Assembly: GCF_021155765.1 (NCBI RefSeq)
Contig: NC_060114.1
Coordinates: 21,930,501-21,994,500, forward strand
Source: Diprion similis
Taxonomy: Eukaryota > Arthropoda > Insecta > Hymenoptera > Diprionidae
Direction: 5' to 3'
Length of the DNA: 64,000 nucleotides
The first letter of the stretch is position 1; each line of letters opens with the position of its first letter. A program made the position numbers and the translations under genes. Below are positions 1-64,000 of this stretch, in pieces. A model generated the notes under the pieces. It had not been told where the DNA came from. It saw only the letters and a list, made by a program, of their open reading frames with translations, and made no database searches.

Positions 1-20
1 CACACACACACATACACACA
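1..20. repeat. (CA)n microsatellite at the window edge
   Basis: The window opens inside a CA dinucleotide run with one T interruption. It probably continues to the left of the window. Confidence 0.85.
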
Positions 21-22
21 GA

Positions 23-3000
23 TATAAGATTATACTCAGCTCGCGTAACAACACCCATTCGGTATTTAAGTGATTGCGAAGCTGGAACCAAGTAATGGGA
101 TAGACGGAACATTTTATAATACTGCAGTGTGAGAGATAGAAGCGATATATAGAAATAGAAAAGTAAAGAGAGAAGGGATGGGATGGGAAATATGCAGATG
201 AGTGTAGAAGATTTCAAAGTAAGGGTTGTGTCGTTTCATAAATGTGCTAAGGTCGCGACTCGGATGACAAGAGTATTGTGACGCTGAAGATAAAAAGAGA
301 ACGAAGGAGAGCGTGTGATTTAAACATCTTTTGCAAGATAACCCTTGCTTTCATCATGACACGTGTGTAACCTACCCCTCGTTTTGAAAATTTGTATGAT
401 ATATCGTCAATAAAAAAGAAAAAGAAAACGGTAATTTGATTATTCACGAAGTTTGATAAATTTTACAAATTTGTATAATGAAAAAAGTATGAAAAGTACG
501 AAATGTTTTGACAAACTAGTTGCTTACGTGCTGTTACACGATATCAAGAAGGAAATTGAAACAGAACAGTTCAACGAAATTTCGGATCGATTCGACTTTA
601 TTGACATATCTCTGATATTTTTAAAACACTTAAATTTCGGTAAATATGAAAGAATAGAGGTCAGTTTTTGAAACTGACAAGAAACTCCGATTTTGCTGGC
701 AGGACTGAAACGGTATTGTTATCACGCAATGTATAGGTATATATATTTAATAAATCTAACCGCATTGGCTATTACAGACACAATGAGAAAACATTCTTTT
801 AACTTATCTTAATTTCATTTTTTTAGTGGCTTTCACAACTTTCCGTTACAAATAATCGTAAAATTATATATTTCGGAACTGACGTATCTCACAAATACTT
901 CTGTATTGAAATTGTGTTCATTTGTGTTTGTTACGTGAGGTTGAACGGCTTTCAATTGAACCGTACGTACGGCAAATTTTTTAATAATACTAAGACATGA
1001 ATTGATGCAATCATAGAATTCGTTCTACTTGTGTACCTATTTAGGAAGTCCTAAAAATTGTAAATATTCATACCATGTCTACAAGGCATGAGTCGTTAAT
1101 TGATAAATAATTTTTTCAACACCGATAAAACTAAATTGTTGAAAGCAAAACGTAAAGGAAACGCCCGAATTCAGTAACAATTTTTCTTTCTAACGGGGAG
1201 GCTGTAGACTGCAAAGACAGCAAGACCTCAAGAATCATACACAACTAACATGAGGCTAAACAAGTGAAGGTGAAAAAAAATTTGCGTACACAAAAAAGAA
1301 ATAGAAAGCAAAATAAAAACCGAGTATTGAAGAATGAGATCAATAATAATAATATCTGAAGTGAATATTAAATTTATGATATATATTTTATTTTTGTTTA
1401 TAACTAGGCTTGATTATAGAACTTAGGAGAAAGTGAAAAATGGTGCGGTCCCTCTTACCATGTTCTCCGTCAATTAATATTCTCATGATTTAATCCCATA
1501 TCAATCATTTGAATGAATCCTTATAATTATTGATTGATTGATTAATAAGCGAATTTCAATATTTTTAAGTAAATTACATGATACAACAAAGTAAATGTAT
1601 TGAGTATCAGATCTAAGAAAACTTGTCTTGTTTAAGTTACAGTGTTCGAGCACTATACTTACTTTTCATTCTAATTCTGAAACTATAAATTCTATTCAGT
1701 CGTACAGTTTTAAACATAAATATATATGTATATATATACATATTTGTATATACTATAAACGTATATAAACATATGTATATATGTATATATATCTACATAT
1801 ATAGTGTGTAAATATACACACACACATATATATATATTATATAATAAAGAGGAAATAAATGTGATTTTTTTATGTACCGATTCATTCGTCATTAATTGCG
1901 TTACACTGCGTTCTTATTCCGGTTCCTGCTGTTCTCGATTCAGTTGAACCGGCATCAACAGTGCATGTATACGGAACGTTACAATGTAAAGAATGTACCG
2001 TGTACTGAGTGTCGTCTACAGGCATTTTTGATGCTGGATTATCTACATCGATGTAGTGACACCAGAATAAAGAACATCATGTAAACGTAGACGTTATCAG
2101 ATCTTATTTTCAGCCTCCACGACGCCTTTCGACGGTCATGCGGTCAACTTTAATAGAGCCGCCGATGCCGATTTCCAAGTTATGCTATCAGGGTCATATT
2201 TCAGAGGGAAGTTATTGAATTGAAAGTGATGACAAAAGGGAAAACGAAACTCGAATAATGAAGTATGGGCACAGCCTGTTCAACCAGACGAAAGCGGACA
2301 AAAATAATACGTCTTCCCATTTCCCATCCAACTCCAGCTAGACATTCAATCATACACCAAAGTATTACATGACGCAGATTTGATGGGTGAATTTACATAT
2401 TAATGCAGGAAAGTACGGCGGCAATGAAAAGCACTTTCTGCTCGTAAGTTTTCGTACTTTTCACCCTCGAAACTAGCAATCGGCCTTGTCCGCGATGCAC
2501 TTGAAAATCTTACTAGAATATACTTTGTTACTTGCCTTGGTCATTTTGCTTAATAATAAGAAAAAAAGCAAATGAGAAAAGCTTTCCTCGGCGATGAAAA
2601 GTAGAGGTCAAAATCTGAAATAATGAAATGTAACTTCAGTAAAGCGTAGGACTAGGCATTCGTATCTATGTGGATATTCTCAAATTGGACAACTCTCGAA
2701 CAAGACTGATAGGCTGAAAAAAATCTAGCATTAATCCGATTTGAAAATCTGAATACTCAATCGTGCTGGAAGTTTGTAACAGATCTATAGAATGTCTTTC
2801 AATGCCCCTAAACTTTTATCAACTCTCGACGTTAGTGTCAAAATACACTAATCAGACGTAGTGCTCTCTAATTGGTGTAAACAGTCCATGTGGCGTGAAA
2901 ATATCTACCAGATATGGCGAGAAGGCTATCAAATCTGACGAAAACATGGCGGAGCCGTGCCAAGCTGTCTTCCATGCGCCGAGACCGTCGACACATGTAC

Positions 3001-3148
3001 TCGTACACGCTAACAAATTATAACAATTTCATTACATTCCACTCTTACAAACGGTGAATTGTAAATATCAACGACGCGGTAAGGTCTTTGGAAAGAATTT
3101 GACCGGAGCTTAAGTGATTTTACAGACATAATTAATTAATCTACGAGT
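23..3148. other. Intergenic region upstream of the CRELD gene
   Basis: No credible coding exon was seen on either strand. About 1715-1850 is an AT/TATG-rich, partly alternating low-complexity tract, and the open frames there are by-products of it. The last 200 bases before the CRELD start probably hold its promoter and 5' UTR; an ATGGCGGAG motif, reminiscent of YY1/Pho-type sites near transcription starts, lies near 2946. The promoter position is an inference. Confidence 0.5.
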
Positions 3149-4638
3149 ATGCTTTTTTGGAAAATAGATGTAACTAGTCTCGCATGCCTTACGCTTATTG
3201 CCTTTATGTTGAATTACGTCGACGGAACCGCGTCGCAAAATGAAGAGAGAGCAAAAACAAGCCAAGGTCGGGTCCGTCAAACCAAAGAACAATTGAAACA
3301 AACTAAGGAACAATTGAGAGCTGTCAAACTGCCACCATGTGCAGCATGCAGGGCTCTCGTCGAGTCTTTCACACATGTGAGTATACGTTCCTGCAGTTTT
3401 TTTCAAAATACACTAGCAAGAAAAAAAAACTGATAAACTTTTTTGACATTATTGTAGGGCATGCAAAAGACTGCTCGCGGAAAGTTTGAAGGTGGGGATA
3501 CGGCCTGGGAAGAAGAGAAGCTGCGATCGTATGCCAAAAGCGAAGTGCGGCTTGTAGAGATACAGGAAAATCTCTGTAAGGCAAACGACAGAGGGGCGGA
3601 TCAGTGTCATTTGCTAGCAGAAGAAACAGAGTCAGACGTTGAGGATTGGTGGTTCAACCACCAGGACTCGAAGGATCTGCATACCTACCTGTGCATTGAT
3701 TTGCTTCAGCACTGCTGTCCGGACAAGCATTTTGGCCCGGAATGCCTGCCATGCGAAGGGTATCCCGATAACATATGCAACAACAATGGAAAATGCAAGG
3801 GAGCTGGTACCAGAAAGGGAAACGGCCAGTGTACTTGCGACGAAGGCTACTTTGGGATCACGTGTGAACAATGCTTGCCTGGTTACTTTGAATCTTACAG
3901 AGACGAAGTCAAGTTCTTATGCACCAAATGCCATCCGGCATGCGATGGAAATTGCACCGAAGGAGGGCCCAAGGCTTGCCAGAAATGCAATCAAGGCTGG
4001 GAAATGATAGAGGGAAAGGGATGCATTGACGTCAACGAATGTCTTGTCAGTGGCAAAAAAGCTTGTGTTGGAAATAAATTCTGCGTGAACAAGGAGGGAT
4101 CATTTGATTGTTTAGGTAAAAATTAATGCAAAGAAATCAAACCGTTTGTAATTTCAACTTTTGAATTAAGTTTACGATGATGTCACTATTGTATTGAAAA
4201 ACCACTTCGATCCGCTTGCTTCCAGATTGTGATAAAGCCTGCGACGGTTGTACCGGCGACGGTCCTGATATGTGCATAAAGTGCATTGAGGGACACCGCA
4301 AAAAAGACAACATTTGCGTCGGTGAGTCAGATAAATTTCATAGGCAGTGGTTATGATTCTCTCTATCTGCAGTGTGAAAAAGAGTTTAATCGAACCAATG
4401 ACTGTCTGTTTCAGATTCTGATCTTTTAGGGCGAAAGAAGACAGAAAATATTGCTCGATACTCGACGTACTTTGGTCTCTGCCTAGCAACGTGCATAATA
4501 CTACAACGTAACGTTTATGCAGCCAGCTTGATTGGCTTACTAGTGGGGATTTATATATCTGTGTCCGAATACATGATCGCATTCAGTACAGTCCAAGACA
4601 CATCTGCGAATATGGATATTCTTGGTCCTGCAGTTTAG
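3149..4638 (+). CDS. Creld: CRELD family protein (cysteine-rich with EGF-like domains), Creld1-like with C-terminal membrane hairpin
   Basis: Four exons: 3149-3376, 3458-4115, 4226-4321 and 4415-4638 (phases 0, 1, 1), giving 401 aa; all introns are GT-AG. Residues 1-26 form a signal peptide. A CAAC motif (residues 64-67) and the GGDTAWEEE block (88-96), the CRELD hallmark, follow. Then come an EGF module (about 161-216), cysteine-rich furin-like repeats with two DxxCxGxC-type segments (about 230-260 and 296-327), and a calcium-binding EGF start, DVNEC (267-271). Two hydrophobic stretches near 345-358 and 361-377 form a membrane hairpin, which points to the Creld1 rather than the secreted Creld2 type. 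In animals CRELD proteins act in the ER, with links to disulfide exchange and receptor maturation; the role here is inferred from the family. Length is close to human CRELD1 (about 420 aa). The ATG at 3149 is chosen because it directly precedes the signal peptide. Confidence 0.93.
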
Positions 4639-5340
4639 AAATTATTAGAAAAAGGTTTATTATTTTAAAATTGAGTTTCAACGTCTTGAACATTGATGAA
4701 AACCTTCACTTATCCAGAATACCATAACTGTGGTAATTATTATTATTAATTATTCTCAAATGATAAACCTGGAGTTGTAACTTACATCTTGAATTTGCGA
4801 ATTTCAAATAATATGCAACCAACGAGGTCATTAATGTCAGTGTTTTAAGTGAACTATGCTCAAGTTTTATTGTAATTTATGCCACGTGATCTGTCACGAA
4901 CATTCCTTGTGTAAGAAACGCGTGCACCGTATGTACGGGTATAATAAGTAGGATAATTTTAAAAATGAGACCACAGCAGTTAGCTACTTTGCGTGACTTT
5001 GACTCCGCAAAATTTAACCGAGTAAGAAATAATATTTGAATATAAACATAAACGTGGATTGTCTAGTCTCTCGGTGTATAAATTATAACGAATGATTGAG
5101 AACTTTCAAGAATCAATGGGCTGTATTAATTTGCTGAAGCAAATATAGTGCAAATTTATGTAATATATACAAAATACAGAAATGTGTTTGATAGCAAACC
5201 CGAAACACTAATTTCCGTAATGAACTTCAGCCCTATCTGCACGGTGTAATGAGACAAGAAAAGGCTATCGGATTATCGTAAATATGGTCAGAGTGTTATA
5301 AGCATCTGATTTTTCTATTTCTTATTTGCTCGCATTTTGT
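4639..5340. other. 3' UTR and short intergenic spacer after Creld
   Basis: AT-rich sequence without a usable open frame. It should contain the Creld 3' UTR. I did not find a canonical AATAAA close to the stop, so the transcript end is not placed. Confidence 0.4.
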
Positions 5341-6046
5341 CAGGCCCATAGCGGTGTTTATAGAGATAGACTGCGCGCTCTGTGTACCGAGCTGAAGCCG
5401 TGATAAAACAGAGAGAACCACAACTGTGAGCATTTTCTCAGACTTTGATCGGTCACTTGGCGGGAGAAACACATAGACTTACACAAATATGCCTTATCGT
5501 TTTCCTTGCCTGGCGGATGCTCTCCACTCTTTTGATCGTACGACAGAGAGAGGACTCCTCCAGGACTAGCTTTGTCTTTTGGTCTCGGCTTCGGTGGCCC
5601 CGAAAAAGAATGACCAAAAGTAATCGATTATTTTTCAAACTCGATTATCTTTTCTCACAATCAGTTGTTCTTTTTTACTCCCATGAACGACGCAATACAA
5701 TATCAATTCATGTGATTAAAGTCTCAATTATTATCATCGTCTTACTTACCAAGTACCTATTTGACATAATAAGTGAAGATGAATAAAGATTTTCACTTGA
5801 AATTGAAAAATATTTTGAATGAAACTATAAATTATCAAAAAACTTTTTCGCTATTAAGATTGCATATTGAAATTTTGACAAAATACGATAAATCGATTAA
5901 TCGGTTAATTTTTACCAATTCAATTGAGTCGTGCTCGATAATTTTTTTGACTCGATTGCTCGATGCATCGATTATTTTTATCTTTGTGGCCATCGCTACC
6001 CCGTAAAACCGCGCAGTCTATCTCTATTAGTCTATGGTTGGGCCCT
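5341..6046. mobile_element. Non-autonomous DNA transposon candidate with terminal inverted repeats, about 706 bp
   Basis: The left end (from CAGGCCCATAG at 5341) and the reverse complement of the right end (ending CCCTG at 6046) share CAGG(G)CCCA and then an uninterrupted TAGAGATAGACTGCGCG block, at equal distance from the tips. The interior is rich in ATCGATTA-like motifs and has no transposase-like ORF, so it would be a MITE-sized, non-autonomous copy. CAG-type tips are common in hAT elements, but the 8 bases on each side do not match as a target-site duplication, so superfamily and exact borders are unsure. Confidence 0.55.
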
Positions 6047-8788
6047 GCGGCCAAGAAGGAGATCGTGTGTCGCGAACCGGTGCTATTGGGCACGTGGCCC
6101 TACCATCCCCCCTTTCTTCCGCCCCTCACCGCCCCCCTGAATTCACGTGCACACAGTACTAGTAACGCAACTCGCAACAGCCTGTTAGGGGTTAAAAATC
6201 TGGCCCACTTTTGTGACAACGATCGAAATCCTTTCTTCCATTCTTTTCCTTTTTTTCCTCGTGTTTTGTTCTCCATTCTTTTTGCTCTCGCAGATATATT
6301 TTAGCGATACGTAGGGTGGTTTTCAATAGGATTTTTACTGCAGCCGCCTCGCCCCCTGCCGCTGCCTGCACTGCTTGCGCTATTCGGTAGTAGCTGCACG
6401 AATTCCACGATACTTGCGTGTCGCGTCGAATCCCGTAGTTGGCTGGGTCCCGTTTCATTTTTCTTTTTTTCCATAAAAATGGGGTTAATATTAGACGGCT
6501 TCACCCTACATCCTGCATCCTGTACCATACACAGTTCTCCCAACACGGTTAATCGGCTGGATGAAATGGGCGTGAAGTTCTACATCCTCGCCCAAGACCC
6601 CTCCCTTATTCCTCTTTCCCTCACTCCGAAGTATTGCAAACGAAGCTAAAAATTTTGCTAACGGTTTTTTTCCCTTCTTTTTCAATATCGAACGTATACT
6701 CCACAACCCGCTGTGAGGCACATTGTCGGCCGCCGTCAATGCCGCTTCGATTAAAATAACCATCGATTAGACGCGCACATGGCGAGGACCTTCGCACCGG
6801 TCGCTTGGCACCTTTGTCGGATTTAACTGGAATTATTTCGTCACGGTCTATTTTTGATAGACAACGTTTTTTTTCTCCCCCTTTGGCTTTCAGTTTTTTT
6901 CACCGTTTTACGCGTGACCAGCTCCTGTGACGATGATGCTTAATCTACTATGTATATTGTTTGTTGCAACAAACAGTGGTTAGATGATGCACATATCTAA
7001 TGTGGTAGTTGACGTAAATTTGATCACTAATTGTACGACCGTCTAAATTATTAATTACTTGCTAATATGATTTTACAAATATTACGTCAGACCGATCCGC
7101 AGTGATTTCTTAATTCTAGAATTGGATCATCGAACCGTCTGCCTCAGCCGCGAGAAGAGCCATATTAAATTCAGGGAAGTAACGGAACAGATCAGACTGA
7201 ATACTGTAATTGAACTAAATTTTTTAAATTCACGCTTCACAATTAGATTCCTGCAAAGTTTGCTACCTGACGGATTCAATCGTGATTGATACTATTATAT
7301 CCATCCAACTATTTCAAATGTGATCAGTGAACGTTCGCTCGCTGTACGAACAATGTATTCATCATAATGGCCGCATACAATGAAAACCGAAAATAACATT
7401 TTCCAAAATACTACAACCGTGTAATCGAATCAAACCTCAAAAGTAGTCGCAATTTAAACATGGATTGCTTATACATCGTCTACTCTCAATTAGGATTAAG
7501 TAACATTATACAATCATTTTTGTATCAAACAATTGAACGGATCACAGTTCAGATTAGTTAGATTTGTGAAATTAATAAAGCGCGAGACTGAAAGGTCCGT
7601 ACTTTTGAAACGTCTATCAATAAACCTGTCCTGCTGCGGTCGCGAAGGGCTAATTAACTAGTAGCTTTTGGCCGATTCGTCCAGGGCGGCGAAAATCTGT
7701 GACTGATTGTGGGGCAATTGGAAAAACGATTTGCGAATCGAGCTTGTTGCAGTGCATCGCGTCGCTCGTTCAAGCCTTTTGCATATTCCATGCATTTAAA
7801 CGCTGCGGATCCGTTCCATCGGCTGCATGTTAGTTGACAGGGGTCGACATTGACGCGTTTCAATATTTAACCGGAACAACGCCCTCGCGGTGCACGTTTG
7901 CCTTGTTGAGCTCTACCTGCACTTGCTCTAGGTGTGTATACCTATACCTATACGTGTCAGTGACGGAGTGCCGCACTCGACCCCGTCCTCGAAATTGACT
8001 TTGATTCTGACGCTAACGTTTCGGCTTTACCCCCAACTTTCGACGCGCCGCTTTCATATTTTACCATTGTTTTCGCTATTGTCTGCAGACTCCTAACTTC
8101 TTGCTTCGGGTTGCCCAGGTCGTTCACCGGCATAAGACCGAGAGTACTTCACTAATGAACATCCTACTGCCGGGTACATTGACTTTGTATTCAATTATAC
8201 ACGTGGATTTACCAAGGCCTGATCGGTAATTCTTTAAAGTCACAGCTGCGCCATCCTACACTGAATATTGACGTAGCGCTCATCATAATATCATATTTTG
8301 GGAACGTACGAGAGACGTTGTAATAAACATAGCTAAAACTGTATTATTTTCTATGCAACGACTGGTCACAAATGTGTAATGCATTAATAGCCTAATGTTA
8401 ACTACAAAATTGTGTATACAAACCTATAATTTACTCCACATAATTGAGTGCAAACTAGACAGAATATCTCTCAGAGGTGCACAACGGGAAATAATAAATT
8501 GATTATAATTGAATTTAACTCGGTCTATCAGCGACAAATTCCTGAGAAACATCCGGCAGCTATCCAAAAGAGCCAGGTATAAATGTGCAGTGCAGGGCAC
8601 CTTATACCTGCAGGTATATTAATAATTGAATTCGCCGTAATAGGTGATACACCGTTTGCAGTTTACAGGTATACGCACACCTTCAAATCTTACAATTAAC
8701 CGGTCGGTGCATTTCCAGTAATAATAACATTCCCTTTGTTTTAGGTATACGTATAATGAATTTAAAACAGCTTACTGTTTAAATAGAT
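6047..8788. other. Intergenic, nothing recognised
   Basis: The first 700 bases are GC-richer and pyrimidine-rich, which gives several overlapping open frames on both strands without protein-like composition. An 18-base perfect palindrome, TGTTTGTTGCAACAAACA, lies at 6958-6975. No exon could be supported. Confidence 0.4.
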
Positions 8789-8840
8789 CTGATACTGTTT
8801 ATTCGTTATGTGTGTGTACATAACGAATAAACAGTATCAG
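8789..8840. repeat. Perfect 23 bp inverted repeat (hairpin) with 6-base loop
   Basis: Arms at 8789-8811 and 8818-8840 are exact reverse complements (the left arm begins CTGATACTGTTTATTCG), separated by GTGTGT. Outside the arms the pairing quickly becomes imperfect. It could be the core of a small foldback element or a transcribed hairpin. Nothing nearby indicates a host gene. Confidence 0.9.
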
Positions 8841-9667
8841 CTGTATTTTGTATAAATTGGAATATTACGTGAACATTAATGATAATTTGAGCTCTGTCTA
8901 TGCTGCAAAAAATAAGCTGAGAGCTTCAGTTTTTTTTTCAAGATTTCACTTTAAAAAATTTCTTCAAGAAAATTTCAAGAACCGACGCATTTTGCATGTT
9001 GAATTGATCTCATTTATTAATTCTCAAGAAGTTTTCCTGTAACCGATCAATACTTGTATAGTTTACACGTCTAGCCTCTTGGTTGCACCGATATTAATAT
9101 AAGATTTAAGTTAATAATTTATCAGATATGATACCCGGACCGATCGTACTTAGGATGTAAAGATTGCATGAGATACGTGTAAGAGAAGAAGTTCTTTCCG
9201 CAAAGAAGATGGATATCTTAAATGAAATTACTTCATGTCAGTTGCCAAACAACTACCGCATTCCGGCAACGAAATCAATTTTATCGAAATCTGTAACGCG
9301 AGATTCAGAAATTACTGTCTGAAGTCATTATTAACAATTTTCTTATACGAGTAACATAGCATTTTACCATTGCGATAACTATTAAAAAATGTAATTGTAA
9401 CCTAAAAGGCATTGTTTAACTGATTTTTCCTTTCGTCTTCTTGATTGGAATACTGAAGTCCTCTGCAACGTGGTTTGAGAAGCTGGCGTCGCAGAAAATA
9501 GGGGCATTACTTTGAAATTTTATCCACGTACTCGAAGTTATCAATCGCTGATATACATCTATCTCCAGGACCCATTGATTTGTGGGACCACCGTGCTAGA
9601 TTTTTACTTCTTCGGCGGTATTAACTCCTACTACGTTTAACGTACCCTCATTGATTCACTTGCCAAA

Positions 9668-9766
9668 TGAATGTGTTGCTATGTAATTTTACATGCAATG
9701 CTGCGTATGTTGAAGTTCTAAAAGTACATAGCATGTAAATTACGTAAACGACTGTTCGACATTCAT
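9668..9766. ncRNA. Imperfect hairpin of pre-miRNA size (candidate only)
   Basis: The segment 9681-9700 (ATGTAATTTTACATGCAATG) pairs with 9727-9745 with one bulge and one mismatch around a 26-base loop. Outer segments 9668-9675 and 9759-9766 pair again (ATGAATGT with ACATTCAT) after an internal asymmetric bulge. The overall shape and length resemble an insect pre-miRNA. I do not recognise a known miRNA seed, and AT-rich DNA yields such hairpins by chance. Confidence 0.2.
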
Positions 9767-11631
9767 GTGGGAGAATAACTTTCCTAATTTGTAACTTGTC
9801 CGATCTAATAGGAAAAATATAACAAAATGAGTTCGTTTATTTCATTGTCTTTAACAGAATTTCACTGTAATTCAGTGATTCTTGGTATAACAAACTAAAC
9901 GTATTATGATGCTACTGCGTGAACCAATGAAGAAAAAAAAATACAAAATATGAAAGGTCGTTTAGCTGTTTTGAAAGCCATTCCAATTCTAATATTATGT
10001 ATCAAATTGGATAAAAGTGGATTGATGCAATGACGAGGTTACTAAGTACAAAGGTAATGTACGAATTATTATTAAGCATCTCATCATAAATTGAACAAAA
10101 GAAAACATAAATCATTGAAGGATAATTGTTGTAATCCTAAACCATAGAATACGAAGTGGTTCACTTTTTCAAAAGATGCTAATCGATCTGCAGTCCAGCA
10201 GAAGTCGAAACTGGCCGATGTGTGTTTTAAATTTTTACGAATAAAAGACAAAAAGAATCTGATCATATTCTCGGATGTTTGATCAGCTATACAAATGATA
10301 TAAATAACCCTAGACGATTTCTTGAAAATAGTTTGATTAATACACAAAATATCAATGCTAAATGTCTGTTCACATCAAAAAGCCAGAAGATTATCGAAGG
10401 TATCTTTCTAGCACAATGTGGGTAACTCTGCGTACGTGAAACTACCAATTGGTCCTATAGTTTAGCATCCCATTAGACAATACAATGGTATCTCAATAAA
10501 CGATTGAGCTCCAGCAGGTGAGTTGTTATATAAAGAGCGTCTTCACATAGCAGATATCTATCTTTCTTTGTTTAATTCTGTCCTGCTCTAACAATGCTTG
10601 GTGCTTTCTTCTGAATGTGTTCCTTTTATTACAGCAACGTCATGTCGTCATATATATACTCTACTTTACGCACACTAATTTCTATACACGGAGATAGTCC
10701 TTCTTACCTCTATCCTGCATCGTTGAAGTAATTTCAACTCCGCACGATGAAAATATGTTCGTATGGAATATAATTAATTTTCACAACAGTCGGGAGATAA
10801 AGCAGTTTTCTACCTAGGCACCCACCCAGCCGAAGGTCACAAAAGTTTTTACCTGCGCTTTGCGGTCTAGCTTCGGTCTAACAATAAATCTGTCTTCATA
10901 TATTTTGGTTCGTTCTCGTTGACGCGGCCATACCAATTCAATACGGAAAGCCCTGATTGGTCGCATAGCTGCAGGCTGAGCTACTATCTATCAAAGCCTG
11001 CTGTATCGAAGTAATGTAGTATGTATTGAGAAAGCGCCCCTGGTTTTCGTAGTTTTCATTTTAACCAAAAGGTGGCCGAGCGGGCTACAATTTTCTGACT
11101 GTCCCATGAGAAAAATATAGCCAAGCAAGTATTAGTTAGGCTAGTCTGTATAGACACTAGATTTACTTGTGGTATACTAATGTTACTGCATCGAAAGATG
11201 CGTTAGCATTAATTTTTGCGGGGTATTCTCTTAGCCGAACACCAGATTGGGACTACAATGCCCTTAATGCACTTGTAAAAATATTTCCTTATTTGGTCGT
11301 ATCGAGCCAGACATATCGACGAAGGTAGGTCGGATTTCAGAGAAAATTTAGAGATTCATTCAGTACGTAGGTCAGGCACCGGACACCTTATGGTTTGATA
11401 ATAAAAAATTCAGAACGTAGATTAGAAAATTATTTAATATGATAATGACAATATTTCTTTAATGATAAATCTATCATGGTATATGTGCAATGTTTTCGTA
11501 AGTTATTCAAATGTTTCGATTGTTTGGTAACCAAGATATTTTAATTTCCTGGGGTCTATGTATAAGATATATTTTACATCCGACATTTTTTGGTATTTCA
11601 GTTTCTTAAACATGGACGATCGCCAGTCACA

Positions 11632-11644
11632 GTTGCTTGGCAAC
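11632..11644. promoter_or_regulatory. X-box-like palindrome (RFX-type site)
   Basis: GTTGCTTGGCAAC fits the RFX X-box pattern RYYNYY-N-RRNRAC. Two related sites follow within 80 bases: GTTGGGCAAC near 11674 and a GGTTGCCAAGCAC half-site near 11699. The sequence match is direct; function is inference, and no gene start was identified next to it. Confidence 0.3.
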
Positions 11645-14600
11645 TCAAAACTTAAAATTGATACTCAATCGTTGGGCAACCAAGACAACGATAATACGGT
11701 TGCCAAGCACTGCAATTCCGACTTCACTTGTTGAGATAATTATTCCTAAATACGTTTGGTATTTTTTTCGAATCAATAAACATTAAAAGAAAAAATTGAA
11801 ATTATTAGCGACGACTTAACATCCTCAATTTTCATCGTAATCAACAAGCGCTTCTTGGCTGAAGCGTGCAGGATTTTCAATCACACCGATCATAGCATTC
11901 GAGATACTTTTTAAAATAAAAATTCAATCCGATTTTTCATAGTCAACACTTCGAGTACGTTATTGGAAGACAACATGATGAGAAATTTGAAATCAGATAC
12001 AATCGCTCTGTGGAATTTTTATAAGTATAATTTTTTTTCCATACGGAAGACATTATAAAACCACTGTAAATATATTAAACCAATATTTAATTGAAATGTA
12101 ACAAAAACATTACAAGTACCAATTTTCTCAACAGAGATTATGATGTTTTTATATTGTTACAAAAACTTGACTAATTTAACTACAGAACGTGAAACATGAT
12201 ACAGTTATAATATTGCTAAAATGCTTTTGTCGATGAATATGTTGTGTGGGTACACATCCGTCATCGTAGTTGGGCTAAACGCTAGTTGAGAAATTTTCAT
12301 CCAAATCGCCAGGTGCCCAAGCGGGCTGGGCTGAGGATGTCATACACGTGACTCACACACTCAATGGTAACGTGCGCGCTAGCGTACACAATGAATACTT
12401 GAAGTTTTCGTTCTTCAACTTGCCGGTAGATGGCGACTTGACTATCATTCTAGAAGTCAATTCCCACAAGAAAGAAGGGTCTGAGAGATACATATACGTC
12501 TCCCGGTGACGTGCCTACTCATGTTGCAATACTATTATCCATATTAAAATCGAATTTTTTGAAATTGTTGGCCATACCCCAACCAAATTAAAATCCAAAA
12601 ATTAATACGAATACCTACTCTTACGATTTGTATAAATGATTCTCAATAGTGACTGCCCGTGCGTTAACGCAGTTACTACTGTAGAGGTTATCACAGTGAT
12701 ATTCATTTATCATAGAACCACTTTAATTAATCCAACTGCAGTGTCGAAGGTGGTATGAACGCGGTAACCCCTGGACGAAACTATGGACGACAAGTGGAGT
12801 TGTTTTTCTTTTTATCTTAATCAGGCTTGGGCCTAACAGTTCGCCATCGGGAATGCCTCAATTCAGGTCGCATACATATGCTTACATGTTTGTGTGCGAA
12901 AAAGCTCACTTTAGCTAAAAATTCGGGACTTTAAACACAGACTTTACGCACGCAAGGCCAAGCAATCCTCTTACTCTACTTTGCTAAAGCATCCCATCAA
13001 AAAAGGTAAAAACAGATTACGTCGTTTAGCTCAAACCATTCGTTTTAATTCTATGGTATTTCATGGTTGTTCAGCAACTTTTTTGACTAGTACCACCCAA
13101 TTAAATCAGTAACGATGAAAAAGGTGAGATCTGCTGGAGCCCGCCGCCGCTGCCGCCGTCCTCGCTATGACGGTCTCCTCGTCGTCCGTGCTTGCCTCGC
13201 AGACGCCTCACTCGCTAAAAAAAAAAATTTAAGAAGGGCCACTCGCGGCCCACGTTGTTAGTTTCTGTCAGTTCTGCTGCGGATATCCCGGACGCGGTGC
13301 AGCTTCACGGATCTGGCGGGCTGAGCGCTATCACCGATACAGCCACATACTCCGTCCTATGGGACATGGCCTATAAAGCCAATACCTAATGGTTTAAAAA
13401 AAAAAAAAACACTTCGTCCTGGTGTTTCATCTTGTAACGATATACCCACCTGCTCCCCCCCCCCCTACTTTCGTTGTTGCGATAAAATTCTGGGCAGCGG
13501 AATTCATCCGGATACGGGAACTCAATAAAGACTTCCTTTATCATGCCGCCGGTCGAAGCCGTCAATTGGGTGGCGCCTTAGTGAAATAAATAAAGAAAGG
13601 GGGTGACAGAAGGGTAGGGAATGGTAGGGAATAGAAAGAGGGCTATTTAAATAAAAAAGGTGAGAAGAGAGAAAGCGACAGTAGGTGTTACTTCTGCTTA
13701 TCTTAAGAGAGCCGGTAACAGGGAGAAGGCATAAGTTAACGCCGGTCAGTGACACCCGAGTTCGTAGGCTCGCGCAATCAGCTTCGGGTAGTTACCGCCG
13801 GAGGGTAGCACTACGTGGCCGCGCTGTTGGCCGGCTAGACACAAACAATCGTTCCCGACCTTTGACATCGGACGGACGGGTAACGGAAGGATCTCAAAAT
13901 TTACCACGGGAACAACTTGCGCTATTTTCATGGAGAAATTTCGAGCATTTCATCGACTCTGAGCTGTTGAAGCAGGAAGAACGACAATGCTCGTGCCATT
14001 GCAGCTTGCCGTTACGGTGGCATCAACAAGTCTTGTTGCGGCAGCTTACCGCGAAACGAAGAAAGGATTACAGGTCACTAATGATCCGCGAGGACAACGA
14101 AGATGCAATCAACACCGTTCGGCCGAGGGAGCGGGGAGAGCGAGGGAGAAGAAAGAAAGAAAGGCACCTCTGCAAGTACACACGGCGACACGAAGGTTCT
14201 GGAGAATTCTGCCACCAAAACTAAATTCGAGAGAGAAGCACAAGGGATGAGGCGAAAACACGACAGAATCCTTCAGCTCGTCTCTATCGCTTTCTGGCAC
14301 GAAAAATTAAAAAATTAGTAAAATCGGACATGTTTCATAAAAGAAACACTAAAAATACAAAATAAGCTAATCATTATACAAACTGCTGATTCTTGGAAGG
14401 CAGTGTGGAATTATTCTTTTAATGAATTAAGTAGGTCGTTCTCTATGGTGCTGAGGTATAGGGCCATCTCGGGGCAGACTCGGAGCAAGCCCCAGATACT
14501 CTACCACTTTTCAATCAGTAGTTCGACAACCTAGCTCCCCAACGGGGTAGGGAGCATTTCAGGTATTACGCATGATAGGCTAGTGTAGTTTGCGATTGTC

Positions 14601-17600
14601 ATTTTTAAAAATTCGTATCTCAAGTATCAAATATGGATCGTAAATGGTCAGTGCTAGCCTAATTTACCAATACGATCTTCTCACTGACAACTTATACATG
14701 CTACAGACTTACCATTTTCATGAAAACTGTTAGCTGAATAGCGATCTACCGGTAATATATTTAACTTGGTGGTTCATCAGCCGGTATGATCACTCTGTCA
14801 TACACCTAGGTGTCGGTAGAGGTCACAGCATCGCCTCATACTATATTCTGCGTTGCCGCGATGAAAGAAGAGTATTCGACATCTCGTATGTAGTCCGAAG
14901 GATTTATGTGACACCTGACGATATCTCAAATGTTTAGCAGATCTGTTTATTGAATATTATCAGTGCTGACATAACTTTAGTCAATGCATATATTTTACAC
15001 TTTACTGAGAAGCCTTGTCATACGGCAATGCCTCAATATAATGTTATAGTGACTAAGATGAATGAGATACTGACGGATAATTAAAGATGAAATAAAGATA
15101 CTTTGCTTTCAAAAATAGCGATGCTTCTATTTCCACAGGATACAAAAAAGTAAAAACATTGTTACTATTAATTTATCCACCAAACTGAACGGGTTATAAA
15201 GTTACCTACATACGTGTGTCCTAGAGTTTTCATTCCTCATATTCTCGCGACGTTGGATATGAAAGCGAGAACACTGAAAGCACCAATATCCCCTAACCCC
15301 TGCTAACCCCACCTTTTTAACAGAGTAGGTATGTCGGCACCTGGACCAAACCATACTACCACCGCTACAACTGCCCCCATCTATATACCTTCACCCTTCC
15401 TTGTTTCCCATATATCTCTGGGGTACTGCTTATATAACTTTTTTTATAATGTCTCTCCCTTTGCATCATGTACTGCACTACGTATAATACAGAACCCTAT
15501 AGCAATCACCCGGAAAAAGCTTCTGTAGAAATCTAGAACTCTTCTCCTCCTTTTTTAACCCCCTCTTTTAGCCCCTTTCACTCCCCTCCCTTCTCTCTGC
15601 ACCGCAGATTTAACCCCCTACTCGAAGGGTTGTTTTAAATAATAATACAATACGAGGACCAGCGTCCCGACATAAGTCCTACCACCAGGACTTTGCTTCA
15701 GTCGTATAAAGCTGCAGAACAGGGTGTCGTGCAATTTTTTTCTGCTTCGTGATTGTTTTATACCTAAAATAAATTAAAAAAATTACTTTGCGAATTTGCC
15801 ATGCTATAAGTTTTTGTTGCATATACTGTTGGCAGTTAGACTGATCCGTTATCGACGTAGACCTATTCTTGAATCATAAGCTACTTGGGATTTGCAGTAG
15901 AAGAAAATCTGAATGGCTTTATCTTTTAATTTAACTTTAATGGTTTAAGACTTATGCTGGGATATGAACTATTACAAAATTGTGTTAAATGTAAATGTTG
16001 AAATTCTGAAACTGTGAAGTGGAGTGAAAAATGATATTCAAGTGCAAGTTAAAGAGGCGGTGAATAATCGGAAAGTAAGCGAATCAAAGCTTTTCACCAT
16101 TATCCCGAAGCATATATCTGTCATGAATTCAGTTTCAGTTTCTTAACGGCTTGTAGATATCGAATCACTAAAAATCGAACTGACGGCTCCATAGGTTTGA
16201 CAATATGGCGGAAACAAATGGTTGTGATTCGCTAAAGCATATGCCTAGCACCCGTATAAAACAACGCTATTTGGGATGTGTTTCTTAAGTACGGTCAAAA
16301 GTAAGCCAATGAATATTCTTTCCTTTTATACACAAGACAGTGATTTGATTAATATGCAGGAGACATCAGAACTTATACTGCAAGACTCCTCAGCCCAATT
16401 GATTTCCTGTAACATGTCACAATTACGTTGGTCAAAGCTTAGCACCGCGTTGATCACCGAGTCCTATGATTTGTCCGTTTGAAAGTCTTAAGTAATTCGA
16501 TTTATACTTTTCCTATGTTGATTGTTGAATAGGTACTGCATAAAATAGATTTCAACGGGTTGTGTATTTTTGAAGCGTGTGTGATGCGGGTGATGTGTGC
16601 TTAACTCAACAGAATTTGTACGTGTAATGTGTATGTATCGGTGTGCACGCCCGTTTTATAATACTGCTCTTGGGCATGGAATACTCGAAACAGAAAGAAT
16701 CGATCCTGGGTTTTCTGAAGACAGGCTTTTTTCCCGCGCACCAGGACAACGGTCGAGGGTTGGTAGTAGGGCTGGGGCCAAGGCGAGGGCAAGCGCGGTG
16801 AGGAAGGGAGGAGGGGAGGATTTGGGGTGGATGCGAGTGTTTGAGGGTTGAGGAGGAGAGAAGAGAAGAGAAAAGAAGCAGCAGCAACTTAGGTTACTCG
16901 AGGCGCGGTTTAAGTGGAGCGCGAAGGAACCGCGTGACGTTAAATTTAAAGGGGTAGATGACCCGTCGTCCGTAGGTCGTGCATGCCTTGATTTCTTCTT
17001 TTATATTACCATTACTCCACTCACGATGACATTTTCATTTTTCGTTTCCTTTTTTGTGGCATGTTAACCAACCTTCTTCAGGCCTCCGCGGTCGTCCGAC
17101 CGAAACAGATATTTAATCGATGTTTCACGCCGGAATGAATCTCAGCCATTGTATAACACACGTATAGCGATATACAGGATTATACCAGAGGCGGTTGTTA
17201 CTTCGGTAGACGCTAGGTTATCCAACGTTTTTTGAATTTATCAAGAGGTTACAAGATCCCAGTGATCAAGCATGTTTGCAGTATTGAAATAGAAGAGACG
17301 AATAACTACATGTTTGCGACAGTCGGTCTCCTATAATGCAATGAATTGTTCTTCTTCGGGTTTAATGTATATAACTCGAAAACTTCGATAGATGTTCAAC
17401 TTTTGTAACCTATGACTCAATCGTGTTTAGCCATATTCTGAAAGAAATATCAATAATTCTACATATTAGTGCAATGTCGGCTCACTCCATATCAATCCAT
17501 ATCAATCCTTTCAAATTGGCAGGTATAACTTTTCGTTAATGGGACCGCCTGATCAGAACGAATCACGCATACGAGACTATGGCTACTCAGCTGTAACCTA

Positions 17601-17939
17601 CCCTTGAAAATTAAGCGACAGTTGTTTAATCGGAAGGTTGAAAGTGGCGTTCTGTTGTCCCGGGTCAGTGGGATTTTTCACGGTGAAGTTTTTCACTCCC
17701 CGTGCAGCCTGGACGGAATTACAGGCATATGCAAGAGGAGAAGGATGATGCAGAGGTTAGGTGTATTGGTGTATAGGTGTGGCATACAAGGTACAAGGCA
17801 GCTAGACCCTAGCGCTACCCTTAAATTACGCAAGCATGACACGACAAAATGTAAAATTAAAAAATAACGGTGATTCTGATTGAACTCGGTTAGTTTTTTT
17901 GTCGATAGATAGAGAGCGGTACGGGGAGAGCGAAATAGT

Positions 17940-17946
<7 letters not shown>

Positions 17947-17973
<27 letters not shown>
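17947..17973. repeat. (AG)n microsatellite
   Basis: Uninterrupted AG dinucleotide run. Open frames reported across it encode only Arg/Glu or Ser/Leu alternation. Confidence 0.9.
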
Positions 17974-17977
<4 letters not shown>

Positions 17978-20749
17978 AGAGGTGGCTGCCTGCTGCATTA
18001 TGCGCCTCTCTCAGCACAGGACACATCGATAGGCGCGTCATCATATGGGTACTCATACACGGAAGGGAAGGAATGGAACGCAGGGTGTCGAATAGACGGG
18101 GTACGCCATCCATCGACACACGGCTGGTTCCATTGTGCTCTTTCCTTCATTATTACCCAGCTTTGGAAGGCTTGGATCACTCCGCAGACATTTTGTCGAT
18201 CTAAAATATACCCTAGAGGTAAATTGATACGACCACTCATATTGTTATACCTTCCAATTCCTTCTGCTGGGACGATTCAAATCCGCGGAATGTACGTGGG
18301 TACATTCAACGATGCAAACATAACACTTTTTTAATTCTCTTTTAATCGGTTTGAAAATTTGAAGTCGGGGAAGGCTGATAATAGACTAAGAATAATTGGT
18401 GCTGTTAGAGTAGTGATTTTCGTAGTTGGGTCTACACCCAACGTTAAATCTTAGATCGTTTATACATAGATCATAACAAGTGTTCGAATAAAAATACGTC
18501 TATAAAACTATACAGCATTATGGTGACCGCGGTCATATTATCTATATGTGACCCGAAACACTGTTTGTTTGTGCTTATATTTTATTTTTATAGTAGTACT
18601 TTGCGTTTATGGAGATTTTCATCGTTTCGCGCATGCGATCACTCGTCCTCGAAGTCCCGCGAAGAACGCTTCTTGATATGGCCAACTGAATTTATCGCGG
18701 ACTATCTTACGCCATTTAACTCTGTATCAGCTTCTCTCCTCCCACTTATTCAGGTTCTTATTACCCTTGAAAAAACGATGTAAACAGAGAACAACGAAGT
18801 CAGTTCAACTCCCGTCGTGCACAAATCGTAGGCAGTTAGACTCAACGGGGTGCAGGTAGATCTTGCTACATCTTTATAATGTGCATTGTAGGTGTAAAGG
18901 TAATAAATATGCGCGTCGTTCGCCATTTTCCTCGGAAGCGCCCCCAACTATACCAAAAGTGAATGTTATTGAGTTGTGCGGAACTGGAATGCAGGGAGGG
19001 TAAGTTTGGAAGACCGGGCCGTACAATAGTTCGTACATTTTTGGTGGGTTGGGTCACCCTGACCCTCTCGGGGTGTCCGCCCTCTGCCCATTGGTCAGAG
19101 CCCTGTCCTTCGGCAGGGCTATCGATTATTTGTTGTCAATTCGGGGCCTGTAATAAGCCGGGTTCCCTCTTCCTAACGTATACCTCTCCCGAGGGGGTGG
19201 GGTTTCGCAGTCTTTGACGAAATATGTAATTAACGTTGAATGAATGTTTTATCGACCTTATCTTGGTAATATTCGCAGAGTTCTCGGTGCTGAGGTCGGA
19301 ATGAAAGAAAGTCAGAAATTGATGTTTCAGCCCCGAGGGGGCCTTCCTGGAAGAAATAATTAAATACTCTTAAACCTCACGTCTGAGGTGAATCTATCAA
19401 TATAAAGAAAAATTTCCAAAAAGCAACGCAAAATCGGTGGGCATTAGGTCACAATCCGTATCGTTGTAATTATTTGACAAAATATATAATTGACGCTCGC
19501 ATGCCGCGATCGGATAATTTTCAACACCTATCATTTTTTATCCATTCATCAAGAAAGCACATTTGAAATTGGGGTAAATATCATGTCTTGGTAGTATGAG
19601 TGTTACATAGATTTCTGCATCGTGTAATTGAGAGTAACGCAACTTCACATGCATACAAAATATTCATATTCTTAGCTGCTGTTTCGATAATAATTTTTTG
19701 TTTCCTCGAGCAGAGCTCGAAACTTTAAATATAACAATAATGAATTGTAGGGTGCTTGATGACAGAGCGCTTTAATCAATGCACGCAGTGCGGAACAATG
19801 TTGGTAATTCGTCAAGTATTTCTTACCCTGTGAGTGTTATTCTGCGATTTTACAAACAGCGTAGCAAATTTTTGTTGTTACTTAAGTTATATTTTGAGTG
19901 ACGTATATTGGCTAGGTTCTCTAATTCAATCTCCGCATGCAATCGTGAATATCACAATATATTTGCGCTTCTTTCATATATTTGCATATTTGAGCAGAGG
20001 CAAATGATGAATACAGTAACGTATCCAGTCACGAATAAAGGTTCGTATAAACATGCGTCCTGGTATGCACGGGGAAAGCATAACAGCCATTTTGTTTGAA
20101 ACATTCGCTTCACTACTTTACTTACAACCGTGCTTAATCATAAGTAAACGTTAAGTATCATAATTTGATCCTTCAGAAGACAGACAACATTTATTCTACC
20201 CTGCAGGATAAAGAAACAAAGTAAAATACTAATAAAGAAGCATCGACTGCAGGCAAAACTGTCATGTAAGAGTTGAAAATATCATAATTTCCTCTTTCGT
20301 TTCTACGGCATCTTATATTTTCAAAAGCTTATAAATTTTCACATGTTCACGAGTAAAAAGATTTTCATAAATTTTGAATGCGATTTTACTCCATGATCCT
20401 CCCAAGGGAATCATCACTTTATACCTCACTGTAATATTTGCTCGATTAGCAGTATTTTTCGTCATCAGGAAGTTGAAGTTGCCAACTTCCTTTCTTGAAA
20501 TAGTGCTATATAGATATGATTTTCTTTTCTTCATTTTTGCACCCCAGCACTGATTGAGAAGATGTATATAAAATATACCCATTTCAAACCTCACATGGTC
20601 CATGGTGGAAGAAATTTAATCGAAATAATTACTGACTGATATAAAACTCGCCAGTTTCTAACTGCGACGTGTGTGCAATTATATTCTGATTCAAAATTCT
20701 CCATATGCATTCGTTCTCGGAAATGAGATTAGTACCTATTTCATCTCGA

Positions 20750-21330
20750 ACCCACGCCGTATTAGCGAGAGTAGGCGGACTTGATACGATAGTCTATATT
20801 TTTTTGCGTCTGTCGGATCGAATACGGAGAAAGCTTGAGCCCACGACTCAAAATGAAGAAGTTCCGCTGCCTCCCTTCCGTTCAAACAACACTGCGGCGA
20901 AAAAGATGGATTGTGAAAATCGATCGGCTCGATCTGGCGAGACGCAAACATGGCCATTGGCTAATTATCGATAAACGGATGGTAATAGGTTTGGGACTCG
21001 CCATTTTGTGGGTAGCTGATACCCGCCTGCGCAAAAGAATCATTTTTTTCCGGCCTCCGCGCCGCTCTTCTTGGACATGCCGGCAACGCTCAGGCATCAG
21101 GCTCCCAGGTTCTCCACGCGTAGGCAAGCGGCCGCGCAAATGTGGTCGGGTGCGTTGGTGCGAGGGGTTCCGGAGGCGGTTTCTGATTGGTTGGCGGCTG
21201 TCGCGTGACGTCAGCGCGGTGCGAACCACTGAATGAGTGGAAAGAGAGGAAGGAGCAGGAGCTGCGGTGCCGCGGCTGCCGAGGTCCACGGGCGTCGCGA
21301 ACGTCGAGTGTATGCCGGGCGTTGGGGGGG
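20750..21330. promoter_or_regulatory. GC-rich promoter-like island with CRE and CCAAT motifs
   Basis: This is the most GC- and CpG-rich non-coding stretch of the window. It contains a full palindromic cAMP-response element TGACGTCA at 21206-21213, an inverted CCAAT (ATTGG) 17 bases upstream of it, and a CTCGCCATTTTG motif near 20999. Open frames exist on both strands (133 codons on +, 167 on -), as expected from high GC, and neither looks like a protein. It may be the promoter and non-coding first exon of a gene with long introns; which strand is transcribed cannot be told. Confidence 0.35.
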
Positions 21331-21651
21331 CGTCGCGACGCTTCTGATCACAAATTCCTGCATTCTGACGACAAGTTTCGTCCATAGTGGACCTACCATC
21401 TCGGGTATGACCGCCACATACCTCTCCACAATATATTCACCTTCGCACATCTCAAGGGAACGCACGTCGATCTGTTGTGATTTTGCATTTGTATACATAC
21501 TTTCGAATCTTCGACCCACCATTCGTCGAACACATCCTCTGCTCAAGGCTTTCAAGTGTGACGTAACATAAACTCCGTTATTTAATACGTTTCATACACA
21601 TTTTCTTTAAATTTTAAACACCTTTTTGTGTAGTTTTGTTATTTCAATCTC

Positions 21652-21655
<4 letters not shown>

Positions 21656-21718
<63 letters not shown>
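21656..21718. repeat. (CA)n microsatellite
   Basis: A CA run of about 55 bases followed by two imperfect units. It accounts for the His/Thr and Val/Cys repeats in the open frames that cover it. Confidence 0.95.
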
Positions 21719-21719
<1 letters not shown>

Positions 21720-24700
21720 GTAGTGCAATCGTTTGCTAACCATTCTCTTGTTCTGCAGCACATATTTACCCGTAATCGCATAATTACCGTACAATCATTT
21801 TTCTGCATTTTTACCGCATCAATATTTAATCGCAACGAGCATATCTAACCATAACCATAACCTATCGAGTGATATCCACATAATTGTTAATCAATTGTCA
21901 GCTGCAATCCGACTGACAATTAGAAGAAGCTCATTCGCTGATGAAAGTGATAATTATTCTGTATTACGGAGGATCTCGCAGGAGAATTGAGAGGTAAGGA
22001 TATTTATTACGTACCTTCAATTAGATCTGTTTTTAAACTTCGAGCGCCACGGATTCAAATGCAAGGGGGGTAGAAAAAATACTGTACATCGTGTTTCGAT
22101 GCTTTGGACTTGCAGTGTCTTTAAAAACGAATAAACGAATGATATGTATATTGTCAAGTTTGATATTTAATTATAATGTACTTGAATTTTACGAATAGAA
22201 ATTGTGCACATTGAGGAGGATAATCACGTATACATTTACTCTTCCATGTGTCACAATCAGCAGTTACCTGTCTATTGACTTTATTCCGATGAAACTTTGA
22301 TTACATGCACTGTAATAAATGTTAAGGTTGGCCAAAATTGCCTGGTGTGGACCGCTATAGTACAATGTTTTTCGTCAATTCGGAAATCAAACATCAAATA
22401 GTCTTTGATTGACACGAAATAACAATTTATAAAAGTCCACACCAAATTTTTCTCACAGTATATGCGAGTGGAACATTAAGTTCGCCGCTTAACCACATTA
22501 GGTAAATCATGTGAACTGTAAGGGTCCAAAATTGAGCCAATTTTCTGGTTATATATATATATATATATATGTATATATTTCACGTTTAACGACGTGATCT
22601 TAGCTGTGATCGTTTATCGCCGTTGTACCAATTGATATATTCTGAAGTATTCAAATATAAAAATCCATCTTTTCCCCCCACTCAGCAGTTAAAAAATGAC
22701 TCTGTTTTGTCTGCGGGGTTATCTGAGTGGTGGATGTTCTGCAGTAGAAGATTGTCGCGCGTGAACGAAGCATAACTCGATGGTTACGCTCTGACAGCCA
22801 AGTCGCTGGAATCGTAATTGAGGGTTTTTATTTTCATCCTTTTTTTGTAAAACGTTTGTTCATCCGTGATGAAATCTTGGTTTAGATCAAGAGAAAACTA
22901 TTGTTTGTCTCGTAGCTCGATCATAGTTCGAGGGAGGAGGAAGCGGTGAAGGGGGCGAAGGGGGCGAAGCGTTGCCCGTTCTGCTTCACTTGTAGCACGT
23001 AGTTATTTAAGCGGTACTAACGGCGAGTGTTTTTTTCCAATATGCTTTTCTTATCCTGCTGTTGCGTAGCCGCAGGTTTTATCCCAGCGAGGCGTTTTCG
23101 TTTCGGAATATTGTGACTGGTAAAAAATTCCCGCAGTTTATGTCTTTTTTTCTTCTTCTTTTTCTTATTTCCTTTTCTTTTTCATCTCTTGCTTGGAGAC
23201 AAGACTAGTAGACGGCTAAAAAGCGGAGCGAAACGAATCTTCATCGACAAGGTTCGTTTCAATGCTGCTTGATGGAAACCGTTCGATTGTACGGGGAAGC
23301 TGATGTTTTTTGTGTACATCTTATACGTATACCTTATACCTACCTGCCGGGCGAAGGGAGCCCTCTTTTCTTATTTACGAACGAACGAGACGCGTGTAAA
23401 ATTTCGTATATATATATATGTATATCCACATGGAAACTGTATACAATTTCTATAAAGTATACAGGAATCATTAAAAGCAATAGAAAATGACTTGATAAAA
23501 ATTATTGCTATGCCATCGAAATGTCTTTCATAGATTTACTCCAACAACTATACAGTGTATATAAATATTCATGTTTTCAACGATTTGGGAGGTTCATGAC
23601 TTTTTTTTTCTCAAACTTAGTATTTGCGTTACTACACGGCTCCAAACTCTTCAGCCTGTATCGATTGGTGTTGATAACTATACGGTGTACAATTTAAAGA
23701 ACGGCATGTAGAGAACTTATCAAATCCCATACCCGCACTCCATCATTTCCGTCGCTATTCGGTTACTGAGTTTAAACTTGACAAGATTAGTTTTGGATGG
23801 GAGGGAAGGTTGACGTTGGTTGTCAGTTTGTCACCTACTCAAGCGACTTATTGTTGTATACCACGGCATTATGTCACGGTATTATAACACACGAAAGTGG
23901 TTTGGGAATGGAGATACCAAGGTTTTCGGCTGAATTCTTGTAGTGGAAATGAGTTTCAAAGTGCAGATTATTTCATGTTTATTCAGGTTGTAACTTGTGA
24001 GCGTGAAAAAATGATCCTGTCCCCTTTGGTGCCTCAAAAACTCTCCGATGCTTGAAAACTCATCCAAGTACTCGTGGAAGAAAAGAATGTGTAGAGTAGG
24101 TACGGTTCCCCTCGAGAGCTCGTCAGGTTATCAGCGCTCCTCGATGTCTCATGCACATCACGCCGTATACTTTTTGCTTCAACACCAGCCACGGATAATT
24201 GTGATTTTTTCGACAACCTATGTGACGATCGACGTATGTTACGTTCAACACTGTAATTACTCGGGTTATCGGCTGCGGCGAGGTTAAAGAAACAGAAATG
24301 AATTCTTATCCCCGTTGTCACGCTCTTCACTCTTTCGCGTCTACGTGTCATCAAGGGTGTAGAGTTTTCACAACGGCACTCAGCCACTCGAAACTCTGGG
24401 GATGAAAGTGCACTTAAAACCACGGTGATATCTTTGTTACAAAAATGAACACGTTCGGGGTAGAGGGTGACGGATCTTTCACCGCAAATGGATTTTTGAT
24501 ACCATTTACAAGACGATGTTTGAATCTTGCCTCACGAAAGTTTAAACCTCGATCCTTCAATGTAGCTGCTTGTGAAGTTTGAGAACTACTGCGTCAAGGT
24601 TAGGTACTGGCGAGTACCTATGTACCCGTACATATTCGTACCTACAGTGTCGATTGCAGCAGTTGAAGCTGGTGCTTTGGTCAGAACCCATGAAATTATC

Positions 24701-26256
24701 TTCACCGCTTTTCGATCGAATTCTTCGCTCTTTCTCCCGCTGTGAACGTAACCTTCTTCATCCATATAGCATTGCAGATATACATATCTCTCACGAATGT
24801 ATACAACCACCTTTAAACCGCAGACACCACCAAAGATGAAAAAATTTATGTCTTCATGCGGTAAGTAGAGCTGTTTTACACAACTCAGACATCATCTAGA
24901 CACCGTAGCATATGGCAACTCTGTCTTAAGTTGTGAAACAGTTCTCTCTAACCTCGCTTTTACGATTCAGTTTCTCACAGAATCCTAGTTTTTGTTTTTT
25001 GCTTGTTGAGGAAACAATATTTCTCTGGGCGGTGATGAGTTGCATTGTAGAATCATTGTGACTTCTTAGACGGCGTATATTGCTTCCGTAGGTTCGTCAT
25101 CTTGCAGCTCTTGGGAAGCTGACGATCGACTACAGGCACTTTTAGAAAAATTCTGACGCCTCCGAGATCATGCAAGTACAAACAGCACAATTTCGAAAAG
25201 TACCATGATGTAATAAAAATACGGAGGTGCTCAGTGTAAGCTGCAGACCCGTGAAGTTTCAGGAGACGAGGGCTTCACAGCCGTATAGTATCTGAAGAAC
25301 CTCTGCAAGGAATGCTCGCTCCGAGCATGACTTGTATTTACCAGGGTATCTCAGTTGCCAGGGCTTCTCATCCTGAAGAAATACATCAGCCTTGACAGAT
25401 TTTTTTCTCTAAATAACCAACATCACGAAACCATGCTGCTCTTCAAGGCAAGTAATCAGCACATGCACGTGCTACAAAACGAATCGGCTATATAAGATGT
25501 AATTTAATGAAGACTTATATCTTCAAATGTACTTCGGTGTCATTATATTTAGTAGAAGATTTACGTACACTCACATACTACATGGTTGGCTTCCGGTATT
25601 GCATGTTTGTCAAGAGAGAGAAAGGGGCAGCATATAGGGTAACCGGATATTCCAAGATGGCGACTTCCGGGCTTATCCTTTGATCCTACATGAGCTGAAA
25701 TTTCTCGTACCTCCAATAATGAGGAACTTTTAACGTTACGAACCGTATTTTTTTCGTGGTAAATTACACAGGTAAATCGATAAATCTGTTTCTGTATATG
25801 CAGTTTATGTTACTTCTCAGGGTCTTTATATACACGCGGATTTACCCTTCTCTAGATTTCGCGATCCCAAAAAGGACGTGCTCGGGTTCGTAAGGAACTA
25901 GTCTCATTCAAGCTTTTTTTTTAAGCACAAACTCTGATCCTGTCTAAACGATTACTTATACTTCTTTCGCTAATGTCTGCGCATTTTTTATTCTCCTTCA
26001 ATCTTTATTCCTCGCTCAGACGTCTCTGTGAAACTTAACGCGAATGGCTTAATAGATTGAAGACCAACAGGCTCTTGGTCCACACAACCTGGTTGGTTTG
26101 TCGCTATAATAAAGAATCAGACACTCACTTTTTGCTTTCCCAGACGGACCTGAAACTCTAGAGATCACAACGCGTATGATGATTCATACCACGGCGGGGT
26201 ACTAGTATTACATTGATCAGTGTTGTCTGTTCCGTTGAACGTGACAGATTTACCTT
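21719..26256. other. Intergenic, nothing recognised
   Basis: Contains an (AT)n run at 22551-22578, a pyrimidine-rich tract near 23150, and an AAGATGGCGAC motif near 25656 that resembles YY1/Pho-type start-proximal sites. No exon could be supported on either strand. Confidence 0.35.
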
Positions 26257-26466
26257 CTACCATATCCACAATAAAATAGACTGATGATCGGGAAATTGAT
26301 ACCAAACTTCATCATAAACCGTTAAAAATGCAATTTTAAGTCCGAATTTTATTCTATCGGGTCGTTCAACTGTTACCGAACCCATGCTTAAATTTATCCG
26401 ACCAGTCCTGTTGGTGAGAGGACATAGATCTGTGAGAGGCTGTTCACAGGCATAAGATCCGGTCAA
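26257..26466 (-). pseudogene. Coding-looking fragment, possibly a decayed ionotropic-receptor ligand-binding exon
   Basis: A 69-codon open frame with no early ATG. Its middle part, GRINLSMGSVTVERPDR, followed by hydrophobic residues and a Trp, resembles the S1 lobe pattern of insect ionotropic receptors (gDi..g....eR....f..p....w). The frame ends in TAG with a possible donor right after it. A second piece on the same strand (27352-27830) has a partly similar CEQPLT/FEQPLT segment but is broken by a stop and a frame change. Neither has a complete domain. The family assignment is a weak inference from pattern; it could be chance. Confidence 0.2.
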
Positions 26467-29308
26467 GTATCATTAACCTCTTATCAATTTTTTGATCGAT
26501 GTATCACGCCTGAGGTGACTAGTTCTTTGGCTCGACTTGTCACGCAGTGTCTTCTTCGTGAATCTGTCCTTTTGCAGAACACCAAACAGTGTCATTCTTA
26601 TCCTGTCACTGAACTCGCCGCAAACATCACGACAACTGCGTTATATAGGTACTTATATACGAGGAGTTTGAATCTAGTTAGCTCAAGTAACTTGACATGA
26701 CGTGTATTCAACTTTGATTGTTTCAAAGCTTGCAAAGCTTGATCTAGATCTATGCTGTATATTCTAGCTGTCTCAAAAAGATAATGAACCAAGTCCGTTT
26801 ATGTTTTTGCTATGTCATCAACAATAACAAGATGACGATTGTCCTTATACGAACGGTTGTATAATACAAGGATTAGAGTGGATGTATGATACGGTTCGTT
26901 TTACAAAATTATCATTGCAATTGCTTTACAATCGCCCTCTCTAGTTACGAAACATCGTTGCATTTATTATAATTATTCGTAAAAATCTCAGTGAATAGCA
27001 GTCACGGAGTAAGTCTTTCAAACTTTTGCAGGGTGAAAGATTGATTGCTTTTGATATTCCTTTTAAACTTTTCCCCAGCTCCGGTTATTGATTTACCGCG
27101 ACATCCCGGTTCCGCCATAGATGTATCTCCGATTGTCCTTCAGCTCTTTGTCACTAGTTTCTTTGTTCAAAAAATACGATCTTCTCTCAATCTGTCCATT
27201 AACTTTCCGCTACATAATCATCACGGCTACAGTTAATTACTTGATCCCAGAAATAAGTTTATTCCGTACTTTGTGTTAGCAATATCGTATCTTTGTTTCA
27301 GACAAACAATGTTAACAAAAACGTGAAAACTATGGATCGTTTTATTGACCATTACAAGCACTGATTGTGAGACGTGTTACTGGATAGTTTCCCTTGATTC
27401 CAGGAGATATCTTGCACAAGAAATTGCTCTCTATTGGTGTTCTTAGAACCGTGAGTCACGGTTGATGAAAAAAGTAACCAGCCATTCTTCCGCGGTGTTG
27501 AGGTAGAAACCAGAAAAAATTTATATCCCGGATAGTTCAATGTCCGATAAAAGGCCACTGGTGAGAGGTTGTTCAAAATATGGGGATTCGCTTAACGGTG
27601 TAATTGTGTAACCCTATACGTTCCTTATATCACGAATCGTATGTATAATGCCATTATATTTATCTGGTAACACCGCATCTGGTGAACATCTGAAAACAAT
27701 GGATTGAAGATATTCGGATTCTGTATCCTTCTTAAATTTCATTACGCAGATAATGTTAATCTTGACGGAAAAATGTCCGCACAGTACGTCCAGCAAATGC
27801 GTATGCACATACCGAATACTCATCTTAATGTTGAATTTGTTTCGTAGAAGTTTCCATTTTATACTTGGAAGTTTTTTTTACATCCGTTTTTTGCTTTTCT
27901 CTTCTCTTACAAAAGCAACATCAAGATAATTGGTTGCTCGAGCTTAACGTATTCTCGGTACGACTGTATAATGTATGTGTAGAATGAGGTATACGTATGG
28001 CTGCAACTATGGTTGTGTATGTTATACTTGTACTTGCGGCTATAATACTGCAGATATAATATTACGACAAGAAACAGGGTGCAGAGAGGTATTATTTAAT
28101 TGGTTCTGCAACATCAGGCATTGTTTCAGGCATAAGTGCTGCTACTAGTCGCCTAGACTGGACGACGTACAGCTTTCACTGCCTACTGACTAGATATTTT
28201 TTCTTCTCGTATACGTCTCTTTTTCGAGGGACCAAGAGCGCCTTGTCGAAAACACGTGCTCGCTCTCAGGTTATCGGTAGAGAAATCCTGATACAAAAAA
28301 GCGCTTAAGGCCCCTGGGATAAAACTGCGGGGATAAAAGCACGGGGTACTTCAGATTCCGGATTTCACAATTCAATGTGTCCCATGACCCTCAACAGCTC
28401 TCCGTAATATCAATCCTCACGATGAACTGTAGAGTTGCGAAAGTACGATCTGATACGCAACGCGAATGAGTATATTTAGAATTTTTTCGACCATCGAATT
28501 TAAGCCTGCGAGTAGTTTATACATACCCAACGAAAGTAACTGATTCTAAATCAACTGACTCTTCGTGTCTACGGTACGTCAAAGACACAATTGCCTAGTG
28601 TAGATGAAGAACCAACGAAGAGCATACCTGCTCCGAGAGTGAAATAATAATGTCAGCACGATAGTGAAGGGGGGATAGTGAACTGTATGTGCGCCAAGAC
28701 TTTACGGCATGGAAACTCTTTTGCCGTAGGTACCTACGTTCGTACAGAGCTCTATAGGTATACGTACGGTACGTACGGTGAAACGGTTGCATAACCAGGC
28801 TCCCGTTGCCACGTGGATCGCGATTACTCATAGTTTGCCCTTGGTTGGAACTTTTGAGTCGACGAACTGGACGGCCGAGAGAGTTGCGGCCGGCGAGCAC
28901 CGTCGCAACCATCACATAACCAATGCCGCAGGAGCATTGCACTATCCTGCGTGTGTAGGTTATGTATCACGACTCTGGCTTTGTCCAATTCGAAAATCGA
29001 ACAATCCAGTCTTCGTTATGCAGGCACTTATTATAGCATGATATGTCACATTGAATTACCATTTTTCTTACGTCGTTCACTTTGAGTATACTTTATCGAA
29101 CTTTATGGGCCTACTTATTACTTTTTACACTCTAATTAGCCTTAATTAACGGTCGTCACGGTTACGGTTTGTATAGTCGTCACGCTTGCCTGAGGCATTC
29201 TGAAGATTTTTACGCAACTCTCAAGAAGCAAACTCGCAGAAAATAATCAAAACAAAGTTTGAAGTTACTAATACGCTGCACGGTAGATCATCCGCAATTA
29301 CCTGAAAA
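26467..29308. other. Intergenic with broken coding-looking minus-strand pieces
   Basis: Minus-strand frames at 27823-27614 (read on past a TAG) and 27576-27352 have protein-like composition but cannot be joined into one frame. Nothing else was recognised in this stretch. Confidence 0.3.
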
Positions 29309-29734
29309 CTATTTTCTTAGCCCTTCTCCGATAGTGTAAACTTTATGCACGGAGCGTTGGTCAGAATAAAGTGTAAAAAAGTTTTGTTTGTAAGCCTGGA
29401 CTGAAGCTAGAGCCGATTGTAACTCAAGCAGACCGAGAAATATCGAATTATATTTCTCCCGGTTCAGTTTGTACTGATTTTCGTAGTCCATGACTGTATG
29501 GCGTAGCTGCAGCACTGCGGATGCAAAATCATTATTTACGATGGAAACCAACGCTAACCACATAACAGTGATAATAATTCTTGAGTCTTTACGAATTACA
29601 TTACAAGAAATCTTCTGCCCAGTCCCGTACGAAATAAAGTCTCCTACCACGCCGTAGTAACGCCTTTCAACTTTTGTTAATAATTCCATATGCAGTGAAG
29701 CCGAATTCGTGTTTCTCACACGCGATGTACGCAT
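29309..29734 (-). CDS. Unrecognised 141-codon ORF with one hydrophobic segment
   Basis: This is the longest single open frame in the 5-36 kb gap, starting with ATG at 29734 right after an in-frame TAA. It has one clear hydrophobic stretch (roughly residues 52-72, IIITVMWLALVSIVNNDFA), followed by a Leu/Arg/Asn-rich amphipathic region. That layout is loosely similar to a middle portion of insect gustatory receptors or to the last helix of ionotropic receptors, but no family signature can be claimed. A splice-donor-like site follows the stop, not precedes it. It may be a remnant, a single-exon fragment, or chance. Confidence 0.25.
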   Translation of the reverse strand: MRTSRVRNTNSASLHMELLTKVERRYYGVVGDFISYGTGQKISCNVIRKDSRIIITVMWLALVSIVNNDFASAVLQLRHTVMDYENQYKLNREKYNSIFLGLLELQSALASVQAYKQNFFTLYSDQRSVHKVYTIGEGLRK

Positions 29735-29955
29735 TTATTCAGTTTAGCGACACCAGAGATGTACAGTAGAATAAAAATGAAGCTGGAACATACAGGCGCT
29801 GATTTTTGTAAAACTCAGGGTTTGCTTTACAGTACGTGGACGCAAGGGACAAAAAGATGAACCATCTTGAGAACAGAAATCTTCATTCGAAAGGCTGATG
29901 ACTCATATGAAAAAAAAAAAAATAACGGAGAAATGTTAAAGATCAATGAAGTTAG

Positions 29956-30430
29956 ATTACCAATCATCTCGTACTGCGTCAGTTTTCTAAAATTATTCGT
30001 TACTTAATACCTACAAACGAGGAACGATATAATTATAATTCGATAGTTCTGGGAGGAGATGCTTCGCAATCCCTGAAGATTGTCAGGAAGTTGCTCGAGT
30101 ACCTGAGCAGCCTGAAATTCGGCGCCTGTAAGGATTTGGAAGTAGAACGCAGAATTAATGTTATGTTTCGTGTCAGATTTCTACAATTTCCACCGTCAAA
30201 AAGTGATATTTCAGTTCAAAATTGATTCCTGTTCGGTCGAAGTGACTTTTGTCAATAATCATGGCATCAATTCCAGAACAATGTTCTATATTGCAAATAT
30301 TGAAATCCGGTCAAAATCAGCTGCATTTTCTCTTACGTGCGAGAGGGCAGATTTTAATCCGTTCAGACCTGTTTCACGCCCGGATGGATATACAGGTCTT
30401 TATGAGACAGATGTTTCGCTGGTTAACTAA
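29956..30430 (+). pseudogene. Possible frameshifted coding fragment, unrecognised
   Basis: An 89-codon frame (29956-30225), including SLKIVRKLLEYLSSLKFG and DLEVERRIN, has the look of an amphipathic protein segment. A second plus-strand frame takes over near 30158 and stays open to 30430. A single-base shift near 30155 would fuse them. I see no start codon in the first part and no known domain. Kept as a low-confidence remnant. Confidence 0.15.
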
Positions 30431-31962
30431 CGCACTGACGATGGGTACAGTATACGTACAATATAATATAATATAATGTAATCGGCGACCCTCTCTCAAC
30501 CAGGAGACTTATGCAAAGGACATATTGAAAGAACTGCGTCAGTCTCGGACATTCAAGCGTTAAAATATTTTTTTGTTTCTTCAGTTATTCCTCATTTGTT
30601 AACGGCAGGTAAAATGAGCGTCGGTATCACACGGTAGCTGCATAAGGTATACATCTATCGTATGTCGACGATGACATTATCATTTTATGGCAGATAAGAA
30701 CGGTTTGAAAACTCACGAATTTTAATATGATCTCTTGACAGTCAATAGTTTAAAAACTTCTCTACACGCGCAAATGTATTACAGTCGTGTAAACGTGTAG
30801 AGCTGTATCAAAGTTTGAATCTAATTTTACTCTACAGGTGGATAGATACGGATCGAGTTAAAAGGATGAGAGACGGCCGCTTGACGTCGTCAGAATATCC
30901 GGGGATGCGAATTTCACGCGCAGGCTCACTGAGGACCACGGAGCTGCATCTCCTGATCATCCCCACCCGGGTCGACAAACCCTTACTGCGACGGAGAAGC
31001 GCTCGACTGCAACGTGAACCGGTCAACATTCGCGCTCAGGTTCTCCGGCGCGGCGGTCGTTCGCTCTCAAACGTTTTCTATCGTTTCGAATAGACTGCAA
31101 CACAGAAGTGATCAGTGCAGTCGGTTTTTATTTCTTTGCTTTTTGTTCAAACACTAGCACTGATCCTTTTCAACGATATTCACACTGCAAAGCACAACAC
31201 AACTCGAATGATCGACTGCCCGCGCCACATGGCCAGTGATACGAATACAGCACGGTTTTAAATATGGTGCAACGATTTCGAACTTTTTTATTTAGGATTA
31301 GATTCGCTTCCTTCTTTTCTAATTACAGTTCAATTGAATTTTCATACGTTGCAATTCACCCGAGTATGCAAGCATAACTATAATATATTATAGTTGCAGT
31401 TATTCATTTGGCGACTTGACTTACTTCCTACTGGAACGCACCATTTTTGGATGTCAGTGAATCACCCAACTCCAATGAATCTTTTTACAATCGGTTGCGG
31501 AAGACTTACAGAGGAATCGGCTGGTTCGAACGAGGTATAGCAAGTAGTTTGTCTCCGTTACGTCACACGCGTTCGAATTTCAAATCCCGCTGCACGTGTT
31601 CTGGCTCCTGAGGTCATTTCGTATTTCTTCGTCTATTCTTTTTTTTTCCCGTTTATACAGTCATCATGCGTTCACTTTTTCACGCCGGTATTAGATCATA
31701 GAGAGAGATTAAAGTGTCTAGCCGCCAGTGACGAACGTGATTCTTTATGGTTTTCGTCTACTCGTTGATTGCAAAAATTGTATAATTTGAATTCTTTGCA
31801 TCATCTAATAGTTTTTATAGCTACGACATCAGAAAGAGGAGCAAGTAATTTTCTTGAGTTCTATCAGTGATTACACTACAAAACAATACACCATGTCTTA
31901 CCCTGTCGATAAGACCATCCGACCATATTTGTCGCGTACGATAATGCGTCTGCAAATTATTA
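30431..31962. other. Intergenic, nothing recognised
   Basis: A GC-richer patch near 30840-31080 is open on both strands but has no protein-like composition. A perfect 20-base AT palindrome, AACTATAATATATTATAGTT, lies at 31376-31395. Confidence 0.35.
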
Positions 31963-32256
31963 TCATAACCTTTTGTCAAAACGACGAGTTCTAATTATTG
32001 CAGTGTTGTTACCGTGAACTTTCATCGTTGCAGCGGAAGGAGCATCGATTTCAGCAACTGCAATCTGTTCTTTATGCTTTTGATTGTTGCTCAGAAAGCC
32101 TTGTTTACTAATACTGGCTTTCGGGCGATAATCATAATCAGGGAAGAGCAGAGTTTCAACAAAACTGATATTACTAAATACGATATAAGTAACCATATGC
32201 ACCATAAAGTAGACCATTGTATTATTGTAGTTCCACACCAGCCGACCAATGCGCAT
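31963..32256 (-). CDS. Small ORF with signal-peptide-like start, unrecognised
   Basis: A 97-codon frame from ATG at 32256, with a second ATG at codon 14 (32217) that is followed directly by a hydrophobic run (YFMVHMVTYIVFSNISF), as in a secreted peptide precursor. The rest is polar and basic, ends in RRFDKRL, and has no cysteine pattern. It could be a short secreted peptide or chance in AT-rich DNA. No homologue is recognised. Confidence 0.18.
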   Translation of the reverse strand: MRIGRLVWNYNNTMVYFMVHMVTYIVFSNISFVETLLFPDYDYRPKASISKQGFLSNNQKHKEQIAVAEIDAPSAATMKVHGNNTAIIRTRRFDKRL

Positions 32257-33373
32257 ACGAATTCAACTTATACAAGTATATAAATGAAACTTGTGTCAAC
32301 TTGTACCACGGACATCCATCTGAACTTTGCCATAACTAGTTCTGTACACATTGTCATTGCACGGGCATATCAGTACATCCTTTGTTGGTATCGCAATGCT
32401 CGTTGGGGTTGTTCAGTGTTAAAAATTGGTAACACAATTTTGGTAAATTGTATGTTAATTATATCGATAGAGAGAGATGCTTCTATAGTTGAGAAACTTT
32501 CTTGGTAGAGCGTTTAAGAAGAGTTACAAAGTAAAAAATAATAAGGAAACGTAATTTAGGCATCCTAAAAACGATTCAGGAAAGAGCCGGAGTTTCTCCA
32601 ACTGTATTTGAATTGCCATAATAGAGTGGGAATAGACGAGTGAGCGTACAGAATGATTGATGGTTGACTGACGCAATCTTCTTCAGTCATGATGCCGGTC
32701 TGTTGAAAATAGTTATGGCCACATAAGTGTGCGTACGTTTATGAACATGTGGTCATCAGAGTGTACATTCTATATGAGAACATGATATATATTTTTCATT
32801 ATTCTCTACCATAGTTTTTTACGTAGGTAGGTCGGAATTTGTTTTTTGCTGTCAATTGCCCGTGAACCTCACCTGAAACATGAGGAAGCACCAGACGCGA
32901 TGGTTCCGTTGCGTTTGGTGTAGAACAACACCATGCTGTCTTCCAGGAGAAATTCCTGCAGGTTATACTTTCATACTGCACGCATGTCGGCGATGAAGTG
33001 TTCTCAAGTTTTCTTGCCGCTGCTGCCGCTGCTGCTTTGTATGATTTTAAACTCCGAATAACTAACCGCCCGTTTTCTTCACGTAAATGCTTGTGGTCCC
33101 AAGGCGTTATTATCTCTATCGAAATCGCGTGATATCCTAACTGAGATGTGATGCATAATAATTTTGAAGGGATCTCTAGAATTTCTTGCGGAAGAAAAGA
33201 TAGAAATGAAACCGATGTGGAGGGAAATCATCTGTCTCTTTCTATAATTATGAAATCAAGTAATTTTGGCATTAGTATTCTACGCAGACGAATTAGCGCC
33301 TGACCGAGAAAAGTGGCACTTAATTGATAAGCAGGGATATTTATTATAAGGAAAGCGGCTTAAAACAACTCTG
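32257..33373. other. Intergenic, nothing recognised
   Basis: Plus-strand frames near 32284-32508 show no domain or splice context. Nothing else seen. Confidence 0.35.
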
Positions 33374-33736
33374 GTGGTTGGATATCGTAACTGTATACAT
33401 ATTTCGGTTTACTATTTTTTAGCACAAACTATAAGCGCGAGCTGTAAACCTACTCCGTATGGATATCCTGTTTCAGAAAACAGGTTGTACAGAGTGCTCC
33501 AAGCTGAGCAGGTCCTATTTCAAGATAAAACGACTAGCGTACAGTACCACGTATATACTCCCGATGCGGGCACCCCATGAGTTGCAGTGGTAAAATGGGA
33601 CAATCGAACTACCGATACTAATAATGCGATGGCTAAGGAGACAATTCCATTCACTCCAACTTTTTTCAACAATTCAGCTTATTCAAATTCAACAGTTATG
33701 TCTAAAGTATCTTTGGACACTTTTCTCAGCAAATGA
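33374..33736 (+). pseudogene. Protein-like ORF interrupted by one in-frame TGA
   Basis: The frame is open from 33374 to a TGA at 33578-33580 and, in the same frame, again for 51 codons to a TGA at 33734-33736. Both halves look like real protein: the first includes KPTPYGYPVSENRLYRV and the second is rich in N-glycosylation sequons (DNRT, NNSA, YSNST). A pyrimidine tract and AG at 33421-33422 could be an acceptor, giving an exon from 33423. I do not recognise the family. A nonsense-mutated exon of a lost gene is the simplest reading. Confidence 0.25.
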
Positions 33737-36700
33737 ATGAGTAACAATTCACGAGAATGAATTAATGCATCCCCGTAAATAATTATGTTCTTCTTGCAAA
33801 GAGATAAGCGTGTATTTCTAACATTGATCCATGCTATTAGAAAATTATAATGTATATATAGAATATTATAAATTAGTTTCTAAAACGCAGTGCAGCCCAC
33901 GTCTATATGTCTTGCTAAACCCTCTCAGTGGCGCTATTATCCCTAATCGGTCACTCTGGGTGAATATCAACCTAAACATTTATCAAACTCCTCGTAGAGT
34001 CCCTAAGTCGTGGAAATGGGCCTCGTGACACCATTCTTCGTACGAAATAAAGGGCTTTTTTCAACATTTTTCGTACTTATTTTTTTTAGGGAAATAGAAA
34101 TTTTTTTCTGCGATCCTTAAACAATACTTGATATTATATTATTTCAGATATTTATTTTAGATTTTTAAAACTCATATTTGAAGCAAATAATCACTCTTGG
34201 GGTGAATTTCGAGTGTGATCGTTATGCGATACTACCGAGGTCTGACCGACTAGGGTTATGCAACGAATTCCGAGCGTGAAGAGTTAGCAGGGCGGGAGTA
34301 GCTATGGTCATTCGTTAATCACCATAATTTGAAAATAACTTTTCCTCGCGTAGAGTGGAAGCTTTTTGACGGGCTGTAATGGCTGATACCATATTCATAC
34401 CTGTACGTGCCACGTGACATATCACGTTTATTCAATTTATCAATCAAAGATGGTAATTATCGGCTAGCCACGACCGGGTGCAGATCGCGCCGCCCTCGTC
34501 GGGGTCGTTGGAGGTTGAAAGTTCGAGAGGGTAACCGGCATAGACTAAACATAGATTCCTCGGCGTCGGTGTGACAGGTGAAACGACCTGAAATATTCAA
34601 CAACGGCATTAGCGCGACTGCATGTCAATCTGTCAAGTGTCCTACACCAGACTGCAGTGGCCGCGCCGGCAGATTCACGAATTAGCCAAACTTTGAAATG
34701 CTTTTAAAATTTAAATAATGTACGTCTGACCCATATCTTCCCATTCCACTATCCGAGCTCACGAGGTAAACTCTTCGAGATCACTGTATGCATGCGGTAC
34801 GTACAGGGTTATACATACGTCACTCGCATGTCTTTCGCGCGGGAAAACGGCTGGAGATTTCCGATAAATTGCAGAGAGCTCCTTACACGCCTGCAAGATT
34901 GAAAGCACTGCCGTGGTTATAAACAACACGAATATGCAAACACACGATATAGCCTTTCGTACAACGTTGGATAATCACAACAATTTTCATTTCCGTGTGA
35001 TAATACTGCTAGGGTCGCGGGACTCTTCGTTGCAAAACTTCACACTCGCGCAGTCTGTGACAACTTTCGAGTTCTTCAAAGAAGTGGCTCTCTTGATGGT
35101 TATGACACTTGTGAATACGGCGTCCGCGACTTTGTCTGCAATTGACTATTGTTTCGATTGAAGAAAGATGCGCCTACAGTAGCGTTACTGGAAATCTGAT
35201 TGTGGCTACAGGCTAGCATTATAAAACGTGTAATTTACCAAGGATTGTGTTTATTTTTACTTTAGTACTTCATGCGACAATGAGTCAGCGTCCCCGCGGA
35301 GGTTTGCCGTTAATCGATGCCTGGTAACAATAAACGATGTCGCGAACCTATACGGAAGTGAATTTATGAAGAAGAGCATTGATGGAATAGCGCCAGAAAT
35401 TCCGTGCAATCAAGTTTAATAAATTCGATGGTTCCCTTTCGACCGACTAAAAGAGTTTGACGAACACTGAAATAAATTTCATCCGTTACAGTTCCTATAA
35501 AATTCTAGTAAAATGGGTGTTCTTACAATGAAGGTTGAAATATCTTTGGAATTACAAGAAAACGTGGTAAAAGTAACTATTTAACGCGATTGTGGTTGTC
35601 AATACTATACATTTTCTGATTTCCGCAACATCATGTTTATTTGTTTAGTTGGCTGCATTTTTTCTGTTTCAGTATAGATCTAAAACAGCTATTTCTTTTC
35701 CCACTAACAGCTCACATCTCAATAGTTGCAAGAAAATATGGAATAATAACACATACTAGATTTTCTGGTTTTAACGATAAAACTCATTCACAGTTTTGTA
35801 TTCGAAAAATTTTTCGTTACACATTAAGTATCATTGCTTACTTCAAGGTAACGCATATCAGAAATGGAACCAGGAATAAAAAACAATACATTAAGATTTA
35901 AACGGATTTATTTCTTGATCCATGTTACATTCTGTCCAGTTTCGCAGTGAAAATATTTTGGATTTCGAATGGGAATTCGAACGAAAATACAGTGAAGCCT
36001 GTCTACTAGTAAGACGGGATAGAGTAAATCAAGTAATTGCAAGACAGTAAACCTCAGTATCCATTACACAGGCGCTACCGACCCCGACGTTGTGACAATA
36101 TTTTATTATTTATAAAAACTTTTGGCTACCACGTTACGTAATTAATTATCGACGGCAATCGTAGGAAAATCGACTCGGGCCCTCCGGTAAAAAGTATAGA
36201 ACAAGATCACTTGATGATCACTATTCATGGAGACTACATTTTGATCATATACTAAATTTATCAAATTGGATCGGCATTCTTATTTTCACCGATATTCAGA
36301 ATCGGCGAATCCTGGTTATTCTTCAAGATTAAAATGCGCGATAGAACAATACATAGTTCGAAATTTAAATCCATTGTGAAAATCGCTTCCACCTATTCCA
36401 GTTTCAAAAGAGAATTCTGCGGAACCAAGCATGTCTTTCCATCTAGTGACAAAATTACAAAGTAAACTGTCAGACACGATGTTCGACACGTGATTATATA
36501 GTTTCGCATTTCATCCGTTAGGTGGTTACAAACCAGACTCCCTACGAGAGTTATATCTTTCTGCCTATATCCCACGAATCACTCATGAACATCAAACGTG
36601 AAACCGTGAAACAGATCTGACAAGTACATATCAGTATCTGCAAATTGACGATAACAAATTACGTTGCATTATAGTCACGCAACTTTAGAAACATAATTGA

Positions 36701-36934
36701 GTAAATATCAAACTTGGGTTCCGATTCTATATTCTTAAATTTACTTGGATGATTCAATAGAACGTTGAGACCGCGTGTAATCAACTTCTCACTCTTCTCA
36801 CTTCACGTGGTTAGATTAAAGATGATATTTTTGGCGGGAATTCAACATTTCGAAGTTATTTCCATTCAATTTCGTATGCATACGGTTTGCAACCACGTGT
36901 AATAATGATAAATATTTATATATTTCAGATTACG
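33737..36934. other. Intergenic region upstream of the C9orf85-type gene
   Basis: No coding exon was supported. The last 150 bases carry two CACGTG E-boxes (36804-36809 and 36894-36899) and then a TATTTCAG acceptor just before the start codon, so the promoter and a non-coding first exon of the next gene probably lie at about 36780-36900. Confidence 0.45.
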
Positions 36935-37711
36935 ATGAGCTCACAAAAAGGCAACGCGGCACGTTCCAGGCCACAAAAGTACCAGAATAGGCATGCTTTT
37001 AAAAATAATCTCCACGACACTAGTCACAAAACTAAGTTCATTAATGGTATAGATGTGGCGAATGTATGCGAACGTTGCAAACAAATAATCGAATGGAAGA
37101 TTAAATATAAAAAGTACAAGCCTCTGAAGGCACCCTCCAAATGTGTCAAATGCGAGCAGAAAACTGTCAAACACGCTTATCACATAATGTGTGGCCCTTG
37201 CGCGAAGAAAAACGAAGTTTGTCCTAAATGCGGAATCAAGACTGAACTTATTCCCGGTAAACCAACAGTTGAAGAACAAGTCAAACTGGACACAGAGTTA
37301 CAAGTTATGCTGAAAGCTCTGCCCGAAAGAAAAAGGAGAACGTTTATTCGCTACATGAATCGAAAAGGTGTTCATCATTTTTACAGTTATAGTATTTTGT
37401 ACAGATCACACACAGTTTCCAATAAACAAAACTTATGAATTCAGCAGTATATGTAATGATAAATAATATGCTATGTTAGTTACTCTATTCATTCATGGAA
37501 ATATTATTTTTCAGGTAAACCACAAGGAGACAACAATGAATCATCAAAATCGGAAGAAGGATTGGCAGAAGAACATTTGGAAAATGTTGCGGAGCAGCCT
37601 AGAACTCGAGAAGAGTTATTCGAAAAGTTAAAATCGCTAAAAGTTTCGAACAACGAAGAGGATGAGATGAGTGATTTCGAAGACGACGAACTGAGTTCAG
37701 AAGACGATTGA
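36935..37711 (+). CDS. C9orf85 homolog (DUF2039 family Cys-rich protein)
   Basis: Two exons, 36935-37367 and 37515-37711 (phase 1 intron, GT-AG), give 209 aa. The first exon starts just 6 bases after an acceptor-like TTTCAG, so a 5' UTR exon upstream is likely. The N-terminus (MSSQKGNAARSRPQKYQNRH) and four CxxC pairs (45/48, 70/73, 86/89, 96/99) match the DUF2039/C9orf85 family, whose cysteines are arranged like zinc ribbons. The central region is very basic; the C-terminal exon is acidic and ends in an Asp/Glu/Ser-rich tail. The family has no settled function. It is slightly longer than the human protein (about 180 aa), mainly in the acidic tail. ATG 36935 is chosen because it starts the conserved motif; an in-frame ATG upstream lies before the acceptor. 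Confidence 0.9.
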
Positions 37712-37720
37712 ATGGGAAAA

Positions 37721-37726
37721 AATAAA
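37721..37726 (+). terminator. Poly(A) signal AATAAA of the C9orf85-type gene
   Basis: A canonical AATAAA begins 10 bases after the stop codon. The 3' UTR would be very short if this site is used. Confidence 0.55.
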
Positions 37727-39559
37727 TATGATTGGATATTTGAGTAATGAAAACTATGATTAATACTGTCGGTGTAAAATGGTTTTATTAACGAAAATAT
37801 ATACGGTTTAATATACAAGAACGATGTCGGTACTTCAATTATGCAGTAAATTGCTCATAAACACAGGATCACGTTGCACAATTAATTCATTCATAGAAGA
37901 TACATTACTTTACTACGTCATAATTAAAACAAATAACTAAGCATGATAACTAAATACGTTGTGGTATTAGGCAGTACAGATTGGCAAGATATATGCCACA
38001 AGAATGAATTACCAACTATTCTTAAAATATAAAATGTAATACAACTCAAATAATATTCAGTATTGTAAATTCACCAACCACAGTTGTTGGAATCGAACGA
38101 GTAAATTGTTAGGAACAAAACTGATTCCTATAAACGAAACATTGAATTCTCTTAGATATACTTATGCGTATTATTAAAATAGATACTTTCCATTATTCAC
38201 CTTGTACGTGTATGTATAAAAGTAAAGTTTATACTCCATATCTAGTGTAAATACGATAATAAATAGTATTAAATTTATATCTCAAATGTAGAAAAGCTAC
38301 TCAATTCAGATTTCAGTCTGTAGGGTTATCGTTATTTCTATTAGCTTGCACCGGTTTAATAGACAGTAAATAGTTACATCTTGTTGTAACTTGTATAGAA
38401 ATAAGATTTGTACATTTTGGCAACTTCAAACTAATGAGAGAATCACAGGAAACTGCCACTCTGCTTACGCAGAACCTGCATTCAGTTTTTGACAACTCAA
38501 TCTAATACTAGAATTGCAGCTCAGTACTTTATAAAGAATTATCTCTGAATCTTCTTATTGCTAATATATCGGACGTTTATTTTGATAGAATTTTAAATTA
38601 AAAATTCTCAAGTTTTGAATTGTCGCCCAGTATCTAATAAGTTTTCGACATTGGTTCAAAATTTGGGAAAATACTGTGTTTAAGAATAAAGCTCAAGGGA
38701 TAGCCACTTCGAATTTCGGGCAAGAGAACTTTGGAAACACGAATATTGATAACAACTAATTAGGAATTGAATCTTACTCTGCATCACGATTCTAGTTGGT
38801 TTAAAAAAAATTTGTCTATCAAATTTTCTGTAAAATAAAATTTTTTCTCAGTTTTCCTCACTTTGTTGTGTTCAGTGTGAAAATTCCGTTTGTCAAAATC
38901 ATAATCACTGGCAAATCGTACTATGTACTACATAAGGATTGAGTCTGTTACGGTTAAACGAAATTAGAAAAGATAAATATTGTGGGCATAATTTTTTTGA
39001 AGGTATGTGATAGCAAACACAGTAAATTACTTATACAGCTACGATACCTACAAAAATATAGCTGCTCACCTTGTATAACTTAAAATATTCCTTAAGATGG
39101 TACAAACCAGTGGACTGCTGAAAAAGTGGGTAAACTTTCGGAAATCGAGTCTCAAAAAACAATCACCGAATTTAATTGTGCTTTCATTTATTCGAAAGTA
39201 TTTAGGTTGAGCTTTATTCTCATCTTTTTTAATTGGCATCTATTGATTCTGTTAGGTATAAAAAAATTATTCAACTGAAGCTCGGTCTACATACTTTCGA
39301 TACCCAAACGAATCGAATGATTAGTTGTCGAGATATAAGTTATTGGAGTTGACCTATTTTTTCAACCGTCTACCGGCATGTACCTCCTTCAAGAAAAGGC
39401 TACGTCTTTACCTACACCTCAAATAAACAGACAAGTGAATCAAATTAATGCACTTACTGAAATTTTAAATAAGTGGATAAGTAAAGAAATGACGGCTACT
39501 TAACCATTTTAAGAATTCAATCCGTGGCATCTAGGCACATTTCCTCAAAAGATCGATTA
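37727..39559. other. Spacer between two convergent genes
   Basis: AT-rich sequence with no supported exon. It should contain the 3' UTR of the minus-strand CACHD1 gene, adjoining 39559, and any longer 3' UTR of the plus-strand gene. Confidence 0.5.
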
Positions 39560-42500
39560 CTAACAATAGTTCGTTTCCATGTTCCGATGGACTGTGACCG
39601 GCGCTAAGACGTGATGAGGCGACCCCAGCCGTGTTGTCGGTGAAGGGGGCCTCACGGATTGTTTCTGGAGCTCAGGTTCGCTGCTTCCACCAACGACCAG
39701 CAATGGTTCGGCGAACGTTTGTTGCTCGGAGTCGTCATGTGGCGTCATGGTGCTGTAGCCATGGTCGCTGTCGCCTCCCGGAGGTCTTCGATAATTCGTT
39801 GAAACTCGGTACGGCGATATAGGAGCCACTCCATCGCGCAGAAGAGAGTTTAGGTTGCTTTTTGCCTGGTCGATTTCCATCGGCTCTACATCTCCTTCCA
39901 AATGCGACATTCTCAGGGTTTCTGGAGAAGCGTGCATATGGAGACATTGGTGCTCCAACCCGGATTGCACTGATCTAAGGCGGTAACAGTACAAGATTAT
40001 TCCCAGAACGAGCAGTAGTGTAAGAATACCGCCTGCTACCGGTCCCACTGATGGCCATTCGCGAACTCCCATCTCGTCTGCCGAATGAGAATCTACGATA
40101 AGAATTGAAATAAGAATTGTTGCAGTATCGATGAAATTAAACACCGATTAGTTAAGAAAAATAATTTGTATTTCTCTTTTCAAATAATTATGGAAATGGA
40201 TTTTCTTTTTCGCAAGCTTACGATAAGTCCCGTCGCCATAAGGAGTCAAAGAGCCAAATATTCCCTTAAAGCATGACGTCTGTTCGGAGCAGTATGGTGT
40301 GGAAAGTGGAGTTTCGGCATCGCTGTCTATGTGGCACCATTGGCATCCTATTACGCCAAGACATTCCCTTGCACTCTCGAAGGATTTACAATCAAACGAT
40401 GGACACTTTTTTAAAGTCGCAGGATACGCCCAAGATGGTTGTAAACTTGGTCCGTGCTCGTAAAGAGCATGGCAAGCTTCAAGTTCGTTATTGTCGGATT
40501 GACCACAGCTGTCCGAATACAACGGGCATTCACATGGACACTCGCAATCAGTTTGCTCCATCCTTTTGCAATTCAAACAAAGTCTATCCATCTGCAAGAA
40601 AATACAAAAATACATAAGTTCAACAATATAGCATGAAAAGAATGGCAAAGTACCTATTTTCGAATGAAATGTAATTAAGAAAGTTCAATTTTTTTAACAG
40701 CCATACAAGCGACAGGGAATGTCTGATATGAGATATACGTACCGTACTGCAGGGACAAAAAGCTGATAGTACGTTACAGGTGGCATTGACGAGACCAAGG
40801 AAAATGTTGGTCCCAGGCACTACAGCAACCTGATACTTGACACAATGTTCCCCGTGAACGATGTTGGTGAGCACTTCTTCAAGGGAGGTATTGAATTGGT
40901 AATATCTCTGTATAGTTCCATCAAGGTGGCTGGCACAGAGTTTTTTCTCCACGAAAAATTCATGGTTAAGTATGTCGTTGGCAACGACAGGTTCCACATG
41001 GGTTAAATGCTGTTGCTCTACTTTATTTTGGACCTCGAATAGCGCTGGGTGAGATATCAAGTACCCCTTGTCATCCATGAGAAAACACTTTACCTTAATG
41101 TCGCCACAAAACGAAAACATTTCTAGTAATAGCCTAGCAAAATATCCCATCGTTACATCCATCGATACCACTGCCAAGACGGGATCGTTGCTAGAATGAA
41201 GGGCCGCCGAACGACCCTCAAATATCGTGTGAGAGAGCGTCACGACATAACCAGCACCTCCTGCGTCCAGGTACGGCGATGTTAGCGTTACTTTTCCTGG
41301 ATGCTCCAATGCCTTTCCGTACCACGATCTTCTCTTTGGATCCAAACCAGTGTCCAGCACTGTTCCAGGATAAACTTCCATTACTCCACTGACTACCGCG
41401 ACGACATACCTGCGAACAGTTCTCGGTGAGACTTTTTTCACCACTAGAGTATGATGACAATCGTTAATAAGATCAAAATCTAAGAGACAACGATAACTAG
41501 ATCGACTAGAACAGTTTTTTGATGTGATAAATGAAGAATAATCAACAGTTCGTTCAGCAAATTACCTTCGGACAATAAATTTGTTCAACGTGCTATGCAA
41601 ATGACGTTGTTGGAAGTGGCCCAAAATTTGAGACAGCATGGCAACGTCGGGTCTGACAGATGGGTGAAGAACGCGATTGACCAATAATCTCGTAGGGTCT
41701 TTGATGTATGCCATGTAACTCTGGACTGTGATTGCAGAATCGGTTTCTAGGAGATGCAGCTGTTCGGTAGGCGATTTAAAGCACCATGGTGAGAGATAAA
41801 CGACGCCAGTATCTGTAGAATGACAAGTAGTTGATAATCATTATGTGTTAAATTGTGAAGACGAATTTGAATGTAAGTAATGAATACTCACGCAAAGCTA
41901 CTATTCTATTGTGATTGGAACACAGAGTATCTTTATCGATGACCGATTGTAGCAGCAAATCAAGCCGATGATGCAGGAGATCTGGAGGCAAGGAAGCTGT
42001 CGTCTTAACGAGTGATAATGACTCCTGCACTCCTTCTGACACAATGCATATAATCAAATCTCCGTATGCAAGATGCTTCCATCTGAATTGTTTCTGTAAG
42101 TTAAGAGTATGCATTGCATTCAGTTTCTTCAGCTTGGAATGTATTATATGAAAACTCACCGTTCGGCCTAAAATGGTGGTGAAATTAGCATCACCTTCCG
42201 ATAATTCGTTAATCATTTTCAATGTAGAATTTTCATCAATGTTTTCAATATTTTTCAGCGAAACTTTCAAGGGCTGCTCAGTCATGACTTCGGGTCTAGG
42301 AAAACTTTTATGCATCCAAACATTGCGTCTTTTATCAAAAAGTATGGCGTACGTTTTTGAACCGCCATCGAAGTATGTTATATCTTCGACGAAGTCCTTT
42401 AACTTTATTTCCAAGGTAAGGAGAGCTGTTTTCGTTATTTGCCCAATAGATATGCTCATTGATTTGCTACGAGGTTCGTAGTACGGATCAGATAAATAAT

Positions 42501-43914
42501 AATTGCTTGTGTTGGGTTCGGTACATTTTATTCCTGAGAATAACTTGGCTATTTCAAAACTAAGAATATTTTGTGTCGGCAGTGTCACAATTGTCTCGTT
42601 AGTTGCGATTTCCTTAATGTCTAGTTTGAGCTTTAAATCTGTAATGAATAAAGATCAATTAATCAACCCTGTTTATAACATTGAGATCAGGGTACATTAC
42701 AATACTATATTCATGGCAATATTTACCTGACAAAATTAAAATTGTGCATAAGCGGGGAATCAGTTGTTCCGTGGAAATAATATTGCGGATATGCTTGATA
42801 TTCGAGATATCCTTCAGTGTATTTGTCAAATGTATCAATATTATTTCACCAGTCAAATTTGTGGTCAAGGATTTAATGTCTAAATTGAGCGACTGATTGG
42901 AACCTGTAATATAGAAACGTTAATTGTTAACCATGAACGAACTCGGAATAACTTGAAGTTGCAATAATCAGAGCTTTTCCAACTAACCAGTTCGGATAAT
43001 AGAGTCAATGTGCCTGGTTAATTGAATTTTGTTAACATCCGTAGCTCTGAGAAGGTGATCTGGACAATGTATTGATCCATGGTCAGTAAGTCCAACAATG
43101 CCGACATAATCGCTATCCGAGAGCATGTCCAATAGGGTTTTAGATGTTAGCTGGGCCAAGCCAACATCCCTTTCGGACATAAAGATTCCATGCTCAATAA
43201 GCAACAAAACTTTCTTGGGGTCTTTGCATCGGGACAACAACAAAGGCCCAGTGTTTTGAGAGAGGCTCGGTGGTCCGCATATTTTGCCTGGATGAGAGGT
43301 TGGTAGAATGTGTAGATGCTTTAATTCGGAGTTCGTCAACACTGAAAACAAGATGTCGATGAAAATCAAAACGATATGAACAATAAGGAACACAGAATTA
43401 TTCGGATTATACATGGAGTAGTAATGTTTAAGTTTAAGTTGTTTGAATCCAGATTCTCACCTCTTTGAATTTCATCGCATATGTCTGAAGCACGAGGCAG
43501 ATTTGAATAAATTTCGTTCGAACTTTTGGCAATTAATATTGGCTGCACCAGGTCATTAGACCTTGTGATAAAATCAACGTAAGATTGCAGCTTAGCATTT
43601 AGTTTGTCGGCCAGGGATTTGAGTTTCACATTCAAATCGTCACGAACTCGGTTGAACTCGAGACGGTCGAGGGTTTCTTGGAAAGAAGTTATTCCCAATT
43701 CCTCGTTGCCGACGTTACGAAGAGTTTTTGACACTTGATTAACGATGTCACGTAAACACGAACCATTCAACGGCTCTACCTCGATTTGTTTTCGCAGCGG
43801 TTTACCGACCCTGCAGTTAACGATCGATCCGTTACTCGTGGAGTCAGCGTTCGCTTGTATTATGAATAAAATCACGAGTCCTAGAACTCTGCTAAGTGAA
43901 TATTCAACGGCCAT
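39560..43914 (-). CDS. CACHD1: CACHD1 homolog (VWFA and Cache domain-containing protein 1), alpha2delta-like
   Basis: Nine exons on the minus strand: 43914-43461, 43341-42988, 42903-42727, 42638-42160, 42093-41892, 41812-41566, 41409-40743, 40591-40222, 40092-39560. They total 3483 nt, exactly in frame, giving 1160 aa (human about 1270). Layout: signal peptide (1-23); N-terminal helical region; VWA-like region (about 190-330); two Cache regions, the second with DPKRRSWY and GGAGYVV motifs (about 650-690); a Cys-rich block starting DRLCLNCKRMEQ (about 861-985); one membrane helix (about 1002-1020); and a cytosolic tail with SDHGYSTM, as in vertebrate CACHD1. In vertebrates the protein modulates T-type calcium channels and is linked to Wnt receptors; the role here is inferred. 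The seventh exon start was set at the CAG|G acceptor that restores both phase and conserved sequence. Confidence 0.95.
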
Positions 43915-44299
43915 TCTAACCTAGGATCACGAAATATCCGAGGTAGCGTCTTCCAGGAATCAGGATAGGTTAGGAATTCATTGTATCGTTTGAACTCTAC
44001 GAGACATTTCAAATCACCGGTTCATTTATACATTAGAAATAGTTATTGAAGACCCTTTCAGCATAGAGTTTAAATAATTTTTTGCAAAAATATCATTGCG
44101 TGTACAAACATCTTTCGCCACTGTACGGTCGTTGTTCACGGCATTCAGGCCGAAACACATAAACTTTGGAGGCATGAAGCGAATAGCAGATACTATATTC
44201 AGCCATGGCCTATACATACGTAACTATACACAGTCTATAATACACATGTGTCATGTAAGTGTGACTCGTCTGGCGCGTTAACAGTGCATGTAACAGTGT

Positions 44300-44515
44300 G
44301 GAGCAGTCACGTGATCAATCCGTGTGCGCCTGATCTGTGCACTGACCTCTACTATACACAGTAGTGATCAGTGGATCTGTGCCATGCGCATTGCTTTCCG
44401 TAACTGCGCGTGCGCGCTAAATCGCGCATGCGTACTGTATTGCGAACACGCACTAGCTTGTGTTCTAAAACACCACTTGAGTGTGCCCAGGATTGGGTTC
44501 CGAAATTTCGGAATG
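44300..44515. promoter_or_regulatory. Likely CACHD1 promoter-proximal region with E-box and NRF1-like sites
   Basis: About 400-600 bases upstream of the CACHD1 start codon lies a CpG-rich patch with TCACGTGA (44307-44314), two NRF1-like GCGCATGCG/GCGCGTGCGCGC sites (about 44405-44433) and a 16-base palindrome TTCCGAAATTTCGGAA (44498-44513). Motifs are seen directly; their use as a promoter is inferred from position. Confidence 0.35.
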
Positions 44516-44742
44516 GCATTGTAGGATTTCCCCATGGGCTTCAAACGAAGATTCCCTATCTGCAGCTGAACTTTAGTTACACGTTGAATTACTACTAACT
44601 TCAAGTAAAGAAGTGTTCTTCCGCTCTCCACTCGAGTTCTGCTCCGTGAGACACCACGCTGCAACCACGTTGACGTCTGTATAATTACGCCCTATATTTA
44701 CGCCTGAATAACACTTACTATAATCATGGCATGTGTGTATAG

Positions 44743-45180
44743 TAGGGTGGTTCATTTTAAATTTGTATTTTTTGTTTTCGCTTCTCGCCTGAAAACTCTC
44801 TGCCAGATTCAGAGGAATAAAAAATATTTATAAGTCGCTATCGAAGGTCAAGAAAGAAGAAAAATTTAATAATTGCTTTAAATGAGTCAATTACCATTTT
44901 AAGGGTAGTTCATTTGGAATAACTTATTTTTTTTTGTCTCCCACCTAACACAATGATGTCTAATGATCAGAATTAAATTCTCCTAAAAGACCAGGCTATA
45001 AACAACTTATTTGAAGGTCGCTACGGATGGTTAAATATCGGTAGGGATAAATTAATTTTCGTTATTTCTTATTTTTTATATAGAAATTAAATTTTATTTT
45101 TATCTCCCATCAGAGCAAGTGCTACAAAATACTTCAAAAAAGATTTTTGTGAAAGACGATACACAGAATATTTATACGTC
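44743..45180. repeat. Degenerate repeated segment beginning TAGGGTGGTTCATTT
   Basis: Related blocks start near 44743 (GGGTGGTTCATTT) and 44901 (GGGTAGTTCATTT), each followed by a T-rich run, CTCxCxCCT, an A-rich stretch and an AAGTCGCTA/AGGTCGCTAC-like segment. A third, more diverged block follows from about 45050. It looks like an old tandem or nested transposon remnant. Similar TAGGGTGGT starts occur at 6312 and, inverted, at 61207. Confidence 0.35.
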
Positions 45181-45325
45181 GTTACCAATTACTGAAATCT
45201 TTTTCATTTATTTTTATGCGTGCACCTTACAGATGTATATATACGTAAACGGCATTATTGACGAATAGTATTATTGAATAAAATATATCTTCATTTGTTG
45301 CAATTAGGAGCTGTGAGGTTTCATT

Positions 45326-45600
45326 TGAATAGCTGAAGGCTGGATTTTCACGGGTGTCAAATTGACGCGGCAGCGCCACGCCGTCAGCGGCGGAAAGACG
45401 ATCATGAAAATGGGTACCGATGCAACGGCAAAATGCCATCAGTCTGAGTTGTGTGGTTGAATAATTGATTTTCAGTTGCGTTTCTATCTGAGAATTTGTG
45501 AATCTAGGATTGATAAGAGGTGTGAACATAGGGAGAAAATGAAAAAGAGGAAGGAGACAAAAAATTTGGACTGGGTTTTCAAAAAGGTGATAGAGATAAA
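45326..45600 (+). repeat. Left arm of the inverted repeat that encloses the satellite array
   Basis: Matches the reverse complement of 54362-54634. The best part is about 90 bases at roughly 80% identity (from GGCTGGATTTTCACGGG through GCCACGCCGTCAGCGG to TCATGAAAATGGGTAC). Weaker similarity runs on for another 150 bases toward the array. Both arms read inward through ATGAAAATGGGTAC and then encode related basic segments (here RICESRIDK...EKMKKRKE). This arm has about 400 bases between its inner end and the array. Confidence 0.75.
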
Positions 45601-46029
45601 TCGCAAACTCATAGTTACAAAGTTCCAGTGCCAGGTTATGCAATGTGCCTTAGTTCTAGTACAAGTGTTCAGTGTCAGTGTATACTATTTTACCAATAAG
45701 TTTCCGAATAGTATATTTCTATGTCAACATACTATTTTATATTTCATTAAGTAGAATATGAGCAATCTTGTATGAGATAATTATCATTATAGTTTGTAAG
45801 CGCAGTTTGAGTTGTAGCCTAAGTGCAGTTGCAACGCACCTCTGCAGCGTACGAGATGTATAATACTGTATTGTTAATATTTGTTACTATTTTACGTAAC
45901 CTGAAATAAAATCAATATAACCCGAAAGAATCAATATTTTCTTCGTATCTTCTCGAGTAATGGTCCCACGTTGCTCATAATATATACCACGTTACATAAT
46001 AATACCTTTTCTGCACTACTTGGGCCCAA

Positions 46030-49000
46030 ATTGGTCTAGAAGCAGTGGTTTTCGATTGACCTCGAGACAAAAAGTTTTTGAGCTCTGAAAATCGCAAAAA
46101 GCCAGGCTAACCCCTTTGGATTTTTTCAGTCGAAATTTGGCTGATTTTGAAAAGTATCTAAAGTGACTTTGTAATGCACTATATCGACGTGATTTTTCGA
46201 GAGGAATCGACTGCGCACAGTCCGAATACGCTGCAAGCAACGTCTCAAGAGTTACGGCCAAAAAACCGAAAATTTTCTTTGTAATTCCTCTGCTGTTGGT
46301 CCCACGACTTTTTTGATGTCTTTTTCGCATTCCTGAGGGTCCAATTAGTCGAAAAAGGGTCCTGCAGAACGATTCCCAGACGAAAAGTTTTTGAGCTCTG
46401 AAAATCGCAAAAAAGCCAGGCTAACCCCTTTGGATTTTTTCAGTCGAAATTTGGCTGATTTTGAAAAGTATCTAAAGTGACTTTGTAATGCACTATATCG
46501 ACGTAATTTTTCGAGAGGAATCGACTGCGCACAGTCCGAATACGCTGCAAGCAACGTCTCAAGAGTTACGGCCAAAAAACCGAAAATTTTCTTTGTAATT
46601 CCTCTGCTGTTGGTCCCACGACTTTTTTGATGTCTTTTTCGCATTCCTGAGGGTCCAATTAGTCGGAAAAGGGTCCTGCAGAACGATTCCCAGACGAAAA
46701 GTTTTTGAGCTCTGAAAATCGCAAAAAAGCCAGGCTAACCCCTTTGGATTTTTTCAGTCGAAATTTGGCTGATTTTGAAAAGTATCTAAAGTGACTTTGT
46801 AATGCACTATATCGACGTAATTTTTCGAGAGGAATCGACTGCGCACAGTCCGAATACGCTGCAGGCAACGTCTCAAGAGTTACGGCCAAAAAACCGAAAA
46901 TTTTCTTTGTAATTCCTCTGCTGTTGGTCCCACGACTTTTTTGATGTCTTTTTCGCATTCCTGAGGGTCCAATTAGTCGGAAAAGGGTCCTGCAGAACGA
47001 TTCCCAGACGAAAAGTTTTTGAGCTCTGAAAATCGCAAAAAAGCCAGGCTAACCCCTTTGGATTTTTTCAGTCGAAATTTGGCTGATTTTGAAAAGTATC
47101 TAAAGTGACTTTGTAATGCACTATATCGACGTAATTTTTCGAGAGGAATCGACTGCGCACAGTCCGAATACGCTGCGAGCAACGTCTCAAGAGTTACGGC
47201 CAAAAAACCGAAAATTTTCTTTGTAATTCCTCTGCTGTTGGTCCCACGATTTTTTTGATGTCTTTTTCGCATTCCTGAGGGTCCAATTGGTCGGAAAAGG
47301 GTCCTGCAGAACGATTCCCGGACAAAAAGTTTTTGAGCTCTGAAAATCGCAAAATAGCCAGGCTAACCCCTTTGGATTTTTTCAGTCGAAATTTTGCTGA
47401 TTTTGAAAAGTATCTAAAGTGACTTTGTAATGCACTATATCGACGTAATTTTTCGAGAGGAATCGACTGCGCACAGTCCGAATACGCTGCGAGCAACGTC
47501 TCAAGAGTTACGGCCAAAAAACCGAAAATTTTCTTTGTAATTCCCCTGCTGTTGGTCCCACGACTTTTTTGATGTCTTTTCCGCATTCCTGAGGGTCCAA
47601 TTAGTCGGAAAAGGGTCCTGCAGAACGATTCCCAGACGAAAAGTTTTTGAGCTCTGAAAATCGCAAAAAAGCCAGGCTAACCCCTTTGGATTTTTTCAGT
47701 CGAAATTTGGCTGATTTTGAAAAGTATCTAGAGTGACTTTGTGATGCACTATATCGACGTAATTTTCCGAGAGGAATCGATTGCGCACAGTCGGAATACG
47801 CTGCGAGCAACGTATCAAGAGTTACGGCCAAAAAACCGAAAATTTTCTTTGTAATTCCTCTGCTGTTGGTCCCACGACTTTTTTGATGTCTTTTTCGCAT
47901 TCCTGAGGGTCCAATTAGTCGGAAAAGGGTCCTGCAGAACGATTCCCAGACGAAAAGTTTTTGAGCTCTGAAAATCGCAAAAAAGCCAGGCTAACCCCTT
48001 TGGATTTTTTCAGTCGAAATTTGGCTGATTTTGAAAAGTATCTAAAGTGACTTTGTAATGCACTATATCGACGTAATTTTTCGAGAGGAATCGACTGCGC
48101 ACAGTCCGAATACGCTGCGAGCAACGTATCAAGAGTTACGGCCAAAAAACCGAAAATTTTCTTTGTAATTCCTCTGCTGTTGGTCTCACGACTTTTTTGA
48201 TGTCTTTTTCGCATTCCCGAAGGTCCAATTAGTCGGAAAAGGGTCCTGCAGAACGATTCCCAGACGAAAAGTTTTTGAGCTCTGAAAATCGCAAAAAAGC
48301 CAGGCTAACCCCTTTGGATTTTTTCAGTCGAAATTTGGCTGATTTTGAAAAGTATCTAAAGTGACTTTGTAATGCACTATATCGACGTAATTTTTCGAGA
48401 GGAATCGACTGCGCACAGTCCGAATACGCTGCGAGCAACGTATCAAGAGTTACGGCCAAAAAACCGAAAATTTTCTTTGTAATTCCTCTGCTGTTGGTCT
48501 CACGACTTTTTTGATGTCTTTTTCGCATTCCCGAAGGTCCAATTAGTCGGAAAAGGGTCCTGCAGAACGATTCCCAGACGAAAAGTTTTTGAGCTCTGAA
48601 AATCGCAAAAAAGCCAGGCTAACCCCTTTGGATTTTTTCAGTCGAAATTTGGCTGATTTTGAAAAGTATCTAAAGTGACTTTGTAATGCACTATATCGAC
48701 GTAATTTTTCGAGAGGAATCGACTGCGCACAGTCCGAATACGCTGCGAGCAACGTCTCAAGAGTTACGGCCAAAAAATCGAAAATTTTCTTTGTAATTCC
48801 TCTGCTGTTGGTCCCACGACATCTTTGATGTCTTTTTCGCATTCCTGAGGGTCCAAATAGTCGGAAAAGGGTCCTGCAGAACGATTCCTAGACGAAAAGT
48901 TTTTGAGCTCTGAAAATCGCAAAAAAGCCAGGCTAACCCCTTTGGATTTTTTCAGTCGAAATTTGGCTGATTTTGAAAAGTATCTAAAGTGACTTTGTAA

Positions 49001-52000
49001 TGCACTATATCGACGTAATTTTTCGAGAGGAATCGACTGCGCACAGTCCGAATACGCTGCGAGCAACGTCTCAAGAGTTACGGCCAAAAAACCGAAAATT
49101 TTCTTTGTAATTCCTCTGCTGTTGGTCCCACGATTTTTTTGATGTCTTTTTCGCATTCCTGAGGGTCCAATTGGTCGGAAAAGGGTCCTGCAGAACGATT
49201 CCCGGACGAAAAGTTTTTGAGCTCTGAAAATCGCAAAATAGCCAGGCTAACCCCTTTGGATTTTTTCAGTCGAAATTTTGCTGATTTTGAAAAGTATCTA
49301 AAGTGACTTTGTAATGCACTATATCGACGTAATTTTTCGAGAGGAATCGACTGCGCACAGTCCGAATACGCTGCGAGCAACGTCTCAAGAGTTACGGCCA
49401 AAAAACCGAAAATTTTCTTTGTAATTCCTCTGCTGTTGGTCCCACGACTTTTTTGATGTCTTTTCCGCATTCCTGAGGGTCCAATTAGTCGGAAAAGGGT
49501 CCTGCAGAACGATTCCCAGACGAAAAGTTTTTGAGCTCTGAAAATCGCAAAAAAGCCAGGCTAACCCCTTTGGATTTTTTCAGTCGAAATTTGGCTGATT
49601 TTGAAAAGTATCTAGAGTGACTTTGTGATGCACTATATCGACGTAATTTTCCGAGAGGAATCGATTGCGCACAGTCGGAATACGCTGCGAGCAACGTATC
49701 AAGAGTTACGGCCAAAAAACCGAAAATTTTCTTTGTAATTCCTCTGCTGTTGGTCCCACGACTTTTTTGATGTCTTTTTCGCATTCCTGAGGGTCCAATT
49801 AGTCGGAAAAGGGTCCTGCAGAACGATTCCCAGACGAAAAGTTTTTGAGCTCTGAAAATCGCAAAAAAGCCAGGCTAACCCCTTTGGATTTTTTCAGTCG
49901 AAATTTGGCTGATTTTGAAAAGTATCTAAAGTGACTTTGTAATGCACTATATCGACGTAATTTTTCGAGAGGAATCGACTGCGCACAGTCCGAATACGCT
50001 GCAAGCAACGTCTCAAGAGTTACGGCCAAAAAACCGAAAATTTTCTTTGTAATTCCTCTGCTGTTGGTCCCACGACTTTTTTGATGTCTTTTTCGCATTC
50101 CTGAGGGTCCAATTAGTCGGAAAAGGGTCCTGCAGAACGATTCCCAGACGAAAAGTTTTTGAGCTCTGAAAATCGCAAAAAAGCCAGGCTAACCCCTTTG
50201 GATTTTTTCAGTCGAAATTTGGCTGATTTTGAAAAGTATCTAAAGTGACTTTGTAATGCACTATATCGACGTAATTTTTCGAGAGGAATCGACTGCGCAC
50301 AGTCCGAATACGCTGCGAGCAACGTCTCGAGAGTTACGGCCAAAAAACCGAAAATTTTCTTTGTAATTCCTCTGCTGTTGGTCCCACGACTTTTTTGATG
50401 TCTTTTTCGCATTCCTGAGGGTCCAAATAGTCGGAAAAGGGTCCTGCAGAACGATTCCTAGACGAAAAGTTTTTGAGCTCTGAAAATCGCAAAAAAGCCA
50501 GGCTAACCCCTTTGGATTTTTTCAGTCGAAATTTGGCTGATTTTGAAAAGTATCTAAAGTGACTTTGTAATGCACTATATCGACGTAATTTTTCGAGAGG
50601 AATCGACTGCGTACAGTCCGAATACGCTGCAAGCAACGTCTCAAGAGTTACGGCCAAAAAACCGAAAATTTTCTTTGTAATTCCTCTGCTGTTGGTCCCA
50701 CGACTTTTTTGATGTCTTTTCCGCATTCCTGAGGGTCCAATTAGTCGGAAAAGGGTCCTGCAGAACGATTCCCAGACGAAAAGTTTTTGAGCTCTGAAAA
50801 TCGCAAAAAAGCCAGGCTAACCCCTTTGGATTTTTTCAGTCGAACTTTGGCTGATTTTGAAAAGTATCTAAAGTGACTTTGTAATGCACTATATCGACGT
50901 AATTTTTCGAGAGGAATCGACTGCGCACAGTCCGAATACGCTGCAAGCAACGTCTCAAGAGTTACGGCCAAAAAACCGAAAATTTTCTTTGTAATTCCTC
51001 TGCTGTTGGTCCCACGACTTTTTTGATGTCTTTTTCGCATTCCTGAGGGTCCAATTAGTCGGAAAAGGGTCCTGCAGAACGATTCCCAGACGAAAAGTTT
51101 TTGAGCTCTGAAAATCGCAAAAAAGCCAGGCTAACCCCTTTGGATTTTTTCAGTCGAAATTTGGCTGATTTTGAAAAGTATCTAAAGTGACTTTGTAATG
51201 CACTATATCGACGTGATTTTTCGAGAGGAATCGACTGCGCACAGTCCGAATACGCTGCAAGCAACGTCTCAAGAGTTACGGCCAAAAAACCGAAAATTTT
51301 CTTTGTAATTCCTCTGCTGTTGGTCCCACGACTTTTTTGATGTCTTGCTCGCATTCCTGAGGGTCCAATTAGTCGAAAAAGGGTCCTGCAGAACGATTCC
51401 CAGACGAAAAGTTTTTGAGCTCTGAAAATCGCAAAAAAGCTAGGCTAACCCCTTTGGATTTTTTCAGTCGAAATTTGGCTGATTTTGAAAAGTATCCAAA
51501 GTGACTTTGTAATGCACTATATCGACGTAATTTTTCGAGAGGAATCGACTGCGCACAGTCCGAATACGCTGCAAGCAACGTCTCAAGAGTTACGGCCAAA
51601 AAACCGAAAATTTTCTTTGTAATTCCTCTGCTGTTGGTCCCACGACTTTTTTGATGTCTTTTTCGCATTCCTGAGGGTCCAATTAGTCGGAAAAGGGTCC
51701 TGCAGAACGATTCCCAGACGAAAAGTTTTTGAGCTCTGAAAATCGCAAAAAAGCCAGGCTAACCCCTTTGGATTTTTTCAGTCGAAATTTGGCTGATTTT
51801 GAAAAGTATCTAAAGTGACTTTGTGATGCACTATATCGACGTAATTTTTCGAGAGGAATCGACTGCGCACAGTCCGAATACGCTGCGAGCAACGTCTCGA
51901 GAGTTACGGCCAAAAAACCGAAAATTTTCTTTGTAATTCCTCTGCTGTTGGTCCCACGACTTTTTTGATGTCTTTTTCGCATTCCTGAGGGTCCAAATAG

Positions 52001-54395
52001 TCGGAAAAGGGTCCTGCAGAACGATTCCTAGACGAAAAGTTTTTGAGCTCTGAAAATCGCAAAAAAGCCAGGCTAACCCCTTTGGATTTTTTCAGTCGAA
52101 ATTTGGCTGATTTTGAAAAGTATCTAAAGTGACTTTGTAATGCACTATATCGACGTAATTTTTCGAGAGGAATCGACTGCGTACAGTCCGAATACGCTGC
52201 AAGCAACGTCTCAAGAGTTACGGCCAAAAAACCGAAAATTTTCTTTGTAATTCCTCTGCTGTTGGTCCCACGACTTTTTTGATGTCTTTTCCGCATTCCT
52301 GAGGGTCCAATTAGTCGGAAAAGGGTCCTGCAGAACGATTCCCAGACGAAAAGTTTTTGAGCTCTGAAAATCGCAAAAAAGCCAGGCTAACCCCTTTGGA
52401 TTTTTTCAGTCGAACTTTGGCTGATTTTGAAAAGTATCTAAAGTGACTTTGTAATGCACTATATCGACGTAATTTTTCGAGAGGAATCGACTGCGCACAG
52501 TCCGAATACGCTGCAAGCAACGTCTCAAGAGTTACGGCCAAAAAACCGAAAATTTTCTTTGTAATTCCTCTGCTGTTGGTCCCACGACTTTTTTGATGTC
52601 TTTTTCGCATTCCTGAGGGTCCAATTAGTCGGAAAAGGGTCCTGCAGAACGATTCCCAGACGAAAAGTTTTTGAGCTCTGAAAATCGCAAAAAAGCCAGG
52701 CTAACCCCTTTGGATTTTTTCAGTCGAAATTTGGCTGATTTTGAAAAGTATCCAAAGTGACTTTGTAATGCACTATATCGACGTAATTTTTCGAGAGGAA
52801 TCGACTGCGCACAGTCCGAATACGCTGCAAGCAACGTCTCAAGAGTTACGGCCAAAAAACCGAAAATTTTCTTTGTAATTCCTCTGCTGTTGGTCCCACG
52901 ACTTTTTTGATGTCTTTTTCGCATTCCTGAGGGTCCAATTAGTCGGAAAAGGGTCCTGCAGAACGATTCCCAGACGAAAAGTTTTTGAGCTCTGAAAATC
53001 GCAAAAAAGCCAGGCTAACCCCTTTGGATTTTTTCAGTCGAAATTTGGCTGATTTTGAAAAGTATCTAAAGTGACTTTGTAATGCACTATATCGACGTAA
53101 TTTTTCGAGAGGAATCGACTGCGCACAGTCCGAATACGCTGCAAGCAACGTCTCAAGAGTTACGGCCAAAAAACCGAAAATTTTCTTTGTAATTCCTCTG
53201 CTGTTGGTCCCACGACTTTTTTGATGTCTTTTTCGCATTCCTGAGGGTCCAATTAGTCGGAAAAGGGTCCTGCAGAACGATTCCCGGACGAAAAGTTTTT
53301 GAGCTCTGAAAATCGCAAAATAGCCAGGCTAACCCCTTTGGATTTTTTCAGTCGAAATTTGGCTGATTTTGAAAAGTATCTAAAGTGACTTTGTAATGCA
53401 CTATATCGACGTAATTTTTCGAGAGGACTCGACTGCGCACAGTCCGAATACGCTGCGAGCAACGTCTCAAGAGTTACGGCCAAAAAATCGAAAATTTTCT
53501 TTGTAATTCCTCTGCTGTTGGTCCCACGACATCTTTGATGTCTTTTTCGCATTCCTGAGGGTCCAAATAGTCGGAAAAGGGTCCTGCAGAACGATTCCTA
53601 GACGAAAAGTTTTTGAGCTCTGAAAATCGCAAAAAAGCCAGGCTAACCCCTTTGGATTTTTTCAGTCGAAATTTGGCTGATTTTGAAAAGTATCTAAAGT
53701 GACTTTGTGATGCACTATATCGACGTAATTTTTCGAGAGGAATCGACTGCGCACAGTCCGAATACGCTGCGAGCAACGTCTCGAGAGTTACGGCCAAAAA
53801 ACCGAAAATTTTCTTTGTAATTCCTCTGCTGTTGGTCCCACGACTTTTTTGATGTCTTTTCCGCATTCCTGAGGGTCCAATTAGTCGGAAAAGGGTCCTG
53901 CAGAACGATTCCCAGACGAAAAGTTTTTGAGCTCTGAAAATCGCAAAAAAGCCAGGCTAACCCCTTTGGATTTTTTCAGTCGAAATTTGGCTGATTTTGA
54001 AAAGTATCTAAAGTGACTTTGTAATGCACTATATCGACGTAATTTTTCGAGAGGAATCGACTGCGCACAGTCCGAATACGCTGCGAGCAACGTCTCAAGA
54101 GTTACGGCCAAAAAACCGAAAATTTTCTTTGTAATTCCTCTGCTGTTGGTCCCACGACTTCTTTGATGTTTTTTCCGCATTCCTGAGGGTCCAATTAGTC
54201 GGAAAAGGGTCCTGCAGAACGATTCCCGGACGAAAAGTTTTTGAGCTCTGAAAATCGCAAAAAAGCCAGGCTAACCCCTTTGGATTTTTTCAGTCGAAAT
54301 TTGGCTGATTTTGAAAAGTATCTAAAGTGACTTTGTGATGCACTATATCGACGTAATTTACCGAGAGGAATCGATTTCGCACAGTCTGAATACGC
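46030..54395 (-). repeat. Satellite array, about 26.6 head-to-tail copies of a 314 bp monomer
   Basis: The monomer repeats with an exact 314-base spacing: 26 equivalent ATGs (minus strand) fall at 46330, 46644 and so on to 54180. All copies have the same orientation and near-identical sequence; the outermost copies are diverged, and weak similarity to the monomer reaches left to about 45960. Each full monomer contains a 99-codon minus-strand frame starting MRKRHQKSRGTNSRG, then a TAA stop and a 14-base gap to the next ATG. Because 314 is not divisible by 3, the frames do not join. Shared variants show higher-order structure (offsets of 1570 and 1884 bp). No CENP-B-like box was recognised. The ORF may be a by-product of homogenisation; it is not annotated as a gene. 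Confidence 0.98.
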
Positions 54396-54634
54396 CATCA
54401 GCTACTTCATCTCGTTTCTTTATCTTCTCTATTCCTTGACGCTTCCAATTAACAATCTGAGATTCTTCAATTCTTAGGATCGAAATGTAATTGACATCCA
54501 TCAACCTAACCATGTGAGTTTTGACGTACGACATTACACCGTTTCGTTGTACCCATTTTCATGAGCGACCTCTCCCGCCGATGGCGTGGCATTGCCGAGT
54601 CAATATGACGCCTGTGGAAATCCAGCCTCACGTA
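54362..54634 (-). repeat. Right arm of the inverted repeat that encloses the satellite array
   Basis: Reverse-complement partner of 45326-45600. In this arm the homologous sequence runs directly into the last, partial monomer (ending near 54395) with no spacer. The translated inner part (minus strand, RIEESQIVNW, then EKIKKRDEV and GVFRLCEID) resembles the left arm at protein level, which suggests both arms come from one coding or transposon sequence. Confidence 0.72.
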
Positions 54635-55533
54635 ATCATGAGTAAGAAGACAGTGCACTTCTTTCGAATTATATCATTGATTCACCGTAACTTTCAAACC
54701 ATAGCTGCCTGGACTAGATTCTAGGACTTTTCAAAATCAACAACGACATTCTTAGAGAAATCCAGAGCAGTCGACTATAATTTTTATTGCCGCATCTGGA
54801 GGGGCTGAAAGGTGCATAGCTGAGATAGTCTGTGCAATTCTGAAAAAGTGGGTCCGTAAAATGAGCCATACTGAGATGGTTTCATGCAATATTGAGGTGA
54901 TTAGACGAGAATCAGGAATTTCAATAATTAAGTAAATAAGAAATGGCCCCACAAACAGCGCGGTGCGGAGAACGCGTCAACAACTATATAAGGGTGCATT
55001 CCGAAATTACCTAGCAACGCTAAAAATTCCCTAGTTCCGGCCGTAAAGCAGGAAGACAGAGAAGGAAAGAGTAACATGAGTACCTCTCTCTTTCTAAGCC
55101 AGGAGCGTAGCGTGGTAAATTTAGTGCCTGCGTCGATGATACGCACCTAATTAAAATTTTGTATGACATTTTGAAGAGTAGATGTTGCCTTCGTTATAGC
55201 ATATATTATGTACGATAATTACGTACATTATTATCATAGTTTATCGTATACAATATGTTATGTATATTTCAATATAATATATAATAAAATATTACATTAT
55301 ATTTACACTCAAGAAGTCAGGACAATTGTTACATAAAAGGATAATCCTTGTTTGAAAGAAAACTTGCTTTAGGAATTTGTTATTTGGATTGAATTTTTGG
55401 GATTTTGGATTTGAAGAAATTATTGATGTGCTAATGCATTAATTCTGACAATAAATTGATGGTTTTATTCATACAATTGCACTTTGACCATAGTTTATTA
55501 AACAGTACACTTAATTTATTACCTTACTTTACT

Positions 55534-55662
55534 TATCTTGACACTAACTAAGTACTTAGAATAATCATATCATCGGCACTCATGTTTAAACTTACGTTAC
55601 TTATATCTTGACACTAACTAAGCACTTAGAATAATTATATTATCAGTATTTATGTTTAAACA
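55534..55662. repeat. Tandem dimer with 70 bp period
   Basis: TATCTTGACACTAACTAAG occurs at 55534 and again at 55604. Similarity continues through CACTTAGAATAAT and ATGTTTAAAC in both copies, so a unit of about 60-70 bases is present twice with some substitutions. Confidence 0.8.
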
Positions 55663-56060
55663 AAACCTAATATCAACTATAATTAAGAATAGACATGAAC
55701 AATGAATTAATGGTTATCTCTTATATGATGTAATACTTATTCATGATTGAAAAGAATGTTTTTCGTGTATCGCTGGTAATCTGTGTAATATTGAATATTT
55801 GTGAGAATCTGATTTCAAAGGGAATGTGAACAGTAACTCACCTCATACAATTTCTAATATTACTTACTTGTGAAAATTGACGCTCGAACCATGGTTTGTC
55901 ACTTTCTATTTGCAAGTGCAGCATTTCAGAACCATGCTGAAGTTTGATTACGTTTATATTATTTTAACACTGCACAGTTCGAACTACTTAAGCACCTCAA
56001 GCACTACGTGGGCGCTGCAATCTGCACCTTTATCGCGTCGCTTAGTGCAGCTCTGACGTA

Positions 56061-56070
56061 GTCACGTGAC
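56061..56070. promoter_or_regulatory. Palindromic E-box GTCACGTGAC
   Basis: A 10-base palindrome with a CACGTG core (USF/MITF-type), about 870 bases upstream of the SUCLG2 start. The sequence is certain; the function is inferred. Confidence 0.3.
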
Positions 56071-56933
56071 TATTTTGAACCGATCAATCACATTTTGTGA
56101 GAGAGAGAGAGAAAGGTACTCATGCTACGAGATCTATCCTTTCTACACTCGCCGCTTATGGGACAGGATAGGACTGGCGCCCACCATGTATGTATGTACT
56201 ATATGCTCTAAGGGTGTAACCCTCGCACGGTACACAAAGAATGCAGGACATGGTGTCTATGGCCCCCACAGACAAGTTATAGGATGGTCCATATATTTTC
56301 TCACTTCGTCACCACGATCGCCATTATGCAGTTCGTGTTTGATTCCATCTTTTCCACATCAATAGCGTGTACATACATACATTACTCTTTATTGATACTT
56401 TTTGCACATTGTAGTTTACGTAATAATGGACAATAATTATCTTTAGTGACTCACTGCAACATATATTTATGTTGGGCCTAGTCCTATCTTTAATTCAAAA
56501 TCTGGATTCTTATGGAGTTTGGGTTACCCATAAATACAGTTAATATTTCGAAAGTTTCAACATGTGTGCAATTATTAATACTAATAACACCTAATTGTCA
56601 TGTTTATACAGATGAAATAAATATTTTATTTTATTGACGCTGGGTTTGGTCACTTCGTTGTACAGCCCTATCCAGTCTCATAACCTAATTAATCTTATCT
56701 AACAGAGCACGGAGCGCCCATTGGGTATTGCATGATTATCGTATTTTAATAATAATATTATTTTCCTTCTTTTCCTTCCGTATACACGATTGGCAAACTA
56801 AAGACAGTTGTAATTTTGAATCCGATTGTACCGACCAGTTTCTCAACCTAACCTCAAACTGTGTTAGAAGTATACGAGTATTGTCTGAAGAGTATCGGTC
56901 GTTGAGAGGAGACAAAGTGCTGAAGCGATAAAC

Positions 56934-59368
56934 ATGTCGCGATTCCTTGTTCAGAGAGCCTCGCTCTTGGTTAATTCATTCAAAAATGTATCACGAGCGT
57001 TTCTAATTCCTGTAAGGAATTTGAACCTTCTCGAATATCAGAGTAAATTACTTCTAAGAGACAGCGGTGTATCTGTACAAAATTTCACAATAGTGGACGA
57101 CTTGAAATATGCCCCAGAAGTCTTAAACAAATTCAGTAAGTATGTCTACTTTCATATTAAGTCATATTGGTATAATTTGCGAGCTTCAGAAGGTCTCATG
57201 TATGCAACTCGCCCAATCAACGCTGCAAACGTTCAGTAAATTTTTTTTACCCTACAGATGCGGCTGAGTACGTAGTGAAGGCCCAAATTCTAGCAGGAGG
57301 GAGGGGCAAAGGTCACTTTGATAACGGATTCAAGGGTGGTGTACACATCACTAAAGAGTAAGAGCAATTCTGCTAGAAATGGAAAATAATCGATTTCTTG
57401 CGAAAAACCTTTCCACGGATTACATCCGGCAAGAATAACAAAATAATATATCCGGTTACATTATTGGGATTAAGGGGGTGCACTGGTCGATTTAATATGT
57501 AATTGTCGTACATATCTTCAGATACCAAAGTCCACGTATTTTAAACGCAAAAAAAGGTTTAACAGCTCCATTCTAATCACAATTCTGAACAAAAGGACTC
57601 CATCACATTTTTATTCGATGCAAAAATAAAGAAATGGCACGAAAACTACGAATTTACTATAGCGATTTCGTAGTTTTCGTCCCATTTCTTTATTGTTGCA
57701 TCAAATGAAAATGAACGTCGAAATCGACCAGGGTGCCCCCTTAATCTTTCACCGACGTTCCAGAATCTTGATTTATAATTTATAAATAAATAAATTTTTT
57801 CATTCTATTCAGACCTCATAATATTCATAATTCCATCAACAGGGAAATTAAAAATCTATTCAAATATTGATCGATTTCTGTTGTAATTCAATGTGACGTT
57901 TTCTGGTGTAATACAATATAAACATTTTATATTCAGATTCTTTAATCTTCTTAGATTATGTTTGTAAATTAAATTTTGTTGAGGGTCACTTTGTTTGTTT
58001 CCAAATTGAAATTTATTCAGGCAATGAATTTGAAGCAAGAAATCCGGCTTTAAATTATAGTCGTAAAAATTGGTATGAAAACTTTGTAGACACGAGAAGC
58101 TTCTGGAAATGGTCAAGAACATGTTGGGGCATCGTTTAATAACAAAACAGACGCCCAAGGAAGGAATTGTGGTAAATAAAGTGATGGTTGCCGAGTCAGT
58201 TGACATCGTGAAGGAGACATACGTTTGTATTTTAATGGACAGACAGCATAACGGTCCAGTATTGATAGCTTCTCCAGCAGGTGGAATGGACATTGAAGCG
58301 GTTGCTGAAAAAACACCGGATTTAATAAAGACCATACCGCTTGACATTTACGAGGGAATTACGGAGAGCATTGCCAAAGAAGTAGCAAATTTCTTAGGTT
58401 TCAGAGATAAGGTGTTGCTAGACAAAACTGTCGCCGAATTGAGGAATTTGTGGAAGTTATTTGTTGACATAGATGCGCTGCAGATCGAGATAAATCCTTT
58501 GGTAGAAACCAAGGATAAACAAATCATCGCTGTTGATGCTAAGATTTCATTTGACGACAACGCTCAGTACAGGCAACAGGACATATTCTCTTTGGACGAC
58601 GCTGGCGAAGATGATCCGAGAGAAGTAGAGGCGTCGAAATTCAGCTTGAATTACATCGGAATGGACGGAAACATTGGATGCCTTGGTAATCTAGATCTTC
58701 CCCGCGTATTCCTACTAGAGTTTTGATCGGTATTAGAACAATGTTTCTTGTCCATAATGTATTTTGATTCAATTCTAATATTGCAACGTGTAATTGACCT
58801 ATAGTTAACGGAGCTGGGCTAGCCATGGCAACCATGGATATAATTAAGTTAAACGGGGGAACGCCAGCTAATTTCTTGGACGTTGGAGGTAGCGTCAAGG
58901 AAGATCAAGTATATCAAGCTTTCCGAATTCTCACGGAAGGTAAATCAATACTTCGCTGATTATCGACTGAGATTATTTATCATTTGACTAATGGAAACAC
59001 TTCGAGAATGTTGTAATACTGTTCGTATTAAATTCAGATGCCAAGGTACAAGCTATTCTCGTCAACGTTTTCGGCGGTATAGTAAACTGCGCAACGATAG
59101 CCAATGGAATTGTGGGAGCGGCTCGTAATCTTGGCTTGAGAATCCCACTTGTGGTCAGATTGGAAGGTAATATTGTTTATCATCTAATTGTCGAAAAATT
59201 TCAGAAAGGCACAGCGAATTTTTATGTAAACGAATTGTTTTACGGTTCAATCTAGGTACGAATGTTGTAGAGGCAAGAAAAATACTTGCGGAATCTGGGT
59301 TACCGATTCTTTCAGCTTCCGATTTGGATGAGGCCGCTAAGAAAGCCGTCGCAGCGATACGACAATAA
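56934..59368 (+). CDS. SUCLG2: Succinyl-CoA ligase [GDP-forming] subunit beta, mitochondrial
   Basis: Six exons: 56934-57135, 57258-57357, 58090-58685, 58805-58939, 59038-59166, 59256-59368, all GT-AG, giving 424 aa (human about 430). An Arg/Ser-rich, acid-poor presequence (1-30) targets mitochondria; the mature part begins at LLEYQSK. The ATP-grasp domain has [12 protein letters not shown] (75-86) for nucleotide binding and IEINPLVE for metal; the CoA-ligase domain has [14 protein letters not shown] (about 294-307) and [11 protein letters not shown]. The enzyme, with the alpha subunit, converts succinyl-CoA to succinate with formation of GTP in the TCA cycle. [16 protein letters not shown] and RLEGTNV are features of the GDP-forming rather than ADP-forming beta subunit. 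Intron 2 carries a MITE. ATG 56934 starts the presequence. Confidence 0.96.
57469..57745. mobile_element. MITE with TTAA-type ends inside SUCLG2 intron 2
   Basis: Terminal inverted repeats ATTAAGGGGGTGCACTGG (57469 onward) and, on the right, a segment ending CCAGGGTGCCCCCTTAAT (57745) match over about 25 bases. TTAA at both tips is the piggyBac-family target-site pattern. An inner inverted repeat of about 45 bases (57603-57650 with 57665-57715, containing ATAAAGAAATGG) makes most of the right half able to fold. The left half has about 107 extra unpaired bases. No coding capacity. Confidence 0.75.
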
Positions 59369-59689
59369 GCTAATCCGTCCACCATTGACGTGTATCGATA
59401 AATTTTCCTGTTCAAGACTGTATAATTTATATTTTTGCTCAATTATAGTAATATTTCACGTGGTGTACATTGCACTAGCTGTACATACGTATAATAGAAT
59501 TATATCATGAATGATATATGTTGTTGTTTACGAAGATGTACGCGCTGTAAGAATCGAACGAGAGAGCGGAAAAGTTTTATAATTAGCAGTGGAGTGTGAT
59601 TACCGATAGTAGTGTTTAATCTATTCCGAATTTTCCATTGGAAGCTGGTATAGAAGCAACAATTTATACTGTAAATGCATTTGTATTGA

Positions 59690-59695
59690 AATAAA
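59690..59695 (+). terminator. Poly(A) signal AATAAA of SUCLG2
   Basis: A canonical AATAAA lies 322 bases after the stop codon and is followed by a T-rich segment. Confidence 0.6.
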
Positions 59696-62695
59696 GTTTT
59701 CTTGAAAATGATTAAAACTTTTAACGAACGCAGTTCAAGTTCCGATCAATTTCCAAGCTTTAGCTGTTTGGAGCTCTTTATTTCCGTCAAAGCCTTGACT
59801 CGAAAATTTTAGTCCTACGTGAATTTAGAATCCAACGAATAAGACGGCGCCGATTCAATAGAGGTAAACCAAATTTAGAGTAGAAATCAGTTATAAACTT
59901 GGACTAGCGAGCAGTCTTCAATAATTATAATTCGAACGCCAAGTTGGGAGAAGGCTGAAACATGTACTGTATACGTGTGCGCGACTGATCTCGGACTCAC
60001 TACTGGCTTGGAGTCATTTCATTCATACCCATATAGGGCTTGTAATTTTCAACCGACTTTCGAAGCTAAGTAATGCCCCGGGGATCGACCGACACTCACG
60101 TCATCCGTCGCCCCCACCATGAGAAGATGATGATAATTGTAATGCTCTGCACGTCTAGTGGAATAAAAAACCATCTTATACTTTCGACAGATTACTTTCT
60201 TTTTAAAGATGCATGATAAGGAATTATATATATCAGCGCTGAATGAAGTATATTAGTCTCCTCGCCCAAATGAGTAACGAATTAGTTGTCTTACTTCAAC
60301 TTGCGAAGTTGGGCTTTCTTCGGAGCTTTGACAATGAGCTTATAGTATGCGGGACTCGAGATGTACATACTCGTGGCGCGTCAACTTTAACGTGGTACGT
60401 AGATAACACTCAACAGTCGATGTATATGTATATGTATATGTACATGTATAATACAAGTATGCAGCTGATATAAATTGTGCAAATGTAGACTATTACCAAA
60501 AGCGGTAACACAGCATGACGCGATAAGCGCGCACAGCATACTATGCCAATGGTAGGATACTTACAGTCGTTGAAGATATAATATACTGGCCATGGACTCC
60601 TGACACAAACTTTAAAAAGTGGCCATGTCCTATCCCGCATTACATAAAATTTAAAAAATCCCTGTTCACAAAGTAATATGAATGTCGATCATTGTTGATC
60701 ATAGCATGCCATTTGTTTTTTTAATTTTTCTAGATTTTTATTGAATCGTAAAGTTAAAAAATTCTGATCTAATACAATTTTTAGCTGCAAAGTGTCCAAT
60801 ATACATCCTTAAATAAAAAATAAAATAGGGCCATAGGGTCACTAAGGGCAAAGCGTTAACAAAAAATTATAGTAATAAGCAAGCGTCAGTATTCCGGATC
60901 GAAAAAATTAAATTTCCTAAATTTTTTGGTATTAAAATCAATTTTTAATAACTTTGTACATAGGTCGGATTTTTTAAATTACTTTTTCCATAATCCTGAG
61001 GAAATCTCCTATCCGAAACTTCTGTAAATAAGCGAGATGTCGGAAATCGTAAAATTCCCTATATTTCCAATTAAAAAGAAAATCAGAGACCTGCCGGCAC
61101 AGTAGGGACCTGAAATAAAAATTTGAAAAAATTGGAGAAACTTTTTTTCTAGATTTGGAGTCGATTTATGACCATCCATCATGATGTTACATTTAACGAC
61201 CACCCTAATGTATGTACACAGGTATTTGGTTTACTTGGGAAAACAGTCAGGCGAGTGCAGGAGGGAGGGTGTGCCGTACAGGTCTGACAATGAGCTCGCG
61301 ATGTCGCGCAACGATGTATGGAACGGCCTGTTATTCGAAAAACCAGGAACTAAATAATCTTTCGGATAATTGACGTTTCGGATGAACCAAATCACCATTT
61401 GAATAATTAACATTTCGGACAACTGACGGTCGTATAATCGACTCTCTACTGTATGTGAAGTTGTGGCTTTTTAGTACGTGAAGACCGCTTCTGAGATTAT
61501 CTATAAAAAATATACCATATTATTCATTTATAATAATAATATTTTTGATAAAAAATGAGCTGTAGAGAGTTGCTGAATCGGGTATGAATGTACGATTCAT
61601 TTTGGCTTTAGGTCAATATGTTTACGCTGAGAACCGAAATAAATCATTGGATTCTCCTGAGGCACAGATTTAACTCGAATAGAGAATTAAAATTAGGCGA
61701 TGAATCGCGTTATCGCGACGTCACGAAATCTGGTGAGAAGCGAATCACAGACTTGGCCATTGTTTCAAGTTGGGCTGACTTTGAACTATTTTTCAAGCTA
61801 TAAGCACTAAATAGTGCAAAGCTTTCAAATATAGTTTCTAGAGTATAAACGTGCAAAGATTAGGTGTAATAATAGAAACGCCGGAATGAATCAGCGGAAA
61901 AAGTATCCGCAAAATTTCTTGCAGATGCCTAAAATTATTCCGTGGCAAGTTTTCATTTGCACTTGCTTAGACGGTAGGAGAAATTTAAGAAAAAAAAAAG
62001 AAAAAAAAGAAAAAAAAACGCAATAGTCTCATGCACCGAGGAAGCCGCTTCGACGGGCAAAAGGAGGCTCCTTGCACGAAGGTACGATACGGCTGGCGCC
62101 TGGTTGACTCGCTTGTCTCCACAGTCCCCATACGTATTCACACTCACACTTTCGTTGAAAAATCTGACCGACCGTTTGTATGTGGCATACCGCGTTCGTC
62201 GTGTATATGTATGTATATATATCTACATACATATATATAGCCTTCCCCCGCAGTCCCTGAAGGGTAAGAACGAGGAGCGGCGTTCTATTCTTGGCAAACT
62301 TCAGTTGGATCTGCTTTCGCGCTGGTAATACCGACAGTTAACGCCAGAGAGTGATCCGCTCAAGAACTCACCAAAAACTTGACCGTACCGTAGGAGACCA
62401 GCCCGGGTATCAGCAGACTACTTCCTCCAGTTCGGTCGAGATTCGCCGAGCTTTACACTTTTCCAGTCTTTATCTAGCCACAGCGATCAACGGTCACTCA
62501 AGGAATTGGATTTAAAGTGCTCGCCAGGACAGCACCGTCAGCTTCCAGTTATATTAGTCGAGGTGAGGTGAAAATCTTGGAACGAATCTTTCGAAACATT
62601 CTGGCTTAAAGGTATAAGTTTAACCCCAATTTTGGACCACAAGATACTCGTTATGTCGATTTAATCGTGTTTTGCGAAAAAACCTCCAGATCAGA
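59696..62695. other. Intergenic, mostly nothing recognised
   Basis: Contains a (TATG)n-like run at about 60418-60450, an AT-rich stretch at 60650-61210 that ends in an inverted TAGGGTGGT (61199-61207) and may be a transposon remnant, and an A-rich run near 61990-62020. From about 62030 the base composition rises in GC, and the last 250 bases before 62696 look like the 5' UTR of the next gene. Confidence 0.4.
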
Positions 62696-62754
62696 ATGAG
62701 TGTAAAAAAATTCGGATTGTTGACGATGGTGATGATGATGGGCTCTACGCGATT
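62696..62754 (+). CDS. Probable first coding exon of a secreted or membrane protein (partial gene)
   Basis: ATG at 62696 opens MSVKKFGLLTMVMMMGSTR, a short basic start followed by a hydrophobic core, as in a signal peptide. It is cut by a consensus donor (TT|GTGAGT) at 62755, phase 2. A GC-richer leader precedes it. The remaining exons would lie right of the window, or far along within a long intron; none could be identified by 64000. The product is unknown. Chance cannot be excluded. Confidence 0.4.
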
Positions 62755-64000
62755 GTGAGTATTTTGCTTTCGATTTTAAGCTCAACACACTTTCTCTGCC
62801 GTAGTATTACGTAGAAGGTACCGGCATTGGATTTCATCTTCAGTGTTTCAATCTTATTGTTAGTAAAATCCTCCTGTGTGTTGCATATATATAATATTGA
62901 TACGTTCAGCTAAACCGACTGTACGTTACCACGTAATAAGTGACCGTTTATAGCTGCCAGATGTGTTTCGTTTGTTTTGCAAGTGCCCGTAATCTTTGCT
63001 TCACCTGTTTAATCCTGTATTGCGAATAGTAAACACACATAGACGCGATCCAATTCCAAGAATCACTGCGTCTAGCGTTTGTGCGATACATTTTATACAT
63101 TTTTCTATGGGAAAGAGAACGATGACAGCCGCTAATTTCTGTTATACAACATTAACTATTTGGCAGCTTTTTGCGACGTTTTACATTGTATCATGGTTAA
63201 GGATTCGCGAAATTTCGCTACAGCCGCCGATATCGAAATTTGAGACCTGTACTGATGATGCGAAATTCTATTTTGACCTAGACGCTCTTGCGCACTATTA
63301 TAAGACAGAATGAAAAATTCATTTTTATGATGACAGAATGAATCTTCTTTGGTATCTCGAAAAACCTTGTCTACATTCGTATAGATAGTTGTACGTGGGC
63401 TGTAGTGAGCAGGGTTCTATTTCGAGAGAATTTTACGTTTAAAAAAATAAAAAACCGTCTCAGCTATTTATCTTTGTTCTCCCGGTCGATATACAAAAAA
63501 CGGAAAACGAGCAGCAGAATATCGTCAATTCTTCCCATTATATATTGCAAGTACACGTAAATTCACAACACGGTCTATCAAGTTCAGTTAATTAAGACTG
63601 ATAATAAATTTAAATTTTGCAAGCGTGACGTCGTTCTATAATAGAACAGGAGTTCAGTTAAACAGACATCTTTGCGAGCACAACACAGATCTGAGAAGTC
63701 CAACAAAACAAAACCGGATTGTATCATAGTTCGCTTGCGCATCATCACGTGTGGTCTGGAGGTTTTTGAAGGTTTAACAAAACAAAATCGGATGGTGCGA
63801 TAGTTTGGTTGCATATATTTAGGCGCCGCGAGTGGTCTATGCATAGTCGGCTCAAGCTAATAGAATATCATATTCGCGTTAACTAGCTAAATAGAGCATC
63901 AGCCTACGAGTTATTTTAATTCAAAGTAGGTTTACCTTTTGACTTTGTTTTCTAAAATTACATGAGTTGGAGTAGATTTTTTTACTCAATAGGATTGCGA
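62755..64000. other. Presumed intron 1 of the gene starting at 62696, or intergenic
   Basis: No convincing further exon. A 105-codon plus-strand frame at 62996-63313 has no recognisable domain and no clear splice context. Confidence 0.3.

Follow-up and report, generated by a model that had tools for sequence, protein, structure and literature searches.

How a satellite array of several kilobases comes to be enclosed by two inverted copies of one flanking sequence is the question raised by a locus of the sawfly Diprion similis. The window, that is the whole analysed stretch of 64,000 nucleotides (C10:21930501-21994500), holds such an arrangement, which the original prediction interpreted as a foldback-type or large transposon with an interior expanded into a satellite. 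The genomic searches described below were carried out in one assembly of 269 Mb in 60 contigs.

The array and its inverted arms

The copy in the window (W) consists of the following features, from left to right.

45338..45556, plus strand: left arm, a terminal inverted repeat (TIR) starting with GGCTGGATTTTCACGGGTGTCAAATTGACGCG (end common to the genomic copies; alignment to the right arm)
45560..45917, plus strand: non-satellite insert (same segment in L032, L041, L046, L049, L054, L055 and L058)
45922..46046, plus strand: degenerate first monomer piece, model positions 177-279 (nhmmer)
46065..54405, plus strand: about 26.5 tandem copies of the 314-bp monomer; 25 monomers compared pairwise are on average 98.1% identical (TRF, nhmmer)
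54380..54405, plus strand: right junction, where the last monomer ends at model position 160 (break point recurs at other right ends)
54402..54627, minus strand: right arm, a TIR (genome search, alignment to the left arm, copy alignment)

By TRF, the array extends from 46065 to 54395 with a period of 314, 26.5 copies and 98% matches. Units five and six positions apart show slightly higher identities (98.36 and 98.41%) than the overall mean of 98.07%, which may reflect block duplication. Open frames of 129-160 aa within the array arise from the 314-bp period, which is not a multiple of three, and were set aside as proteins.

The best local alignment of the arms pairs positions 45337-45556 with the reverse complement of 54628-54402 at a score of 80; the scores of 500 dinucleotide shuffles averaged 13.0 (sd 2.2) and reached 24 at most. 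The two arms are therefore homologous inverted sequences, as had been proposed; they are 69% identical over 241 columns (E 2e-25) and 83% identical over the outer 54 nt. Mapping of the arm limits and of the target site, suggested at the same time, gave a divided result. The homology ends sharply at GGCTGG (45338 and 54627), in the window as well as in the aligned copies, and the flanks beyond are unrelated; a matching 3-bp target duplication is missing from the window pair, which reads GAA on one side and TCA on the other. The left TIR adjoins the insert directly in the window, and several hundred bases of other sequence lie at this place in L041.

Open frames surround the array. Minus-strand frames at 39.6-43.9 kb, one of them with a sensor-domain match below the cut-off, lie on one side and an ATP-grasp-domain frame at 58 kb on the other, and no phage match was obtained for positions 44000-46400. 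About 0.9 kb beyond the right arm, TRF reports a 70-bp repeat in two tandem copies (55523-55661). The window further contains a precursor of mir-315 (32068-32148, 74.4 bits), to our knowledge an arthropod-specific microRNA.

A dispersed family with shared ends

Used as queries against the genome, the two arms returned at least 33 and at least 41 matches, spread over many chromosomes. The sharp family end, GGCTGGATTTTCACGGGCGT, has 86 genomic matches (20 nt, up to three mismatches) compared to 3 for the reversed control. The aligned copies, a few of them with degraded ends, start at GGCTGGATTTTCACGGGCGTCAAATTGACGCG and have unrelated outer flanks; their TIRs are about 220-250 bp long, those of the window about 220 bp. 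Some of the 86 end matches belong to sister families that share just the outer 20-40 nt or so, such as L084, L085 and the palindromic L083. The latter (C8:12816650-12816860, positions 59-151) is a nearly palindromic element of 93 bp that shares the outer end motif and is flanked by TTA on either side. From this element and from other ends that read GGCTGGATTTTCACGGGCAG, it follows that several sister families have about 18 terminal bases in common.

Ends that face each other at a distance of up to 50 kb were taken as candidate pairs, not all of which were read through. There are 15 of them, with spans of 0.26 to about 48.5 kb.

Candidate pairs: W, C3:5.53-5.57, C3:5.74-5.76, C3:6.65, C3:15.68, C4:19.92, C4:21.67, C4:22.52
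Further candidate pairs: C4:23.68, C4:26.79, C8:25.57, C12:4.46-4.51, C2:4.09, C6:18.30, C11:7.02

Eleven of the 15 pairs contain monomer sequence. It was not seen in C2:4.09, C4:19.92 and C11:7.02, nor at the ends of C4:23.68, the parts of that pair that were read. An initial test of 12 pairs for exact target duplications of 1-10 bp singled out a length of 3 bp (5/12, p 0.004, a value that has to allow for the ten lengths tried); no other length in this range showed an excess, and at 8, 9 and 10 bp none of the 12 pairs matched. In the enlarged set, exact 3-bp duplications (TTA, TTA, TAA, TAT, AAA, AAA, AAA) are present in 7 of 14 pairs, with a permutation mean of 1.9 and a p of 0.0004; this set includes the sister-family palindrome L083, which is one of the matches and was added together with C11:7.02 after the first test, and leaves out C3:5.74-5.76 and C4:22.52-22.53, each with one degraded end.

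Proteins of the family's own were sought in several ways. When about 5 kb of L048, of L053 and of L051 were scanned against Pfam in all six frames, no domain appeared up to E 0.1, and the single sub-cutoff match in L065:960-2830 (TMEM62_C, E 0.008) was taken as chance. The genome holds 93 listed DDE_Tnp_4 (PIF/Harbinger-type) matches, many in long stop-free open frames, the closest of which is located 134 kb from any of the 86 end matches. The arms themselves had been thought to read into similar basic peptide segments, a suggestion that did not survive comparison: read from ATGAAAATGG onward, each window arm gives 18 aa and the two peptides agree only in MKMGT, and the peptides from 25 arms range from 4 to 67 aa. 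In 13 of the 25, a few further codons near TDATAKC are shared before the peptides stop or diverge at varied points. Such agreement can be explained by a conserved DNA end and does not require coding, and coding arms were rejected.

With sharp shared TIR ends, 3-bp duplications in half of the pairs tested and no transposase in the copies scanned (L048, L053, L051), the family is MITE-like, and the arms are the terminal inverted repeats of a dispersed and apparently non-autonomous DNA-transposon family. PIF/Harbinger elements are characterized by 3-bp AT-rich target duplications, typically TWA, and by ends starting with G. The family resembles them in its 3-bp AT-rich duplications and in ends that begin with G, and differs in that no such transposase lies within 134 kb of the 86 ends, among the 93 matches listed; three of the seven matching duplications (TTA, TTA, TAA) fit TWA, while TAT and the three AAA do not.

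The family is not uniform in its interior. A type of about 6 kb (L048, L053, L051/L052, L057) and the 2.9-kb L056 have the same TIRs and a monomer piece of about 120-215 bp at the right end, which accompany a long non-satellite interior that is about 70-87% alike among the copy matches listed. Inside the 6-kb type, L053 contains another tandem repeat, about 290 bp long and present in about three copies (reversed coordinates 4556-5490 of E053r), and given this second repeat the element family seems prone to tandem growth.

Several copies hold an extra copy of a motif of about 16 nt within the TIR, and some show inverted subterminal blocks indicative of modular rearrangement. Together with inverted ends and a satellite interior, these traits are reminiscent of a true foldback element of the Tetris/FB type, the arms of which are themselves built of tandem repeats. 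That the family is of this kind is nevertheless very improbable, and for the window copy it is already contradicted. The TIRs of the family are short, the window arms are free of tandem repeats by TRF, the window array forms a single interior block in a single orientation, and the target duplications measure 3 bp, as opposed to the 8-10 bp given for Tetris. With terminal inverted repeats free of tandem repeats, the foldback label of the original prediction becomes unnecessary.

Monomers inside the arms, from one unit to tens of kilobases

If the arms are the ends of one element, the monomer should lie on their inner side. This was scored for 29 arms in loci read around arm matches, within a reach of 1.5 kb and with arm queries that hold almost no monomer. 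The inner sequence was long enough for scoring in 28 arms, and 22 of them have monomer there; of the 24 arms that could be scored on the outer side, 1 has it. The inner-side misses are both ends of the 0.78-kb L050, the left ends of L048 and L056, L051, and L045, which was scored as a miss although its array starts further in. The expectation that the arms repeatedly flank arrays was thereby borne out.

The junctions recur as well. At 10 of 37 termini, including that of the window, the monomer stops at model position 146-160 and is followed by 181-262 bp up to the terminus. Three other termini stop earlier, at 66-117, L043, L044 and L072 differ, and the 21 others include many left ends and pieces not long enough to contain the junction. 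An array picked by its monomer, L078, displays the same right junction (model end 150) and an arm that had been missed in the genome search. On the left side, the junction falls at position 159-164 of the window-consensus unit in five of nine left ends (L065, L039, L042, L041, L047); the other four (L040, L044, L045, L054) start away from this common position. Junctions common to many copies make it possible to tie an array to one insertion.

These data bear directly on the possibility that an unrelated transposon inserted twice, independently, on either side of an ordinary satellite. The low identity between the two window arms and the lack of a target duplication at the window copy are what such a history would leave behind. 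Monomers confined almost entirely to the inner side of the arms and 3-bp flanks common to half of the pairs speak against it, and a monomer-arm junction at the same unit position in ten termini contradicts it, which makes two separate insertions the least credible of the explanations considered.

The copies cover a wide range of unit numbers. L065 (C3:15680822-15683742) spans 2.9 kb and has both ends and exactly one unit, which opens with GAATACGGTGCGAGTAACGT and closes with GAATACCTTGTCAGCAACTT, 312 bp apart. These flanking 20-mers are identical at 14 of 20 positions, the adjoining 20 bases on either side match at 4 and 3, and none of 8600 shuffled 20-mer pairs at the same spacing reached 14 matches. 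About 1.86 kb of extra sequence (735-2593), probably a nested insertion, separates two blocks that lie almost side by side in L041; without it, L065 would measure about 1.06 kb. In a tree of monomers, its unit sits on a deep, poorly supported branch close to the base of one clade. L065 may represent either the founder form or a contracted array.

At the other extreme, the C12:4.46-4.51 pair has a span of 48.5 kb and is flanked by TTA at either end. All three samples of 351 bases from its interior are monomer and are 96.9-97.7% identical to units near its own left end, compared to 88-89% for L039 and 79-81% for the window; the two units read near its right end (L032) are just 83-88% identical to the mid-array samples. 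The single interior sample of the 40.2-kb C3:5.53-5.57 pair is likewise monomer, 96.6% identical to the units of its own left end. From these four sampled points, we infer that the whole interior of both pairs is array. The unit thus occurs as a single copy inside an element (L065) and in arrays (W, L054/L055, C12:4.46).

Monomers group mostly by locus. W, L041, L043, L044, L045, L047, L049 and L058 form one cluster each in a tree built from at most six monomers per locus, and so does L040 but for one unit. Intermixing is seen between L054 and L055, the two ends of one element, and between L039 and L046, which are 0.2 Mb apart; the flank loci on C10 scatter, and some edge units fall outside the cluster of their locus. 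Of the 17 loci represented by two or more units, 9 have a mean internal identity of 93-100% and the other 8 one of 66-91%; between loci, mean identity ranges from 64 to 94%.

Armless arrays and the origin of the satellite

Not every array has arms. Seven arrays were sampled by monomer similarity, of which one (C8:26.48) has an arm on its right side. No arm was found up to E 1 on either side of C10:19.25, C10:17.54 and C10:14.36 or on the one side read of C2:17.70, C3:3.75 and C10:20.35. The original prediction had named widespread arrays without arms as an observation that would speak against it; on the sides read, six of the seven sampled arrays are of this sort, and the seventh is armed. The armless arrays may have lost their ends, may have been moved by recombination or may belong to a satellite older than the element. 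Among the matches listed, relatives of the window unit are found first on C10 and those of the L044 unit on C1, C2, C3, C4, C8, C10, C11, C12 and C13.

The insert next to the left arm of the window (45560-45917) is likewise widespread, with matches on eight chromosomes. It interrupts the monomer in L058, where the model stops at 192 and resumes at 190 after the insert, adjoins or sits within monomers in further copies, and is also carried by some of the armless arrays. At C10:19.558-19.583 Mb, the insert recurs at spacings of 2165, 2479 and 2793 bp. As these correspond to 5, 6 and 7 units of 314 plus 595 bp, this stretch is a higher-order repeat.

The explanation that we consider very probable is an old insertion of a MITE-like TIR transposon without recognisable gene, of which an internal unit was amplified into an array after the element had spread. 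The ancestral element would probably have been about 1 kb in length. Between its two TIRs it would have contained, from left to right, a short unique stretch and a single 314-bp unit with a direct repeat of about 20 bp at its borders. It would have spread by cut-and-paste with 3-bp target duplications, presumably by means of a transposase borrowed from another element. The internal unit would have been amplified in place later, at many insertion sites; the likeliest route is unequal exchange or slippage, at first between the direct repeats and subsequently between units. Local homogenisation would account for the clustering by locus that is observed in the tree, and armless arrays could be what remains once the ends of old copies have decayed or an array has moved away. 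Directly observed in the genome are the shared ends, the candidate pairs in inverted orientation, the junctions common to several copies, a one-unit copy and locus-specific arrays. The view of the locus as a transposon with an interior grown into a satellite is upheld by the position of the monomer inside the arms, the 3-bp duplications and the one-unit copy.

A rather doubtful but related alternative is that the satellite came first, and that about 1.07 units of an already existing 314-bp satellite were picked up by an inverted-repeat element, which dispersed them, with re-expansion thereafter. It differs from the amplification of an internal unit set out above only in the origin of the unit, and our confidence in the one overlaps with that in the other. 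A captured piece of 1.07 units would resemble L065, monomers occur on many chromosomes, armless arrays are common, and a review reports the same proposal for miDNA4 (PMC12628747). In the tree, on the other hand, neither the intermixing of monomers from armed and armless arrays nor the deep, weakly supported branch of the L065 unit favours an older free satellite.

On the favoured explanation, amplification of a unit internal to the element, several known systems offer parallels. Tc1/mariner elements use TA as target site. The family differs from one of their MITEs, miDNA4 of Xenopus tropicalis, in its 3-bp duplications, its end sequence and its 314-bp unit. As described in reviews, miDNA4 is similar in being a non-autonomous inverted-repeat element with a satellite unit that is present as a monomer or as an array of variable length; its unit is flanked by short direct repeats, and its free arrays are explained by end decay (PMC12628747, PMC9659126). 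Its direct repeats are given there as AT-rich and 5 bp or more in length, those of the present family being about 20 bp and diverged. Tetris of Drosophila virilis, with its TIR-220 repeats, is likewise described as an inverted-repeat element without protein, in which an internal tandem repeat gives rise to satellite arrays of kilobase size and copies are rearranged in a modular fashion (PMC4079207); according to the same paper the repeats sit in long TIRs and the duplications are 8-10 bp, in contrast to the interior array of the window and the 3-bp duplications of its family. Xstir of Xenopus, as described in PMC12628747, combines a MITE, a tandem array and composite forms, with repeats derived from the MITE interior; the likeness lies in this organisation, and host and proposed mechanism differ. 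The principle of satellites born in MITE-like elements is hence already known from miDNA4, Xstir and Tetris, and the window provides a further example. A description of the 314-bp unit was not found among the titles and abstract openings listed in literature searches, including one on satellite DNA in Hymenoptera; the suggestion of the original prediction that the family may be undescribed is a guess.

There is good support for the view that the satellite array of the window lies in a non-autonomous inverted-repeat transposon that has since decayed. A transposon origin would explain the presence of a satellite among genes, here between the frames at 40-44 kb and 58 kb. The beginnings of satellites are seldom visible because arrays erase their own history; in this case, one assembled genome has a one-unit copy, intermediate arrays and pairs of about 40 and 48 kb. 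A more far-reaching idea, which we put forward tentatively and with some reservation, is that transposition of a one-unit element gave rise to the whole 314-bp satellite family of the genome, with an independent birth of every armed array at its own insertion site. If this were true, a single genome would span the entire course from one unit through tens and perhaps 150 units to free arrays without ends.
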